Of a DNA stretch of 64,000 bases, positions 1 to 64,000 are shown in pieces. The stretch covers positions 1-64,000 of the forward strand of contig NZ_FRBI01000025.1 of NCBI RefSeq assembly GCF_900142575.1. Reading direction: 5' to 3'. The notes beneath the pieces were generated by a model. That model did not search any database and was not told the DNA's origin. It saw only the letters and a list, made by a program, of their open reading frames with translations. This DNA comes from Actinacidiphila paucisporea. Lineage in GTDB: Bacteria > Actinomycetota > Actinomycetes > Streptomycetales > Streptomycetaceae. The first letter of the stretch is position 1, and every line of letters starts with the position of its first letter. Both the position numbers and the translations under genes were made by a program.

Positions 1-237
1 CCCGGGCGGCGACGGCGCATCCGCGTCCACCGGGATCGAGGTGACCTCCGTCCCGGTGGTGCCGGCGCCGGGGGCCAGGACAGCGCCGACCCGCCTGCGG
101 GCAACCGTCCACTCCTGCCATTCCAGCTCAGCCGCAGCCAGCTCGGCCTGGATCCGATCAGCTTCCTCCCGCAACCCGTCGACACGACGGCGAGCAGCGA
201 GCTCGTGCTGTTCCAGCAGTCCGACAACTGACGGCAT
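1..237 (-). CDS. Small coiled-coil protein, N-terminal part (runs off left edge)
   Basis: The ATG at 237 opens a frame that stays open to base 1, giving 79 codons and no stop, so the C-terminus lies outside the window. A GGGGAGG ribosome-binding site sits just upstream of the ATG. The protein begins MPSVVGLLEQHELAARRR and continues as a charged helix of Glu/Arg/Ala residues up to about residue 45, then a Gly/Thr-rich stretch. It looks like the small coiled-coil hypothetical proteins common in Streptomyces, some of which carry a helix-turn-helix further on; that part is not visible here. No function is assigned. Confidence 0.6.
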   Translation of the reverse strand, partial: MPSVVGLLEQHELAARRRVDGLREEADRIQAELAAAELEWQEWTVARRRVGAVLAPGAGTTGTEVTSIPVDADAPSPPG

Positions 238-408
238 CCAAGCCTCCCCGGCGAGCGACAACCCGACAGACCACAACTCCCACCGAGTCACCGTCCCTAT
301 GCCTGACCAGGCAAAACGCCGCCCTCAAGTTCGGAACGACAACAGCGACTAAGGGGGACGTCGGGTGTTGGAACTGTCCGAATGCCTGGGCCCGAGTGGC
401 TTCGGCTG

Positions 409-975
409 CTAGGAAGTCGTCGGATGGAGCCCGTACTCGGCCAGCCACTGGAGCAGGTCTGGGCGGGAGGTCTCGACAAGGCGGCCTCCTGTGAAGCGTG
501 CATCGTCGGTCACCTCTGCCACGCACTCTGGAGGGGGCACGAAGGACTGTGCCTCCCCGTCGGTGGTGAACTCGGCCTCCGCCAGGACCAGGCCCTTCAG
601 GGGGCCTTCGAAGACGTCAACGCCAAAGGGGGGCAAGCTGAAACGCGCCTTGGACAGCACTGCGGCCGGCAGGGAGGCGAGTAGGTCGTACTCGGCCGAC
701 GACAAGTACGTATTCGTGATCAGTCCCTGGACCGCGCCCGGCAGAGCGACCGGCACCTTCTGGGTGAGTTTGAGCTCGCAGCCGCCGTCCGACCGCTCGG
801 CGCGGCGCAGACGCAGACGTGTGCCCACCAGGTACCGGTCCGTGATCATCCGCGTGACCGTCGCCGCTGACGGGGCCGGCGCTTCAGCCAGGAGGAACCG
901 CCGCTCCCGCTCGACACGTGCGTACTTTCCCTCGTGAACCGTCTGACCTTGAACCCCGCCGGCTTTGTCAATCAT
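409..975 (-). CDS. CYTH-domain protein (triphosphate tunnel metalloenzyme family)
   Basis: This 188-aa protein is essentially one CYTH domain. It has the family's opening KYARVERERRFLL pattern (about residues 17-29), alternating charged beta-strands (TRLRLRRAER, CELKLTQK) and the late acidic strands DVFEGPLKGLVLAEAEF. CYTH proteins fold as a tunnel lined by Arg/Lys/Glu and act on triphosphates such as inorganic triphosphate or thiamine triphosphate, or as class IV adenylate cyclases; which substrate applies here cannot be told. The ATG at 975 has a weak GAGAAG upstream. It stands alone, with a pseudogene upstream and a truncated gene downstream, so context gives no further hint. Confidence 0.82.
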   Translation of the reverse strand: MIDKAGGVQGQTVHEGKYARVERERRFLLAEAPAPSAATVTRMITDRYLVGTRLRLRRAERSDGGCELKLTQKVPVALPGAVQGLITNTYLSSAEYDLLASLPAAVLSKARFSLPPFGVDVFEGPLKGLVLAEAEFTTDGEAQSFVPPPECVAEVTDDARFTGGRLVETSRPDLLQWLAEYGLHPTTS

Positions 976-1172
976 GAAGCCAGCTTCTCATCGGCTCCTT
1001 TCTCCGTGCCGGCGCAGTTCGGACACAACGGTCGCCCCTGATCATCGCGGGTGGCCGGCTCTCGGCGGGCTCCGCAGCTCGCCCACTCCCCGATGCGGGA
1101 GTGGGGCGATGCAGGTGCGGCAGACCCCCTGTCCATCCGGGGGTTTGTCCATGCGTGCGACTGTGTGGCAGC

Positions 1173-1659
1173 AGGGACAAGGCGGCCGGACGATTCGGGC
1201 GAGGCCGGCTGAGGGTTCTCACCGTCAGCCCGGGTTCGCGAGCAGCCAGTTGGGCGTACGTCACCGCGGGGTGCTGGTCCGTGGCTGAAAGAGACGGCCA
1301 CGGCGTGGAGTTCGTCCTCGCGGCGGCTGTTCGTGACGAGTGATTCGCCGAGCTTCTGGCCATGACCGGCCCACTACCATGCCGGTCACCACCTGGATCT
1401 TGGGCACAGCCTGCCCATCGGGGAGCCGTGGCTGCCCGGGTCCGAGTGCGACCACCTGCTGGTCGGTCTCCCCTGTCTCCACGGTCCCGGCCTGGAGCAC
1501 TGTCCGTTGCCGGACGGCCAGGCCCGCATCCTCCGGCTCGTGCCGGTCACCGTGGCGGAGATGGCGTACCGCCGCGATCAGGGACACGAGGCTCTTGAGC
1601 AGCTCTTCGACGAGCACGCGGGCATTCCCACCGATCCGAAGAGGCGATCCGCCGCCTGA
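1173..1659 (+). pseudogene. Decayed suppressor-of-fused (Sufu) family gene
   Basis: Two frames together spell one Sufu-like domain. The first, up to the TGA at 1341-1343, reads VLTVSPG then AYVTAGCWSVAERDGHGVEF. Reading through that stop gives FAELLAM. The match then continues one base out of register from about 1366, as HAGHHLDLGHSLPIGEPW, LLVGLPCLHGP and ILRLVPVTVAEM, ending at TGA 1657-1659. An in-frame stop plus a +1 shift makes a normal product unlikely. Intact Sufu-family genes occur singly in streptomycetes with unknown roles, sometimes as immunity-like proteins. The 5' end is unclear because similarity fades upstream of about 1173. Confidence 0.65.
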
Positions 1660-2759
1660 GCCTCTCGCCAGCACCGCCGGGACGGGCGCGTGGCGGCGTC
1701 CATCTCCAGCAGTGCACGGGTGGTCAGCGAGCGAGACCGGGTGTGGCCTCCTGCTCGGCGGATGCCTCGCGGCGCGGCCGGGGGCTGGCGAAGGCCGCGT
1801 CATGCGTCGCGTTGGGTGGCACCTGTCCTTGCCGGGGATGCGGCGTTCAGGCGTCCAGCGTCTCGCGGATCTGTCGTTGAGTCACCTTGCGCCGGCTGCG
1901 GGCCCCGCGGCGGGGGCGACTTCGGCGGACCCAGCGCCGTTTTGGAGCCGACGACGAGCCCCGTGGAGGCCCGGGCCGAGCCGGGTGCCGGACATCCCGG
2001 CCTCGCGGTCACCGGTTCCGGAGGCCCCGGACCCGCACCGGAGCAGGTCTTGCCGCACGCCCCTTGAGGTATCGCAGCGGGATGTGTCAGTCTCATTTCG
2101 GCACCCCCACGGGCACGCTGCCCGGGTGCCCCGCTGTACACGCCTGACCCCCCACGCTGAATGTTAGCGCTCACTTTCGAGCGACCGCGTTCTTCTCCTT
2201 CAGGAGTGTTCCCGTGACCCGAGGACCAGCCCTGCGCCGGCTCCATCATCAGCCTCTTCCGCCGGGTAGCGCGGGGATCCCGCGCGGGCGACCGGCCCGC
2301 TTCTGAGCGACTTGCCACCGCTGCGGGTGCCGATTCGTCATCCGTCCTGCTCAGGGGGCGTGGTGGCGCCCGTGGAGGGTCCTTCCGAGTCGACGTTCGA
2401 GTGGGGGACGGCTCCCGGCGAGTCGCCGGCGGAGAGCCCGGTGCGGCTCGGTGCGGCGGCCCGCTGATGGTGGCCCCGGCAACGGTTCGACGGCTCCTGA
2501 TGGTCCAAGGACCCGCACCGTGCTCTGTCCCCGGACGTCCACGGGCGATTGGCGGCCAGGACCGGCGGCTCGACCGGTGAATCCTGGCGGAACGCGTCCG
2601 GAGCCGATCAGTACGTCACATCCCGGTGGCAGAGCTGTTCCGCGATGACCTCATCGACGTCCTTCACCTGCCGTGCACGGCGACGCGGAAGCCGATGCGA
2701 GGAACCCGGGAACACCCGCACACCCGAGCCGACCAACAACCCGCGGAGGAAGAGATCCC
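1660..2759. other. 1.1 kb stretch without a supportable gene
   Basis: Open frames here lack convincing ribosome-binding sites, family motifs and consistent codon bias. A LacI-type palindrome lies at 2163-2174. On the minus strand a 53-codon open stretch (2008 down to 1847) ends VTQRQIRETLDA and could be the tail of a lost gene, but no family was recognised. The last part, from about 2640, is the untranslated leader of the esterase gene. Confidence 0.5.
2163..2174. promoter_or_regulatory. LacI-family type operator half-palindrome
   Basis: GTTAGCGCTCAC is a near-perfect palindrome centred on GCGC (5 of 6 pairs match). Such AGCGCT-centred sites are typical operators of LacI-family sugar regulators in actinomycetes. 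It lies about 600 bases from the esterase start, so it may belong to a lost gene or to a distant promoter. Confidence 0.35.
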
Positions 2760-4115
2760 ATGGCGCGAATCTGGTCCTTGCAGTCCCGTTTGCTGGGACT
2801 GCTCCTGGCGGTCGTCGCTGCGATCGGGGTGGGTCTGCCCGCCGCGCCCCGGGCTGCAGCGGCCTCGTTGACCCAGGTCACGAACTTCGGCACCAACCCG
2901 ACCAATCTGCAGATGTACGTGTACGTGCCGAACAACGTCAAGGCCAACCCGCCGATCCTGCTGGCGCTGCACGGCTGCCAGGGATCCGGGCCCTACCTGT
3001 ACTCCAGCACCGACTTCGGATCGCTGGCGGACCAGGACGGGTTCATCGTCATCTACCCCTCGTCCAACCCGGGCGGCAGTTGCTGGGACGTCTCGTCCGA
3101 CCAGGCGCTGCGGCGCAACGGCGGCAGTGACCCGGTCGGGCTGATGTCGATGATCACGTACACCGAGCAGCACTACGGCGGGAACCCCGACGCCGTGTAC
3201 GTCACCGGCGAGTCGTCGGGCGGGATGATGACCAACGTCATGCTCGCGGACTACCCGGACGTCTTCAAGGCGGGCGCGGCGTTCATGGGCGTGCCCTACC
3301 ACTGCTTCTACACGGGCACCGTGCGCGGCTGGAACGGGCCCTGCGCCGGGGGACAGGTCTCCATGACCCCGCAGCAGTGGGGCGACCTGGTGCGCAACAA
3401 CGCCGACCCCGGGTACAACGGGCCGCGTCCCCGCGTGCAGTTGTGGCACGGCACCGCCGACACCACCTTGAACTACAACAACCTCGGTGAAGAGACCAAG
3501 CAGTGGACGAACGTACTCGGGGTGGGTCAGACCCCGTCGTCGAGTGACACCCCGGTCACCAACTGGAACAGGGCCCGATACAACAACGCCTCCGGCAGCA
3601 CGCAGGTCGAGACGTACAGCATCGTCGGTGCCGGGCACCAGTTGCCGATCCAGGGCACGCAGATGGCCGCCTACGCCGTTCACTTCATGGGCCTGGACGG
3701 CGGCGGCTCCACCCCCGCCACCACGGGCGCGCTGCACGCCGTGGGCGCGGCCAAGTGCCTGGACGACCCGAACTCGACCACGACGCCGGGCACCCAGCTG
3801 CAGATCTACAGCTGCAATGGCCAGGCCAACCAGACCTGGACGCACAACTCGTCGAACGAGCTGACGGTCGCGGTCGGAGGCAGCACCCTCTGCCTGGACG
3901 CCAACGCCAAGGGCACCGCCAACGGCACCAAGGCGATCGTCTGGTCGTGCAATGGCCAGGCCAACCAGCAGTGGAACGTCAACCCCAACGGCACGATCAC
4001 CAGCGTCCAGTCCGGCCTGTGCCTGGACGTGGTCGGAGCTTCCACCGCCAACGGAGCTCTGGTGGACCTCTGGTCGTGCAACGGCGGCAGCAACCAGAAG
4101 TGGACCTTCGGATAG
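2760..4115 (+). CDS. Secreted PHB-depolymerase/CE1-type esterase with ricin-B lectin domain
   Basis: A 451-aa exported enzyme. The ATG at 2760 follows GGAGG with good spacing; an upstream ATG at 2673 has no such site. Residues 1-35 are a signal peptide ending AAPRAAAA. Residues 36-315 form the esterase of the poly(3-hydroxybutyrate) depolymerase / acetylxylan or feruloyl esterase group, with LALHGCQG near the oxyanion site, nucleophile Ser152 in GESSG, a probable acid Asp234 in GTAD and His293 in GAGHQ. Residues about 323-451 are a beta-trefoil ricin-B/CBM13 lectin with three QxW repeats (NQTW, NQQW, NQKW), which suggests binding to plant polysaccharide. The substrate (acetyl or feruloyl ester) is inferred, not shown. 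A terminator follows at 4141. Confidence 0.88.
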   Translation: MARIWSLQSRLLGLLLAVVAAIGVGLPAAPRAAAASLTQVTNFGTNPTNLQMYVYVPNNVKANPPILLALHGCQGSGPYLYSSTDFGSLADQDGFIVIYPSSNPGGSCWDVSSDQALRRNGGSDPVGLMSMITYTEQHYGGNPDAVYVTGESSGGMMTNVMLADYPDVFKAGAAFMGVPYHCFYTGTVRGWNGPCAGGQVSMTPQQWGDLVRNNADPGYNGPRPRVQLWHGTADTTLNYNNLGEETKQWTNVLGVGQTPSSSDTPVTNWNRARYNNASGSTQVETYSIVGAGHQLPIQGTQMAAYAVHFMGLDGGGSTPATTGALHAVGAAKCLDDPNSTTTPGTQLQIYSCNGQANQTWTHNSSNELTVAVGGSTLCLDANAKGTANGTKAIVWSCNGQANQQWNVNPNGTITSVQSGLCLDVVGASTANGALVDLWSCNGGSNQKWTFG

Positions 4116-4140
4116 TCGGCGTCCGAGGCACACCTCGTAG

Positions 4141-4175
4141 GGCCCCCGCCGCGGTCGGCTACGCGGTCGGGGGCC
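4141..4175. terminator. Bidirectional hairpin terminator
   Basis: GGCCCCCG (4141-4148) pairs with CGGGGGCC (4168-4175) around a GC-rich loop, between the convergent esterase and amidase genes. Confidence 0.6.
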
Positions 4176-4188
4176 AGAGGGGCGCACG

Positions 4189-6132
4189 TCAGGTGCAGTG
4201 GACGTCCACCGCGTTGACCAGGGCCAGGCGGTGGTTGTACTGGATCGTGTACACCGTGCCGGCGCCCTGGATGTGGGTCTCGGTGAGGCGCGTCGTGCCG
4301 TTCGCCGGGTAGAAGTCGTCACGGTGGACCGGCTGGGCTGTCGCGACGTACTTCTGGCCCGCCGGGAAGGTGTACCGGGTGAACGCCGGGGCCGTGTCCA
4401 CCCCGAGGCCCGCGGGGTACTCGGACGCGTCGGGGTAGGCCTCGCCGAAGAGCGGGGCGTCGGCGGCGCCGGCCGTCGTGAGGATCCGCACGTGCCGGGC
4501 CCGGACGGTGTTCATGCCGTGCGGGTTGTCGAACCAGACCTTCTGCCCGCCGTACCAGATGGCCGTCCACTCGCCCTGCCGGCCGGCCACGACGAACTGC
4601 TGGCCCGCCGACACGGTGGCGCTCCAGTCGTTGATCTCGTCGGTGCCGGGGGAGCCGTCCGCGTGCACGTAAGGGTCGGTCGCGAGCGGTGCGCTCGCGC
4701 TCGGCGCGCTGCGCACGTAAAGGAAGTTCGACGGCTCCGACCGGTCCGCGCACGCGGGCGTCGCACCGGTCGGATCGTCCGCCGGGCACACCGTCACCGT
4801 CTGGTCGTTGGAGGCGAAGCGCGGTGCGATCGTCACCGCGCTGCCGACCGGTCCCACTCCGTGCGGGCCTTCGGCCACCGGCGCGCCCACCATCTCCATG
4901 AAGCGGTTCCAGTCCCAGTAGGGTCCCGGGTCCCAGTGCATGCCGGCGACCGACGCGTCGACCGGGCCGGGGACGTTGTCGTGGCCGATGATGTGCTCGC
5001 GGTCCAGCGCGACGTGGTACTTCGCGGCCAGGTACGTCACCAGGGCGGCCGTGTTCTCGTACTGCACCTGGGTGTACCAGGTGGCCCCGTGGGCCGCGAA
5101 GCCCTCGTGCTCGATGCCGATCGAGTGCATGTTGAACCAGTAGTTGCCCGCGTGGAAGGCCAGGTCCTTGCCGGCCACCGACTGGGTCACCGCGCCGTCG
5201 GAGGCGCGCATCACGTAGTTGGCCGCGACCCTGCTCGCGGGGTTCTGGAAGGTGGCGACGGCGGAGTCGTACGACGACTCGGTGTCGTGGATGACGATGT
5301 AGTCGATCGTCATCCCGTCGGACGGACGGGTCGCGACCTGGTAATTGGTCGTGGCCGCGGGCGCCGACCGGCAGTCGAGGTCCGGCGGGCAGTCGGTGCC
5401 CGCGTCCGAGGTCCGCTCCAGGTGCAGGGACGAGAGACCGGTGGTGTCCGCGAGCAGCGCGGGTGCGGGCGCGAGTCGCACCTCCTGGCCGTCGGCCGTG
5501 GTGCGCTCGGCCCCCGCCTTCATCGTCGCGAACACGCGGTCCGCGAAGGCGGTGGCGGCCGCCCGGTCCGAGGAGCCGCTGTACCGCGCGACCGCGGAAT
5601 ACCACACGGCAGGGCCCTGCGGAGTGTCGCCCCGCAGGTCCCGCTCGTACGAGGCCAGAAGCGCGGCGGCGGCGCGGATGTTGGACCGCCGGTCGGTCCG
5701 TACCCGCTGGGCCGGCAGGCCGGCCAGCGCGGCCGCGGCGGGCAGCGTGTGCAGCGACGGGTCGGACGCCGGCGACGCCAGGTCCGGGCGGCCCGCCGCG
5801 CCGGCCGCACCGTCCACGAGCATCGACGGCGTCACGTCCGTCAGGCTCATCGGGCCGTATCCGCCGCTCGTGTTGTGACCCTGGTGGACCTCCCACCCGG
5901 ACTCCTGGTAGGCGACTGCCAGCAGCACCGGCTCCGGCACCCCGGACTCGTGCGCGGCGTAGGCGAAGTCCCGCTGCTCGCCCGCGGCAACCGGCCCCGC
6001 GCCTGCCGCGCCCGCGCCTGCCTCGCCCACGCCGGCAGCCTCCGCCGGGGCGGTCACGCCCCCCATGACGACCAGCGTCGCGCCCACCGCGCATGCCGCC
6101 AGTCTCCGCCGCGCTCTGCGCCTGTGACCCAT
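4189..6132 (-). CDS. Secreted N-acetylmuramoyl-L-alanine amidase (amidase_2/PGRP type)
   Basis: A 647-aa exported cell-wall enzyme that would cleave the bond between muramic acid and L-alanine in peptidoglycan. The signal peptide spans residues 1-33 (ends APAEAA). A first region, about 50-220, contains YQESGW and GGYGPMSLTD and resembles a lysozyme/transglycosylase-like fold used as an N-terminal module in Streptomyces amidases. The zinc amidase domain at about 265-420 has VIHDTE, FHAGN, IGIEHEG and IIGHDNVPG, supplying the expected zinc His ligands and catalytic Glu. The C-terminal third looks like SH3-type beta modules (FLYVRSAP, WTAIWYGGQKVW). It is the first of two minus-strand envelope genes and converges on the esterase. 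Confidence 0.88.
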   Translation of the reverse strand: MGHRRRARRRLAACAVGATLVVMGGVTAPAEAAGVGEAGAGAAGAGPVAAGEQRDFAYAAHESGVPEPVLLAVAYQESGWEVHQGHNTSGGYGPMSLTDVTPSMLVDGAAGAAGRPDLASPASDPSLHTLPAAAALAGLPAQRVRTDRRSNIRAAAALLASYERDLRGDTPQGPAVWYSAVARYSGSSDRAAATAFADRVFATMKAGAERTTADGQEVRLAPAPALLADTTGLSSLHLERTSDAGTDCPPDLDCRSAPAATTNYQVATRPSDGMTIDYIVIHDTESSYDSAVATFQNPASRVAANYVMRASDGAVTQSVAGKDLAFHAGNYWFNMHSIGIEHEGFAAHGATWYTQVQYENTAALVTYLAAKYHVALDREHIIGHDNVPGPVDASVAGMHWDPGPYWDWNRFMEMVGAPVAEGPHGVGPVGSAVTIAPRFASNDQTVTVCPADDPTGATPACADRSEPSNFLYVRSAPSASAPLATDPYVHADGSPGTDEINDWSATVSAGQQFVVAGRQGEWTAIWYGGQKVWFDNPHGMNTVRARHVRILTTAGAADAPLFGEAYPDASEYPAGLGVDTAPAFTRYTFPAGQKYVATAQPVHRDDFYPANGTTRLTETHIQGAGTVYTIQYNHRLALVNAVDVHCT

Positions 6133-6318
6133 GGTCCTCAGCCTCCGCCCGTCTGCGATCTCCTCGAACGCCCCATACTGACCGAACGTCAGCCTGGAAG
6201 TCGATGGTCACTGGGGTCGCAGGGGTCACAGGTCCCTCGGCGGGACCGGCGCGCGGGGGACGTCAAGTGCGGGGCGGGAAGGGTGGCTTGCCGCAGCAGC
6301 TGGGGTTCCGGCCACGCA

Positions 6319-7161
6319 CTAGCGGGGAGCCAGGGGGAGTGGCGGGAGGGTGGTCGGCGCCAGGAGGCCCGGGAGGTCGGGTATGCCGGACGGGCCGGTG
6401 GGGATGCCGCGCGAGGTGGGGTAGGGGTGTCCGGAGCGGTCGCAGGTCTGGGGGGCGGACGGCTCCTGGAGGCGGGAGTCGGCGACCCGCTTGTCGGGGA
6501 AGGTCACCGACTGGCCCACCAGGCCGCCGGTCAGGATCTTGGTCGGGAGCTCCTTCGCGGTCAGCGGTCCGGCGCCGGTGTAGATCGCTGCCAGGTAGCC
6601 GACGCACGCCCCGGGCCGGCCGCTTCCGATGCTCTTCGGCGGGTAGACGTCCTTCACCGCCCGGCCGTCCACGCGTACCTGCGTCCGCTGGAGGGGGGCG
6701 AGGGTGAAGGAGTACTTGGCGTCCCCCGCGCTCAGGGGGTCGTCTCCGGTGGCGTGGTAGGTGATCTTCCAGTACTGGACCTGCACGGCCACCGGTTGGC
6801 ACAGCGGCCCGTCGAAGCCGGGGGAGGCCTTGTCGAAGCGCACGTGGCCCCACGTCGGGTCGGACCACGTCTGCGAGCCGATCTGCCCGAACCGCACCCA
6901 TTCCGCGGCCTGGTCGGCGTTCCACCCCTTGTTCTGGTGGCAGCCGGCCGCGCCGGTCGGGTACGGGGGCGGCGCGGTCGTGTGCGCCGTGGGGGTGGGC
7001 GTGGCCGACGCCGCCAGGCCGGTGCCGGTCGCCGTGGGGGACTCCGTCCCCGCGGTGCGGTCGTCACCGTGGCCGCCGCCGCTCGAGCACCCTGCCGCGA
7101 GCAGGCCCGCGGCGACTACCGCGACCGCCCGAATCCGGACGCCGCGATGTGACTGATTCAC
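6319..7161 (-). CDS. Secreted lipoprotein of unknown function
   Basis: A 280-aa protein with a lipobox LAAGC (Cys25), so it should be lipid-anchored outside the membrane. Residues 26-75 are a Gly/Ser/Thr/Pro-rich spacer. The rest contains paired cysteines, a WVRFGQIGSQTW stretch and a proline-rich tail, and reads like a beta-rich extracellular domain. No known family was recognised. It is divergent from the chitinase and shares the 400-base control region with it; it lies 186 bases upstream of the amidase on the same strand, so joint transcription is possible but unproved. Confidence 0.72.
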   Translation of the reverse strand: MNQSHRGVRIRAVAVVAAGLLAAGCSSGGGHGDDRTAGTESPTATGTGLAASATPTPTAHTTAPPPYPTGAAGCHQNKGWNADQAAEWVRFGQIGSQTWSDPTWGHVRFDKASPGFDGPLCQPVAVQVQYWKITYHATGDDPLSAGDAKYSFTLAPLQRTQVRVDGRAVKDVYPPKSIGSGRPGACVGYLAAIYTGAGPLTAKELPTKILTGGLVGQSVTFPDKRVADSRLQEPSAPQTCDRSGHPYPTSRGIPTGPSGIPDLPGLLAPTTLPPLPLAPR

Positions 7162-7292
7162 GTGATCCCCCCAAGCCCCCGGGCCGCCGGCAAGGCCCTG
7201 GTCCCCGACGGCCGATTTTATCCGGAGGCGGCGGAACGCACCGGAGAACCGGGGAGAGAGCCGGGGTGCGCTCCGCGCGCCTCACCCGCCTT

Positions 7293-7304
7293 TGGTCCAG
7301 ACCT
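7293..7304. promoter_or_regulatory. DasR-responsive-like element (chitinase)
   Basis: TGGTCCAGACCT matches the TGGTCTAGACCA core of DasR sites at 10 of 12 positions. It resembles the short repeats known in Streptomyces chitinase promoters. It abuts the -35 box, a position suited to repression until amino-sugar phosphate is sensed. Confidence 0.6.
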
Positions 7305-7305
7305 A

Positions 7306-7334
7306 TTGACGCGCCCTGCCGCCGCTCCTACGAT
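7306..7334 (+). promoter_or_regulatory. Sigma-70 type promoter of the chitinase gene
   Basis: TTGACG (7306-7311) and TACGAT (7329-7334) are separated by exactly 17 bases, an ideal housekeeping-type promoter. Confidence 0.65.
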
Positions 7335-7563
7335 CCCGACGGTCACAGCGCGCATGTCTCCACTCCACCCAGAGCCGGGCGTCAAGCCCACCGCACCCGC
7401 TCATGCCCATGGCACGCGGCGCGAAGGCAGCGGCATGCCCGTCGGAGGCCGACGTACTCGGCGTCCGGCCGGTGCCGGCCGCCCTCGTCCGGATCCCGGC
7501 CGCCCAGGCGGCGACGCACGCGGGAGCGCGCCACTTCCGAATTCACTGCCCCAGGAGGCAGCC

Positions 7564-9225
7564 GTGGAACGTGCATCGCACGTGAGTCGTACGAGCCGTG
7601 CCGAGCACCGGTCGACCGTCCTGCAGCGCACCCTCGCGGGGGTGTGCGCCGCCGCGGTCGTCGGCGCCGGCCTCGCCCTGGTCGGCTCCGGCGCGGCCGG
7701 GGCCGCCACCACCAACCTGGTGGCCAACCCCGGTTTCGAGAGCGGGCTGTCCAACTGGTCCTGCTCCGGCGGCTCCGGCGCGGCCGTCAGCAGCCCGGTG
7801 CACTCCGGGAGTTCCGCCCTGAAGGCCACGCCGGCCGGCCAGGACGACGCCCAGTGCACCCAGACGATCAGCGTGAAGCCCAACTCGCCTTACACGCTGA
7901 GCGCCTACGTCCAGGGCAGCTACGTCTACCTGGGCGCCACCGGCACCGGCGCCGCCGGCGACCCTTCCACCTGGACGCCGGGCGCCTCGTCGTACACCCA
8001 GCTCAGCCTCAACTTCACCACCGGCGCGAACACCACCTCGGTGACCGTCTACCTGCACGGCTGGTACGGACAGCCCACGTACTACGCGGACGACGTGTCC
8101 CTCGCGGGCCCCGGCGGCACCACCACCACGCCGCCGACCACACCCACCACCACTCCGCCGACGACCCCGCCGACGACCCCGCCCACCTCGCCCACCGTGA
8201 CGCCGACCACCACCCCGCCGACCACCACCCCGCCGACCACCGCCCCGCCGACCACCGCCCCACCGGGGCAGACCTGCGCCACCAAGCCCCGGCCGTCGGG
8301 GAAGGTCCTGCAGGGCTACTGGGAGAACTGGGACGGCGCCGCGAACGGCGTCCACCCCGGCCTCGGCTGGACCCCCATCACCGACAGCCGCATCGCCCAG
8401 CACGGCTACAACGTCATCAACGCCGCCTTCCCGGTGATCCTCCCCGACGGCACCGTCGAGTGGCAGGACGGCATGGACACCGGCGTCAAGGTCGCCACTC
8501 CTGCCGAGATGTGCCAGGCCAAGGCGGCCGGCGCCACGATCCTGATGTCCATCGGCGGCGCGACCGCCAGCGTCGACCTGAGTTCCAGCACCGTCGCCGA
8601 CCGCTTCGTGTCGACCATCGTCCCGATCCTGAAGAAGTACAACTTCGACGGGATCGACATCGACATCGAGAGCGGCCTGGTCGGTAGCGGCAGCATCGGC
8701 ACGCTGTCGACGTCCCAGGCCAACCTGGAGCGCGTCATCGACGGCGTGCTGGCGCAGATGCCCGCGGGCTTCGGCCTCACGATGGCACCCGAGACGGCGT
8801 ACGTCACCGGCGGAAGCGTCGTCTACGGGTCGATCTGGGGGGCCTACCTGCCGATCGTGAAGAAGTACGCGGACAACGGCCGCCTGTGGTGGCTGAACAT
8901 GCAGTACTACAACGGCAGCATGTACGGCTGCTCCGGCGACTCGTACGAAGCCGGCACGGTGGCGGGCTTCACCGCGCAGACCACCTGCCTGAACAACGGC
9001 CTGGTCGTCCAGGGCACCACCATCAAGGTGCCCTACGACAAGCAGGTGCCCGGCCTGCCGGCCCAACCCGGCGCGGGCGGCGGCTACATGGCGCCCGGCC
9101 TGGTCGGCCAGTCGTGGAACGCCTTCGGCGGTGCGCTGAAGGGGCTCATGACGTGGTCGGTCAACTGGGACGGCTCGAAGGGCTGGAGCTTCGGCGACAA
9201 CGCCAAGTCCCTCCAGGGCCGCTGA
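7564..9225 (+). CDS. Secreted GH18 chitinase with N-terminal carbohydrate-binding module
   Basis: The GTG at 7564 is preceded by a perfect AGGAGG five bases away, so the 687-aa longer frame is rejected in favour of 553 aa. Residues 1-48 form a signal peptide. Residues about 50-185 are a CBM4/16-like beta-sandwich (NLVANPGFESGLSNW). A Thr-Pro linker follows (about 186-237). The GH18 catalytic barrel spans 240-553, with the signature DGIDIDIE at 362-369 and catalytic acid Glu369. It starts with GYWENWDG, typical of bacterial chitinases that release chito-oligosaccharides from chitin. The DasR-like site overlapping its promoter fits induction by chitin breakdown products, which links it to the HPr gene at 38814. 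Confidence 0.92.
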   Translation: MERASHVSRTSRAEHRSTVLQRTLAGVCAAAVVGAGLALVGSGAAGAATTNLVANPGFESGLSNWSCSGGSGAAVSSPVHSGSSALKATPAGQDDAQCTQTISVKPNSPYTLSAYVQGSYVYLGATGTGAAGDPSTWTPGASSYTQLSLNFTTGANTTSVTVYLHGWYGQPTYYADDVSLAGPGGTTTTPPTTPTTTPPTTPPTTPPTSPTVTPTTTPPTTTPPTTAPPTTAPPGQTCATKPRPSGKVLQGYWENWDGAANGVHPGLGWTPITDSRIAQHGYNVINAAFPVILPDGTVEWQDGMDTGVKVATPAEMCQAKAAGATILMSIGGATASVDLSSSTVADRFVSTIVPILKKYNFDGIDIDIESGLVGSGSIGTLSTSQANLERVIDGVLAQMPAGFGLTMAPETAYVTGGSVVYGSIWGAYLPIVKKYADNGRLWWLNMQYYNGSMYGCSGDSYEAGTVAGFTAQTTCLNNGLVVQGTTIKVPYDKQVPGLPAQPGAGGGYMAPGLVGQSWNAFGGALKGLMTWSVNWDGSKGWSFGDNAKSLQGR

Positions 9226-9389
9226 CGTCCCGCGTCCCCGGCCCGTCACCTGCCACGTGGCGGGCCGGGGGCGCGGTTCCCGCGCGGCCGAACCCGCGCG
9301 GCGGACGGCCCGACTGTCCGGCGTGCTCCTGACGGGACGGCAGAGGTGAAGTTAGTCTGCCGGAACGTTCGTTGAGTGGAGGCTCCGTC

Positions 9390-11240
9390 ATGGGACGCAA
9401 CCGTCGCACGTACTCGCAAGCGCATCCATCCGGGCGCGACCCGCGACGCCGGGCCGCGCGGGCGGGGTCCGTGCTCGCCGCCGCGGTGGTGGCCGGCGCC
9501 CTCACCGCCGCCGCGCCGGCGCACCACGACCCGGGGGCACCACCCGCCAAGGCCCCGCTCGCCGTCGGGTACGGCGGTGCCGTCGCCAGCGTGGACGCCG
9601 ACGCCTCCGCGGCCGGCCTCGACGTGCTGCGGCGCGGCGGGAACGCGGTGGACGCCGCCGTGGCCACCGCCGCGGCGCTCGGCGTCACCGAGCCGTACTC
9701 CTCGGGCATCGGGGGCGGCGGCTACTTCGTCTACTACGACGCCCGGCAGCACAAGGTGTTCACCATCGACGGCCGGGAGACCGCGCCGCACAGTGCCACC
9801 GACCAGCTCTTCGTCGAGAACGGCCAGCCGCTGGCCTTCGCCGACGCGGTCACCAGCGGCCGCAGCGTCGGCGTGCCCGGCACCGCCGCGACCTGGCAGA
9901 CGGCACTCGACTCCTGGGGCTCGCGGCGGCTGGGCGAGGTGCTGCGGCCCGCCGAGAAGATCGCCCGCGACGGCTTCACCGTGGACGCGACCTTCAACTC
10001 CCAGACCGCGGCCAACCAGGCCCGCTTCAAGGACTTCCCGGCCACCGCCGCGCTGTTCCTGCCCGGCGGGCAGCCACCGGCCGTCGGCTCCACGCTGCGC
10101 AATCCCCAGCTCGCCCGCACCTACCAGGAGCTGGGCGCCAAGGGGGTCGGCGCGATCTACCACGGCGACATCGGCGCGGACATCGTCCGCACCGTACGCA
10201 ATCCCCCGGTGGACCCCGCCGCCACCCGCGTGGTGCGCACCGGCGACCTCACCGCCGCGGACCTGGCGTCGTACAGCGCGAAGAGGCAGGCACCGACCCA
10301 CACCGAATACCGCGGACTGGACGTCTACGGTCCTTCGCCGTCCTCGTCGGGCGGCACCACCGTGGCCGAGGCGCTGAACATCCTGCAGCACACCGACCTC
10401 AAGAACGCCTCGCAGGTGCAATACCTGCACCACTACATCGAGGCGAGCCGGATCGCGTTCGCCGACCGCGGCCGCTGGGTCGGCGACCCCGCGTTCGAGC
10501 AGGTGCCGACCGCGGGGCTGACCTCGCAGCCGTTCGCCGACTCGCGGGCCTGCCTGATCAAGGACGACGCGGTGCTGACCAGCCCGCTCGCCCCGGGCGA
10601 CCCGGCGCACCCGGCCGCGTGCGGCGGTACGGGAACCGCCGCGCCGACCACGTACGAGGGCGAGAACACCACGCACCTGACGGTGGCCGACAAGTGGGGC
10701 GACGTCGTCGCCTACACGCTGACCATCGAGCAGACCGGCGGCAGCGCGATCACCGTGCCGGGCCGCGGCTTCCTGCTCAACAACGAGCTGACCGACTTCT
10801 CCTTCGTGCCCGCCAACCCGGCCGTCCACGACCCCAACCTGCCCGGACCCGGCAAGCGCCCGCGCTCGTCGATCTCCCCGACCATCGTGCTCAAGGACGG
10901 CCTGCCGGACTTCGCGATCGGCTCGCCCGGCGGCGCGACCATCATCACCACCGTGCTCCAGGTCCTCACCGAGCACGTCGACCGCGGCCTGCCCCTGCTC
11001 GACGCGATCGCCGCGCCCCGCGCCAGCCAGCGCAACGCGGCGAACACCGAACTCGAACCCGCCCTGTGGAACAGCCCGCTGAGGTCCGGCCTGGAGGGCA
11101 TCGGCCACCACTTCACCCAGAACCCGGAGATCGGCGCCGCCACCGGTATCCAGCACCTCCCCGACGGCCGCTGGCTGGCCGCGGCGGAGCCGGTACGCCG
11201 CGGCGGCGGGTCGGCGATGGTGGTGACTCCGGCGCGGTAG
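9390..11240 (+). CDS. ggt: Gamma-glutamyltransferase
   Basis: A 616-aa exported enzyme that transfers or hydrolyses gamma-glutamyl groups from glutathione and related peptides. The ATG at 9390 has GTGGAGG upstream; an in-frame ATG at 9372 has none. A signal-like hydrophobic segment lies at about residues 25-45. The family landmarks are present: DVLRRGGNAVDAAVA, the SSGIGGGGYF loop, a probable autocleavage Thr within GENTTHLTV that becomes the nucleophile of the small subunit, LNNELTDF and SPGGATIITTVLQ. The gene is monocistronic and ends 17 bases from the convergent membrane-protein gene. Confidence 0.92.
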   Translation: MGRNRRTYSQAHPSGRDPRRRAARAGSVLAAAVVAGALTAAAPAHHDPGAPPAKAPLAVGYGGAVASVDADASAAGLDVLRRGGNAVDAAVATAAALGVTEPYSSGIGGGGYFVYYDARQHKVFTIDGRETAPHSATDQLFVENGQPLAFADAVTSGRSVGVPGTAATWQTALDSWGSRRLGEVLRPAEKIARDGFTVDATFNSQTAANQARFKDFPATAALFLPGGQPPAVGSTLRNPQLARTYQELGAKGVGAIYHGDIGADIVRTVRNPPVDPAATRVVRTGDLTAADLASYSAKRQAPTHTEYRGLDVYGPSPSSSGGTTVAEALNILQHTDLKNASQVQYLHHYIEASRIAFADRGRWVGDPAFEQVPTAGLTSQPFADSRACLIKDDAVLTSPLAPGDPAHPAACGGTGTAAPTTYEGENTTHLTVADKWGDVVAYTLTIEQTGGSAITVPGRGFLLNNELTDFSFVPANPAVHDPNLPGPGKRPRSSISPTIVLKDGLPDFAIGSPGGATIITTVLQVLTEHVDRGLPLLDAIAAPRASQRNAANTELEPALWNSPLRSGLEGIGHHFTQNPEIGAATGIQHLPDGRWLAAAEPVRRGGGSAMVVTPAR

Positions 11241-11257
11241 GCGACTTCCGCTCGCGG

Positions 11258-12067
11258 TCAGCCGCCCTTGCGGAGGCGGGAGTTGACCTCGCGGCCGATG
11301 GCCGGGGTCACCTGCACCTCCTCCGCGGGGGCGGCCCCCAGCCGGCGGGCCAGGGCCTGGCCGTGGAGGTCCACCGCGGCCTCCACCAGGTCGGCGGCGG
11401 CCTCGACGGCGGCGCGGGCACGGAGCAGCGCGCCCAGCCAGGTCAGCAGCGACAGGGCGGTCAACGGATACCAGGCCAGGGCGGGGACGAGGGAGAGCAG
11501 CGCCCACGACGCCGAGTCGGTGGCGTCGAGCCAGGCGCGGTCGGCGGCTCGCAGGTCGTCGCGGTCGGGGGCGGGGAGCAGCAGCCACAGGCGCGGCCAG
11601 GCGGACGGCAGGTCGAGGCCGTACTCGGCCCGTACGCGGGACTCCACGGCCTGCAGCCGGTCGCCCATCCAGGTCGCCGAGCGCGGTCGGGCCAGGGCGA
11701 CGCGGTTGCGTGCCGCCGCGTGGCGCGGGCCGGCGGCGTCGTGGGCGTGGGCGACCGCGAGGCGGTCGGCCTCCTCCCAGCGGCGCAGGCGGCGGTGGAA
11801 CCACGGGCGGAGCAGGGCCTGGTGGCGCCGGCCGAGGAAGAGGTCGGCGACGTAGCGGGAGAGGATGCGCCGGGCCAGGACCGCGGCCGTGGCGGCGCCG
11901 GCGGTCAGCACCGCCGCCCTGATCCAGGCCGCGGGCTCGTGCGGCAGGTGCTGCCAGCCGCCGTGGCGGCGGACGCCGATCGCGTAGAGCGCCCCGGCCG
12001 TCCACAGCAGGGCCTCGGGAGTGCCGAGGTCCCGCCAGGCGCGCGGGTGTTCGCCGTATGCCCACAT
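11258..12067 (-). CDS. Membrane protein, last gene of STAND/kinase operon
   Basis: A 269-aa protein of unknown family. Hydrophobic segments occur near residues 45-67 and, as a longer pair, near 185-215 (WALLSLVPALAWYPLTAL). Between them is a charged Arg/Ala-rich cytosolic-looking region (about 70-180) with HQALLRPWFHRRLRRW. The C-terminal tail is an amphipathic Ala/Glu helix. The start lies only 4 bases after the stop of the kinase-like gene, so it is almost certainly co-translated with it and the STAND ATPase. By position it could be a membrane anchor or effector for that pair; this is inference. Confidence 0.7.
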   Translation of the reverse strand: MWAYGEHPRAWRDLGTPEALLWTAGALYAIGVRRHGGWQHLPHEPAAWIRAAVLTAGAATAAVLARRILSRYVADLFLGRRHQALLRPWFHRRLRRWEEADRLAVAHAHDAAGPRHAAARNRVALARPRSATWMGDRLQAVESRVRAEYGLDLPSAWPRLWLLLPAPDRDDLRAADRAWLDATDSASWALLSLVPALAWYPLTALSLLTWLGALLRARAAVEAAADLVEAAVDLHGQALARRLGAAPAEEVQVTPAIGREVNSRLRKGG

Positions 12068-12071
12068 GGCG

Positions 12072-13670
12072 TCAGCGCAGCGTGCGGCGCAGCGGCTTGG
12101 CGCCGGCGCGTGGAAGGTGGCAGGCCGGCAGCGCGCCGCCCGGTTCGCGCCGCTCGCTGCGGCCGCACACCTCCAGCGGGCAGACGAAGACCTCGCCCGG
12201 TTCGGGCTGCCCTTCGGTGCCGCGCGTGCCGTAGCGGCTGTCCGGGTCGGGGCCGCCCAGGGTCCGCACGAACTCCCGGTACTGCCCGGTGCGGTCCAGG
12301 CCGCTGAGCGCGGCGCCGCGCAGTTCCTCCAGCTCCTCGGCCAGGTCCCCGCCCTCCTGCGCGGCCGCCGCCCGTGCCGCCTCGGGCAGGTCGCGGCACA
12401 GCCAGGCGATCCACGCGGTACGGGGAGCGCGACCGCCCGCGGCGGGTGGGCCGGTGCGGCGGGAGGCGGGGTTCCGGTCGGCGAACTCCTTCAGCGCCCG
12501 CGCCGCCAGCCGCAGATACCAGGCCTTGTCCGCCTCCCGCACCGAGGTCCGCCCGATGAACATCAGCGAGCAGGCGGCCAGGGACAGCAGCGTCTGCTCC
12601 CGCCACTCCCTCGCCAGGCCCGACGGCTCGATCCAGGCTGAGGCCGCCCGGTCCACGCCGGTGACGAGGGCCGCGAGCCAGCCCGGCACCAGCAGGGCGG
12701 GACCGGAGCGCGGATCGAGCAGCAGGTCGATCAGCGCGTCCTTCTGCGCGTCGGAGACCGTGTCCAGCGTCCGGGCCGCGACGTAGAGCACCAGGTGGAC
12801 CGGGTCGCGGGTCAGCGGGCCGTGGGCGCTGTAGAGCGCGTTGTCGATGAGGTAGAACTCGCCGGCGGCCAGCACCGACCCGGCGCGCACCAGCGCGTTG
12901 TCGGTGTGCAGGTCGCCGTGGCACCTGCCGCGCAGCGGCCCGATGGAGGCGGTGTCGCCGAAGTAGCCGCCCTGCGCCGCGGCGAAGGGATTCGGCAGCG
13001 GGCCGCGCTCCCCTTCCAGGACGATCTCCTCGCCCTGGTGGACCTGCGCCGCGGCGTACAGCCGGCCGCCCGGCTCGAACTGGCCGCGCAGGTGGAGCCC
13101 GAGGAATTCCGCCACGGTGAGGGGCTTCTCGTCCAGCGGCAGATACACGTCCTGCGCCCAGTCGGCGAGCACCGCGCGGACGACCTCCACACACGAGTCC
13201 ACGACGGCCTGCGGAGGATACGCGGGCCAGCCGGGCGCGGCCGGGGCCCGGTCCAGCATCCTGCGCAGCAGCGTCGTCAGCACCTGCATGTCGTCGAAGG
13301 TCTCGCCGGCGATCGTCTGGAAGGTGATCCAGGTGGTGTCGTCGACGCGTATCGGCTCGTGCACCGGCACCGACAGGTGCCGGGCGGCGAAGGCCTCGGC
13401 GTCCTTGATCGCGTTGCGGTGGCGGGTGTACTCGATCGCGTCGAAGGTCTCCTCGCCCGCCGACGCGACCTTCATCAGCAGCCGGCGGCTCCTCCTGCGG
13501 TGCTCGTCGGTCTCCCGCACCAGGGCCACCTGGGCGCGGCTGCGGCCGTTGACCAGCCAGCGGTCGAAACCGTAGCGCCGCTCGTGCACGGCGGCCCACT
13601 GCGCGAGGGCGTCGGCTGCGGCCGGCTCCAGGCCGTTCCGCAGCTCGTCCTCGATGAAGCCGTCAGCCAT
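12072..13670 (-). CDS. Kinase/phosphotransferase-fold protein coupled to STAND ATPase
   Basis: A 532-aa protein with a kinase-like core. A probable ATP-binding Lys67 lies in RLLMKVAS. The catalytic loop HGDLHTDN is at 251-258, as in aminoglycoside-phosphotransferase-type and related kinases. LIDN at 274-277 occupies the place of the DFG/IDW metal-binding Asp. The substrate is unknown. The N-terminal 60 residues and C-terminal helical region (after about 330) match nothing I recognise. It resembles kinase-like 'ternary complex associated' domains described near NTP-dependent conflict proteins, but that assignment is tentative. Its ATG overlaps the last 8 bases of the STAND gene and the membrane gene follows 4 bases later. 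The C-terminal 90 residues are Arg/Gly/Pro-rich. Confidence 0.75.
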   Translation of the reverse strand: MADGFIEDELRNGLEPAAADALAQWAAVHERRYGFDRWLVNGRSRAQVALVRETDEHRRRSRRLLMKVASAGEETFDAIEYTRHRNAIKDAEAFAARHLSVPVHEPIRVDDTTWITFQTIAGETFDDMQVLTTLLRRMLDRAPAAPGWPAYPPQAVVDSCVEVVRAVLADWAQDVYLPLDEKPLTVAEFLGLHLRGQFEPGGRLYAAAQVHQGEEIVLEGERGPLPNPFAAAQGGYFGDTASIGPLRGRCHGDLHTDNALVRAGSVLAAGEFYLIDNALYSAHGPLTRDPVHLVLYVAARTLDTVSDAQKDALIDLLLDPRSGPALLVPGWLAALVTGVDRAASAWIEPSGLAREWREQTLLSLAACSLMFIGRTSVREADKAWYLRLAARALKEFADRNPASRRTGPPAAGGRAPRTAWIAWLCRDLPEAARAAAAQEGGDLAEELEELRGAALSGLDRTGQYREFVRTLGGPDPDSRYGTRGTEGQPEPGEVFVCPLEVCGRSERREPGGALPACHLPRAGAKPLRRTLR

Positions 13671-16437
13671 GTGCGCTCCCCTGCTCCTCGTCGTCGGTCG
13701 GGCCGCGGCGGCGTACCGCCTCCGCGGTGTCCTGCGACAGCACCGTGTCCGGGTGGGCGGGCCCGAGCAGGCGCAGTCGGTCGTCCAGGACCGCGGTCAG
13801 CTCCTCGCGCGCCTCGTCGACCGCGCCTCGGTCGAGCAGGACGAGCCCGAGGCGGTGCCGGGTCAGGAGTGTCGCGGGGTGGGTCGCCCCGAGCAGCTCG
13901 CGGCGGGCGGCCAGCAGCGCGCGGGCCAGCTTCTCGGCCTCGTCCAGCGTGCCCAGGTCGTGCAGCACCGCGACGAGCGAGTGGCGTACGGCCAGGGTCC
14001 GCGGGTGCCGCTCGCCGCGCACCTCGTCGTTGACCCGTGCCAGGTGCCGCAACTCGGCTTCGGCCCGGGGGAGTTCGTCCATCGCGTGCAGGAGGTCCGC
14101 CAGGTGGTGCCGGGTGACCAGCGTCGCCGGGTGCAGGTCGCCCAGCACCTTGCCGCGCAGGGCGAGCACCTGCTCGTAGGCGGCCCGCGCCGCCGGCAGG
14201 TCGCCGGCCACCCGCAACTGGTCCGCGACCCCGTTGCGGCTGGTCAGCGTGTCGGGGTGCAGCTCGCCCAGCAGGCGGACCCTGGCCAGCAGCGTGGCGG
14301 CGAACAGCTCGCCCGCCTCGTCGAGTCGCCCGCTCTCGCGCAGCGTACGGGCCAGGTAGTGCTGCGACACGAGGGTGTCGGGGTGCTCGGGGCCCAGCCG
14401 CCGCCGGCGCTCGGCCAGGACCTGCCGGAAGTCGCGCTCCGCGTCGGCCGGCCGGCCCCGGTCGTAGCGCACCCGTGCCAGGTCATGGCGCAGCCCGAGG
14501 ACCAGCGGGTCGTCGCCGGCCGTACGGTCCCGCGCCGCTTCCAGGGCACGCAGATACGCCTCCTCGGCCCGCGCCAGGTGGCCGGCCGCCCGCAGGAACC
14601 CCGCCGCCCGGCGGGCCAGCCCCAGCGCCTCGGCGAAGCCCTCGCCGGCTCCGGCGGCGCCGTGCTTGCCCAGCAGGTCGAGCGGCGCGGCGCAATGGTC
14701 GGCGAGCAGGCCCCACAGGTCCCAGTCGGCCGGGGCTTTCGGGTCCGCGGTCGCGGTGGCCGCGCGGAGCAGGGCCATGGCAGGGGCCAGGTAGTCGTCG
14801 AGCTGCGCGCGGAAGGCGGCGGACTGCCGGGTCGTGTCCCGCACCAGCGTGTGCAGCGTGAGGACCGGCGGGTCCGCGTCGCGCGACAGGGTGATCAGCC
14901 CGAGCCCGTCCAGGCCGCGCAGCGCGTCCCACGCCCCGCCGGCGGGCAGCCGGGAGAAGGGCGGTGAGCCGGCGAGCAGGTCGGCGCGCAGCAGCAGCCC
15001 GTACGGCACGGGCGACGGGCCGAGGCACGCCAGCAGCCGGAGCAGCGGCCGGGCCAGGGCCAGCCCGCGGCCGTCGAGCAGGTCGAGGGACAGCTCCCAG
15101 GTCCTGGCCACGGTGACATGGCGGCGCCTGGTGGCGGGGGTTCCGGGCGGGACCGCCGTCAGCAGCTCCCCACCCGCCTCACGGTCCAACGCCTCCTGGT
15201 AGGCGGCGAAGCCGCGCGGCAGGTCGGCGGCGGCGAGCCCCGCGGGTATCTCCCGCGCCTCGGCCAGGTAGCGGCCGGCCGACGCCAGTGCCAGCGGCAG
15301 GCCGCCGAGCCGGGCGGACAGCGACTCGGCCTCCTCGCCGGACCCGGCCCCGGGCCCGGCCAGTTCGCGCAGGACCAGCGCGCCCTGCTCCTGGTCGAGG
15401 CCGCCCATCCGGTGCAGTGACAGCCACGCGGGCGGTTGCGCGCCCCAGGTCGCCGGGGTGCCGTCGCGGGTGGTGACGACGACCGTGCCGCTCTGCGGCG
15501 GGGCGGTGAGCCAGCCTGCGCCGTCCGTGACGCGCTGGCCGGGCAGGGCGAGGGAATCCGGCGGGTCGTCGGCATTGTCCAGGACCAGCAGCCAGCGCCC
15601 GTCGACGCCCCGCAGCCGTCCCGCCAGGACGTCGGGAAGGCTGCCGAGTCGTAACTCGTCCGCGGACGCGCCCAGTTCGAGTGCCAGCGCCAGCATGCCC
15701 GCGGTGACCGCGGACGGTGAGTCCGCGGCCACCCACCAGGTGCGTACGCCCTGCCCGCCGACCTGCCGGGCCACGCTCAGCGCCACCGTGCTCTTGCCGC
15801 ACCCGCCGAGGCCGTGCAGGACGTGCACCCCCGGCTCCCCGGGAAGGCGCGGGCCCGCGGCCGCCGCCCCCAGCCGGTGGACGAGCGCGTCCCGGCCGCG
15901 CAGGGCCGGCTCGTGGTCCAGCCGCCCGACAGGGGGCCTGGTCGACACGGTGAGCCGCGCGGCGCCGGCCGCGGAGAGGACGGCGCCGGGCTCGCCGGGC
16001 CGCGGGGCCTGCCCGGCGGGCGGTTCGCCGACCGTGCCCTTCACCCGCCAGTACGCCTCTTCCCACGCCTGCACCTCGCCGGCGCGGGTGACGCCCGCGG
16101 CTCGCAGAATGCGGCGGAGCTGGTCCTCGGGAGCCAGGCCGGGCAGATTCGTCCCCGACAGGTAGCCGTTCAGGGTGCTCGCCGGCATGCCGGCGGCCTT
16201 CGCCAGACTCCGCACGCTCAGCCGCGCGCCGAGCCGCAGCAAGGTCAGCTCGCGGCCGAACTCGCGCCGGGTGGCGATCCTGCGGGGATCGGGCGGCGGT
16301 GGGCCGCCCCGGGCGCCGGGCACTGTCACAGCGAACCCCGCGACGCGGGCCCCGTGGCCGGGAGGCGCCGCCGGAGGGCGGGCATGGGTGTCATGAGGGT
16401 CCACAGGGGCGAAGTCGGCGCATTCGTAAGATTTCAT
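13663..16437 (-). CDS. XRE-type HTH / NB-ARC STAND ATPase with C-terminal TPRs
   Basis: A 924-aa signal-transduction ATPase. A helix-turn-helix of XRE type is at about 60-116 (LSVRSLAKAAGMPASTLNGY). The NB-ARC ATPase has a P-loop GLGGCGKST at 209-217, a Walker B-like WLLVLDNADD, the VVVTTRDG sensor strand and the GLPLALA motif. From about residue 590 on, repeated 42-residue helical hairpins (pattern A..L..EHPDTL.S...LA) form a TPR array that normally senses a ligand. Bacterial proteins of this layout act as regulators or immune-type switches. The ATG at 16437 has only a weak ribosome-binding site, and GTG codons at about 16329 and 16323 are alternatives. It starts right beside a degenerate repeat region and overlaps the kinase-like gene by 8 bases. 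Confidence 0.82.
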   Translation of the reverse strand: MKSYECADFAPVDPHDTHARPPAAPPGHGARVAGFAVTVPGARGGPPPPDPRRIATRREFGRELTLLRLGARLSVRSLAKAAGMPASTLNGYLSGTNLPGLAPEDQLRRILRAAGVTRAGEVQAWEEAYWRVKGTVGEPPAGQAPRPGEPGAVLSAAGAARLTVSTRPPVGRLDHEPALRGRDALVHRLGAAAAGPRLPGEPGVHVLHGLGGCGKSTVALSVARQVGGQGVRTWWVAADSPSAVTAGMLALALELGASADELRLGSLPDVLAGRLRGVDGRWLLVLDNADDPPDSLALPGQRVTDGAGWLTAPPQSGTVVVTTRDGTPATWGAQPPAWLSLHRMGGLDQEQGALVLRELAGPGAGSGEEAESLSARLGGLPLALASAGRYLAEAREIPAGLAAADLPRGFAAYQEALDREAGGELLTAVPPGTPATRRRHVTVARTWELSLDLLDGRGLALARPLLRLLACLGPSPVPYGLLLRADLLAGSPPFSRLPAGGAWDALRGLDGLGLITLSRDADPPVLTLHTLVRDTTRQSAAFRAQLDDYLAPAMALLRAATATADPKAPADWDLWGLLADHCAAPLDLLGKHGAAGAGEGFAEALGLARRAAGFLRAAGHLARAEEAYLRALEAARDRTAGDDPLVLGLRHDLARVRYDRGRPADAERDFRQVLAERRRRLGPEHPDTLVSQHYLARTLRESGRLDEAGELFAATLLARVRLLGELHPDTLTSRNGVADQLRVAGDLPAARAAYEQVLALRGKVLGDLHPATLVTRHHLADLLHAMDELPRAEAELRHLARVNDEVRGERHPRTLAVRHSLVAVLHDLGTLDEAEKLARALLAARRELLGATHPATLLTRHRLGLVLLDRGAVDEAREELTAVLDDRLRLLGPAHPDTVLSQDTAEAVRRRGPTDDEEQGSAHG

Positions 16438-16440
16438 CAG

Positions 16441-16800
16441 CGTAGCCCGCCGCCGTCCCAGGGCGGGTGGATTCGCCGCAGACTCCGGTGCCGTCCCGGC
16501 GGGGTGGATTGGCCGCGGCTCCGCCGCCGTCCCGGGCCGGGCGGGACGGCGGACTCGGCTGCTGTCCCCGGGCGGGGGGGGATTCGTCGCAGGGTCCAAT
16601 GCCGTCCGGGCAGGGTGGATTGGTCGCGGGCACTGCCGCTGTCCGCGGGACGGCGGACTCGGCTGCCGTCCGCGGGCGGGGGGATTCGTCGCGGACTCCG
16701 CCGCCGTCCCTGGCCGGGCGGGACCGCGGACTCGGCTGCGTCCCGAGCGGGCGGATTCGTCGCGGGCACCGGCGACTGCCGCACACGCGCCGGCCCCGCG
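16441..16800. repeat. Degenerate GC-rich repeat array upstream of STAND gene
   Basis: About six imperfect copies of a unit with the core GGNGGATTCGTCGCGG (variants with ATTGG and CCGC) followed by a CCGTCC-type spacer are spaced about 36-71 bases apart, near 16467, 16503, 16569, 16615, 16680 and 16751. Open frames exist in several directions but their amino-acid sequences are low-complexity. No gene is called. Together with the tandem repeats to the right it fills the 488-base gap 16438-16925. Confidence 0.6.
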
Positions 16801-16836
16801 CCGGGTGGAAGCGCCGGCGCCCCCTCAGCGGAGGTC

Positions 16837-16953
16837 CGCGGTCGCCGTCGTGCCGGTGGCAGCAGGCCGGCAGGCACCGGTCGTCGTCATGCCGGCGGCA
16901 GCAGGCCGGCAGGCACCGGTCGTCGTCATGCCGGTGGCAGCAGGGCGGCAGGC
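16837..16953. repeat. Three tandem 39-bp repeats spanning a stop codon
   Basis: Units at 16837-16875 (diverged at one end), 16876-16914 and 16915-16953 are nearly identical, with a 39-base period. On the minus strand the unit reads GTGCCTGCC then CTGCTGCC then CCGGCATGACGACG. The unit at 16915-16953 contains the last codons of the 201-aa gene and its TGA, so the 3' end of that gene has been copied in tandem. Confidence 0.75.
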
Positions 16954-17531
16954 ACCCCGAACGGGGCCCCGCTGCCGGTCGCCGCCGTCCGGTCCCACCA
17001 GCGGCGCGTCTGCGTCACGTCGTTGCGGGCGCGGGACCGGGCGGCCATCTCGAAGGCAGCGGACGGGTGGTGGGTGGCCGCGGCGCACCGCCACCAGTCG
17101 GCCGCCTCCCCGGGGCGGCGCCGCACCTGGGCCCGTACGCCACGCTCGTACGCCACGACACCCGCCCCGGCGTCGACCAGTACGGACTCGGCGTTCGGGG
17201 ACGTCCAGTACCAGTGGTCGGCGGGCACCTCGGGCGCGAGGCAAACGGTGGCCGCCGTGATCGCGGCCGCACATCCTCCGGCGGCCGGCAGCGGCTCCGC
17301 GGCCGGCCGGTCCGGCTCCCGGCCGTCGCGCAGCCGCCGTTCCAGCAGCGCCCGCCACTGCGCCATCACGGCCAGCGCCGCGTCGAGGCGGTGTCCGTGC
17401 TGGGCGGCGAGCAGCCGCACCCTGGTGTGGGACAGCGTGTCCTCCAGCTCGGCGAAGGCCGATTCGTACAGCCGCTGCCACGCCGGGCAGCACACGCGGG
17501 CGCGGGCCCACGCCGGGTCGGCTATTGCCAC
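16926..17531 (-). CDS. Small Sel1/TPR-like protein coupled to AlaX-like gene
   Basis: A 201-aa protein starting at GTG 17531, which overlaps the last 10 bases of the AlaX-like gene; the longer upstream frame is a shadow. The first half is helical (LYESAFAELEDTL, LAVMAQWRALLERRL). A middle part contains three cysteines. Residues about 140-188 read AADWWRCAAATHHPSAAFEMA then RRWWDRTAATG, a spacing like Sel1 or TPR helical repeats. No named family was recognised. Translational coupling suggests it works with the editing protein. Its stop codon lies inside the 39-base tandem repeats. Confidence 0.68.
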   Translation of the reverse strand: MAIADPAWARARVCCPAWQRLYESAFAELEDTLSHTRVRLLAAQHGHRLDAALAVMAQWRALLERRLRDGREPDRPAAEPLPAAGGCAAAITAATVCLAPEVPADHWYWTSPNAESVLVDAGAGVVAYERGVRAQVRRRPGEAADWWRCAAATHHPSAAFEMAARSRARNDVTQTRRWWDRTAATGSGAPFGVPAALLPPA

Positions 17532-18469
17532 GGTTTTCCGCCCCGCACGGACGTCCGCGTCGTGACCGTCAGGGTCTTGGCGTCCTCGGCCAGGGCCAGG
17601 GCTACGGCGGTCACCTCGACGTCGCCCGTCCGCTCCGGGTGGGTGCCGCCGCACCACGTGCGGTGGGTGCCTTCGGGCAGCGTGCACTCCCAGGTGCGGC
17701 GGTCCTCCAGGCGGTCGCCGTTCGTGCCGACCGCGATGGGCGCGTCGGCGGCGAGCCAGCCGGACACGGTGGCGGAGACCTCCGCCTGTACGTCCGCGAG
17801 CCGTTCGCCGAGGTCGGTCGCGACGAAGCCGCGCCGGCGCAGCGAAGAGCCGAGCCGGTGGACGTCGGTGCTGCCGCTCTCGGTGAGCCGTGACGAGGCG
17901 ATCGCCATGCCGTCGAAGTCCGGCCGGCCCAGGCCGTCGACGGCGACCGGCTTGCGCCACAGGTCGCGCAGCGCCGCGTTGAGACCCAGACCGACCAGGT
18001 GGCAGGCACTGTGGGCCGCGCTGAGTGCCTGCCGCCGGGGTACGTCCACCCGCAACTCGGCCCGCTCCCCGATCAGATCGCGGGCCTCCCCGTCGTCCAG
18101 CTCCGCGTCCAGCACGTGCGCGGCGTACCAGTGGTGCCCCTCCCCGCCCCGGCGCACCGGGATGTCCCGGCCCACGTGGACCGGTCCGCCGTCGACCGAG
18201 CGGGCCGCGGTCAGGCAGTCCGCCACCGGCAGGCGGACACCGCCGACTTCCAGGTGGCCGCTGTCGCCCGGCTGGTCGGGCCAGGTGTGGTCGACCGGGT
18301 GAAAGGGCGTCAGGTCGGCGATCACCCACCAGGCGCCGGCCGGCACGCCGGACGGCCCGTCCGTGTCCGAGGGAGCAGGTGCGGACGGCGGCAGCCGCCG
18401 GACGTCCAGGATGCGGGCGGTCGCCTCGGAGCAGCGGTCGGGGAAGACGACGCGGGTGGAGCTGTACAT
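17522..18469 (-). CDS. AlaX-like alanyl-tRNA editing protein
   Basis: A 315-aa relative of the alanyl-tRNA synthetase editing domain, a zinc-dependent hydrolase that removes wrongly attached amino acids (Ser, Gly) from tRNA-Ala. Metal-binding motifs are both present: HSACH (His153, His157) and CGGTH (Cys273, His277). TPFHPVDHTWPDQPGD near residues 54-69 matches the family N-terminus. The ATG at 18469 begins MYSSTRVVF; upstream frame extension is not family-like. It lies between an amino-acid hydroxylase gene and a small TPR-like gene. With the hydroxylase next to it, editing of a modified amino acid is possible; this is inference. Confidence 0.8.
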   Translation of the reverse strand: MYSSTRVVFPDRCSEATARILDVRRLPPSAPAPSDTDGPSGVPAGAWWVIADLTPFHPVDHTWPDQPGDSGHLEVGGVRLPVADCLTAARSVDGGPVHVGRDIPVRRGGEGHHWYAAHVLDAELDDGEARDLIGERAELRVDVPRRQALSAAHSACHLVGLGLNAALRDLWRKPVAVDGLGRPDFDGMAIASSRLTESGSTDVHRLGSSLRRRGFVATDLGERLADVQAEVSATVSGWLAADAPIAVGTNGDRLEDRRTWECTLPEGTHRTWCGGTHPERTGDVEVTAVALALAEDAKTLTVTTRTSVRGGKPWQ

Positions 18470-18560
18470 GGGGAACACGGTGTCCTCGGGGGAGTGCGGG
18501 TGGGGGTGGCGTGGCGGCCGGTGGCGGGATCCGCGGGCGGCCGCCACGCGGAGCGGAGGG

Positions 18561-19616
18561 TCAGGAGAAGGCCGCCGACACGGTGCGCCCGTTGCCAGGC
18601 CGGGCGTGCCGGGTGCGCGCCGGATCGGCGGTGACGAAGCTGCGGCTGACGAAGCGGTCCGTTCCGTCGTAGCGCGGGGTGAAGACCGAACGGCCGTGCA
18701 TGGCACGCCGGTTGTCCACCAGCAGCATGTGGCCGGGGCGCAGGGACAGGCCGATCCTGCGGGCCTGGTAGATCTCCTGGATGCGTTCGCGCAGCAACTC
18801 GGCGAGTGCCGACGTCCCCCGCATCAGGTCGTGGTCGAAGACGACGAAGGGGTCGTCCTCGGCCCCGTGCAGGATGGCCAGCGGTCCGCGCCGCGTGCCC
18901 AGCGCGAAGGCGTGCCCGTCGGTCAGGAACGACGCGTCCACGGTCGTCGTCCACCGCTGCTCGCGCAGCGCCCGGCGCTCGTCCGCGGTCAGCGCCGCGC
19001 ACAATTCGCGCGCCGGCAGCAGGTAGGTCAGCGCGTCGGGCTGACCGCGCAGGCAGGCCAGGCTGATCCAGTCGGGGAGCAGCGGGCTGAACGCCTGCTC
19101 GGTGTGGAGTTCGAGTTCCGCGGCCGAGCTCTGGCTGGTCTGGGACGTCGCCAGCGCCCGGCTGGGCACCATGTCCTGGAAGAGCCAGCCGTGCCCCTCG
19201 GCCTCGTAGGCCAGGGTGTGGCCCACGCACTCGTTCAGCAGCGCCTGCGCCCGGCTGGTCACGGTGGTCCCGGCGACGCAGTTCCGGTTGTCCGGCGGGG
19301 TCGGCGGTATGTGCGGCGGCAGGGGCAGCCCGGCGATCAGCAGGTGCCCGTTGTCCACCGTGCCCCAGGAGAAGGCCGCCAGGCGGTCCCTGACGCGGGG
19401 CGGTACGGCGGCGGCGGCATGCCGCGCCTGCCGGCAGAAGCGCAGCGGCTCGGTGCGGGGGTCGGCCGTGAGGGCCTGCGTCGCCGCGGCGAGCGCCGAC
19501 CTCTCGTCGGGGTCGAGCAGGAGGACGGAGTCCGCCGGCGCCGGGTCCTGGAGGGTGGCGGGGGCGGTGGCGGGTTTGGTGGCGGGCGGCTGGTCGGTTA
19601 CGTGGTGCGTGGTCAT
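18561..19616 (-). CDS. TauD/clavaminate-synthase-like Fe(II)/2-oxoglutarate oxygenase
   Basis: A 351-aa oxygenase. Iron ligands are visible as HTE (His171, Glu173) and distal His307 in RRAMHG, with a 2-oxoglutarate-binding Arg nearby in DRFVSRSF. Use of Glu in HxE rather than HxD is typical of the clavaminate synthase / arginine and asparagine beta-hydroxylase branch (VioC-like), which hydroxylates free or carrier-bound amino acids. The ATG at 19616 has GGGGGAGA just upstream; the longer frame is rejected. The neighbours are an AlaX-like tRNA editing gene downstream and a TPR-CHAT protease upstream. No NRPS or other biosynthetic genes are in view, so the product is unknown. Confidence 0.82.
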   Translation of the reverse strand: MTTHHVTDQPPATKPATAPATLQDPAPADSVLLLDPDERSALAAATQALTADPRTEPLRFCRQARHAAAAVPPRVRDRLAAFSWGTVDNGHLLIAGLPLPPHIPPTPPDNRNCVAGTTVTSRAQALLNECVGHTLAYEAEGHGWLFQDMVPSRALATSQTSQSSAAELELHTEQAFSPLLPDWISLACLRGQPDALTYLLPARELCAALTADERRALREQRWTTTVDASFLTDGHAFALGTRRGPLAILHGAEDDPFVVFDHDLMRGTSALAELLRERIQEIYQARRIGLSLRPGHMLLVDNRRAMHGRSVFTPRYDGTDRFVSRSFVTADPARTRHARPGNGRTVSAAFS

Positions 19617-19808
19617 CGTCTCCCCCTGAAGACTGGTCAGGCTCGGCGTCGCGCCCGCGTCCCGGGGCGCGTCGCGATGGAGCTGTTCCGATGCTGGCCA
19701 GCCGTTCCGACCACCGGCAAGGCGAGGGGGCGTACGGCAATGTGCGGGATCGTGCGGCGCCCGCGCACGCACGCGGTCCGTCCCGCACCCGGCCGTCCGG
19801 CCCGGCCC

Positions 19809-22800
19809 TCATCTGCCGAAGTGCAGGTGCGACGCCCACAGCCGGGGATTCGCCGGATAGCGCCGACGCAGCTCGCGCACCGCGCGGTGCAGGGCGTCGG
19901 CGGGAGTGCGGCGGTCGTCGGCGAGCAGCGGGTAGAGCCGCTCCGCGACCTCCAGCGACCACTGGTCGCCCACCGGCCACAGCGTCCCGATGACGTGCCG
20001 GAATCCGATGAGCTGGAAGGCCGCCGCGATGTGCAGGGACTCGTCGGGCAGTCCGGCGCCGCCGAAGGCACTGCTGCACGAGGACAGGTAGGCCAGGTGC
20101 GCGCCCGTCAGGTCGCCGTCGGCCAGGTCGCGTATCCGCAGGGGTCCGTCGTGCAGCAGCAGCGCCCCGGCGGAGGGGTCGGCCGGGTCGGTCACCGAGT
20201 GGCAGGCGAAGTGGGCCCAGTCGCTTCCCGGGAGCGCCGCGAGCACCGCCGCCCGGGTCGCGTCGCGGTCCGCGCAGGGGCTGCCGGGCCTGCCCAGCAG
20301 CCGGTGGACCGCATGGGCCTCGGGCACCGCGTGCTCCAGGCGGCGGGCGCCGGGCGCCTGCGTCACCCCCACGGCGAGCAGGCGGCCACCGCCGGCGGCG
20401 GGGCGGCCGTCCGCGTACCGGAGGATCCGCGCGGTGGGTGTGTACGACGAGACCGCGCGGTCCATCACGGAGCTGCCGGCGTCAGCCGGTCCGTCGTGGT
20501 GGCCCGCGGCGTGCAGCGGCAGCAGGGCCAGCGGGCCGGTGGGCATCCAGGTGATCCGCGGCCACGGCTGCCCGGGAGGCGGCGGCCCGGTCAGGCCGAG
20601 AGCGCGCAGCACCGGCTCGGTGACGTCCTCCCACAACTCCGCCAGTACGGTGCGCAGCCGCCCGGCCGTGGTCCAGTCGTCGTCCCGCACCGCGTCGAGC
20701 ACCGCGGTCGCCCAGCCCGCCGCCTTGGCGAAGTCGAGGTCCGGCAGCGGCAGCGCGCGTACGTCCGTGCCGCGGGCCATCAGCGCGTCGCACCGGTGCC
20801 GGGAGACGTTGACGGCGACCAGCACCCCGGCGCCGTCGGCGACCGGAACCGCCGCGGCGACCCGCGGGCGGCCGCCGGTCAGCGCCTCCCAGGCACGGGC
20901 CGCGTCCCGGCGGGGGGCCAGCGGGTCGGCGAGGGGGAGGCCCGCACCGGGTTCGTCGCCGGAGGATCCGGCCGGCGGCACGTCGATGCTCAGGACCCTG
21001 CGCAACCGGTCCAACTCGTCGGCCACCGCCGCCGGGTACGCACCGGGCTCGGTGCGGTAGTCCAGGCCCTGGCCGAGGAGCACACCGCGGGCCTGCTCCA
21101 GCAGCGCGAGCGCCCGCGGCGGATCGCCCAACTCCACCGCGACGGCAGCGGCGTCCGAGCCGAGGCCCGCCAGCCGGCGCAGCTGCGCCTGGCCGCTGAC
21201 GCGGGCGAGTGCCCGGTGGGCGACCCGCGGCAGCAGCCCGACCGCGCCGGACAGCGCGGCGTCCGCGGCCTGCCAGCGGTCCCGGCGCACTTCGCAGGCG
21301 GCCTGCGACTGGGCGGCCGCGGCCCGCCACAGCGGGGTCGCGGTCTCGGCGGCCGCGCACTGGGCGTACGCCCGCACCGCGCGTTCGGCCATCGGTCCGT
21401 GCGGCAGGCCGGCCGCCGCCCGGTCCAGGGCGCGGGCCAGATTCAGCAGGAAAGGGGCGCGGCCCGGGTGGCCTGCCGGCACCCCGTCGACTGCCGCCTG
21501 CCCCAGCCGCAGGGCCTCCGCCAGATCCTCGTCGCGGCCCTGCGAGGCGTGCAGGGCGAGCAGCGGGGCGACCGTGTTCGACCGGAAGCCCGCCAGGTCG
21601 GCCGCCGTCGCCCCGGCCGCTGCCGCCGCCGACAGGCACACGCGCCCGGTGTCGACGGCGGCGGCCAGATCGCCCGGCTCTTCGAGCAGTTCGTAGCGAC
21701 GGAAGTAGCTCAGCGCCAGATCGGAGAGGTAGCCGGGCAGGGTCAGCGGGGTGCCGGTCGAGGCCTCCACCGCCTGCCGGTTGACCTCGATCGCCTCGTC
21801 GATGTCGCGCCGGTCGCCGGTCGCCTCGAACCTGCGGACCAGCAGGGCGCCGAGATTGGCCAGCCGCCTGGGCCGCCGCACGTCCCCGGTCGGTCCCGCG
21901 ACCGCGCGGGCCAGCGTCACCGCCTGGTCGAGGTCGGCCAGTTCACGGTCGCTCTCGAAACGGACCCGCAGCGCGTTGGCGAGGTTGTGCAGCAGCCCGG
22001 GCCTGTCGGTGGCGCCTTCCGGGGTCGACCGGGCGGCCTCGCGCGCGAGGGCCACCGCCGCGGTGAGGTCCTCCTCGGCGCCGTTCCGGTCGAAGCGGCG
22101 CATCAGCGCCAGGCCGAGCAGTGACGCGTGCCGTGCCGCCTCCCGGCTGCCGGGCCGCGAGGCGGCGAGCGCCTCGTCGGCCAGTTCCACCGCCCGGGCC
22201 AGGTCCGCCTCGCGCCCCGCCGTCTCGTAGCGGGTGCGCAGCAGCGAGCACAGGATGCCGAGGAAGCGGGCGCGGCGGGGGCTGCCCGGCGCCGCCGACC
22301 GGACCGCCCGGCGGGCGGCGACCAGCGCCGCCGCCAGGTCGCGCGAGCGTCCGCTCGCCAGGAAGACGCGCTGCAGGGCGAGGGCGAGCCCGGCTCGGGC
22401 GTCGGCGCGGACCGCGTCGGTGGCCGCCGACGCGACGGCGGCCCGCAGCTGGACCACGGCCGTGCCCAGCAGCTCGGGATCCGCGCCGAGCACCGACTCG
22501 CTGACCTGTACGGCGGCCAGGTTGACCAGCGCGGGCGCCCGGCCCGGATCACCCTCCCTCGCCAGGCGCACGGCCGTGGAGCACCATCGCCCGGCCGCCG
22601 TGAGATCGGGGCGGCGCCCGTGCCTGCGGTACCGCTCGTGCAGGGCCGCGCCCAGGTTCGCCGCGGCGCCGAAGAGCGCGGGATGGCCGTCGAGTGCGGT
22701 GGCCGCCGCCTGCGTCAGGGTGACGGCCTCGTCGAGTGCCGCGTCGTCCGCTCCCGCCCGGTGGTGCTCGACCAGGAGTACGGCCAACTCGCCCGCGATC

Positions 22801-23612
22801 CTTGCCCGGTCGGGATGGTCGTCCGGCAGCAGCGGCAGCGCCGTACGCAGGATGCCGACCGCCTCGCGCAGCGCCGCGGTGTCGCCGCCTGTGCGGTGCA
22901 GGTCACCCAGCGCGGCGGCCAGCCGCCACTGGGTCAGGGCCCGGTCCGGGTGCTCCCGCGGCATCTCCCGCAGGGCCTGGCGCAGTTCGCCGAGGAGGCG
23001 GTCGTGATCGGCCCCGCTCGCGGCCGCGCGGGAGGCCAGGTTCCGCTCGAAGGCGGCCAGGCTCGACCGTATCGTCGCCAGGTGCGGGCTGTTCTGCGGC
23101 GCCGCCGCGAGTGCCGCGCGGCCGAGCCGTACCGCGTCCTCCAGATCGGCGCCGCTCCCGCTGCCCAGGCCGCGGCGGTGCACCAGGACGGCGTGGTTGA
23201 GCAGCACCGCGCACCGGTCGGGATCATCGAGGGGCACCGTGCGAGCGGCCTCCCGCGCGGCCTCGACGGCGCCTTCGAGGTCACCGGCGTCACCGGTGCC
23301 CTCCGCGACGGCCTTGAGGGCGAGGGCGAGGTTGTTCGACGTGGCGAATCGCAGCGGCCCGGTGGGTCCGCAGGCGAGCGCCGCCCGCCCGGCCGCGACG
23401 GACACCCGCAGCATGTCGGCGCCGCCCCGCCGTTGGAAGGCGTTCAGGGCCACCCGGGCCAGCTCCGCGAGAAGGGCGACCCGGTGCGTCCGCGCCGGCT
23501 CCTCACCCGGCCGCGCGCGCTCCAGGAGGGCGAGCGTGCGCAGCAGCAGGTCCGCGTCGGCTTCCGGGGCCCGCCCCGCCCGCAGCAGAGCCAGATACGC
23601 GTACGCCTCCAC
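19809..23612 (-). CDS. TPR-CHAT caspase-like protease (1267 aa)
   Basis: A very long soluble protein. Residues 1 to about 930 are helical TPR-like repeats rich in AR, AL and DL pairs, used for binding a partner or ligand. The C-terminal third is a CHAT domain, a caspase-fold cysteine peptidase. The catalytic dyad is intact: His1138 in FACHS and Cys1179 in SSCSSAFGG, followed by the conserved AFQLIGFRHVIGTLWPV strand and a terminal ALHRAVRELRR helix. The GTG at 23612 is the first possible start, four codons after an in-frame stop, and has no clear ribosome-binding site, so the true start could be downstream. TPR-CHAT proteins are known as proteases switched on by a sensor (for example with type III-E CRISPR effectors). 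Its partner here is unknown. Confidence 0.88.
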   Translation of the reverse strand: MEAYAYLALLRAGRAPEADADLLLRTLALLERARPGEEPARTHRVALLAELARVALNAFQRRGGADMLRVSVAAGRAALACGPTGPLRFATSNNLALALKAVAEGTGDAGDLEGAVEAAREAARTVPLDDPDRCAVLLNHAVLVHRRGLGSGSGADLEDAVRLGRAALAAAPQNSPHLATIRSSLAAFERNLASRAAASGADHDRLLGELRQALREMPREHPDRALTQWRLAAALGDLHRTGGDTAALREAVGILRTALPLLPDDHPDRARIAGELAVLLVEHHRAGADDAALDEAVTLTQAAATALDGHPALFGAAANLGAALHERYRRHGRRPDLTAAGRWCSTAVRLAREGDPGRAPALVNLAAVQVSESVLGADPELLGTAVVQLRAAVASAATDAVRADARAGLALALQRVFLASGRSRDLAAALVAARRAVRSAAPGSPRRARFLGILCSLLRTRYETAGREADLARAVELADEALAASRPGSREAARHASLLGLALMRRFDRNGAEEDLTAAVALAREAARSTPEGATDRPGLLHNLANALRVRFESDRELADLDQAVTLARAVAGPTGDVRRPRRLANLGALLVRRFEATGDRRDIDEAIEVNRQAVEASTGTPLTLPGYLSDLALSYFRRYELLEEPGDLAAAVDTGRVCLSAAAAAGATAADLAGFRSNTVAPLLALHASQGRDEDLAEALRLGQAAVDGVPAGHPGRAPFLLNLARALDRAAAGLPHGPMAERAVRAYAQCAAAETATPLWRAAAAQSQAACEVRRDRWQAADAALSGAVGLLPRVAHRALARVSGQAQLRRLAGLGSDAAAVAVELGDPPRALALLEQARGVLLGQGLDYRTEPGAYPAAVADELDRLRRVLSIDVPPAGSSGDEPGAGLPLADPLAPRRDAARAWEALTGGRPRVAAAVPVADGAGVLVAVNVSRHRCDALMARGTDVRALPLPDLDFAKAAGWATAVLDAVRDDDWTTAGRLRTVLAELWEDVTEPVLRALGLTGPPPPGQPWPRITWMPTGPLALLPLHAAGHHDGPADAGSSVMDRAVSSYTPTARILRYADGRPAAGGGRLLAVGVTQAPGARRLEHAVPEAHAVHRLLGRPGSPCADRDATRAAVLAALPGSDWAHFACHSVTDPADPSAGALLLHDGPLRIRDLADGDLTGAHLAYLSSCSSAFGGAGLPDESLHIAAAFQLIGFRHVIGTLWPVGDQWSLEVAERLYPLLADDRRTPADALHRAVRELRRRYPANPRLWASHLHFGR

Positions 23613-23894
23613 CCGCGCAGCCTACGGCGGGGCGCCGTGCGGGGCGGGTGAACGGGCGTCACCGGGTACGGAGCGGTGAGCGGGCGGCCGCGGGCGAGCA
23701 CGGCCGCGGTGACGACGTACATCGACGATCTCCTCGCGAAGACCGGGTGCGCGACCGTGCCCGGGCGGCCGGATACGCCTGCCGGGAGGGCATCACCTGA
23801 TGGGGTGAACGTTTCGGGTTGTTGGACCAGGATCTTCCCGCTCTGTCCATGATTGGGCACACGGCCCATCCGGCTGTGGAACGAGGAGAGTTCG

Positions 23895-24365
23895 GTGGAC
23901 AAGCACGACGGTGGCGACCCTCTGGGGCTGCGGGTGGACGACCCGTGGCGGGACGCCGAAGGAGCAGGGCTCTGGGTGCCCGACCAGGGGGTGCCCGCCG
24001 CGCCACCGGTCGCGGTGCCGCCGGCTGAGGCGGGGGACCGGGAGGGGGTCTTCGTGGAGGTGCAGCACAGCGCGGCCTTCCAGGAGGTGCGGGACCGCTA
24101 TCGCGGGTTCGTGTTCCCTGTCGCGGCGGCCTTCGTGGCCTGGTATCTGCTCTACCTCGTGCTGGCCACCACCGCACCGGGGCTGATGGGACGCCAGGTC
24201 GCGGGGGAGGTGAACGTGGCGATGGTCGCCGGGCTGGCGCAGTTCGCCACGACGTTCCTGCTGACCTGGGCGTATGTCAGACACGCGAGGCTGCGCAGGG
24301 ACCGGGCGGCGCTGGATCTGCGGTGGACGCTGGCGACCAGGACCGGACAGGAGCGGGTGCGGTGA
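23895..24365 (+). CDS. DUF485 membrane protein (partner of ActP)
   Basis: 156 aa from a GTG preceded by AGGAGAG. Residues 1-65 are hydrophilic; two transmembrane helices follow (FPVAAAFVAWYLLYLVL and VAGLAQFATTFLLTWAYV), with a basic tail. HSAAFQEVRDRYRGFVFP is characteristic of the DUF485/YjcH family. It overlaps the symporter start by 4 bases (GTGA), so the two are co-translated. DUF485 proteins are small companions of acetate/monocarboxylate sodium symporters; their exact job is unsettled. Confidence 0.87.
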   Translation: MDKHDGGDPLGLRVDDPWRDAEGAGLWVPDQGVPAAPPVAVPPAEAGDREGVFVEVQHSAAFQEVRDRYRGFVFPVAAAFVAWYLLYLVLATTAPGLMGRQVAGEVNVAMVAGLAQFATTFLLTWAYVRHARLRRDRAALDLRWTLATRTGQERVR

Positions 24366-26026
24366 GCGGCGGGCGGATGGCGGCCGGCCTGTATCTGGCC
24401 GATTCGGCGGGGGAGCACCAGGGCCTGGCGGTGGTGCTGTTCACGGTGTTCGTGTCGGTGACGCTGGCGATCACCGCGTGGGCGGGGCGGCGGCGCAGCT
24501 CGTCGGAGGAGTTCTTCACCGGCGGGCGGATGTTCTCCCCGATGGAGAACGGCTTCGCGATCGCCGGCGACTACATGTCGGCGGCGTCCTTCCTCGGCAT
24601 CTCGGGGCTGATCGCGCTGTTCGGCTACGACGGGCTGCTCTACTCGGTGGGATTCCTGGTGGCGTGGCTGGTGGTGCTCATGCTGGTGGCGGAGCTGGTC
24701 CGCAACTGCGGGCGCTACACCCTGGCCGACGTACTGTCGGCGAGGATGCGGCAGCGGCCGGTGCGGGTCGCGGCGGGCACCTCGTCGGTGGTGGTGTCGG
24801 TGCTCTACCTGGTGGCGCAGATGGTCGGCGCGGGCAGCCTGGTCGGGCTGCTGATCGGCGGCGAGGGGGCGGCGGCCAGGACGTGGGCGGTGATCGGCGT
24901 CGGGGCGCTGATGGTCTTCTACGTGTCCTTCGGCGGGATGCGGGCCACCACCTGGATCCAGATCGTGAAGACGGTGCTGCTGATCGGCGGCACGGTGATG
25001 CTCACCGTGATGGTGCTGGTGCGCTTCCACGGCAATGTCGACGACCTGCTGCACTCGGCGGCCACCGGCAGCGGGCACGGGGAGGCGTTCCTGGCGCCGG
25101 GGCTGAAGTACGGCGGGAGCTGGACGTCGCGGCTGGACTTCATCAGCCTCGGCCTCGCGCTGGTCCTGGGCACGGCGGGGCTGCCGCACATCCTGTCGCG
25201 CTTCTACACGGTGCCGACCGCCCGGTCGGCGCGGCGGTCGGTGGTGTGGGCGATCGGGCTGATCGGGTCCTTCTACCTGATGACGATCGTGCTCGGCTTC
25301 GGCGCCGCGGCGGTCGTCGGGTCGGGCACCGTGCGGGAGTCGAACGCGGCGGGCAACACCGCGGTGCCGCTGCTGGCCGAGGCGCTCGGCGGCGGGTCGG
25401 GGTCGACGTGGGGGACGGTGCTCTTCGCGGTGGTCGGCGCGGTGGCCTTCGCGACCATCCTCGCGGTGGTGGCCGGTATCACCCTGGCGTCGTCCGCCTC
25501 GGTGGCCCACGACCTCTACACCGCGCTGCGCCGGCCCGCGGCCAGGCACGGGCGGCGCGATCCGGCCGAGGCCGCGATGGAGGAGGACGAGGTGCGGGTG
25601 GCGCGCTTCGCGGCGGTGGGCATCGGTGCGGTGGCCATCGCGCTGAGCCTGCTGGCGCAGGACCAGAACATCGCCTTCCTTGTCGGCCTGGCCTTCGCGG
25701 TGGCGGCGTCCGCGAACCTGCCGGCGCTGCTGTACTCGCTGTTCTGGCGGCGTTTCACCACCCGGGGCTCGGTGTGGGCGGTCTACGGCGGGCTGGTGCC
25801 CGCGCTGCTGCTCGTCGTGCTGTCGCCGGTGGTGTCGGGCCGGCCGGACGCGCTCTTCCCCGGGGTCGACTTCCACGTCTTCCCGCTGCAGAATCCGGGC
25901 CTGATCTCGATCCCGCTGGGCTTCCTGGCGGGATGGCTCGGCACGGTGCTCTCGCCCGAGCCCGCCGACCCGGGCCGGTACGCCGAGACGGAGGTCCGGT
26001 CCCTCACCGGGGCGGGGGCGGTCTAG
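24362..26026 (+). CDS. actP: Cation/acetate symporter (SSS family, ActP-like)
   Basis: A 554-aa polytopic membrane protein with about 13 helices. EEFFTGGRMFSPMENGFAIAGDYMSAASFLGISG is split here into its two landmarks, FFTGGR and GDYMSAASFLG, both diagnostic of ActP-type sodium:solute symporters; GTAGLPHILSRFYTVP and LAVVAGITLASSASVAHDLY also fit. It would take up acetate or other short monocarboxylates using the sodium gradient. The GTG start overlaps the DUF485 stop. It converges with the response regulator 21 bases away, and the nearby two-component system may control it. Confidence 0.9.
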   Translation: MSGGRMAAGLYLADSAGEHQGLAVVLFTVFVSVTLAITAWAGRRRSSSEEFFTGGRMFSPMENGFAIAGDYMSAASFLGISGLIALFGYDGLLYSVGFLVAWLVVLMLVAELVRNCGRYTLADVLSARMRQRPVRVAAGTSSVVVSVLYLVAQMVGAGSLVGLLIGGEGAAARTWAVIGVGALMVFYVSFGGMRATTWIQIVKTVLLIGGTVMLTVMVLVRFHGNVDDLLHSAATGSGHGEAFLAPGLKYGGSWTSRLDFISLGLALVLGTAGLPHILSRFYTVPTARSARRSVVWAIGLIGSFYLMTIVLGFGAAAVVGSGTVRESNAAGNTAVPLLAEALGGGSGSTWGTVLFAVVGAVAFATILAVVAGITLASSASVAHDLYTALRRPAARHGRRDPAEAAMEEDEVRVARFAAVGIGAVAIALSLLAQDQNIAFLVGLAFAVAASANLPALLYSLFWRRFTTRGSVWAVYGGLVPALLLVVLSPVVSGRPDALFPGVDFHVFPLQNPGLISIPLGFLAGWLGTVLSPEPADPGRYAETEVRSLTGAGAV

Positions 26027-26047
26027 AACCGGGGCTGAGCCGGCCGG

Positions 26048-26746
26048 TCAGTCGGTCCGGGCCCAGGCGTAGCGGTGCTCGGGGCGGCCGGTGTCGCCGT
26101 ACTTCAGGGTGAGGCGCAGCCGGCCGGCCTGCTCCAGGTGCTTGAGGTAGCGCTGGGCGGTGGACCGGCTCAGTCCGGCGCGTTCGGCCACCTCGTGGGC
26201 GGACAGCGGGTGCGGCGCCGCCCTGAGCACCCGGCGGATCAGGTCGGCGGTGGGCGCCGATTGGCCCTTGGGCAGGGCGGCGGGCGCCGCCGACGCGGTG
26301 CGCAGCGCGCCGAATATCCGGTCGACCTGCTCCTGCCCGGCCTCACCGCCGCCGCCCCCGACGACGCCGTCCAGGGTGCGGCGCAGTGCGGCGTACGCGT
26401 CGAGCTTGGCCCGCAGGCCCGCGAAGCCGAACGGCTTGACCAGATACTGCAGCACGCCGAAGCGCATCGCGGCCTGCACGGTCGCCACGTCCCTGGCGGC
26501 CGTCACCATGATCACGTCGGCGTGGTGGCCCAGCTGCCGCATCCGGCGGACCAGCGTCAGCCCGGTCTCGTCCGGCAGGTAGTGGTCGAGCAGCACCAGG
26601 TCGATCCGGTGGCGCTCCAGGGTGGCGAGTGCCTGCGCCGCGGTGTGCGCCCGGGCCGCCACCCGGAAGCCGGGGACCTTGCCGACGTAGGCGGAGTTGA
26701 TCTCGGCGACCCGGAAGTCGTCGTCCACGACCAGCACATCGATCAT
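26048..26746 (-). CDS. CitB/DcuR-type response regulator
   Basis: 232 aa. The receiver domain (1-120) has acidic pocket Asp8-10, phospho-acceptor Asp54 in VLLDHYLPD and Lys104 in YLVKPF. A C-terminal winged HTH (about 170-225, HPLSAHEVAERAGLSRSTAQRY) is of the type found in DpiA/DcuR/CitT regulators of carboxylate use. The ATG overlaps the kinase TGA as ATGA, with GGAGGTG upstream, so the pair is translated together. Candidate operators are the dyads at 28466-28535 between the kinase and the ABC genes. Confidence 0.9.
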   Translation of the reverse strand: MIDVLVVDDDFRVAEINSAYVGKVPGFRVAARAHTAAQALATLERHRIDLVLLDHYLPDETGLTLVRRMRQLGHHADVIMVTAARDVATVQAAMRFGVLQYLVKPFGFAGLRAKLDAYAALRRTLDGVVGGGGGEAGQEQVDRIFGALRTASAAPAALPKGQSAPTADLIRRVLRAAPHPLSAHEVAERAGLSRSTAQRYLKHLEQAGRLRLTLKYGDTGRPEHRYAWARTD

Positions 26747-28365
26747 CGGGCACCTCCGGTGAGAGCGGGGGCGGCGGCGCCGCGGTCGGCCAGGTCCTCG
26801 TCCGCGAGCGCCTCGGGCAGGACGACGGTGAAGACGGCGCCGCCGCCCGCCCGGGCGGTGACGCGGGCGGTGCCGCCGTAGCGTTCCGCGAGCCGGCGCA
26901 CCAGGGCGAGGCCGAGGCCCCGGCCGCGGTGCGCCGGCGACTCCTTCGTGGTCCAGCCCTCGTCGAAGATCCGGCCGCGCAACTCCGGCGGCACGCCGGG
27001 ACCGTCGTCGCCCACCCGCAGCAGCACCGTGGCCCGCTCGGGGCGCAGCTCCACCTCGACCTCCGAGACGGCCGCGTCCAGTGCGTTGTCGACCAGATTG
27101 CCCAGCACCGTCACCAGGTCGCGCGGGTCCACCACCCGGTCGGGCAGCAGCGTGCCCGGCGCGATCCGCAACGTCACCCCGCGCTCCGCCGCGATCGCGG
27201 CCTTCCCCACCAGCAGCGCCGCCACCAGCGGGTCGTGCACCCGGTCGGAGACCTCCTCCGCCGACGCCCGGTGCGTGTCGGCGACCTCGGCCACGTAGTC
27301 CACCGCGGCCTCGTGCAGGCCGAGTTCGAGCAGCCCCAGCAGGGTGTGCAGCCGGTTGGCGTGCTCGTGGTCCTGGGCCCGCAGCGCGTCGAGCAGCCCG
27401 TGGGTGGAGTCCAGCTCGCGGCCCAGCAGCTCCAGTTCGGTGCGGTCCCGCAGGGTGACCACCGCGCCGCCGCCCTCGGTCGGCATCCGGTTGGCGACCA
27501 GCACCCGCCCGCCGCTGACGGTCAGCAGGTCCTTGCCCTCGGCCCGCCCCGCCAGCACGTCGGTGGTCCGCCCCGGCGGCAGCGCCTCGTCCAGCGGGCG
27601 GCCCGCCGCCTGCCCGTCCAGCCCGAGCAGCCGCTGCGCCTCGTCGTTGACCAGCCGGATCCTGCCGTGCGGGTCGAGTGCCACCACGCCCTCGCGGATG
27701 CCGTGCAGCATCGCCTCCCGCTCGTCGAGCAGCGCCGAGATGTCGGCGAAGGCGAGCCCGTGGGTGGCCCGCTGCAACCGCCGCGCGGCCCACAGCGCCG
27801 CGAGCACGCCCACGGCGAGTGCCGCGCCGGCGTACCGCAGCAGCGGCACCACGGCCAGCAGCCGGGCCCGCACCCCGGTGTAGGCGAAACCGACCGATAC
27901 CGCCCCGACGATCCGCCCGTGCGCGTCCCGCAGCGGCACCTTGCCCCGCGCGCTGCGCCCCAGCGTGCCGCTCTCGATCTGCATGACGTCGCGGCCGCCG
28001 AGCGCAACGCTGGGGTCGGTCGAGACGTGCTCGCCGATCCGTGCGGTGTCGGTGTGCGACCAGCGGGTGCCATGGGTGTCCATCACCACGATGTACCTGG
28101 CGTCGGTGGCGGTCCTGATGCGCTCCGCCTCGGCCTGCACCGGGCCGTCCGGCGTCGGCGGGGTGGTCAGCAGCGCCTGCGCGACCTGGGGTTCCGCGGC
28201 CACCGTCTGCGCGATGGCCAGCGCCCGGTGCATCGACTGCTCGTCGAGCTGGCGGCTGAGCGGCGCCAGGAAGAGCCCGATGGCCAGCGCGGTCACCCCG
28301 CCGGTGATCAGCACCTGTATCAGCAGCACCTGCGCCGAGACACGGCGCGGCCATCCGATCCGCAT
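26743..28365 (-). CDS. CitA/DcuS-type sensor histidine kinase
   Basis: A 540-aa membrane kinase. A transmembrane helix at about 10-32 is followed by an extracytoplasmic PAS/Cache-like sensor (about 35-170: IVVMDTHGTRWSHTD and VGAVSVGF), a second helix, a cytoplasmic PAS (GVVALDPHGRIRLVNDEA) and the kinase core. The phospho-His lies in RAQDHEHANRLH, the hallmark of the CitA/DcuS subfamily; the ATPase has LVDNALDAA and GRGLGLALVRRL. Such kinases usually sense C4-dicarboxylates or citrate outside the cell. Two adjacent ATGs (28368, 28365) are possible; the second has better spacing to GGAGGAG. It is divergent from the ABC importer. Confidence 0.9.
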   Translation of the reverse strand: MRIGWPRRVSAQVLLIQVLITGGVTALAIGLFLAPLSRQLDEQSMHRALAIAQTVAAEPQVAQALLTTPPTPDGPVQAEAERIRTATDARYIVVMDTHGTRWSHTDTARIGEHVSTDPSVALGGRDVMQIESGTLGRSARGKVPLRDAHGRIVGAVSVGFAYTGVRARLLAVVPLLRYAGAALAVGVLAALWAARRLQRATHGLAFADISALLDEREAMLHGIREGVVALDPHGRIRLVNDEAQRLLGLDGQAAGRPLDEALPPGRTTDVLAGRAEGKDLLTVSGGRVLVANRMPTEGGGAVVTLRDRTELELLGRELDSTHGLLDALRAQDHEHANRLHTLLGLLELGLHEAAVDYVAEVADTHRASAEEVSDRVHDPLVAALLVGKAAIAAERGVTLRIAPGTLLPDRVVDPRDLVTVLGNLVDNALDAAVSEVEVELRPERATVLLRVGDDGPGVPPELRGRIFDEGWTTKESPAHRGRGLGLALVRRLAERYGGTARVTARAGGGAVFTVVLPEALADEDLADRGAAAPALTGGAR

Positions 28366-28465
28366 CATCAGCTCCTCCGGCTCCGCATCCCCCGTACTGC
28401 CGGCATCCGCCGACGTCCGTGTCGTCAACGCAAGGTAAACGCTGCACGCCCGGAAGGGCAGACTC

Positions 28466-28500
28466 CGTTTCGCATTCGTTGTCCAGCGGTGCGCAAAACG
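28466..28500. promoter_or_regulatory. Imperfect dyad in kinase/ABC intergenic region
   Basis: CGTTTCGCA (28466-28474) faces TGCGCAAAACG (28490-28500) with one extra base in the second arm. It lies next to the perfect palindrome at 28506 and may be part of the same regulator target. Confidence 0.35.
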
Positions 28501-28505
28501 AGCAG

Positions 28506-28535
28506 AAGCCCTGCTTGTGGGCACAAGCAGGGCTT
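28506..28535. promoter_or_regulatory. 30-bp perfect palindrome, putative operator
   Basis: AAGCCCTGCTTGTG (28506-28519) and CACAAGCAGGGCTT (28522-28535) are exact inverted copies around two G bases. A further CACAAG follows at about 28540. It sits 50 bases before the ABC ATPase start and 140 bases before the kinase start, so it could be an operator for either direction. Confidence 0.6.
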
Positions 28536-28571
28536 GCGCTCACAAGGCTGTCGGCGTCCGGCGGGCGCTCG

Positions 28572-28577
28572 TAGCGT
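28572..28577 (+). promoter_or_regulatory. Putative -10 box; ABC operon mRNA may be leaderless
   Basis: TAGCGT (TAnnnT pattern) ends 8 bases before the ATG at 28586, and no ribosome-binding site is present, which fits a leaderless transcript. Confidence 0.4.
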
Positions 28578-28585
28578 CCACCGCC

Positions 28586-29401
28586 ATGACCCACGACACG
28601 AGCCCCGCCATCGAGCTGCGGGGGGCGGGCAAAGCGTTCAGGACCCCGTCCGGCGCCCTGCACACCGCCGTAAGGGAACTGGACCTGACCGTGGGCCGCG
28701 GCGAGTTCGTCGCGGTCGTCGGCCCCACCGGCTGCGGCAAATCCACCACGCTGACCCTGGTCAGCGGCCTTGAGGAGCCCACTGAGGGCGAGGTGCTGGT
28801 CGGCGGCGAGCCGGTGCGCGGCATCGGCACCGACGTCGGCTTCGTCTTCCAGCAGGACGCCGTCTTCCCCTGGCGGACCGTGCTGTCCAACGTCATGGCC
28901 GGCCCGCGCTTCCGCGGCGCGGCGAAGGCCGAGGCGCGCGAGCGGGCCAGGGACTGGCTGGCCCGGGTGGGCCTGTCGGCGTTCGAGGACCGCTACCCGC
29001 ACCAGCTCTCCGGCGGCCAGCGCAAGCGCGTCGCGCTCGCCGCCACCTTCGTCAACGACCCGTCGATCCTGCTCATGGACGAGCCGTTCTCCGCGCTCGA
29101 CGTGCAGACCAGGGCGCTGATGTCGGACCAGCTGCTCGACCTGTGGGCGGGCACCGGCTCCTCGGTGGTCTTCGTCACGCACGACCTGGAGGAGTCCATC
29201 GCGCTCGCCGACAAGGTCGTGGTAATGACCGCGGGCCCGGCCACCGTCAAGCAGGTCTTCACCATCGACCTGCCCCGCCCGCGCAAGGTCGAGGAGGTCC
29301 GGCTCGAACCCCGCTTCATCGAGATCTACCGGGAGATCTGGTCCTCGCTCGGCGAAGAGGTCCGCATCACCCGCGAAAGGGGCACCGGGAATGCTGCCTG
29401 A
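28586..29401 (+). CDS. NitT/TauT-type ABC importer, ATP-binding protein
   Basis: 271 aa. Walker A GPTGCGKST, Q-loop VFQQDAVFPW, signature LSGGQRKR, Walker B ILLMDEPF and the switch VTHDLEES are all intact. The sequence FPWRTVLSNV and the long C-terminal tail are typical of the nitrate/sulfonate/taurine subfamily (SsuB/TauB-like). It energises the permease whose start overlaps its end by 11 bases. The ATG at 28586 is chosen because an upstream in-frame ATG would run through the palindrome. Confidence 0.92.
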   Translation: MTHDTSPAIELRGAGKAFRTPSGALHTAVRELDLTVGRGEFVAVVGPTGCGKSTTLTLVSGLEEPTEGEVLVGGEPVRGIGTDVGFVFQQDAVFPWRTVLSNVMAGPRFRGAAKAEARERARDWLARVGLSAFEDRYPHQLSGGQRKRVALAATFVNDPSILLMDEPFSALDVQTRALMSDQLLDLWAGTGSSVVFVTHDLEESIALADKVVVMTAGPATVKQVFTIDLPRPRKVEEVRLEPRFIEIYREIWSSLGEEVRITRERGTGNAA

Positions 29402-30257
29402 GTCCGCCACCCTGCCACAGCAGCCGGCCAAGCCCACCGACCGCACGGCGGCCCGTGCCCGCGCCGTACGCAACCGCACCCTGCTGGTCCAGGGCTGCCG
29501 GCTGCTGGTGCTCGCCGCGGTGCTCGGGCTGTGGGAGTGGTTCGCCCGCACCGGGGTCATCGACCCGTTCAACTTCTCCATGCCCAGCAGAATCGGGGAC
29601 CAGATCTGGACCTGGACGACGCACGGCACCGCCCAGGGCTCGCTCGGCGCGCAGGTCTGGGCCACCCTCTACGAGGCGCTGTACGGCTGGCTGATCGGGG
29701 TCACGGCCGGCGTGCTGCTGGGCATCGCCCTGGGCCGGGTGCGCTTCCTCGCCGACGTCTTCGGGCCCTACGTGAAGGTGCTCAACGCGATGCCGCGGAT
29801 CGTGCTCGCGCCGATCTTCCTGATCTGGTTCGGCCTCGGGCCGGCCTCCAAGATCGCCTCCGCGGTCGTGCTGGTCTTCTTCCCGGTCTTCTTCAACGCC
29901 TTCCAGGGCGCCCGCGAGGTGGACCGCAACCTGGTCGCCAACGCCCGCATCCTGGGCGCGAGCAACCGGCAGGTCACCTTCCAGGTGGTCATCCCCTCGG
30001 CGACCGCGTGGATTTTCACCAGCCTGCACGTCAGCTTCGGCTTCTCGCTGATCGGCGCGATCGTCGGCGAGTACATCGGCGCGACCCAGGGCATCGGCCT
30101 GCTCGTCGCCAACTCGCAGGGCACCCTCAACTCCGCCGGTGTGTACGCGGCCATGGTGATCCTCGCCGTCGTGGCGCTGGCCGCCGAGGGACTCCTGACG
30201 CTCGTGGAGAAGCGGCTCTTTCGCTGGAAGCCGGTACAGCCCGGCGCCGAGCGCTGA
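29391..30257 (+). CDS. NitT/TauT-type ABC importer, permease
   Basis: A 288-aa inner-membrane protein with about six helices and the EAA loop ARILGASNRQVTFQVVIPSA that docks on the ATPase. The GLWEWFARTGVIDPF start and MPRIVLAPIFLIWFGLG region are standard for SsuC/TauC-type permeases. The frame overlaps the ATPase gene by 11 bases. The binding protein follows after an 84-base gap. Confidence 0.92.
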   Translation: MLPESATLPQQPAKPTDRTAARARAVRNRTLLVQGCRLLVLAAVLGLWEWFARTGVIDPFNFSMPSRIGDQIWTWTTHGTAQGSLGAQVWATLYEALYGWLIGVTAGVLLGIALGRVRFLADVFGPYVKVLNAMPRIVLAPIFLIWFGLGPASKIASAVVLVFFPVFFNAFQGAREVDRNLVANARILGASNRQVTFQVVIPSATAWIFTSLHVSFGFSLIGAIVGEYIGATQGIGLLVANSQGTLNSAGVYAAMVILAVVALAAEGLLTLVEKRLFRWKPVQPGAER

Positions 30258-30341
30258 GCCGCGTGCCGCCGCCGTCCCGCACCCCCTGCCCGTATCCCCT
30301 GCTCGTACCCCTTGCCCTTTTCCGCTCACAAGGACGTGACC

Positions 30342-31436
30342 ATGCGTAAGAACATCCGCATCCCGGCACTGGCGCTCGCCGGGGCCCTTGCCCTGACCAC
30401 CCTCACCGCCTGCGCCAACGACGCGGCCTCCTCGGGCGGCTCCGCCGGCTCCGACGACGCCGCGGGGTCCGGGACGACGGCGGGCTCCGGCGCGCCCGCA
30501 GGCAAGGCCACCAAGGTCAAGATCATGGTCGGCGGCCTGGACAAGGTCATCTACATGCCGGCGATGCTGTCCCAGCGGCTCGGCTACTTCAAGGCCGAGG
30601 GCCTGGACGTGACGCTGCTGAGCGAGCCGGCCGGCGTGGACGCCACCACCGCCCTGGTCGCCGGACAGGTGCAGGGCGCGGTCGGCTTCTACGACCACAC
30701 CCTCGACCTGCAGACCAAGGGCAAGCACGTGGAGTCCGTCGTGCAGTTCTCGCAGGCCCCCGGCGAGGTCGAGGTGGTCTCCACCAAGGCGGCCGGCGAC
30801 ATCGCCTCGGCCAAGGACTTCAAGGGCAAGCACCTCGGCATCACGGGCCTGGGCTCCTCCACCGACTTCCTCACCAAATACCTCGCGGTGCAGGGCGGCC
30901 TCAAGGTCAGCGACATCACCCCGGTCGCGGTCGGGGCGGGCGCGACCTTCATCGCCGCGCTCCAGCACGGCTCCATCCAGGCCGGTATGACCACCGACCC
31001 GACCGTCGCGCAGATCCTGGACAAGGGCGCGGGCAAGGTGCTCTACGACATGCGCACGCCCGACGGCTCGCGGCAGGCGCTCGGCGGGCTCTACCCGTCC
31101 TCCAGCCTGTACATGAACACCGCCTGGGTGAACGGCCACAAGGACACCGTCCAGAAGCTGGCCAACGCCTTCGTGAAGACCCTGAACTGGATGTCCACCC
31201 ACACCCCCGAGGAGATCGCCGCGAAGATGCCGGCGGACTACGCGCAGGGCGGCGCCCAGCTCTACGCCGCGTCGATCAAGGCGACGCTGCCGATGTTCAC
31301 CGCCGACGGTGTGATGCCGGCCGACGGCCCGGCGACCGTGGAGCGGGTACTCAAGGCCTTCAACCCGAACCTGCGGAACGCCACCGTGGACCTGGGCCAG
31401 ACCTACACCACGGAGTTCGTCAAGAACGTCAGGTGA
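30342..31436 (+). CDS. NitT/TauT-type ABC importer, substrate-binding lipoprotein
   Basis: 364 aa, lipid-anchored at Cys24 (LTAC). The mature part is an NMT1/SsuA-like two-lobe binding protein: VMVGGLDKVIYMPAMLSQ-type opening, LSEPAGVDATTALVAGQVQ and GLGSSTDFLTKY. The ligand is not predictable; relatives bind sulfonates, nitrate, pyrimidine precursors or aromatic acids. The ATG at 30342 follows AAGGA; an upstream ATG at 30312 is less likely. Its last 8 bases overlap the end of the convergent sucrase/ferredoxin-like gene. Confidence 0.9.
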   Translation: MRKNIRIPALALAGALALTTLTACANDAASSGGSAGSDDAAGSGTTAGSGAPAGKATKVKIMVGGLDKVIYMPAMLSQRLGYFKAEGLDVTLLSEPAGVDATTALVAGQVQGAVGFYDHTLDLQTKGKHVESVVQFSQAPGEVEVVSTKAAGDIASAKDFKGKHLGITGLGSSTDFLTKYLAVQGGLKVSDITPVAVGAGATFIAALQHGSIQAGMTTDPTVAQILDKGAGKVLYDMRTPDGSRQALGGLYPSSSLYMNTAWVNGHKDTVQKLANAFVKTLNWMSTHTPEEIAAKMPADYAQGGAQLYAASIKATLPMFTADGVMPADGPATVERVLKAFNPNLRNATVDLGQTYTTEFVKNVR

Positions 31437-32340
31437 CCGCGGTGATACCGGTCGCCGCCAGGCAGGCCGGGGTGCCGAGCGGGCCGTCGCAGCTCTCCGG
31501 GCGCGGCGGCCGCGCGGCGCTCCGCGTCACGGCCACCTCCCAGGCCCGCGCGTCGGTGTGGGCGACCAGCACCGACCAGGTGTCGCCGCCCGGCCCGGCG
31601 ACCGTACGCCGTACCGTCAGCGCGCCCTCCCCGTCCACACCGGCCAGGGCGCGTACGGCCAGGTCGGCGGCCTGGCCCGGGCGGTCCCAGGCGGACCGGC
31701 CGCGGCAGCCCTCCAGGACGACCCGGCCGCCGCGGGCCGCCTCCAGCACGTCCTTGGCGAGCCGGCCGTCCACCCGGCCGTAGGCGTAGCCGTAGGGCAG
31801 CACCAGCATGGTGGGGGAGAAGCGGTGGCCGCCCAGGTGGGTGACCTCCCAGACGTCGGCGTGGCCGCCCGCGGCCAGTTCGGCGGCCAGCGGGCGCCCG
31901 CGCACCGCGCAGCAGCGGTCCCGCCTGCCGTTGGTGCACACCAGCGCCAGCGGCGGCCCCACGCGGGCCGTACCGAAGCCGCCGTGCGATCCCGTGCCCA
32001 GCGCCGCGAAGTCCAGCTCCGCCAGCTCCGCCGGGTCCGCGAGCGTGTCGGTACGGACCCAGGAGTCGCCCGGCGCGGTGTGCGCCAGGTAGACGCGGTG
32101 CCCGGCCGCCGTGGGCAGGTCGGCGTGCCGCCCCGGCCTGCGGATCAGTGCGACCCGCACACCGGTGCCGTCTGCGGCCCGGTCCAGCGCCCGCCCCACC
32201 GCCGGGTCGAGCCGGCTCCCGGTCAGCGCCTTGCGCCCCCACGGGCCCGGCTGCTCGATCAGCAGCCACGTCCTGGCGGTGGCGGCGGTGGCGCCCACCG
32301 GCTCACCCAGCTCCGCCGACGCCGTCGTGCACGTAGTCAC
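31429..32340 (-). CDS. Sucrase/ferredoxin-like protein (thioredoxin-like [2Fe-2S] fold)
   Basis: 303 aa. The central block CTNGRRDRCCAVRG followed by HLGGHRFSPTMLVLP is diagnostic of the sucrase/ferredoxin-like family, whose cysteines and histidines may hold an iron-sulfur cluster. WLLIEQPGPWG near residue 26 is also conserved. The name is historical and the reaction is unknown. A conserved streptomycete gene beside topoisomerase IV A. Its 3' end overlaps the ABC binding-protein gene by 8 bases in convergent orientation, leaving no room for a separate terminator. Confidence 0.85.
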   Translation of the reverse strand: MTTCTTASAELGEPVGATAATARTWLLIEQPGPWGRKALTGSRLDPAVGRALDRAADGTGVRVALIRRPGRHADLPTAAGHRVYLAHTAPGDSWVRTDTLADPAELAELDFAALGTGSHGGFGTARVGPPLALVCTNGRRDRCCAVRGRPLAAELAAGGHADVWEVTHLGGHRFSPTMLVLPYGYAYGRVDGRLAKDVLEAARGGRVVLEGCRGRSAWDRPGQAADLAVRALAGVDGEGALTVRRTVAGPGGDTWSVLVAHTDARAWEVAVTRSAARPPRPESCDGPLGTPACLAATGITAVT

Positions 32341-32410
32341 ACCGGCGAGCCTAGCCGCCGCCGCGGCCCGCCCCGGACGGGGCCCGAGGCGGGCGGCCGA
32401 CCGCCCGGGA

Positions 32411-34852
32411 TCACACCGGACCGGCCACCACCGCCACCGGCTTGGCCAGCGGGACGCCCGAGCCGTCGCGGCGCGGGTCCTTCGGGGGGAGTTCGGCCGG
32501 GGCGCCGGTCGCGGTCGCCGCGCGGGCCGGGGCGGCGCCCGCCCAGGCCAGCAGCAGACCCGTCTCGCCGCGCAGGAAGCGCTGGCAGCGCACCCCGCCG
32601 GTGGCCCGGCCCTTGCGCGGGTACTGCTCGAACGGTGTCAGCTTCGCGGTGCCCTCGGCCCCGTCCAGCGTGTCGTCGGCCCGGGCGACGGTGAAGACCA
32701 CCGCGTCGACCGCCGGGTCCACCGCGGTGAAGGAGATCACCTTGGCCCCGTCGGCGAGCTTGACGCCCGCCATGCCGCCGGCCGGGCGGCCCTGCGGGCG
32801 CACCTGCGAGGCCGGGTAGCGCAGCAGCTGGGCGTCGTCGGTGATGAAGACCAGGTCCTCCTCGCCGGTGCGCAGCTCGACCGCGCCGACCACCGTGTCG
32901 CCGTCCCTGAGGCCGATGACCTCCAGGTCGTCCTTGTTCGGCGGGTAGTCGGGCACCACCCGCTTGACCACGCCCTGCTCGGTGCCCAGCGCCAGGCCCG
33001 GCGAGGACTCGTCGAGCGTGGTCAGGCACAGCACCCGCTCGCCCTCCTGGAGCGAGAGGAACTCCGTCAGCGGCGCGCCGCCGGCCAGCGAGGGCGCCCC
33101 CGCGGTGTCCGGCAGCATCGGCAGGTCGATCACCGTCAGCCGCAGCAGCCGCCCGAAGGTGGTGACCGCGCCGATGTCGGCGCGGGCCGTGGAGGGCACC
33201 GCGGAGACGATCACGTCGTGCTTGGCCCGCCGACCCCCGCCGTCGTCGGGCTCGCCGCCGGAGGTGCGGGCCAGCAGCCCGGTCGAGGACAGCAGCACCC
33301 GGCACGGGTCGTCAGCGACCTCCAGCGGCACCGCGGAGACCGGCGCGCCCGCCGACTCCAGCAGCACCGTGCGGCGCTCGGTGCCGTACTGCTTGGCCAC
33401 CGCGGCCAGTTCGCCCGACACCAGCTTGCGCAGCTCGGCGTCGGAGTCGAGGATCCGGGTCAGCTCGGCGATCTCGGCGGTGAGCCGGTCGCGCTCGGAC
33501 TCCAGCTCGATGCGGTCGAAGCGGGTCAGCCGGCGCAGCGGGGTGTCCAGGATGTACTGCGTCTGGATCTCGGACAGGCCGAAGCGCTCCATCAGGCGCT
33601 GCTTGGCCTGCGCCGCGTTGTCGCTGGCCCGGATGATCGCGATGACCTCGTCGATGTCGACCAGTGCGATCAGCAGGCCGTCGACCAGGTGCAGCCGGTC
33701 GCGGCGCTTGGTGCGGCGGAACTCGCTGCGCCGCCGCACGACCTCGAAGCGGTGGTCGACGTAGACCTGGAGCAGCTCGCGCAGGCCCAGGGTCAGCGGC
33801 TGGCCGTCCACCAGGGCCACGTTGTTGATGCCGAAGGAGTCCTCCATCGGCGTCAGCTTGTAGAGCTGCTCGAGCACGGCCTCGGGGTTGAAGCCGTTCT
33901 TGATCTCGATGACCAGCCGCAGGCCGTGCTCGCGGTCGGTGAGGTCCTTGACGTCGGCGATGCCCTGGAGCTTCTTCGCGCCGACCATGTCCTTGATCTT
34001 GGCGATGACCTTCTCGGGGCCGACGGTGAAGGGCAGTTCGGTGACGACCAGGCCCTTGCGGCGCGCGGTGACGTCCTCCACGGAGACGGTCGCGCGGATC
34101 TTGAAGGTGCCGCGGCCCGACTCGTAGGCGTCCCTGATGCCGGTCAGGCCGATGATGCGGCCGCCGGTCGGCAGGTCGGGGCCGGGGATGTGCCGCATCA
34201 GGGCGTCCAGGTCCGCGTTCGGGTAGCGGATCAGGTGCCGGGCGGCGGCGATGACCTCGCCCAGGTTGTGCGGCGGCATGTTGGTGGCCATGCCGACCGC
34301 GATCCCGGACGCCCCGTTGACCAGCAGGTTGGGGTACGCCGACGGCAGGACGGCGGGCTCCTGCTCCTGCCCGTCGTAGTTGGGCGCGAAGTCGACGGTG
34401 TCCTCGTCGATCGACTCGACCATCAGCTGGGCGGGACCCGACATCCGGGCCTCGGTGTACCGCATCGCGGCAGGCATGTCGTCCAGCGAGCCGAAGTTGC
34501 CGTGCCCGTCGACCAGCGGGAGGCGCTGCGAGAAGGGCTGCGCCATCCGCACCATGGCGTCGTAGATCGACGCGTCGCCGTGCGGGTGCAGCTTGCCCAT
34601 CACCTCGCCGACGACCCGGGCGCACTTGACGAAGCCCCGGTCGGGGCGCAGGCCCATCTCGTTCATCTGGTAGACGATGCGGCGGTGCACCGGTTTCATG
34701 CCGTCACGGGCGTCGGGCAGAGCGCGCGAGTAGATCACCGAGTAGGCGTACTCAAGATACGAGGCCTGCATCTCGTCCACCACGTCGATGTCGAGGATGC
34801 GCTCCTCGAAACCGTCGTCGGGCGGCGGGGCTTTCGTCGTGCGGCGGGCCAT
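32411..34852 (-). CDS. parC: DNA topoisomerase IV subunit A (GyrA/ParC family)
   Basis: An 813-aa type IIA topoisomerase subunit that breaks and rejoins DNA to decatenate chromosomes. The winged-helix region has [12 protein letters not shown] and [20 protein letters not shown]; the active-site Tyr is in [10 protein letters not shown]. The coiled-coil and C-terminal beta-pinwheel follow (repeat blades such as [13 protein letters not shown]). Absence of a classic GyrA-box and the streptomycete neighbourhood favour ParC over GyrA. It is divergent from the M16 peptidase genes. The subunit B gene is not in the window. Confidence 0.9.
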
Positions 34853-35008
34853 CTCGGCGGCGCTCCTTCGTCTGGACCGGAAGGTCGATCGGCTGGACCG
34901 GTGAACTGACGCGGACCATTGTGGACCGCGGCACGGACAACGCCGACCACGGACCCGGCACGAGCGCGCCCGCGACCGGGAACTTCGCCGCCCGCCGACT
35001 CGCTTGCC

Positions 35009-35026
35009 TAGAGTGGCAGCACTCTA
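35009..35026. promoter_or_regulatory. Dyad over a putative -10 box of the M16 operon
   Basis: TAGAGTG (35009-35015), GCAG, CACTCTA (35020-35026) is a perfect 7-bp inverted repeat. TAGAGT inside it fits a -10 box, which would place an operator over the promoter 40 bases before the ATG at 35065. Confidence 0.4.
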
Positions 35027-35064
35027 CGCAGTCACGAGCACGCGACCGGAAGGACAGCTTGCCC

Positions 35065-36417
35065 ATGGGTCACACGGCCACGCCGGAGGCACACTCCAGC
35101 GGCCTGACAGCCACCGAGCACCGCCTGGCGAACGGCCTGCGGGTGGTGCTCTCCGAGGACCACCTCACCCCGGTCGCCGCCGTCTGCCTGTGGTACGACG
35201 TCGGTTCGCGGCACGAGGTCAAGGGCCGTACCGGTCTCGCCCACCTCTTCGAGCACCTGATGTTCCAGGGCTCGGGGAGCGTGAAGGGCAACGGCCACTT
35301 CGAACTGGTCCAGGGCGCGGGCGGCTCCCTCAACGGCACCACCAGCTTCGAGCGCACCAACTACTTCGAGACGATGCCCGCCCACCAGGTGGAACTGGCC
35401 CTGTGGCTGGAGGCCGACCGGATGGGCAGCCTGCTGGACGCCCTGGACCAGGAGAGCCTGGACAACCAGCGGGACGTGGTGAAGAACGAGCGCCGCCAGC
35501 GCTACGACAACGTGCCCTACGGCACCGCCTTCGAGCGGCTCACCGCGCTGGCCTACCCCGACGGCCACCCCTACCACCACACCCCGATCGGCTCGATGGC
35601 CGACCTGGACGCGGCCTCGCTGGAGGACGCCAGGGCCTTCTTCCGCACGTATTACGCGCCGGGGAACGCGGTGCTCGCCGTCGTCGGCGACATCGACCCC
35701 GAGCAGACGCTGGTCTGGGTGGAGAAGTACTTCGGCAGCATCCCCGCGCACGACGGCAAGCCCGCCCCGCGCGACGGCTCGCTGCCCGACGTGATGGGCG
35801 GTCAGCTGCGCGAGGTCATCGAGGAGGACGTGCCCTCGCGCGCCCTGATGGCGGCCTACCGGCTGCCCGAGGACGGCACCCGCGCCGGCGACGCCGCCGA
35901 TCTGGCGCTCACCGCGCTGGGCGGCGGCGAGTCGTCCCGGCTGCACAACCGGCTGGTGCGCCGCGACCGTACGGCGGTGACCGCGGGCTTCGGGCTGCTG
36001 CGGCTGGCCGGGGCGCCGTCGCTGGGCTGGCTGGACGTCAAGGCGTCCAGCGGGGTCGAGCTGAGTGCCATCGAGACCGCGGTGGACGAGGAGCTGGCCC
36101 GCTTCGCGGCGGAGGGCCCCACCCCCGAGGAGATGGAGCGGGCGCAGGCCCAGCTGGAGCGCGAGTGGCTCGACCGGCTCGCCACCGTCAACGGGCGGGC
36201 GGACGAACTGTGCCGCTTCGCCGTGCTGTTCGGCGACCCGCAGCTGGCGCTGACCGCGGTGCAGCGGGTGCTGTCGATCACCGCCGAGGAGGTCAGGGAG
36301 GTCGCCGCGGCCCGGCTGCGCCCCGACAACAGGGCCGTGCTGGTCTACGAGCCCACCGGCGGCGGCCAGCAGGACGACCAGGACCACACCGAGGACGAGG
36401 AAGAGGGCGAGCTGTGA
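35065..36417 (+). CDS. M16 family zinc metallopeptidase (active partner)
   Basis: 450 aa. The inverted zinc motif HLFEH with downstream Glu in the NERRQRYDN region marks an active M16 (insulinase/processing-peptidase) subunit. RLANGLRVVLSEDH and the GSLNGTTSFERTNYF loop are standard. The ATG at 35065 follows GGAAGGA. It has no signal peptide, so it is likely cytoplasmic, degrading peptides. It overlaps the second M16 gene by 4 bases, and the two should form a heterodimer as in other bacterial M16B pairs. Confidence 0.92.
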   Translation: MGHTATPEAHSSGLTATEHRLANGLRVVLSEDHLTPVAAVCLWYDVGSRHEVKGRTGLAHLFEHLMFQGSGSVKGNGHFELVQGAGGSLNGTTSFERTNYFETMPAHQVELALWLEADRMGSLLDALDQESLDNQRDVVKNERRQRYDNVPYGTAFERLTALAYPDGHPYHHTPIGSMADLDAASLEDARAFFRTYYAPGNAVLAVVGDIDPEQTLVWVEKYFGSIPAHDGKPAPRDGSLPDVMGGQLREVIEEDVPSRALMAAYRLPEDGTRAGDAADLALTALGGGESSRLHNRLVRRDRTAVTAGFGLLRLAGAPSLGWLDVKASSGVELSAIETAVDEELARFAAEGPTPEEMERAQAQLEREWLDRLATVNGRADELCRFAVLFGDPQLALTAVQRVLSITAEEVREVAAARLRPDNRAVLVYEPTGGGQQDDQDHTEDEEEGEL

Positions 36418-37799
36418 GCGACACCGCTGCCGTCATGACGTTCCACCCGCGGCCGCAGGGCGGCGAGCCCAAGCCGTGGGCCTTCCCGGCCCCCGAGCGC
36501 GGCGCGCTCGCCAACGGCGTGACGCTGCTGACCAGCCACCGCCCGGGACAGCAGGTCGTCGCGGTCGAGGTGCTGCTCGCGGCGCCGCTGGACGCCGAGC
36601 CCGAGGGCCTGGACGGTGTCGCGACCATCATGGCCAGGGCGCTGTCGGAGGGCACCGACCAGCACACCGCGGAGGAGTTCGCGGCCGAGCTGGAGCGCTG
36701 CGGCGCCACCCTGGACGCGCACGCCGACCACCCCGGGGTGCGGGTCTCGCTCGAAGTGCCCGCCTCCCGTCTCGACCGGGCGCTGGCGCTGCTGGCCGAG
36801 GCGCTGCGGGCGCCGGCCTTCCCCGACGACGAGATCAAGCGGCTGGTCGCCAACCGCCTGGACGAGATCCCGCACGAGCTGGCCAACCCGGGGCGGCGGG
36901 CCGCGATGGCGCTGTCCGAGGAGCTGTTCCCCGCCACGCTGCGCTGCTCCCGCCCGCGGCAGGGCACCGAGGAGACGGTCCGCAGGATCGACGCGGACGC
37001 GGTGCGCGCCTTCTACACCGCGCATGTGCGGCCCGCCACGTCCACCGCCGTCGTGGTCGGCGACCTGACCGGCATCGACCTGCCCGCGCTGCTGGACGAC
37101 ACGCTGGGCCGCTGGACCGGCTCCAAGGCAGAGCCGCGCCCCCGCCCGGCGATCACCGCGGACGACACCGCCCGGGTGGTCATCGTGGACCGCCCCGGTG
37201 CGGTGCAGACCCAGCTGCTCATCGGCCGCACCGGCGCCGACCGGCACGACCCGGTGTGGGCCGCGCAGGTGATCGGCACCTACTGCCTCGGGGGCACCCT
37301 GACCTCCCGGCTGGACCGGGTGCTGCGCGAGGAGAAGGGCTACACCTACGGGGTGCGGGCCTTCGGCCAGGTGCTGCTGGGCTCCGCCGACGGTACGGGC
37401 GCGGCGCTGCTGGCGATCAGCGGCTCGGTGGCCACCGAGGTCACCGGCGCGGCGCTCGCCGACCTGCGGCAGGTCATCCGCACCCTCGCCGAGGGCGGCC
37501 TGACCGACGAGGAGCGCGACGTCGCGGTGCAGAACCTGGTCGGGGTGGCGCCGCTGCGCTACGAGACGGCCGCCGCGGTGGCGGGCACCCTCACCGACCA
37601 GGTCGAGCAGGAGCTGCCCGACGACTTCCAGGCCCGGTTGTACGCCCGCCTCGCGGCCACCGGGACCGTGGAGGCCACCGCGGCCGCGGTGAGCGCCTTC
37701 CCGCTCGACCGCCTGGTGGTGGTCCTGGTCGGCGACGCCTCGGTGATCGCCGAGCCGGTCCGGGCGCTGGGGATCGGCCCGGTGCGCGTCACCGGCTGA
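36414..37799 (+). CDS. M16 family peptidase-like protein (non-catalytic partner)
   Basis: 461 aa from a GTG overlapping the previous TGA. It has the M16 fold (GVTLLTSHRPGQQVVAVEV, the AALSEELFPAT region, REEKGYTYGVRAFG with the Arg/Tyr pair that binds substrate) but no HxxEH zinc motif where one is expected. In two-subunit M16B enzymes one chain carries zinc and the other the Arg/Tyr pair, which is exactly the split seen here. A strong hairpin follows the gene. Confidence 0.92.
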   Translation: MSDTAAVMTFHPRPQGGEPKPWAFPAPERGALANGVTLLTSHRPGQQVVAVEVLLAAPLDAEPEGLDGVATIMARALSEGTDQHTAEEFAAELERCGATLDAHADHPGVRVSLEVPASRLDRALALLAEALRAPAFPDDEIKRLVANRLDEIPHELANPGRRAAMALSEELFPATLRCSRPRQGTEETVRRIDADAVRAFYTAHVRPATSTAVVVGDLTGIDLPALLDDTLGRWTGSKAEPRPRPAITADDTARVVIVDRPGAVQTQLLIGRTGADRHDPVWAAQVIGTYCLGGTLTSRLDRVLREEKGYTYGVRAFGQVLLGSADGTGAALLAISGSVATEVTGAALADLRQVIRTLAEGGLTDEERDVAVQNLVGVAPLRYETAAAVAGTLTDQVEQELPDDFQARLYARLAATGTVEATAAAVSAFPLDRLVVVLVGDASVIAEPVRALGIGPVRVTG

Positions 37800-37826
37800 G
37801 CCCCGCCCGGCAGCACCGCACGATCC

Positions 37827-37860
37827 GGAACCCCGGCGCCGTCGCAGGCGCCGGGGTTCC
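37827..37860 (+). terminator. Terminator of the M16 operon
   Basis: GGAACCCCGGCGCC and GGCGCCGGGGTTCC form a perfect 14-bp stem with a 6-base loop. Confidence 0.8.
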
Positions 37861-37969
37861 GTGCGTACGGGGCCGATTCCGAGGCCGCATTCCCTTTTCC
37901 TTCCGTGCTGGAATAGAGTCACTGCAGAATAACGGGGAAAGAACGGAGTCCTGCGATGCGGAATCGGAC

Positions 37970-38644
37970 GTGAACGGGACGGAAGGCACGGCCAGGCGTA
38001 TCTCCGCCGAGGTGGTGTGTACGGCCATCCGCGACGACATCGTCGCCGGTTACTTCCTGCCGGGCAGCCGGCTGACCGAGGAACTGCTCGCACAGCGCTA
38101 CGGGGTGTCCCGGGTGCCGGTGCGCGAGGCGCTGCGCACCCTGGAGTCCGAGGGCTTCGTCCGCACCCGCAAGCACGCCGGCGCGTCGGTCGCGGAGCCC
38201 ACCGAGCAGGAGGCCGCCGACCTGCTGGACATCCGCGGGCTGCTGGAGCCGCTGGGCACCGCGCGGGCCGCCCAGCGGCGTACCGACGCGCACCTGAAGG
38301 TGCTGCGGGGGCTGGTCCGGCTGGGTCAGGAGCGGGCGGTGCAGGGCCAGTTGTCGGACCTGCCGTCGCTGAGCGGCTGGTTCCACGAGACGCTGGCGCA
38401 GGCGTCGGGCAGCCCGACTCTGGCCGCGCTGCTGATCCAGCTGCGGCACAAGATCTCCTGGGTCTACGCCGACGGCGGCTCGGCCCGGGCGGCGGAGGCG
38501 TGGGAGGAGCACGCCGCGATCGTGGACGCGGTCGCCCGCGGTGACGCCGAGCGGGCCCGCAGGCTCGCCGCCGTCCATGTCGAGCACGCCGCAGCGGTGA
38601 GGACCCTGAAACACCGCGTAAACGCAGGGCGCCGCCGCAATTAA
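37970..38644 (+). CDS. GntR-family (FadR/FCD) transcriptional regulator
   Basis: 224 aa. The winged HTH at about 12-75 includes GSRLTEELLAQRYGVSRVPVREALRTLE, the GntR signature; the C-terminal helical FCD domain (about 85-215) has ETLAQASGSPTL and the metal/ligand-binding EEHAAIVDAVARGD...H pattern. FCD regulators respond to carboxylic-acid metabolites. GTG at 37970 is the most likely start since the nearby ATG at 37956 is out of frame, but the ribosome-binding site is weak. It is followed by a hairpin and the convergent HPr gene. Confidence 0.85.
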   Translation: MNGTEGTARRISAEVVCTAIRDDIVAGYFLPGSRLTEELLAQRYGVSRVPVREALRTLESEGFVRTRKHAGASVAEPTEQEAADLLDIRGLLEPLGTARAAQRRTDAHLKVLRGLVRLGQERAVQGQLSDLPSLSGWFHETLAQASGSPTLAALLIQLRHKISWVYADGGSARAAEAWEEHAAIVDAVARGDAERARRLAAVHVEHAAAVRTLKHRVNAGRRRN

Positions 38645-38706
38645 CAATCGCACCGTATACAAGAGTCGTGAATTGCCGACCGGGTATCGCCGCCGGCAAT
38701 TGCGAA

Positions 38707-38747
38707 AAGCGGGCCCCGGCATTCCGTGAGGACTGCGGGACCCGCTT
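38707..38747. terminator. Hairpin between convergent GntR and HPr genes
   Basis: AAGCGGGCCCC pairs with GGGACCCGCTT at 9 of 11 positions. A second smaller stem, AATTGCCG/CGGCAATT, lies at 38671-38701. Confidence 0.55.
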
Positions 38748-38813
38748 GAATTTCGCGTGCGCGCGGCGGCAAAACCGGCGGTGAGGCCTGTGGTGAGGCC
38801 CGCGAAAAGGCCG

Positions 38814-39104
38814 TCAGACGGTCTCGGGAAGCTCTTCGAGGCCTTCCGCGACCAGCTTCGCCAGCCGGTCGAGGGCGGCGGCCGCCTGCTCGGCGTCCTC
38901 GGCGTCCGAGGCGAGCACGATCTCCTCGCCGCCCTGCGCGCCCAGGCTCAGCACCGCCAGCATGGAGGCGGCGTTGACCGGGTTCCCGTCCAGCTTGGCG
39001 ATGGTCACCGGCACTCCCGCGGCGGTCGCCGCGCGGACGAAGATGGATGCGGGGCGGGCGTGCAGGCCTTCCGCCCAGCCGACGTTGACGCGGCGCTCAA
39101 CCAT
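38814..39104 (-). CDS. ptsH: HPr phosphocarrier protein of the PTS
   Basis: 96 aa. HPr passes phosphate from Enzyme I to sugar-specific EIIA proteins. The phospho-His15 lies in GLHARPAS, and the NAASMLAVLSLGA loop carries the usual regulatory Ser region. The ATG at 39104 with GAGGGG upstream gives the canonical MVERRVNVG start. The DasR-like element 32 bases upstream fits control by N-acetylglucosamine, as known for Streptomyces ptsH. Confidence 0.95.
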   Translation of the reverse strand: MVERRVNVGWAEGLHARPASIFVRAATAAGVPVTIAKLDGNPVNAASMLAVLSLGAQGGEEIVLASDAEDAEQAAAALDRLAKLVAEGLEELPETV

Positions 39105-39135
39105 GGTGTTGCCCCTCAATGTGTGTCAGGCCTTC

Positions 39136-39151
39136 AAGTTGTCTAGACCAT
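39136..39151. promoter_or_regulatory. DasR-responsive element upstream of ptsH
   Basis: AGTTGTCTAGACCATT matches the 16-base DasR consensus A(C/G)TGGTCTAGACCA(C/G)T at 14 positions, including the full TCTAGACCA half. Located 32 bases before the HPr start. Confidence 0.78.
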
Positions 39152-39242
39152 TTTTGCACGACGGGAGTGCTGCTCCGGCACGCCGGTGCGCACCGCCAAG
39201 ACTGCCCCCTGCGCCTGCCCGCCGCTAGCCGGGCACGCCGCA

Positions 39243-39248
39243 TACGCT
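39243..39248 (+). promoter_or_regulatory. Putative -10 box, leaderless acetyltransferase mRNA
   Basis: TACGCT ends 6 bases before ATG 39255 and there is no clear ribosome-binding site. Confidence 0.4.
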
Positions 39249-39254
39249 GGGGAC

Positions 39255-42065
39255 ATGACCGACCCGCAGGACCCGCACGACCCCGCGACCCGGCCCTACC
39301 CCGTCCACTGGGAGGCCGACGTCGTGCTGCGGGACGGCGGCGTCGCCCACATCCGGCCGATCGGTCCCGACGACGCGGGACGGCTCGTCGACTTCTACGA
39401 GCAGGTCTCCGACGAGTCGAAGTACTACCGCTTCTTCGCGCCCTACCCCCGGCTGTCCGACCGGGACGTGCACCGCTTCACCCACCACGACTACGACGAC
39501 CGGGTCGGCCTGGCGGCCACCGTCGGCGGCGAGTTCATCGCCACCGTCCGCTACGACCGCACCGACGGGGCCGGCCGGTCGGTCGCCGGCCGGACCGGCA
39601 CCCGCGCCGAGGTCGCCTTCCTGGTCCAGGACGCCCACCAGGGCCGCGGGGTCGCCTCCGCGCTGCTCGAACACATCGCGGCCGTCGCCCGCGAGCGCGG
39701 CATCCTGCACTTCACCGCGGAGGTCCTGCCCGCCAACCGCAAGATGGTCAAGGTCTTCACCGACGCCGGCTACACCCAGCAGCGCAGCTTCGCCGACGGC
39801 GTCGTCCACCTCGACCTGGACCTGGAGCCCACCACCGAGTCCGTGCAGGTCATGCGGTCCAGGGAGCACCGGGCCGAGGCCCGCTCGGTGCAGCGGCTGC
39901 TGCGCCCGGAATCCGTCGCCGTCGTCGGCACCGGGCGCCGCCCCGGCGGGGTGGGCCGCACCCTGCTGCGCAACATCGCCGCGGGCGGCTTCACCGGCCG
40001 GCTCTACGCCGTCAACCACTCCTTCCCACCCGGCGGCACCGACCTCGACGGCGTCCCCGGGCACCGCTCGGTCCGCGAGATCGCCGACCGCGGCGACAGC
40101 GTCGACCTGGCGGTGATCGCGGTGCCCGCCGAGCGGGTGCCGCAGGCCGTCGCCGACTGCGGGGAGGCGGGCGTACGCGGCCTGGTCGTCGTGGCGGCCG
40201 GCTACTCCGAGACCGGCCCCGAGGGCAGGGAGCGCCAGCGCGAGCTGGTGCGGCAGGCCCGCCGCCACGGGATGCGGGTCATCGGGCCGAACGCCTTCGG
40301 CGTGCTCAACACCGCGCCCGGCGTGCGGCTCAACGCGTCGCTGTCGCCCGAGATGCCGCTGCGCGGCCGGCTCGGCCTCTTCACCCAGTCCGGCTCGATC
40401 GGCATCGCCCTGCTCTCCGGGCTGCACCGGCGGGGCGCCGGACCCTCGACCTTCGTGTCGGCCGGCAACCGGGCCGACGTCTCCGGCAACGACCTGCTCC
40501 AGTTCTGGCAGGACGACCCGGACACCGACGCGGTGCTGATGTACCTGGAGTCCTTCGGCAACCCGCGCAAATTCACCCGGCTCGCCCGCCGCACCGCCGC
40601 GGCCAAGCCCGTCGTGGTCGTCAAGGGCGCGCTGCACAGCGGCTCGGTCCCCGCCGGCCACAGCGTGTCCGCCCGCATCCCCGACAGCACCGTCAACGCG
40701 CTCTTCCGCCAGGCCGGCGTGATCCGCGTCGACACCGTCACCGAACTCCTCGACACCGGCCTCTTCCTCGCCCTCCAGCCCCTCCCCGCCGGCGACCGCC
40801 TCGCCATCCTCGGCAATTCCGAGTCCCTCGGCCTGCTCACCTACGACGCCGCCCTCACCGCGGGCCTGCGCCCCGCCCCGCCCCTCGACCTCACCACCGC
40901 CGCGAGCCCCGCCGACTTCGCCACCGCACTGGCGCACGCGCTGGCGGACCCGGCCACGGACGCGGTCGTGGTCACCGCCATCCCTCGCGTCGGCACCGAG
41001 GAGCCGGCGGACGGGGCGGGCGCGGGCCCGGGGCTCGGCGGCCGGCCCGGCCTCGACGGCGGGCCGCAGGCCGGTGACGATCCGGCGCTGAGCGACGCCC
41101 TGCGGCGGGCCGCGGACGGCGGGAAGCCCGTCGTCGTGGTCCATCTCGCGCTGGACGGGCTGGCCGACCGGCTCGGTGCGCCCGGCGGCGCAGGTGCCCG
41201 CATCCCCGCCTACCGCGCGCCCGACCGGGCGGTGCGCCCGCTCGCCGAAGCCGCCGGGTACGCCGCCTGGCGGGCCGGGGCGGCCGAGCCGGGGCGCGTA
41301 CCGCAGTTCGACGACATCCAGGAGGCGGCGGCCGCGGCCGACGTACGGCGGCTGCTGCCCGACGGTGCGCCGCCCGACGGGCTCACCCTGTCCGACCAGG
41401 ACGCGGCGGCGCTGCTCGGGCGCTACGGCATCACCGTCCGCCGCGCCCTGCCCGCACCGGACCCCGACGCCGCCGTCGCCGCGGCCGCGTCGCTCGGCTA
41501 TCCCGTCGCGCTCAAGACCACCGCCCCGCACCTGCGGCACCGCGCCGACCTCGGCGGGGTCCGCCTCGACCTCGCCGGCGAGGGCGACCTGCGGCGGGCC
41601 TACGACGAGCTCACCGCACGGCTCGGCGGCCCCGCCGAGCTGCGGCCGGTCGTCCAGGCGATGGCGCCGCGCGGCGTCGACACGGTCGTACGCGCCGGCA
41701 TGGACCCCGCCGCCGGGGCCGTCCTGTCCTTCGGCCTCGCCGGGCCGCCGTCCGAGCTGCTCGGCGACATCGCCCACCGCCTCGTCCCGGCCACCGACCG
41801 GGACGTCGCGGAGCTGATCCGCTCCATCAGGGCCGCGCCGCTGCTCTTCGGCTGGCGCGGGGCCGAGCCGGTCGACACCGCGGCGCTCGAGGAACTGCTG
41901 CTGCGGGTCTCGCTGCTCGCCGACGACCTCCCGGAGGTGGTGGCGGTCTCGCTCGACCCGGTCGTGGTCGCGCCGCACGGGCTCACCGTCCTCGGCGCCG
42001 CGGTCCGGCTGGCCCCGCCGCCCGTCCGCACCGACCTCGGTCCGCGCGCCCTCTCCTCCTTCTGA
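39255..42065 (+). CDS. Pat-type protein acetyltransferase: GNAT fused to NDP-forming acyl-CoA synthetase
   Basis: 936 aa. Residues about 20-200 are a GNAT acetyltransferase (FLVQDAHQGRGVASALLEHI is the acetyl-CoA loop). The rest is a full acyl-CoA synthetase (ADP-forming) chain: CoA-binding VAVVGTGRRPGGVGRTLLRNI, the ligase-CoA region GLFTQSGSIGIALL, and an ATP-grasp part (SLGYPVALKTTAPHLRHR). This domain order, GNAT first, is the one described for Streptomyces lividans PatA, the reverse of enterobacterial Pat. Such enzymes acetylate lysine on acetyl-CoA synthetase and other proteins; the synthetase part is usually a CoA sensor. A Gly/Ala-rich linker is at about 585-620. Confidence 0.9.
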   Translation: MTDPQDPHDPATRPYPVHWEADVVLRDGGVAHIRPIGPDDAGRLVDFYEQVSDESKYYRFFAPYPRLSDRDVHRFTHHDYDDRVGLAATVGGEFIATVRYDRTDGAGRSVAGRTGTRAEVAFLVQDAHQGRGVASALLEHIAAVARERGILHFTAEVLPANRKMVKVFTDAGYTQQRSFADGVVHLDLDLEPTTESVQVMRSREHRAEARSVQRLLRPESVAVVGTGRRPGGVGRTLLRNIAAGGFTGRLYAVNHSFPPGGTDLDGVPGHRSVREIADRGDSVDLAVIAVPAERVPQAVADCGEAGVRGLVVVAAGYSETGPEGRERQRELVRQARRHGMRVIGPNAFGVLNTAPGVRLNASLSPEMPLRGRLGLFTQSGSIGIALLSGLHRRGAGPSTFVSAGNRADVSGNDLLQFWQDDPDTDAVLMYLESFGNPRKFTRLARRTAAAKPVVVVKGALHSGSVPAGHSVSARIPDSTVNALFRQAGVIRVDTVTELLDTGLFLALQPLPAGDRLAILGNSESLGLLTYDAALTAGLRPAPPLDLTTAASPADFATALAHALADPATDAVVVTAIPRVGTEEPADGAGAGPGLGGRPGLDGGPQAGDDPALSDALRRAADGGKPVVVVHLALDGLADRLGAPGGAGARIPAYRAPDRAVRPLAEAAGYAAWRAGAAEPGRVPQFDDIQEAAAAADVRRLLPDGAPPDGLTLSDQDAAALLGRYGITVRRALPAPDPDAAVAAAASLGYPVALKTTAPHLRHRADLGGVRLDLAGEGDLRRAYDELTARLGGPAELRPVVQAMAPRGVDTVVRAGMDPAAGAVLSFGLAGPPSELLGDIAHRLVPATDRDVAELIRSIRAAPLLFGWRGAEPVDTAALEELLLRVSLLADDLPEVVAVSLDPVVVAPHGLTVLGAAVRLAPPPVRTDLGPRALSSF

Positions 42066-42135
42066 CCCTCCCGGCCGCGCCCCGCCGGGGGAAGGTCCCG
42101 GGTCCGCGCAGGCCGGTAAGGGGAGGGGACGCGTC

Positions 42136-42141
42136 TAGGAT
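42136..42141 (+). promoter_or_regulatory. -10 box of a probably leaderless DUF5998 gene
   Basis: TAGGAT ends 6 bases before ATG 42148, with no ribosome-binding site between, a layout typical of leaderless Streptomyces transcripts. Confidence 0.5.
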
Positions 42142-42147
42142 GGGCGC

Positions 42148-42732
42148 ATGGCGAAGACCGGGACGACGACGCAGGGACTGCGGACGGCGATCGAGCGCAG
42201 TGGCTACTACCCGACGCTCGTGTCGGAGGCCGTGGAGGCCGCGGTCGGGCAGGAGCCGGTCGCGTCGTATCTGGTCCACCAGGAGACGACGTTCGACGCG
42301 AACGAGGTGCGGCGGCACGTCACCGTGCTGGTGCTCACCGAGGGCCGCTTCATCGTCAGCCACACCGACGAGCAGGCCGCGGACGACACCTCGCCGACGC
42401 CGTATGCGACGACCTCGACGGAGTCGGTGAAGATCGGCCGGATCTCGTCGGTCGTGGTGAGCCGGGTGGTGGCCAACCCCGAGTCGTACACCCCGGGCAC
42501 GCTGCCGCGCGAGGTCGTGCTGACGATCGGCTGGGGCGCGGTGTCGCGTCTCGACCTGGAACCGGCGGCGTGCGGTGACCCGGACTGCGAGGCCGACCAC
42601 GGCTACACCGGCTCGTCCACCGCCGACGACCTGTCGCTGCGGGTGAGCGAGGCGGGCGACGGGCCCGACACCGTACGGCAGACGTTGGCCTTCGCGCAGG
42701 CGCTCTCCGAGGCGACCGCGGCCGTCGACTGA
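42148..42732 (+). CDS. DUF5998 family protein
   Basis: 194 aa, a conserved actinobacterial protein of unknown role. LRTAIERSGYYPTLVSEAVE at the start, SYLVHQETTFDANEVRRHVTVLVLT and the C-terminal DPDCEADHGYTG match the family. It is beta-rich and soluble. Its stop overlaps the next start (TGATG), so it is co-translated with the phosphatase-superfamily gene, an order kept across streptomycetes. Confidence 0.88.
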   Translation: MAKTGTTTQGLRTAIERSGYYPTLVSEAVEAAVGQEPVASYLVHQETTFDANEVRRHVTVLVLTEGRFIVSHTDEQAADDTSPTPYATTSTESVKIGRISSVVVSRVVANPESYTPGTLPREVVLTIGWGAVSRLDLEPAACGDPDCEADHGYTGSSTADDLSLRVSEAGDGPDTVRQTLAFAQALSEATAAVD

Positions 42733-43925
42733 TGGGCCATCCGTTCCACGGCGGCCCCGACCCGCTGCCGCTCGACCCCCTGACGGCTCCCGCGCCCGGC
42801 TACGGCAAGGCCGCGCTGTGCGACGTGATCCCCGCGGCCGTGGCGGCCTTCGGCATTCCCGGCATGCCCGCGACTGGTCTCGACCTCGCGCCGGCCGACC
42901 GGGTGTGCGTCTTCCTGGTGGACGGCCTCGGCTGGGAGCTGATCGGGCGGCACCCGGAGGAGGCGCCGTACCTGAACTCGCTGCTGCCGTCGTCGCTGGG
43001 CGGCACGGGCCGCCCGCTGACCGCGGGCTTCCCGGCCACGACCGCGACCTCGCTGGCCTCGATCGGCACCGGGCTGCCGCCCGGCGCGCACGGCCTGGCC
43101 GGCTACACCACGCTCAATCCGGGGACCGGCGAGCTGATGAACCAGCTGCGCTGGCAGCCCTGGACGTCGCCGTCGGCCTGGCAGCCCTACCCGACGGTCT
43201 TCCAGCTGGCCGAGGCCGCCGGGATCGCGACCTGCCAGGTGTCCTCGCCGACCTTCCAGCAGACCCCGCTGACCAAGGTGGCGCTGTCCGGTGGGGTCTT
43301 CCACGGGCGGCTGACCGGCGAGGAGCGGATGGACCTGGCCGCGGACCGGCTGGGCGCGGCCGACCGGACGCTGGTCTACACCTACTACAGCGAGCTGGAC
43401 GCGATGGGCCACCGGCACGGGGTGGACTCCGACGCCTGGCGCGGGCAGCTGATGATGGTGGACCGGCTGGCGCAGCAACTGGCCGAGCAGCTGCCGCCGC
43501 GGGCGGTGCTGTACGTGACCGCCGACCACGGCATGATCGACATCCCCTTCGACGAGGACTCGCGGATCGACTTCGACGAGGACTGGGAGCTGCGGGCCGG
43601 TGTCGCGGTGCTCGGCGGCGAGGGCCGGGCGCGGCACGTCTACGCGGTGCCGGGCGCCGCGGCCGACGTGCACGCGGTGTGGAGCGAGGTGCTGGGGGAG
43701 CGGATGTGGGTGGCGACCCGGGCGGAGGCGGTGGCGGCCGGCTGGTTCGGTCCCGACCCCGAGCCGCGGGTGCTCGGCAGGATCGGCGACGTGGTCGCCG
43801 CCGCGTGCGACGACATCGCGATCACCGCCACCCGCACCGAGCCGGGGGAGTCCAGGATGACCGGCCTGCACGGCTCGATGACTCCCGTGGAGCAGCTCGT
43901 GCCGCTGCTCGAAGTACGCTCCTGA
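42732..43925 (+). CDS. Alkaline-phosphatase-superfamily nucleotide pyrophosphatase/phosphodiesterase
   Basis: 397 aa. The fold of type I phosphodiesterases is shown by FLVDGLGWELI (metal Asp), GFPATTATSLASIGTG (nucleophile Thr), GAHGLAGYT, YYSELDAMGHRHG (metal Asp/His) and YVTADHGMIDIP (Asp-His pair). It would hydrolyse a phosphodiester or pyrophosphate bond; the substrate is unknown. Despite the family it shows no signal peptide, so it is probably cytoplasmic. ATG 42732 overlaps the previous stop. Confidence 0.88.
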   Translation: MGHPFHGGPDPLPLDPLTAPAPGYGKAALCDVIPAAVAAFGIPGMPATGLDLAPADRVCVFLVDGLGWELIGRHPEEAPYLNSLLPSSLGGTGRPLTAGFPATTATSLASIGTGLPPGAHGLAGYTTLNPGTGELMNQLRWQPWTSPSAWQPYPTVFQLAEAAGIATCQVSSPTFQQTPLTKVALSGGVFHGRLTGEERMDLAADRLGAADRTLVYTYYSELDAMGHRHGVDSDAWRGQLMMVDRLAQQLAEQLPPRAVLYVTADHGMIDIPFDEDSRIDFDEDWELRAGVAVLGGEGRARHVYAVPGAAADVHAVWSEVLGERMWVATRAEAVAAGWFGPDPEPRVLGRIGDVVAAACDDIAITATRTEPGESRMTGLHGSMTPVEQLVPLLEVRS

Positions 43926-43984
43926 ACGTCGTACGTCCCCTTCCTCGCCGATTCCTCCCCGATCGAAAGGCCGCCGTCCCACCC

Positions 43985-44635
43985 ATGCCCGAGCTGGTCT
44001 TCTTCTCAGGAACGATGGACTGCGGCAAGAGCACGCTCGCCCTGCAGATCGTCCACAACCGCACCTCCCGCGGACTGCAGGCGGTGATCTTCACCAAGGA
44101 CGACCGTGCGGGCGAGGGCAAGCTGTCGTCGCGGCTCGGCCTGGTCACCGACGCGGTCGAGGTCACCGACGGCATGGACCTCTTCGCCCACCTGGTGGCG
44201 CACATAAGCCGCGGCGGCCGGGTGGACTACGCGGTCGTGGACGAGGCGCAGTTCCTGGCGCCTGACCAGATCGACCAGCTGGCCAGGGCGGTGGACGACC
44301 TGGACCTGGACGTCTACGCCTTCGGCATCACCACCGACTTCCGCACCCGGCTCTTCCCCGGCTCGCAGCGGCTGATCGAACTCGCCGACCGCGTCGAGGC
44401 GTTGCAGGTCGAGGCGCTGTGCTGGTGCGGGGCGCGGGCCACCCACAACGCCAGGACGGTCGGCGGGGTGATGGTCGTGGAGGGCGCGCAGGTGGTGATC
44501 GGGGATGTGGACGGCCGGTCCGCCGAGGTGGGCTACGAGGTGCTGTGCCGCCGCCACCACCGGCGCCGGATGACCAGCGCGACCGCGGGCGCCGGGGCGC
44601 TGTCGCCCGACGTGCTGCCGGTGACGCCGCTGTGA
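43985..44635 (+). CDS. tdk: Thymidine kinase (type II)
   Basis: 216 aa. It phosphorylates thymidine to dTMP in salvage. P-loop GTMDCGKST is at 9-17; VDEAQFLAPDQI holds the catalytic Glu; FGITTDFRTRLFPGS is the lasso region; and the zinc-type residues CWCG and CRRH remain. The true start is ATG 43985 (MPELVFFSG); the longer overlapping frame is a shadow of the phosphatase gene. A terminator separates it from the convergent beta-helix gene. Confidence 0.93.
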   Translation: MPELVFFSGTMDCGKSTLALQIVHNRTSRGLQAVIFTKDDRAGEGKLSSRLGLVTDAVEVTDGMDLFAHLVAHISRGGRVDYAVVDEAQFLAPDQIDQLARAVDDLDLDVYAFGITTDFRTRLFPGSQRLIELADRVEALQVEALCWCGARATHNARTVGGVMVVEGAQVVIGDVDGRSAEVGYEVLCRRHHRRRMTSATAGAGALSPDVLPVTPL

Positions 44636-44674
44636 CGCGGGCCCGGGCGACCGCGGTGGTCTCCCGGGCCCGCG
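44636..44674. terminator. Bidirectional terminator
   Basis: CGCGGGCCCGGG (44636-44647) and CCCGGGCCCGCG (44663-44674) make a perfect 12-bp stem right after the tdk stop, facing the end of the next gene. Confidence 0.78.
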
Positions 44675-44680
44675 CTCGGC

Positions 44681-47600
44681 TCAGCCCGCCGAGGCCGGGC
44701 CGAATCTGGCGACGACCGTGCGGTCGCCAGTCACCGGGACGCTGACCGAGACGGCGGTGCTGCCGAGGTCGGTGCCGTCCAGCGTCCAGCCGAGCAGCCG
44801 GAAGCCGGCCGCGGGCACGGCCGTTGCGGTCACCGTGTCGCCCTTCTCGTAGCGGCCCGGTGCGGTGGCATTGCCGGTGACACGGACCGTGCCGCCGGTC
44901 GCCGGGTCCGCGGCGGCCGTCACGGACCGGTCCACCATGTTGATCACCATGATGCCGTAGAGCTTCGCCGGTCCTGTCGACGTCGTGCCGTTGTAGCGCA
45001 TCACGTTGACCACGGCGACCTCGGCGCCCGCGCCGGCCTTGACTGTGTAGCCGCCGTCGCCGAGGTTGTCCGTGCCCAGGTTGAAGGCGTGGACGTCGCC
45101 GGAGTCGACGACCAGGCCGTTGTGCATGCCGTAGCCGAAGACGTCCACGACGTTCAGGTCGCGGGCGCCGTCGACGTGCACCAGGTCGGTGTTCTTGCGG
45201 GTGTAGCCGTCGATGGTCTGCGGGAAGAGGTTGCTGCCGAGGCCCCAGTTCGGGACGCCGTAGCCGACCCTGGCGACCCCGTTGCCGTTGCTGAGGACGC
45301 CGTCGATGCTGCCGCCGTCCGCGGCGCCGACGTTGACGCCCCGGTTGAGGAAGACGCCGGTCAGCTTGTGGACCACGAAGCCACGGTCCGAGGCCATGTC
45401 GACGCCGTTCCAGGCGTTGGTCAGGCCGACGTCGACGACGTAGCTGCCGCGGCCCGCGCCGCGGATGTCGTAGGGGTAGGGGACGTAGCCGACGGCCGGG
45501 TTGTTCTCCGGGTGGAAGACCCGCAGCCCGCGCACTCCGGCGCCGGCGCCGTCCAGGGTGACCGTCGCGGTGGCCGTCGCCGCGTCGGCGCTGTCGCGCC
45601 CGGCGTAGGACAGCAGCACGGTGCCGCCGCTGTTCTGGCTCTCGTCGCGGTTCGGCGAGGCGGCCGCGCCGCGCAGTTCCACCCCTGCCGGGACGCGCAG
45701 GTGGCCGCCGACCCGGTACCACCCGGCCGGCAGGTAGACCAGGCCGCCGCCCTGGGCGCCGGCCCGGTCGAGCACCCGCTGGAGGGCCGCTGTCGCGTCG
45801 GCGGCCGGTTCGTAGCCGACGCCGTGCGGCACGCCGCTCGCGACGTACAGCACGTTCCGCTTCGGCCGGGGGTCGGCTGCCGGGGCGTGGTAGGCGGGCA
45901 GGCTGCCCGGCAGGGTGATCACGGTGCCGGCGGCCGGGCCGGTCAGGGTGGTGCCGGTGACCTTGACGTAGCCCGCGGTGGTGTTGCGCACCGAGGCGGT
46001 GCTGCCCTGCAGGGTGCTGTCGGCGAAGGTCATGCCCCAGCGGGAGTCGAGGTCGTCCACCTGGAGGGCGACGTCGGTCCGCAGCACCCGGGCCTGCACG
46101 AAGGCGCCGGTGAAGGTGGCCCGCTGGCCCTTCACGATCTGGATGCCGGTGCGGTAGTCGGACAGGCTGATCCGGGAGAACTGGTCCCACTCCAGGTCAC
46201 CGAGCACGAGCCCGGTGGCGTTGCCCCGCGTCCAGCGGTCGAGGTCCGCCCGCTGCGGCGGCCGGTAGGCGGCAGGGGCGTCCGCCCAGTAGGAGTTGGA
46301 GAAGGTGATGTCGTTCCAGGTGCCGACGTCGGAGCCGTTGTAGGCGACGGCTCCCGCGGACAGCGCCGTGCCCTTGATGTCGTCGAGCGTCGCCGACTCG
46401 TGGACCTGGCCCTGCACCGCGGGACGGCCGCGCTCGTCGGGCATGGTGGAGACCCCCACACCCTTGTACGAGTTGAGCATGGTGACGTGCTCGACCGTGC
46501 TCATCATGAAGTTCTCGTCGCTCGCCCACGCCGAGCCCGGAATCTCGAAGGTGTAGTTGTACGGCACCGGGTGGGCGGCGCTCTGGTTCGGGTAGTAGGT
46601 GGTCAGGCCCTGGACGGAGGCGCTGCCGCCGACCCGGAAGAGCACCGGGCCGTCGGAGCCGGGCGGCAGGTCCGCGCGGATCACCGTGCCGTAGTCGCCC
46701 TTGCCGTGGTCGGGGTCCCGCCGGTCGCCGCGCAGCGAGCAGAAGGCCGGGACCTCCACGGTGCCGGTGATCCGGTAGGTGCCCGCGGCCATCCACACCG
46801 TGCCGCCGCCCGCGTCCTGGCAGTCGTAGAGCGTGGCCTGCACGGCGGCGGTCGCGTCCTGGCGCCCGGTGGCGTCGGCGCCGTGGTCGCGGACGTCGAA
46901 GTCCGCGACGACCGGGCTCGCGGCCGGGTAGCGGGTGGCGACCAGCTTCGGGTGCGCGGTGACGACCCGCTGGTCGTAGACCTTGAGCTGCGCCAGCTCG
47001 ACCCGGGTCACCCCGGCCGCGTAGCCGTGGACGTCCAGCCGTACGTAGCGCGCGGTCGTCGCGGGGAAGGCGGTGGCGAAGACGTCGCCGGGGCCGGTGG
47101 CGCCGGTGCGCCCTGCGTCGGTGAAGTGCGTGCCGTCGGTGGAGAGCCGCACGGTGTAGTCGGGGGCGAAGGCGCCGCCCCAGACCGCCTTGACCTGCGA
47201 CAGGTGCGTGACCGCGCCCAGGTCGACGGTGAGGGTCTCGCCCTTGCCCGCGTCGCCGCTGACCCAGGCGGTGCCGCCGTCGCCGTCGATCGCGGCGGCC
47301 GGGGTGGACCCGGGGGCGGTGGACGAGGCGGTGGCGGTGCCCAGATGCGCCAGGTCGGTGTCCACGACGGTGGCGTGGAAGGCGCCGATCGCGGCGGCCA
47401 GCGCCGTGAAGGCGGTACGCGCCTGGGCATCGGTCACGCCGGTGCCGTTCGCCACCGTGCGGGCCGTGTCGGCGGCGGCCTTGAGCGTGTCCTTGGCGCC
47501 CGCCGGGTACTGCCCGTCCCGGGTGCCCTCGCGGGCCGCGGCATAGGCGGTGTCGGCCTGCGCGACCAGCTGCTTCAGGCCGGTGGTCGGGTCGAGCACG

Positions 47601-48607
47601 GCCGGCAGCGCGGTCACCGAGACCCGGGCGGCCTTCAGTTCCGCGGCGCCGCCGCCGGTGGTGATGCGGAAGTCCGAGCCGTTGGAGCGGTTGGTGAGGA
47701 TCGCGTCGTCCAGCAGGAAGGTGTGGGTCTTCCAGGTCCCCGAGTCGCCGTAGGTGAACAGCGGCGACTTCTTGAACATCTGCGGGATGGTGTCGCCCGG
47801 GGAGTCGTATTCGAGCTGGATGGAGCCGTTGCCCTGGTCGAAGTAGTCGACGGTGACGGCGACCGGGTCACGGTTGTCGTAGAGCGTGCCGTCGTCGGCG
47901 TTCATGTAGAAGAAGCCGGTCTCGGCGCCGGGGTGGCTCTGGTCGGTGCCCCAGTAGCCGCGGCCGTCCTGCACGCCGGTGACCAGGTGGGTGTCGTTGT
48001 CGCCGGCCCGCGGGGAGATGCCGTGCGAGGCGACGGCGGTGCCGAGGTCGACCGACAGGCCCGCGGCCACCCGGACCGCGGAGACCGTGACGTCCGCAGG
48101 TGCGTCGCCCTGGACGCCGGACAGCCGCAGCTGCCGGCCCGCGGAGAAGTCCGCGGGAATGGTGAACGCCTCGGTCCTGAAGGTGCCCGAGTCGCCCAGC
48201 GCGGCGCTGCCCAGCACGTCGCCGGCGCCGCGGGTCAGCCGCAGGGTGCCGCTGCCGGTGTCCAGGTAGGTGACGGCGACGGTCAGCCGGTCCGCCGTCA
48301 CCGTGTCGGTGTACTCCTGGTCGAGGTCGAAGGCGAGGTAGCCGGTGCCGGCCGCGACATCGGTACGCCAGTACGGCGTGCCGTCCTGCGTGCCGGTCCG
48401 CAGGCCCGACGCGTCGTCACCGGCGGTCGCGGTGAGGCCGAGCGTGAAGGGCCGGGGGCCGAGGTCGGCGCCGACTCCCAGCGGGTAGAGCGTGGGCGCC
48501 GCGGCCGACGCGGGCAGCGAGGCCGGCAGCAGCAGGGCCACGGCGGCGAGCAGCAGGATTGCGGGCGCGCGCAGCAGCGCGCGGATACGTAGACGTCTGG
48601 GTGGCAC
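44681..48607 (-). CDS. Secreted 1308-aa twin beta-helix protein with F5/8-type carbohydrate-binding domain
   Basis: A large exported polysaccharide-active protein. GTG 48607 has GGAGG six bases upstream; the TTG at 48613 touches that site and is rejected. After the signal peptide (ends PASAAAP) come two repeated beta-sandwich parts (about 40-310), a helical FIVAR-like stretch (about 320-425), an F5/8 type C domain (about 430-560), then two pectate-lyase-type parallel beta-helix halves (VADFDVRDHGADATGRQDAT and YEPAADATAALQRVLD), and a small terminal beta repeat (GGTVRVTGN). The paired helix layout recalls GH55 glucanases and phage-tail-like lyases. Substrate unknown; the mannosidase island upstream suggests a glycan partner. 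Confidence 0.82.
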   Translation of the reverse strand: MPPRRLRIRALLRAPAILLLAAVALLLPASLPASAAAPTLYPLGVGADLGPRPFTLGLTATAGDDASGLRTGTQDGTPYWRTDVAAGTGYLAFDLDQEYTDTVTADRLTVAVTYLDTGSGTLRLTRGAGDVLGSAALGDSGTFRTEAFTIPADFSAGRQLRLSGVQGDAPADVTVSAVRVAAGLSVDLGTAVASHGISPRAGDNDTHLVTGVQDGRGYWGTDQSHPGAETGFFYMNADDGTLYDNRDPVAVTVDYFDQGNGSIQLEYDSPGDTIPQMFKKSPLFTYGDSGTWKTHTFLLDDAILTNRSNGSDFRITTGGGAAELKAARVSVTALPAVLDPTTGLKQLVAQADTAYAAAREGTRDGQYPAGAKDTLKAAADTARTVANGTGVTDAQARTAFTALAAAIGAFHATVVDTDLAHLGTATASSTAPGSTPAAAIDGDGGTAWVSGDAGKGETLTVDLGAVTHLSQVKAVWGGAFAPDYTVRLSTDGTHFTDAGRTGATGPGDVFATAFPATTARYVRLDVHGYAAGVTRVELAQLKVYDQRVVTAHPKLVATRYPAASPVVADFDVRDHGADATGRQDATAAVQATLYDCQDAGGGTVWMAAGTYRITGTVEVPAFCSLRGDRRDPDHGKGDYGTVIRADLPPGSDGPVLFRVGGSASVQGLTTYYPNQSAAHPVPYNYTFEIPGSAWASDENFMMSTVEHVTMLNSYKGVGVSTMPDERGRPAVQGQVHESATLDDIKGTALSAGAVAYNGSDVGTWNDITFSNSYWADAPAAYRPPQRADLDRWTRGNATGLVLGDLEWDQFSRISLSDYRTGIQIVKGQRATFTGAFVQARVLRTDVALQVDDLDSRWGMTFADSTLQGSTASVRNTTAGYVKVTGTTLTGPAAGTVITLPGSLPAYHAPAADPRPKRNVLYVASGVPHGVGYEPAADATAALQRVLDRAGAQGGGLVYLPAGWYRVGGHLRVPAGVELRGAAASPNRDESQNSGGTVLLSYAGRDSADAATATATVTLDGAGAGVRGLRVFHPENNPAVGYVPYPYDIRGAGRGSYVVDVGLTNAWNGVDMASDRGFVVHKLTGVFLNRGVNVGAADGGSIDGVLSNGNGVARVGYGVPNWGLGSNLFPQTIDGYTRKNTDLVHVDGARDLNVVDVFGYGMHNGLVVDSGDVHAFNLGTDNLGDGGYTVKAGAGAEVAVVNVMRYNGTTSTGPAKLYGIMVINMVDRSVTAAADPATGGTVRVTGNATAPGRYEKGDTVTATAVPAAGFRLLGWTLDGTDLGSTAVSVSVPVTGDRTVVARFGPASAG

Positions 48608-48698
48608 GGACAACCTCCGATGGTCACGATGGGGCGTGCGGGTCAGGGGTCGTGCGAGAGGGGACGCCCGCCGGACGGGGGCAGGCGTGCGGGCCGCA

Positions 48699-48726
48699 CC
48701 GCCCCCGCCCGCGAGGGCAGGGGCGG
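48699..48726 (-). terminator. Terminator of the sugar ABC / GH38 operon
   Basis: CCGCCCC-GCCC pairs with GGGC-GGGGCGG (one C/A mismatch) around a GCGA tetraloop, 20 bases past the mannosidase stop. Confidence 0.65.
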
Positions 48727-48748
48727 GCGGTTCCGGCCGCGCGGGCTG

Positions 48749-51700
48749 TCAGGTCCGGCGCAGTCGGAGCGTGAGGATCTGGAAGGGGCGCAGGTCGAGC
48801 GGCAGCGAGCCGTCGGCTCCGGGGTCGAGACGCCGCACCGGGTCCTCCAGCAGATCGGTGATCTCGGCGCCGGCCACCGCGAAGCCGGCGCGCAGCGCGC
48901 CGCGTGCCGTGCCGCCGCGCGACTCGTACAGCCGCACCACGACGTCGCCCGACCGGTCGTCGGCGAGCTTGACGGTCTCCACGGTGATGTCCGGGTTGTC
49001 GACGTCTATCAGCGGGGCGCCGCCGGCCGGTGCCGCGCCCGCGGGCCGCAGCGGCAGGTTGACCGCGTAGCCCGCCGCGATCGCGTCGCCGATGCCGGCG
49101 CCGACCACCAGGGCGTACGAGAACCGGTGCCGGCCGCGGTCGGCCTGCGGGTCGGGGCTGTGCGGGGAGCGCAGCAGCGACAGCCGCAGGGTGGTCGTGG
49201 TGCCGCCGTCCTCGCGGGTCCGCCGGGACACGTCGTGGCCGTAGGTGGAGTCGTTGACGACCGCCGCGCCCCAGCCGTGCTCGCCGAGGTGCACCCAGCG
49301 GTGCGCCCACAGCTCGAAACGGGCCGCGTCCCAGCTGGTGTTCTCGTGCGTGGGGCGGCGCACGTGCCCGAACTGGATCTCCGCGCTCTCGGTGTCCGCG
49401 TGCACGTTGACCGGCCACGCGGCCTTGAGCAGGGTGTCGCGCTCCTGCCAGTCGATATCGGTCCTGACGGTGAGCCGGTCGCTGCCCGCGGTCAGTTCCA
49501 GGTGCTGCACCAGGTGCGAGGCGCCGAAGGCCCGCTCCACCCGCACCGAGGCAAGCAGCGGCCCGGACTCCGCGAGCTCCACCGACACCGCGTCGGTGAG
49601 GTCGCGGACGGTGTCGCGGTAGTAGCCGTCGATGTTCCAGGCACTCCACAGGTTCGGGTCGTCCGGGTGCAGTTGCAGCAGATTGCCGGCGCTGCCGGGC
49701 GCGATGGCCTCCCGGCGGGCCCGCAGGTCGTAGGCCGAGCGGACCAGGCCGTCCGCGTCGATCACCACCCGCAGCACCCCGTTGTCCAGCACGGCCGTGC
49801 CGTCCTCGGTGCCCGCGGTGACCGGCGGCAGCGCTCCGGCGGGCACCGCCCGGCCGCTGCCGAGCGCCGGCGCCTCCACCAGGACGGCCTGCCGCCCGTC
49901 GCGCAGCGGCTGCCCGCCCTCGCGGACCGCCCCGGCCGGCAGCACGGCCACCTCGCGCCGGGCGTAGGGCCCCGCGTTGAAGAAGGCCAGGCCCTCGCCG
50001 CCGGCCAGCGCCGTACCGATCACCTCGGCCAGCTCGGCCTGGAGCTGCGCGTGCACCGCCTCGGCCTCCTGGTGGACCCAGGCGATCGACGAGCCGGGCA
50101 GGATGTCGTGGAACTGGTGCAGCAGCACCCGCTGCCAGATCGACTCCAGCCGCTCGTAGGGGTAGGGCGCCCCGCCGCGCACGGCCGCGGCCACCGACCA
50201 CAGCTCGGCCTCCCGCAGCAGCGCCTCGGCCCGCCGGTTGCCGCGCTTGGTGCGTGCCTGGCTGGTGTACGTGCCGCGGTGGTTCTCCAGGTACAGCTCG
50301 CCGCGCCAGACCGGCAGCCGGTCGTATTCGGCGCGGGCCGCCGCGAAGAAGTCCCCGGGGTCGCCGACCTCGACGCGGGTGGAGCCCTCCAGGTTGCGCA
50401 GCCTGCGGGCCTTCTCCAGCATCTCCCGGGTGGGCCCGCCGCCGCCGTCGCCGAAGCCGAACGGGGCCAGTGAGCGGGTGGCGGCGCCCTTGTCGGCGAA
50501 GTTGCTCTCGGCGTGCGCCAGTTCGGCGCCGGTCAAGGCGGCGTTGTAGGTGTCGACCGGCGGGAAGTGGGTGAAGATCCGGGTGCCGTCGATGCCCTCC
50601 CAGTCGAAGGTGTGGTGCGGCAGCCGGTTGGTCTCGTTCCACGACAGCTTCTGGGTGAGGAACCAGCTCGCCCCGGCCAGCTTCGCCAGCTGCGGGTAGG
50701 CCGCGGTGTAGCCGAAGGAGTCCGGCAGCCACACCCCCTCCTGCGCGATACCGAACTCCTCGGCGAAGAAGCGCCGTCCGTAGACCAGCTGCCGGGCGAG
50801 CGCCTCGCCGCCTGGCAGGTTGCCGTCGGCCTCCACCCACATGCCGCCGACCGGCGCCCAGTTGCCGTCGCTCACCGCCTTCTTGATCCGCTCGAAGACC
50901 TCGGGGCGGCGCTCCTTGATCCAGGCGTACTGCTGCGCGGAGGAGCAGGCGAAGACCAGCTCCGGATACTCCTCGGCCAGCGTCGTCATGTTGGTGAAGG
51001 TGCGGGCGCACTTGCGCACCGTCTCCCGGATCGGCCACAGCCACGCCGAGTCGATGTGCGCGTGGCCCACCGCCGTGACGGTGTGCGCGGAGGCGTACGC
51101 GGGCCTGGACAGGACGTCGGCGAGCCGGTCGCGGGCGGCCTGCGCGGTGCCGGCGACGTCCTTGACGTCGACCGCGTCGATCGCGTGGGCCAGCGCCCGC
51201 AGGATCTCGTGCCGGCGCGAACCGCCGACCGGCAGCTGCCGCATCAGCTCGTCGAGCACTTCCATGTCGTGCAGCAGGTGCCACACCGCGTCCTCGCGGA
51301 CCGCCAGGTGCGCCTCCCGCAACTGGTAGAGGTGGGCGGTGCCCGCGGTCTCCTTGGACCCGAAGTGGGTGCCGACCGACTTGGCGCCCTCGATCATCGG
51401 GTTGGCGGCCAGCTCCACCAGCAGGTCCACCGGCTCGCCGCCGGCCGCGCACCGGGCGAGCAGCACGCTGCGGTGGTGCGGGTGCAGGCCCTGGATCGGG
51501 GAGCCGGCGGCATCGTGCACGAAGCCCTCGGCCTGGCCGCCGGGACCCAGGGCCGGGTCGAAGCCCAGGTCGAAGACCGCCTCGACGCGCCGCCCCGCCC
51601 ACTCCCGCGGGATGCTCGCGGTGGCCTTGAGCCAGCTGGTCGACCAGGGGCCGCCCCAGGTGTCGCCGAGCGCCACGGGTTCGTAGACCGCCGCCAGGGC

Positions 51701-51841
51701 GTCGGCCACCGGGACGGGTTCGCCGGGGACGTGCCAGGCGGCGAGGTCGAGGTCCGCGGTTGCCGAGTAGAGGGCCGGCCTGACCGCCTGCGCCAGGAAT
51801 TTGGTGATCCGCTCTTCGACGATGTGCCGGTCGTCATGCAC
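48749..51841 (-). CDS. GH38 alpha-mannosidase (first copy)
   Basis: 1030 aa, cytoplasmic (no signal peptide). Removes alpha-linked mannose by a retaining mechanism. Zinc ligands: His260 and Asp264 (with His262) in GHAHIDSAWLWP; nucleophile Asp374 in LPDSFGYTAAYPQLA; late zinc His in HQFHDILPGSS. The C-terminal beta domains follow. GTG 51841 gives a start homologous to the second copy; the much longer frame is a shadow running into the epimerase. Last gene of the operon, which begins at 56157 with the sugar-binding protein; a 190-base gap separates it from the epimerase gene. Confidence 0.92.
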   Translation of the reverse strand: MHDDRHIVEERITKFLAQAVRPALYSATADLDLAAWHVPGEPVPVADALAAVYEPVALGDTWGGPWSTSWLKATASIPREWAGRRVEAVFDLGFDPALGPGGQAEGFVHDAAGSPIQGLHPHHRSVLLARCAAGGEPVDLLVELAANPMIEGAKSVGTHFGSKETAGTAHLYQLREAHLAVREDAVWHLLHDMEVLDELMRQLPVGGSRRHEILRALAHAIDAVDVKDVAGTAQAARDRLADVLSRPAYASAHTVTAVGHAHIDSAWLWPIRETVRKCARTFTNMTTLAEEYPELVFACSSAQQYAWIKERRPEVFERIKKAVSDGNWAPVGGMWVEADGNLPGGEALARQLVYGRRFFAEEFGIAQEGVWLPDSFGYTAAYPQLAKLAGASWFLTQKLSWNETNRLPHHTFDWEGIDGTRIFTHFPPVDTYNAALTGAELAHAESNFADKGAATRSLAPFGFGDGGGGPTREMLEKARRLRNLEGSTRVEVGDPGDFFAAARAEYDRLPVWRGELYLENHRGTYTSQARTKRGNRRAEALLREAELWSVAAAVRGGAPYPYERLESIWQRVLLHQFHDILPGSSIAWVHQEAEAVHAQLQAELAEVIGTALAGGEGLAFFNAGPYARREVAVLPAGAVREGGQPLRDGRQAVLVEAPALGSGRAVPAGALPPVTAGTEDGTAVLDNGVLRVVIDADGLVRSAYDLRARREAIAPGSAGNLLQLHPDDPNLWSAWNIDGYYRDTVRDLTDAVSVELAESGPLLASVRVERAFGASHLVQHLELTAGSDRLTVRTDIDWQERDTLLKAAWPVNVHADTESAEIQFGHVRRPTHENTSWDAARFELWAHRWVHLGEHGWGAAVVNDSTYGHDVSRRTREDGGTTTTLRLSLLRSPHSPDPQADRGRHRFSYALVVGAGIGDAIAAGYAVNLPLRPAGAAPAGGAPLIDVDNPDITVETVKLADDRSGDVVVRLYESRGGTARGALRAGFAVAGAEITDLLEDPVRRLDPGADGSLPLDLRPFQILTLRLRRT

Positions 51842-52032
51842 TGGTGTGCTCTTTCTGCTGGATGGTCTGCTGGGGCCTGTCGGGTGGATCTCCGCGGCGT
51901 CGCGGCGCCCGGCACGCACATCTGCCGCGTTGTCGTCAGTCGACGGCGGCTCCGCGTCGCCTCCCTCCTCCGCCTTGCAGCTGCACGCACCGAACACCGC
52001 TCCTTCCTCCACGGAGATCCACACGACAGGCC

Positions 52033-52872
52033 CTAGCTCGTGCGCCAGGTGCGCCGGGGGACGAACCCCAGCAGATCGGTACAGACGGTCGTGTCGAACA
52101 GGCTGCCGTGCCCGGTGACGGACGCCGGTACGGTCACGCCGGGGTGGTGGGCGGCCATCAGGTCGGCGGACGGTACGGCCGAGGTGGTGTCGGCGGCGGT
52201 GACGTTGACGATGTGGCAGCCGCGGATGTCGCGCTCGACGGCCAGCCGGATCGCCCGCGCCGCGTCGAGACTGTGGAGCCAGCCCCACAGGTCGTGCCGC
52301 TGTCCCGCCGGGTCGGCGGCGCAGGCGGCGAGGAAGTGGTCGAGGCGGTCGCCGGCGCCGGTGAAGGGGAAGCGCATGCACACCGCGTCGAGCCCCCAGC
52401 GCCGGTGGGCGGCGGCCGCGATCTCCTCCAGCACCACCTTGGACAGCCCGTAGGGATCGCGGACCAGGCTCGGATGCGCCTCGTCCAGCGGTACGTACGC
52501 CGGCGAGACCGGCACCGGCGACCAGGCCAGGCCGGCCGCCGCCATGCTGGAGGCGGCCACCACCCGGCGTACGCCCGCCGCGCCCGCCTCGTCGAAGACC
52601 CGGTGCGCGGTGTGGCAGTTGGCGGCGAACATCGCGCTGGGGTCGTCCACGTTGGGGTGCGGGATCGCCCCCAGGTGCACCACCGCCTCGACGCCGTCCA
52701 TCGCCGCGCGCACCAGGTCGCGGTCCCGCAGGTCGCCGGTGTGCACCCGCACCGCGCGCGGTTCCTCGACCGTCACCAGGTCGGTCAGCACCAGCTCGTG
52801 TCCGGCCGCGGACAGCTCGTGCGTGACATGGCCGCCGATGTGCCCGGCGGCTCCCGTCACCAGGATCCGCAT
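52033..52872 (-). CDS. NAD-dependent epimerase/dehydratase (extended SDR)
   Basis: 279 aa. The Rossmann motif TGAAGHIGG at 6-14, a Ser in ASSMAAAG and the catalytic pair YGLSK identify an extended short-chain dehydrogenase, similar to sugar or uronate dehydrogenases. It could oxidise or epimerise the sugar released by the mannosidase; that is inference. Its ATG overlaps the upstream permease stop by one base (TGATG), so they are co-translated. Confidence 0.88.
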   Translation of the reverse strand: MRILVTGAAGHIGGHVTHELSAAGHELVLTDLVTVEEPRAVRVHTGDLRDRDLVRAAMDGVEAVVHLGAIPHPNVDDPSAMFAANCHTAHRVFDEAGAAGVRRVVAASSMAAAGLAWSPVPVSPAYVPLDEAHPSLVRDPYGLSKVVLEEIAAAAHRRWGLDAVCMRFPFTGAGDRLDHFLAACAADPAGQRHDLWGWLHSLDAARAIRLAVERDIRGCHIVNVTAADTTSAVPSADLMAAHHPGVTVPASVTGHGSLFDTTVCTDLLGFVPRRTWRTS

Positions 52873-53762
52873 CAGCCCTTCACCGCCCCGACCAGGCCGT
52901 TGACGAAGTAGCGCTGGAGGCTCAGGAAGAGCAGGATCACCGGCACCACCACGATCAGCGCGCCGGCCATCAGGTTGTTGTAGTGCGGCACGTTCTCCGA
53001 CGCGAGGGTCTGCAGGCCCAGCGGCAGCGTGTACGTGCTCTCGTCGTTCAGCGACACCCGGGTCAGCAGGTACTCGTTCCAGGTGGGGATCGCGGTGATC
53101 AGCGCCACGGTGATCAGCGCCGGCCGGGTCAGCGGCAGGTAGATGCGGGTGAAGATGTGGAATTCGTTCGCGCCGTCCACCCGCGCCGACTCCCGCAGCT
53201 CCTTCGGCACGGAGGAGAAGGCACCGGTCATCAGCAGCACCGACAGCGGCGCCCCGCCGTTGACGAAGGGCAGCACCAGGCCGATATGGGTGCCCAGGAC
53301 GCCCATCTTGTCCTCCAGCAGCACGATCGGCAGCATGACCGTGACACCGGGGACGAAGAGCAGCGCCACGAAGAGCTTCTGCAGCGCTCCGCGGCCGGGG
53401 AAGTCCAGCACCGCGAAGGCGTAGCCGGCGGCCGCGTAGACCACCAGCGTCAGCACCACGGTCAGCGCGCTGACCTCCAGGCTGTTCAGGAAGTACCGGA
53501 AGAAGTGCAGCTGGTTCCAGGTGGTGGCCAGCGTGTCGAAGGTCGGGTGGTGCGGGATCAGATGCCCGCCGCGCACCACCTCGATCTGGTTCTTGAAGGC
53601 CGCCGAGACCATCCACAGGAAGGGGTAGACGCTGATCACGCCGTAGAGCGCGAGCAGGGCGCCGACCAGCACCCGGGCGCTGATCCGGCGGGCGCGTACC
53701 GCTCCGGTGCCCGTTGGGCCGGGGGTGCGGGGGCGCCGCGAGGCGAGGGGAATCGTTGTCAT
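52872..53762 (-). CDS. Carbohydrate ABC permease (MalG-like)
   Basis: 296 aa with six helices. The EAA loop ESARVDGANEFHIFTRIYLPLTRP and ending SLQRYFVNGLVGAVKG are typical of CUT1 sugar permeases. ATG overlaps the stop of the MalF-like gene (ATGA). With its partner it forms the channel for an oligosaccharide. Confidence 0.92.
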   Translation of the reverse strand: MTTIPLASRRPRTPGPTGTGAVRARRISARVLVGALLALYGVISVYPFLWMVSAAFKNQIEVVRGGHLIPHHPTFDTLATTWNQLHFFRYFLNSLEVSALTVVLTLVVYAAAGYAFAVLDFPGRGALQKLFVALLFVPGVTVMLPIVLLEDKMGVLGTHIGLVLPFVNGGAPLSVLLMTGAFSSVPKELRESARVDGANEFHIFTRIYLPLTRPALITVALITAIPTWNEYLLTRVSLNDESTYTLPLGLQTLASENVPHYNNLMAGALIVVVPVILLFLSLQRYFVNGLVGAVKG

Positions 53763-54766
53763 GTCTTGCTCCGCATGACTCGCAGGTTGATCAGCGCGAT
53801 GACCAGCGCGGCGGCGAAGAGGATCCAGCCGAGCGCGCTGGCGAGCCCGAGGGTCGGCGCCAGGTCCTTGAGGAAGGCCAGCCGGTAGGCCTCGAGGCCC
53901 AGCACGTTGGTGTGGTCGCCGGGGCCGCCGTTGGTCATGACCAGGAAGGTCTGGAAGCCCTGCAGCGAGTCGCGCAGGTTCAGCAGCACCACGATCGAGG
54001 TGATCGGCCGTACCAGCGGCCACACCACCGAGACGTTGGTGCGCCACCAGCCGGCGCCGTCCAGCTGCGAGGCCTCCAGCACGCTGCGGTCGATGCCCTG
54101 CAGGCCCGTGAGGTACAGCAGCATCGCCACCGGCACCGCACCCCACACGGTGACCACGATCATGGTGGGCAGCGCGGTGCTCGGATTGCCGAGCCAGCCC
54201 TGCGGCTGCGCCAGCGAGCCCATGCCGAGGCTGCCGAGCACGCTGTTGACCGCGCCGTCCGGCTGCAGGATGTACTGCCAGGCGAAGAAGACCGCGATGC
54301 CGCTGGTCACGTACGGCACGAAGTAGACCGAGCGCAGCACGCCCTGCATCCGCCTGGCCGAGTTGAGCAGGACCGCGAGCGGGAAGGACACCAGCACGGT
54401 GAGCAGCGGGACGGCGATCATCACGTAGAGGGTGTGGATCGCCGCGTGGTGCAGCCGGGGGGCGTAGGCCGGGTTCTGCCAGAGCAGGTCCTTGTAGTTC
54501 CGCAGGCCCACCCAGTCCCAGTGCGGCGCGAAGCCGTTCCACCGGGCGAAGCTCAGCAGGAAGCCGTAGCCGACCGTGTACAGGCCCATGACCGCGAAGA
54601 GGATCACGGCGGGGGCGACGAAGAGATAGCCGGAGACTGCCTCGTAGGTGCGGCGGCGCAGGACGCGCCGGCCGCCGTCGGGGTCGGCCGTTCCCGCCGG
54701 CCGGGGAGCGGGTCCCCGGCCGGCGGCGGCCGTCTCCGTCAGCGCGGGACGGGGTGCGGTGGTCAC
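53759..54766 (-). CDS. Carbohydrate ABC permease (MalF-like)
   Basis: 335 aa. After a 45-residue Arg/Pro-rich cytosolic leader there are six helices, with LFVAPAVILFAVMGLYTVGYGF and the EAA loop EASQLDGAGWWRTNVSVVWPLVRP. GTG 54766 overlaps the binding-protein TGA by 4 bases. No ATPase gene is in the operon; as usual in Streptomyces, a shared MsiK-type ATPase elsewhere probably powers it. Confidence 0.92.
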   Translation of the reverse strand: MTTAPRPALTETAAAGRGPAPRPAGTADPDGGRRVLRRRTYEAVSGYLFVAPAVILFAVMGLYTVGYGFLLSFARWNGFAPHWDWVGLRNYKDLLWQNPAYAPRLHHAAIHTLYVMIAVPLLTVLVSFPLAVLLNSARRMQGVLRSVYFVPYVTSGIAVFFAWQYILQPDGAVNSVLGSLGMGSLAQPQGWLGNPSTALPTMIVVTVWGAVPVAMLLYLTGLQGIDRSVLEASQLDGAGWWRTNVSVVWPLVRPITSIVVLLNLRDSLQGFQTFLVMTNGGPGDHTNVLGLEAYRLAFLKDLAPTLGLASALGWILFAAALVIALINLRVMRSKT

Positions 54767-56157
54767 TTGGAGGTCGCCCAGAAGGAGTTGTCGAGCTTGG
54801 CCAGGGCCTTGCCGGTGGCAGCCACGTCCTTCTGCCCCAGCGGGGTGAGGTCGGCCAGGATCTCCGCCATCGAGTCCTGGTCGTAGCTCGCGGGGCGGAA
54901 GTCGTTGACGCTCGGGTCGTAGGTGTTCTCCGGGGTGCCGGTGAAGGCCTTGGTCATGTCGGCCAGCGTCGCGCCCATCACCGAGGCGGCGTCCGCGCCC
55001 AGTTCGGTGGAGGGCACCTCGGTGGCGTCCTTGGCGAACTTCGAGGCCACGCCCGGCTGCGCCAGGAACTTCATCCACTTCTCGGCGTTCTCCGGGTGCG
55101 CGCTGGTCGAGGAGACGGCCAGGCCGGTGAGCGCCAGCGGGGCGAGGGCCGGCTTGGGCACCGCGCCGGCCGCCGGGCCGGGGAAGCCGAAGGCCATGAC
55201 GTCGTCGGGGTTCATGCCGTTCTGCTGGAGGAAGGCCAGCGTGAAGGTGCCGCCGATGTCCCAGGCGGACTTGCCCTGGGCGAAGGCCTGGTCGGCGGTG
55301 TCGATGTCCAGCGTCTGGGTGCCGGGCATCCAGTACGGCTGCATCTTCGAGTAGAGGCCGAGCACCTTCTGGCCGTCGGGCGAGGCGAAGTCGGTGGAGG
55401 CGTCCTGGCCCCACAGCGCCTGGTACTTCTCCTTGCCCAGCTCGCCGAAGGCCAGCGGCTGGAGCCCCCAGGTCAGCCCGGTCGCCTTGACCTTCAGGCC
55501 GAGGCTGACGCCGCCGTTCTTCGGGTCCTTGGCGGTGGTCGCCTTGAGGTCGGCGAGGAATTCCTCGTAGCTCGCCGGGGGCTTGGTGACGCCCGCCGCC
55601 GCCAGCGCCTTCTTGTTGCCCATCACGATGCCGAAGGTGCCCGAGGTCAGCGGCACGCTGAAGCGCTGGCCCTGCTTGACGCCGTGCGACTTGGAGTCGG
55701 AGGGGATGGACTCCTTGTAGTGCGCGGGGGTCACCGTGCCGGAGGCCTGGACGCCCTTCTGGTACAGGCCGCTCCAGTCGGCGCCGACGTCCTTCGCTAT
55801 GTCGCGGGCGATGCCGGTGGCGCCCAGTGCGAAGTCCTCGCCGTCGGAGTGGACTTCGAGCACGTCCGGCAGGTCGTGGGTCTTCGCCGCCGCCTGGACC
55901 TTGGTGGTGTACGCGTCGTCGGGGCCGTAGGCCTGCACGGTGACCGTGATGCCGGTCTGCTTCTTGAACTCGGCCGCGGCGTTCTTCAGCGCCGCGACGT
56001 GCGACTGCTTGAAGGTCCACATCGTCAGCGACTTGGCGTCCCCCGAGCCCGAGGAGCCTCCGCCGCAGGCAGCCAGCGGGCTCAGCGACAGGACCGTCAC
56101 CACGGCCGCGGCGGCAAATCTGGTTTTCGGGGTAAAACGTGCGAATGGTGTGCGCAT
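54763..56157 (-). CDS. Carbohydrate ABC substrate-binding lipoprotein
   Basis: 464 aa with a lipobox LAAC (Cys31). The mature protein is a CUT1 family extracellular binding protein: LTMWTFKQSHVAALKNAAAEFKKQTGI-type opening (quoted in part: AAEFKKQTGI) and PPASYEEFLADLKA. It presents oligosaccharide to the permeases. It is the first gene of the operon, with its promoter and a dyad just upstream and the IclR gene divergent. Confidence 0.92.
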   Translation of the reverse strand: MRTPFARFTPKTRFAAAAVVTVLSLSPLAACGGGSSGSGDAKSLTMWTFKQSHVAALKNAAAEFKKQTGITVTVQAYGPDDAYTTKVQAAAKTHDLPDVLEVHSDGEDFALGATGIARDIAKDVGADWSGLYQKGVQASGTVTPAHYKESIPSDSKSHGVKQGQRFSVPLTSGTFGIVMGNKKALAAAGVTKPPASYEEFLADLKATTAKDPKNGGVSLGLKVKATGLTWGLQPLAFGELGKEKYQALWGQDASTDFASPDGQKVLGLYSKMQPYWMPGTQTLDIDTADQAFAQGKSAWDIGGTFTLAFLQQNGMNPDDVMAFGFPGPAAGAVPKPALAPLALTGLAVSSTSAHPENAEKWMKFLAQPGVASKFAKDATEVPSTELGADAASVMGATLADMTKAFTGTPENTYDPSVNDFRPASYDQDSMAEILADLTPLGQKDVAATGKALAKLDNSFWATSK

Positions 56158-56173
56158 GGGCCCCTACCTAGGC

Positions 56174-56195
56174 TTCGGTCGTTCAGAAGACCGAA
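56174..56195. promoter_or_regulatory. Dyad TTCGGTC-N8-GACCGAA downstream of the ABC promoter
   Basis: A perfect 7-bp inverted repeat (56174-56180 and 56189-56195) between the predicted start of transcription and the binding-protein ATG. A likely operator for the adjacent IclR-type regulator or another repressor. Confidence 0.5.
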
Positions 56196-56212
56196 TGACG
56201 TTGGAGTGACTG

Positions 56213-56242
56213 AACTTAGGGTCGCGTTTGGTATAGCGTCAA
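56213..56242 (-). promoter_or_regulatory. Promoter of the sugar ABC / GH38 operon
   Basis: Minus strand: TTGACG (56242-56237), 18 bases, TAAGTT (56218-56213), a good sigma-70 type promoter. Confidence 0.55.
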
Positions 56243-56308
56243 GACGCGCGCTGAGGTGAGATGGGCGCAGCGCGGCCGTGTGGGCGAGGCGCGGGGAGCG
56301 GAGGATCA

Positions 56309-57100
56309 GTGGAATCGGTGGCAGAAGCGGCGCGCGGGCGGAAGCCCGAAGAGGTCAAGTCCGCGGCTCGGGTCCTGGAGGTGCTCGAACTGCTGGGCGT
56401 ACAGGGCGCCCGGCTCTCGCTCGCGGAGATGGCCGCGGCCATGGCCGTGCCCAAGAGCAGCCTGCACGCGATCCTGCGGACCATGGAGGCCCGCAGATGG
56501 GTCGATCTGGACCCTTCGGGCACGCGGTACGGCATCGGGCTCAAGGCCCTGCTGACGGGTACCGCCTACCTGGAGGGCGACGACGTCACGAGCCTCGCGG
56601 GGCCCGTGCTCGACGCGCTCGCCGAGGAGACGGGCGAGGCCGTCCACCTGGGCAGGCTGGACGGTACGCACGTCGTCTACCTGGCCAAACGCGAGTCGCG
56701 GCACGCCCTTCGGATGTATTCGGCGGTCGGCCGCCGGCTGCCGGCACATGCCACGGGACTGGGCAAGGCGGTGCTCTCGCAGTTCGACCCCGCCGAGGTG
56801 CAGCGCCGGCTCGACTGGCCGCTGGAGCGGCTGACCCCGAGCACGGTGACCGACCCCGACGCCTTCCTCGCCCAGCTCGCCGAGACCCGGCTGCGCGGCT
56901 GGGCGGTGGACGACGGGGAGAACTCGGTCGACATCCGCTGCGTGGCGGTGGCGCTCGGCGGTGGCCAGGGCATGGACGCGATCAGCTGCTCGGCGCCCAA
57001 GAGCCGGATGGACGACGCCCGGGTCGAGGAGGTCGCGCAGGCCGTCACCGAGGCCGCCCACAGTCTGAGCACCCTGCTCAAACGCCTCGGACAGCACTGA
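56309..57100 (+). CDS. IclR-family transcriptional regulator
   Basis: 263 aa. A winged HTH at about 20-80 (ARVLEVLELL, then LSLAEMAAAMAVPKSSLHAI) precedes the ligand-binding IclR domain (about 90-255) with the LDGTHVVYLAKRES and LPAHATGLGKAVLS landmarks. GTG 56309 follows GGAGGA closely; GTG 56318 is an alternative. It lies between the ABC operon and the enolase operon, so it is the obvious candidate to control both, acting at the dyads at 56174 and 57120. Confidence 0.9.
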   Translation: MESVAEAARGRKPEEVKSAARVLEVLELLGVQGARLSLAEMAAAMAVPKSSLHAILRTMEARRWVDLDPSGTRYGIGLKALLTGTAYLEGDDVTSLAGPVLDALAEETGEAVHLGRLDGTHVVYLAKRESRHALRMYSAVGRRLPAHATGLGKAVLSQFDPAEVQRRLDWPLERLTPSTVTDPDAFLAQLAETRLRGWAVDDGENSVDIRCVAVALGGGQGMDAISCSAPKSRMDDARVEEVAQAVTEAAHSLSTLLKRLGQH

Positions 57101-57119
57101 CCTGACGTCCCGTTCCCCC

Positions 57120-57164
57120 GGCCGGTCCTGGTTTGTCATATGCGTTGACAAACTCGGACCGGCC
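57120..57164. promoter_or_regulatory. 45-bp nested palindrome, operator of the enolase operon
   Basis: Outer arms GGCCGGTCC / GGACCGGCC (57120-57128, 57156-57164) and inner arms TTTGTCA / TGACAAA (57132-57138, 57146-57152) share one dyad centre at 57142. The inner right arm contains the TTGACA of the promoter. Confidence 0.72.
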
Positions 57165-57174
57165 TCCTTACGTT
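57145..57174 (+). promoter_or_regulatory. Promoter of the enolase/ThuA/Gfo operon
   Basis: TTGACA (57145-57150), 18 bases, TACGTT (57169-57174). The -35 box lies inside the palindrome, so a bound repressor would block it. Confidence 0.6.
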
Positions 57175-57219
57175 CAGGAGTCAGTACGCCATACTGCTAT
57201 CTGTACGTGGGAGTCACGC

Positions 57220-58506
57220 ATGGCTTTGCCTGATGCCGGTCTCGCGCCGCTCGCGCCCGCACCCTGGGTCGAGGAGCGCGGTGCCACCCTCCGCATCACG
57301 GCCGTCCGCACGTTCCTGACAGCCCCGCACGGCTGTCCCCACCTCATCGTCCGCGTCGAGACCGACGACCCGGGACTCTACGGCCTCGGCTGCGCGAGCG
57401 ACCCCCAGCGTACGCTCGCCGTCCGCTCGGTCCTCGACGACTACGTCGCCCCGCTGCTGGTCGGGCGGGACCCCGACGACATCGAGGACATCCACCGGCT
57501 GCTGCTCAACAGCGCCTACTGGCGCGGTGGTTCGATCACCGGCAATGCGCTCGGCGGTGTCGACGTCGCCCTGTGGGACCTCAAGGCCAAGCGCCTCGGG
57601 GCCCCGCTGCACGCGTTGTTCGGCGGTCGGGTGCGCACCTTCGCCGAGGCCTACACCCATGTCGACGGGCGCGACGCCGCCGAGATCGCCGACAAGGTAC
57701 TGGCCGCCCGCGAGCGCGGCTACCGGCACGTGCGCATCCAGGCCGCGGTCCCGGGCGCCGACACCTACGGCGCCGCCGGCGGTGGCACCGCCGACCCCGA
57801 GGCGGTACGCACCCGGCGCGCGCCCTGGGACGGCGCCGGCTACCTGCGGCACGTGCCCCCGGTGCTCACCCGGGTGCGCGAACTCGTCGGCGACGACGTC
57901 GAGTTGCTGCACGACGTGCACGAACGGCTCGACCCGCGGCAGGCCAGGGACTTCCTGCGGCGGATCGAGGACGCGGGGCTGTACTTCGTCGAGGACCTGC
58001 TCGCCCCCGAGGACGCCGGGCACTTCAAGCGGCTGCACGACGCCTCGCCGGTACCGCTGGCGGTCGGCGAGCTCTTCCACGACCCGGCCCAGTTCACCGC
58101 GCTGCTGGCCGGGCCCGACATCGACTTCGCCCGGATCAGGGTGCCCACCCTGGGCGGGCTGACCCCCGCGCGGAAGATCGCGGCGCTGTGCGAGCTGCGC
58201 GGCGTACGCCTGGCGCCGCACGGCCCGGCCGACGTCAGCCCGGTCGCGCAGGCCGCGACGCTGGCGATGGACATCTCCAGCCACGCTTTCGGGGTGCAGG
58301 AGGCCGCGGTCTTCGCGCCGCAAGTCCACGAGGTCTTCCCCGGCACGATCACCGTGCGGGACGGTGGACTGCGACCTCACCAGACCCCGGGCCACGGCGT
58401 CGACTTCGACGAGGCCGCGGCGCGGAAGTACCCGGTACCCGAACCACTGGCCCACGACCGCTGGGCCCTGCTGCGCAACACCGATGGGAGCGTGCAACGC
58501 CCGTGA
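57220..58506 (+). CDS. Enolase-superfamily dehydratase (mannonate dehydratase/RspA-like)
   Basis: 428 aa from ATG 57220 behind GTGGGAG. The alpha/beta capping domain is followed by the barrel with metal ligands Asp in LLHDVHERL, Glu in YFVEDLLAPED and Glu in LAVGELF, and a catalytic His in RLAPHGP. This pattern fits the ManD (D-mannonate/D-gluconate dehydratase) subgroup, which dehydrates sugar acids. It starts a three-gene operon with ThuA-like and oxidoreductase genes, suggesting oxidation and dehydration of the sugar imported by the divergent operon. Confidence 0.86.
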   Translation: MALPDAGLAPLAPAPWVEERGATLRITAVRTFLTAPHGCPHLIVRVETDDPGLYGLGCASDPQRTLAVRSVLDDYVAPLLVGRDPDDIEDIHRLLLNSAYWRGGSITGNALGGVDVALWDLKAKRLGAPLHALFGGRVRTFAEAYTHVDGRDAAEIADKVLAARERGYRHVRIQAAVPGADTYGAAGGGTADPEAVRTRRAPWDGAGYLRHVPPVLTRVRELVGDDVELLHDVHERLDPRQARDFLRRIEDAGLYFVEDLLAPEDAGHFKRLHDASPVPLAVGELFHDPAQFTALLAGPDIDFARIRVPTLGGLTPARKIAALCELRGVRLAPHGPADVSPVAQAATLAMDISSHAFGVQEAAVFAPQVHEVFPGTITVRDGGLRPHQTPGHGVDFDEAAARKYPVPEPLAHDRWALLRNTDGSVQRP

Positions 58507-59156
58507 CCGATCCGATTCGGAAGGCCCTCGTCGTCCGCGGCGGCTGGGAGGGGCACTCGCCGGTGGAGATCACCGACCTGTTCCTGCCCTTCCTCAAGGA
58601 CCAGGGCTTCACCGTCGAGACCGCGCAGACGCTGGACGTCTACGCCGACGCCGAGCTGCTGGCCGCGACCGATCTGATCGTCCAGTGCTGGACGATGGGC
58701 GAGATCACCGCCGAGCAGAGCCGCGGCCTGGCCGACGCGGTCCGCGCCGGAACCGGGTTCGCCGGCTGGCACGGCGGGGTCATCGACTCCTTCCGCGGCG
58801 ACCTGGACTACCAGCGGCTGACCGGCGGCCAGTTCCTGATGCACCCGCCGGGCTTCGTGGACTACACCGTCGACGTGGCGCCCGGCGGGCACGGGATCAC
58901 CGCGGGGCTGGCCGACTTCGCCGTGCACACCGAGCACTACTGGGTGGCCACCGACCCGGCGAACGAGGTGCTGGCCACCTCGGTCTTCCCGGCCGGCGGC
59001 GACCGCGCGCGGGATGTGGTGATGCCACAGGTGTGGACCAGGACCTGGGGGGCGGGGCGGGTCTTCGTCTCCGCGATCGGCCACAAGGCCGACGACTTCG
59101 ACGTGCCAGAGGTGCGGGCGATCACCGAGAGGGGGCTGCTGTGGGCGAGCCGTTGA
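58503..59156 (+). CDS. ThuA-like protein
   Basis: 217 aa. KALVVRGGWEGHSPVEITD and GFAGWHGG followed by GGQFLMHP are ThuA-domain hallmarks (class I glutamine amidotransferase-like fold). Rhizobial ThuA works with ThuB in oxidative use of disaccharides through 3-keto sugars; the exact reaction is uncertain. GTG 58503 overlaps the preceding stop by 4 bases. Confidence 0.88.
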   Translation: MTDPIRKALVVRGGWEGHSPVEITDLFLPFLKDQGFTVETAQTLDVYADAELLAATDLIVQCWTMGEITAEQSRGLADAVRAGTGFAGWHGGVIDSFRGDLDYQRLTGGQFLMHPPGFVDYTVDVAPGGHGITAGLADFAVHTEHYWVATDPANEVLATSVFPAGGDRARDVVMPQVWTRTWGAGRVFVSAIGHKADDFDVPEVRAITERGLLWASR

Positions 59157-60220
59157 GGATCGGCATGGTGGGCGCGGGCAAGATAAGCGGCCAGTACCTG
59201 GACACCGTCGCCCGGCTGGACGGGCTGCGGCTGACCGCGGTCACCGACCTGGACCCGGCCCGCGCCAAGGAGGCCGCGGACAGGGCGGGCGCCGACGTGG
59301 TGGGCGGTGTCGAGGAGCTGGTCGCCAGGGACGACGTGGACGCGGTGCTCAACCTGACGATCCCCGCCGTCCACGCCGAGGTCGCGCTGGCCGCGATCGG
59401 CGCGGGCCGGCACGTCTACGGCGAGAAGCCGCTCGCCACCACCCGCGAGGAGGCCGCCGCCGTCCTGGCCGCGGCGCGCACCGCGGGCGTACGCGTCGGC
59501 AGCGCCCCCGACACCGTGCTCGGCACCGGCACCCAGACCGCGCGCAAGGCGGTGGACGACGGGCTGATCGGCATCCCGGTGGCGGCGACCGCCTTCATGA
59601 CCACCGCGGGCCACGAGGCCTGGCACCCGGACCCGGAGTTCTACTACCGGCCCGGCGGCGGCCCGCTGCTGGACATGGGGCCCTACTACCTGTCCGCGCT
59701 GGTGCACCTGCTCGGCCCGGTCGTCAAGGTCACCGGAGCCGCCGCGGCGCCGCGCGCCGAGCGGGAGATCGGCAGCGGGCGGCGGGCCGGGCAGCGCTTC
59801 GCGGTCGAGGTCGACACGCATGTGACGGGCATTCTGGAACACGCCGGCGGCGCGCTGTCCACGCTGATCATGAGCTTCGACATCCACGCCGCCCACCTGC
59901 CGCGGATCGAGGTGCACGGCACGGCCGGATCACTCGGCGTGCCCGACCCCAACGGCTTCGACGGCCCGGTCGAGCTGTTCACCGCCGGCTCCTGGCAGCC
60001 GCTGCCGGTCTCGGCGGGCTACCGGGGCGCCGGACGCGGCACGGGACTTGCCGACCTGGCCGCCGCGGTGGCCGGGGACCGCCCGCACCTGGCGTCGGCC
60101 GAGCTGGCCGAGCACGTGCTCGACGTGATGCTCACGCTGCTCGACGCGGCACACGAGGGCAGGTCGCTGCCGGTGGCGAGCAGATGCGAGCGGCCCGCGC
60201 CGGTGCCGCTCACGGGCTGA
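59141..60220 (+). CDS. Gfo/Idh/MocA-family oxidoreductase
   Basis: 359 aa. The Rossmann start IGMVGAGKISGQYL, the GEKPLATT motif with catalytic Lys, and DMGPYYLSALVHLLGP are diagnostic. It is an NAD(P)-dependent sugar dehydrogenase, probably acting with the ThuA-like protein as in ThuAB. GTG 59141 follows GAGAGGGGG and overlaps the ThuA-like gene by 16 bases. The operon ends in a very strong hairpin. Confidence 0.9.
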   Translation: MGEPLRIGMVGAGKISGQYLDTVARLDGLRLTAVTDLDPARAKEAADRAGADVVGGVEELVARDDVDAVLNLTIPAVHAEVALAAIGAGRHVYGEKPLATTREEAAAVLAAARTAGVRVGSAPDTVLGTGTQTARKAVDDGLIGIPVAATAFMTTAGHEAWHPDPEFYYRPGGGPLLDMGPYYLSALVHLLGPVVKVTGAAAAPRAEREIGSGRRAGQRFAVEVDTHVTGILEHAGGALSTLIMSFDIHAAHLPRIEVHGTAGSLGVPDPNGFDGPVELFTAGSWQPLPVSAGYRGAGRGTGLADLAAAVAGDRPHLASAELAEHVLDVMLTLLDAAHEGRSLPVASRCERPAPVPLTG

Positions 60221-60233
60221 CGGAGCGCGCGGG

Positions 60234-60276
60234 CGGCGGAAAGGGACCGGCTATGGGGGCCGGTCCCTTTCCGCCG
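60234..60276 (+). terminator. Strong terminator of the enolase operon
   Basis: CGGCGGAAAGGGACCGG and CCGGTCCCTTTCCGCCG are a perfect 17-bp stem with a 9-base loop, followed by CCTTTTC. Confidence 0.85.
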
Positions 60277-60298
60277 CCTTTTCGCGTCCGTGCTGTCA

Positions 60299-60310
60299 CG
60301 TTAATTAACG
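60299..60310. promoter_or_regulatory. Palindrome CGTTAATTAACG
   Basis: A perfect 12-base AT-rich palindrome in an otherwise GC-rich region, upstream of the second mannosidase; possible regulator site. Confidence 0.35.
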
Positions 60311-60401
60311 GACGAAGAATGCCCGTTGTGGCGGGAAATTCGACTGACACATACGTTTTTGCAGGTCACGACCAGCGGGAAAGTCCAATTCGGCGGAAGC
60401 G

Positions 60402-60431
60402 TTGACTTGATAACACACATGGTTTTACATG
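60402..60431 (+). promoter_or_regulatory. Possible promoter of the second GH38 gene
   Basis: TTGACT (60402-60407) is followed after about 17-18 bases by an AT-rich TTACAT, 30 bases before the ATG. The -10 match is poor. Confidence 0.35.
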
Positions 60432-60462
60432 GCGGTCACTGGCTGGACAGGAAGGGCTGCCC

Positions 60463-63400
60463 ATGCATGACCGGATCACGTCCGGGGAAGAGCGGACCGC
60501 CGCCTTCCTCGCCGAACGGCTGCGCCCCGCGCTCTACCCGCAGCGGCTGCCCATGGACGTCGGCGCCTGGCACATCGCGGGCGAGCCCGTGCCCGCCGAG
60601 GTCGCGCTGCGCGCCGACTACGCTCCCTTCACCGTCGGCGAGCCATGGGGCCGCCCCTGGGCGACCAGCTGGTTCGACGTCCGAGCGACCGTGCCGGAGC
60701 GGTGGGCGGGGCGCCGGGTCGAGGCGCTGATCGACCTTGGTTCCGCGGAGGGCGACGGCGCACCGGGCGGCCGGGCCGAAGGCCTGGTCCATGACGAGCA
60801 CGGCATCCCGTTGCAAGGCCTGCACCCGCACCTCGGCGCGGTCCTGCTGCACCGCTCCGCGGCCGGCGGCGAGAGCGTCAGGCTGATGGTCGAAGCCGCG
60901 GCCAACCCGCGGATCGAGGGCGGCACCGGCGCGGGCACCCGCTACGGCGACCCTGCCACCGCCGGCGACGCTCCGCTGTACCGCCTGCGCCGCGCCGACC
61001 TGGCCGTACGGGACGACACCGTCTGGGAGTTGATCCACGACTTCGAGACGCTCGCCGGCCTGATGCGGGCACTGCCCGCCGACACCCCCCGCAGGCACGA
61101 GATGCGTGTCGCGCTGGAGCGTGCGGTGGCCGCCGTCGACCCGCGGGCCGTCGCCAGGACCGCGGACCGGGCGCGTACGGTACTCGCCCCGCTGCTGGCC
61201 CGCCGCGCCCACGACTCCGCCCACCGCGTCGACGCGGTCGGTCACGCGCACATCGACTCCGCCTGGCTGTGGCCGGTCCGCGAGACCGTACGCAAGTGCG
61301 CCCGCACCTTCAGCACCATGGCCGCGCTCGCCGACGAATACCCCGAACTGATCGTCGCCGCCTCGGCGGCCCAGCACTACGCCTGGATGAAGGACCACCA
61401 GCCGCACGTCTTCGAGCGGATACGCAAGGCCGTCGCCCACGGCAACTGGGCGCCGGTCGGCGGCATGTGGGTCGAGGCCGACGCCGAGATGCCGGGCGGC
61501 GAGGCGCTGGTGCGGCAGTTCGTCTACGGGCGGCGCTTCTTCCGCGACGAGCTGGGCGTGGAGGGCGACGGCGTGTGGCTGCCCGACGCCTCCGGCGCGT
61601 CGGCGGCCTTCCCGCAGCTGGCCGCGCTGTCCGGCGCGAGGTGGTTCCTCAGCCGGCGCCCCGACCCCGGCACCGGGCCCGCGCACCACACCTTCCGCTG
61701 GGAGGGCATCGACGGCACCCGGCTGTTCACCCACCTCGCGCCCGGCGGCCCCGAAGGCAGCACGCTGACCGGCGCCGACCTCACCGGCGCGGTCGCCGGC
61801 TTCGCGGAGCTGGGCGCCGCCACCCGCTCCCTGCTGCCCTTCGGCCGCGGCGACGGCGGCCCCGACCGGGACATGCTGGAAAGGGCCCGCCGCCTCGCCG
61901 ACCTCGAAGGCGCCCCCCGGGTGGAGCTGCGCTCCCCGGCGCACTTCTTCCGCGACGCCGAGGCCGAATACGCCGCCGCCCCGGTCTGGCGCGGCGAGAT
62001 CGACCTGACACCGCACGGCGGCTCCTACACCAGCCAGGCCCGCACCAAACGCGGCAACCGGCGCAGCGAGGCGCTGCTGCACGAGGCCGAGCTGTGGTCG
62101 GCTACCGCGGCGGTCCGCCACGGCATCCCCTACCCCTACGAGGAGTTGGAGCGGCTGTGGAAGAAGGTGCTGCTCCAGCAGTGCCACGACATCCTGCCCG
62201 GCACCTCGATCGCCTGGGTGCACGGCGAGGCCGAGCTGACCCACCGCGATGTGCAGCGGCGCCTCGACCGGCTGATCCGGCGGGCCGCCGGCGACCCCGA
62301 GGGCGGCAGCGTCCTCAACTCCGGGCCCCACGACCGCCGCGAGGTCGTCGTGCTGGCCCCGCCCGAGGCCGGCGCCGGATCGCCGCCCGCCAACGGGCAG
62401 CAGCTGCCCGACGGCCGGGTCGCCGTCCTGGCCCAGGCGCCCGCCCTCGGCGGCGGACCCGCCGGACTGCCGCTCGACGGCACCGCGCCGGTCACCGTCA
62501 CCCCCGCGCAGGACGGCGGGCACCTGCTCGACAACGGCCTGCTGCGGGTGCGCGTCGACCCGCACGGCCTGGTGCGCTCGGCGGTCGACCTGGCCACCGG
62601 ACGCGACGCGCTGGCCCCCGGCGAGGCGGGCAACCTGCTGCAGCTGCACCGCGACGAGCCCGCCGAGTGGAGCGCCCTGCACCTGGACCCCGGCTACCGC
62701 AGCACCCGCCGCGACCTGGACACCGCCGACCGCGTCGAGGTCACCGCCGCCGGCCCGCTGCTCGCCGCCGTACGGGTCACCCGCGGCACCGGCCGCTCCA
62801 CGGTCGTCCAGGACCTGACGCTGAGCGCCGGCAGCCGGGCGCTGACGGTGGACACCGAGGTCGACTGGCGCGAGCAGGACACCGTACTCAAGGCCGCCTG
62901 GCCGCTCGACGTGCACGCCGAGAACAGCAGCGCCGAGGTCCAGTTCGGCCATGTCACCCGCCCCACCCACGAGAACACCGCGGCCGACGCCGCCCGCCAG
63001 GAGGCCGTCGCCCACCGCTGGATCCACGTCGCCGAGCACGGCTTCGGCGTCGCCCTGGCCTGCGACGCGACCTACGGCTACGACGTCACCCGGCACACCC
63101 GCGCCGACGGCGGCACCACCACCGTCGTCCGCAGCACCCTGCTGCGCGCCCCGCACAGCCCCGACCCGCACGCCGACCGCGGTATACAGCGCTTCCGGCA
63201 CACCCTGCGGCCCGGCGCGGACGCCGGCGACGCCATCGCCGAGGGATACGCGCTCAATCTCCCGCTGCGCCCCGGCCCCGGCACCCCCGACCCGCTCCCG
63301 CTGGCCGCCGTCGACCACCCGGGCGTGCTGGTCGAGACCGTCAAACTCGCCGACGACCGCAGCGGCGACGTCGTCGTCAGGCTCTACGAATCACGCGGCG

Positions 63401-63591
63401 GCCGCGCCCGCGCCACCCTCTCGGCCGGCTTCCCCCTCACCGGCGTCCACGAGACCGACCTGCTGGAGACCCCGCTGACCACCCATCCGCACGACGCCGG
63501 CCGCGTCACGCTGACGCTGCGCCCCTTCCAGATCCTCACCCTGCGCCTGACCCCGGCCGCGGCTCCGGCAGGCGGGGTGAGCCGTGGCTGA
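60463..63591 (+). CDS. GH38 alpha-mannosidase (second copy, altered nucleophile loop)
   Basis: 1042 aa, cytoplasmic, a paralogue of the 48749 gene over its full length. Zinc ligands His261 and Asp265 are kept in GHAHIDSAWLWP and the late QQCHDILPGTS. The nucleophile Asp375 is kept, but the loop reads LPDASGASAAFPQL instead of the usual FGY-containing LPDSFGYTAAYPQL, so the +/- subsite is altered. It may prefer a different linkage or sugar, or be impaired. ATG 60463 has GGAAGGG upstream. The last 8 bases overlap the start of an IS630-type HTH gene. Confidence 0.9.
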   Translation: MHDRITSGEERTAAFLAERLRPALYPQRLPMDVGAWHIAGEPVPAEVALRADYAPFTVGEPWGRPWATSWFDVRATVPERWAGRRVEALIDLGSAEGDGAPGGRAEGLVHDEHGIPLQGLHPHLGAVLLHRSAAGGESVRLMVEAAANPRIEGGTGAGTRYGDPATAGDAPLYRLRRADLAVRDDTVWELIHDFETLAGLMRALPADTPRRHEMRVALERAVAAVDPRAVARTADRARTVLAPLLARRAHDSAHRVDAVGHAHIDSAWLWPVRETVRKCARTFSTMAALADEYPELIVAASAAQHYAWMKDHQPHVFERIRKAVAHGNWAPVGGMWVEADAEMPGGEALVRQFVYGRRFFRDELGVEGDGVWLPDASGASAAFPQLAALSGARWFLSRRPDPGTGPAHHTFRWEGIDGTRLFTHLAPGGPEGSTLTGADLTGAVAGFAELGAATRSLLPFGRGDGGPDRDMLERARRLADLEGAPRVELRSPAHFFRDAEAEYAAAPVWRGEIDLTPHGGSYTSQARTKRGNRRSEALLHEAELWSATAAVRHGIPYPYEELERLWKKVLLQQCHDILPGTSIAWVHGEAELTHRDVQRRLDRLIRRAAGDPEGGSVLNSGPHDRREVVVLAPPEAGAGSPPANGQQLPDGRVAVLAQAPALGGGPAGLPLDGTAPVTVTPAQDGGHLLDNGLLRVRVDPHGLVRSAVDLATGRDALAPGEAGNLLQLHRDEPAEWSALHLDPGYRSTRRDLDTADRVEVTAAGPLLAAVRVTRGTGRSTVVQDLTLSAGSRALTVDTEVDWREQDTVLKAAWPLDVHAENSSAEVQFGHVTRPTHENTAADAARQEAVAHRWIHVAEHGFGVALACDATYGYDVTRHTRADGGTTTVVRSTLLRAPHSPDPHADRGIQRFRHTLRPGADAGDAIAEGYALNLPLRPGPGTPDPLPLAAVDHPGVLVETVKLADDRSGDVVVRLYESRGGRARATLSAGFPLTGVHETDLLETPLTTHPHDAGRVTLTLRPFQILTLRLTPAAAPAGGVSRG

Positions 63592-64000
63592 CGCGCACCT
63601 CACGCCCGGCGCCGGCGAGGAGGCCGCGGCCGGCAGCCGCGAGGTGCTGCGCGGCTGGGCCACCGGCGGCGGCCCGATGGCCGTACGCGCCCAGGTCGTG
63701 CTGCTCGCCGAAGAAGGCGTGCGGGACGCCGAGATCGCCCGGCGGCTCGGCATCTCCCGGCAGACCGTGGGCACCTGGCGGCACCGCTGGCAGAGCGCCG
63801 GGCTGCCCGGCCTCGAACAGCGCCCGCGCACCGGCAGACCCGCCACCGTGGACGAGGCCGAGGTCGTCACCCGCGCCCTGCTCGCCCCCGGCGGCAGCGG
63901 CGCGGGGCGGGCCATCGCCCGCGAACTGGGCCTGTCACACGCCACCGTGGCCGCGATCCGCCGCCGCTGGCGGCTCACCGCCGACGCAGGACCCGGCCCC
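63584..64000 (+). CDS. IS630-type helix-turn-helix protein, N-terminal part (runs off right edge)
   Basis: GTG 63584 opens a frame that stays open to the window end (139 codons). It carries two HTH units: DAEIARRLGISRQTVGTWRHRW at about 45-66, and AIARELGLSHATVAAIRRRW at about 108-127, joined by GLEQRPRTGRP, as in the DNA-binding half of IS630/Tc1 transposases. However, it overlaps the mannosidase stop by 8 bases and so is translationally coupled to it, which suits a domesticated regulator of this sugar operon better than a mobile element. The catalytic part, if any, is outside the window. Confidence 0.7.
   Translation, partial: MADAHLTPGAGEEAAAGSREVLRGWATGGGPMAVRAQVVLLAEEGVRDAEIARRLGISRQTVGTWRHRWQSAGLPGLEQRPRTGRPATVDEAEVVTRALLAPGGSGAGRAIARELGLSHATVAAIRRRWRLTADAGPGP

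Follow-up and report, generated by a model that had tools for sequence, protein, structure and literature searches.

On balance, we favor an explanation in which two control sites are stacked at the promoter of the dht-thuA-gfo operon. At the first, an IclR-family regulator encoded upstream would bind as a pair of dimers at 57171-57207, reaching from inside the -10 box over the start region. It would also occupy an equivalent site at 56180-56216, which begins within the -10 box of the transporter operon on the divergent side, and would repress both operons until a sugar-acid-type ligand frees the protein. The second site would be the nested 45-bp palindrome at 57120-57164, a separate operator centered about 40 bp upstream of the start, where a second regulator reading GTTTGTCA-N7-TGACAAAC would obstruct RNA polymerase at the -35 box. 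ROK would be the leading candidate class for this second regulator, and locally the strongest candidate is the ROK-fusion protein whose gene closes the cluster. The sequences, with their conservation, register and specificity across genomes, are observed, and from them we infer the identity of the binders, repression over activation, and the ligands. The arrangement suggests that one promoter answers to two regulators, an IclR and another that is possibly a ROK protein, and it provides a new predicted operator and two-operon regulon for an uncharacterized IclR regulator in Actinacidiphila and Streptomyces. It also carries a lesson, in that a perfect-looking palindrome beside a regulator gene is probably not the site of that regulator, and the less symmetric, better conserved element is.

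Gene neighborhood and promoters

In the window, which is the whole 64,000-nucleotide stretch analyzed, a gene for a sugar ABC transporter substrate-binding lipoprotein (54763-56157, minus strand; weak Pfam and NCBIfam solute-binding matches, conserved synteny) diverges from iclR (56309-57100, plus strand; 263 aa, GTG start). The iclR product matches Pfam IclR_C at 1.2e-45 and HTH_IclR at 1.4e-11, in agreement with the earlier note that an IclR protein is encoded just upstream of the palindrome. The genes that follow are all on the plus strand. The first, dht (57220-58506), encodes a mannonate/galactonate dehydratase-like enzyme of the enolase superfamily (NCBIfam ManD 1.2e-107, under the equivalog cut-off). 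It is followed by genes for a ThuA-domain protein (58503-59156), a Gfo/Idh/MocA-type oxidoreductase (59144-60220) and a GH38 alpha-mannosidase (60463-63591). Last comes the ROK-fusion regulator, a 755-aa protein with an IS630-type HTH, a winged HTH and a ROK domain, of which only the start lies in the window (63584-64000; 63584-65851 on the contig, L142:5585-7849). The cluster probably serves mannoside degradation. About 28 distinct loci from Actinacidiphila, Streptomyces and Nonomuraea share the lipoprotein-iclR-dehydratase order, with IclR proteins 76-99% identical, and these loci form the basis of our ortholog comparison. A literature search found no publication linking IclR with a Streptomyces mannonate dehydratase.

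From sequence and conservation, the -35 box of the dehydratase operon is TTGACA (57145-57150, plus strand), followed 18 bp on by the -10 box TACGTT (57169-57174, plus strand). TTGACA is conserved in nearly all orthologs, at 17-18 bp from the -10 box. The transporter operon has a -35 box TTGACG (56237-56242, minus strand) with an 18-bp spacer to its -10 box TAAGTT (56213-56218, minus strand), which is conserved in the alignment. A likely extended -10 box of iclR (TGG-TATAGC, 56232-56237, plus strand) lies in a conserved block, and the divergent iclR and transporter promoters overlap at 56213-56242, with TGG-TATAGC touching TTGACG.

Four-box sites at the dehydratase and lipoprotein promoters

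Among these orthologous loci, the best conserved element in both aligned intergenic regions is a four-box site and not the palindrome. Site A, at the dehydratase promoter (57171-57207; consensus CGTTCrGATAGCAGTACnnCATTCTGCTATCTGTACG), carries GTTC at 57172-57175, GTAC at 57184-57187, ATAC at 57191-57194 and GTAC at 57203-57206. Site B, at the lipoprotein promoter (56180-56216; consensus CGTTCAGAAGACCGAATGACGTTGGAGTGACTGAACT), carries GTTC at 56181-56184, GAAT at 56193-56196, GTTG at 56200-56203 and GAAC at 56212-56215, so that both have the identical box spacing GTTC-N8-GWAY-N3-RTWS-N8-GWAC. Conservation of the four boxes extends over 28 distinct sequences for A and 15 for B, with a mean information of 1.77 (A) and 1.90 (B) bits per base inside the boxes versus 1.15 and 1.45 outside. 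Furthermore, A and B resemble each other in the four-box register only (0.55-0.59 versus at most 0.36 otherwise). A palindrome drawn from the two sites places both promoters among its three best matches in 8.16 Mb. Across 35 Actinacidiphila genomes, all exact four-box matches (23/23) fall at these two promoters, and the genomes without the cluster contain none.

Each four-box site touches or overlaps the -10 box of the facing gene, B overlapping TAAGTT and A spanning the -10/start region. The IclR-family gene adjoins both sites and is co-conserved with them, and the exact sites occur only in genomes that have the iclR cluster. Given this phylogenetic footprint and genome-wide specificity, it is highly probable that the IclR protein encoded upstream reads the predicted four-box sites at both operons. 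Comparative work has assigned tandem IclR sites with centers 18-22 bp apart to tetramer binding (Suvorova and Gelfand 2021, PMC8222616), and A and B each comprise two palindromes whose centers are 19 bp apart. They share with those operators the center distance, the alternating GTTC/GAAC-type boxes, the promoter overlap and the adjoining regulator gene, a likeness that belongs to A and B and not to the 45-bp palindrome. Set against the consensus GKTYCRYW3-4RYGRAMC, both contain the GTTC/GAAC boxes with a spacing one base short (GTT-10-AAC, compared with GTT-11-AAC in PMC8222616). Unlike the published tandem sites, A and B have four recognizable boxes in one 35-bp site.

These sites also bear on the wider proposals of the earlier note, which had imagined a tetrameric regulator on four half-sites and a regulon of two operons. 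Both ideas were probably right but belong to the four-box element instead of the palindrome: the four-half-site arrangement is found at 57171-57207 and 56180-56216, and the element common to both IclR-flanking promoters supports the two-operon regulon. The regulon had been proposed from a GGTC/GACC element shared between the palindrome and a weaker dyad at 56174. That dyad (TTCGGTC/GACCGAA) exists and overlaps half of site B, but its likeness to the palindrome is a coincidence, because its left arm is not conserved and varies freely between species.

The nested palindrome on the -35 box

The palindrome consists of two arms of 19 nt (57120-57138 and 57146-57164) that are complementary at 17/19 positions around a center at 57142. 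The outer 9 bp (GGCCGGTCC/GGACCGGCC) enclose inner arms GTTTGTCA/TGACAAAC and a 7-nt spacer. The center and the outer length are as first described, while the inner arm measures 8 bp and not 7, and TTGACA lies within an inner arm as had been claimed, on the right side. In a hairpin screen of the window (arms of 19, spacers of 3-15, threshold 17/19), none of 40 Markov-shuffled windows held such a hairpin, and the real window held three at 17/19 or better, at 57120-57164, 60230-60277 and 28500. With up to 3 mismatches allowed, the inner pattern was found once in the window against an expectation of 0.08, and the full pattern has a single match in the 8.16-Mb genome of this soil bacterium, an Actinacidiphila, even at 3 mismatches. 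An Rfam search of 54-61 kb returned zero matches, and no publication giving the motif was found in a literature search.

In relatives, the inner arms GTTTGTCA-N7-TGACAAAC hold the same position over the -35 box in 12 of the 14 distinct operon-bearing Actinacidiphila promoters sampled, and are missing in two operon-bearing species (L013, L015). Between the iclR stop and the inner dyad lie 21 to 137 nt, depending on the promoter, while the -35 register stays constant. The outer arms are retained in nine sampled relatives with compensatory changes, at full length even in clades whose upstream DNA has otherwise diverged (L016, L017, L019). In three others (L014, L018, L020) the outer stem is lost and the inner arm sequence is still kept. 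Over 12 aligned palindromes 88.6% of cells pair, and double-sided changes affect 7/19 pairs versus 1-3 for slid-partner controls. The fixed register and paired changes favor a promoter element over a terminator, which supports the earlier suggestion of a regulatory dyad on the -35 box. It is reasonably probable, on this sequence evidence, that the palindrome is a separate, second operator.

Beyond Actinacidiphila, the 45-bp palindrome was not found in Streptomyces or Nonomuraea orthologs whose IclR is 76-88% identical. The Streptomyces counterpart of the left inner arm is TTTGGTAGAGTC. The case for a conserved inner dyad there is weakened, since TTTGGTA may instead belong to an extended -10 box (TG-G-TAGAGT), and for this reason the dyad is best treated as a feature of Actinacidiphila. 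At two loci (L187:5851 and L188:6123), iclR and most of the dehydratase gene have been lost, and a promoter remnant with a decayed inner dyad is kept. Mismatched inner-dyad matches in two genomes (G010, G026) were set aside as independent cases because they seem to be what is left of the same promoter once the dehydratase gene had been lost. Another genome (G027), which keeps a dehydratase homolog without the upstream cluster, adds nothing.

The main rival explanation, which we consider unlikely, is that the palindrome terminates iclR transcription as a hairpin and includes the -35 box of the next operon by chance. Like actinobacterial terminator hairpins, it is a strong stem shortly past a stop codon, beginning 20 nt after iclR and folding as RNA at -35.6 kcal/mol (z -4.9). 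The other perfect hairpins in the window are also intergenic, one with a T-run, and the double changes in L019, which preserve pairing and alter sequence, would suit a stem. However, the palindrome differs from such terminators in lacking a T-run (the stem is followed by TCCTTACG) and in being tied to the next promoter rather than to the iclR stop. Its inner arms are moreover conserved in sequence where the outer stem has gone, and an unrelated ROK cluster has the inner motif too.

Similarly improbable is the proposal that the outer arms are a neutral by-product, in which template switching during replication lengthened a short functional dyad and preserved its perfect pairing. Consistent with this, the outer arms are limited to some Actinacidiphila, differ in sequence by species and are near-perfect in each, and template switching produces concerted changes. 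Against it stands the maintenance of full length in the nine sampled species, the diverged clades included. The outer arms themselves are ambiguous, as compensatory changes to different sequences would be expected from a stem or from template switching as well.

Candidate readers of the palindrome

If the palindrome is a second operator, its reader may be of the ROK type, an assignment that we make tentatively. The exact motif GTTTGTCA-N7-TGACAAAC occurs in 12/395 genomes of the family (backward control, 0), and outside the dehydratase promoter it is confined to four of these genomes, in a ROK/GH29-fucosidase/sugar-transporter cluster (L118 at 2971-7331, L127, L128 and L129). There it precedes a sugar-binding gene, with a second copy before the fucosidase gene in L118, and most copies have a wider GAGTTTGTCA half-site. 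When the ROK protein of the fucosidase cluster was used as an unbiased query against 150 genomes, the hits fell in precisely the two sampled genomes that carry such sites. Operators of ROK regulators are commonly palindromes that overlap promoter boxes (PMC9599254). The present site shares with the operators of CsnR of Streptomyces (PMC3048496) and NagR of Bifidobacterium (PMC9599254) a symmetric layout over a sugar operon's promoter box. As for such operators, a ROK gene lies in the cluster, and the identical inner motif is found in separate, independent ROK/fucosidase clusters. In contrast to the CsnR and NagR sites, this candidate site has additional GC-rich outer arms, is single-copy in the genome and has no counterpart at the ROK gene's own (gh38-rok) promoter, where autoregulation would lead one to expect a copy.

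The local candidate joins an HTH of the IS630-transposase type (residues ~31-123) to a complete ROK regulator. In Actinacidiphila this fusion is a conserved neighbor of the operon, and it is present in most Streptomyces and Nonomuraea genomes checked. Its paralogs, 43-45% identical, adjoin other GH38 clusters, in which no clear copy of the palindrome was found. This genome encodes no close ortholog of the fucosidase-cluster ROK protein (best match, 32%), and an HTH comparison did not clearly single out the local ROK fusion as the closest relative of that protein's HTH.

A reader from another family, such as GntR, LacI, TetR or other, encoded elsewhere, has a low probability in our judgment. 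Inverted repeats of 7 bp are read by many families, and the ROK protein is only a candidate binder, but the exact inner motif, across the 395 genomes, is restricted to the dehydratase promoter and the ROK cluster. We would be surprised if one ROK fusion read both dyads, the inner through its winged HTH and the outer through its IS630-transposase-type HTH. If true, a domesticated transposase DNA-binding domain would have been built into a sugar regulator. Also very improbable is the original proposal that IclR itself occupies the 45-bp palindrome through four half-sites: although the gene adjoins a four-arm symmetric site and IclR proteins can bind as tetramers (PMC8222616), the palindrome is unlike the element common to both IclR-flanked promoters, occurs neither at the transporter promoter nor in the orthologs with 76-88% identical IclR, and has arms (GTTTGTCA/TGACAAAC, GGCCGGTCC) that depart from the IclR box consensus and are without the GTTC/GAAC boxes of A and B.

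Several further elements were observed in the window. Near-perfect hairpins also lie at 28500-28536 and at 60230-60277, the latter between gfo and gh38 and followed by TTTT, so that it looks like a terminator. A conserved inverted repeat lies at 60294-60349 (TGTCAkgcnAATT...AATTnGCCTGACA) and has a TTGTCA/TGACAA half-site in common with the 45-bp palindrome. In most orthologs its inner spacing and its distance from the gh38 promoter are nearly fixed. Over the gh38-rok promoter itself, the block at 60400-60436 (CGTTGACTTGATAACACnCwTGGTTTTACATGGCGG) is near-invariant from Nonomuraea to Actinacidiphila and likely includes another regulator site, because it is too conserved for promoter boxes alone.
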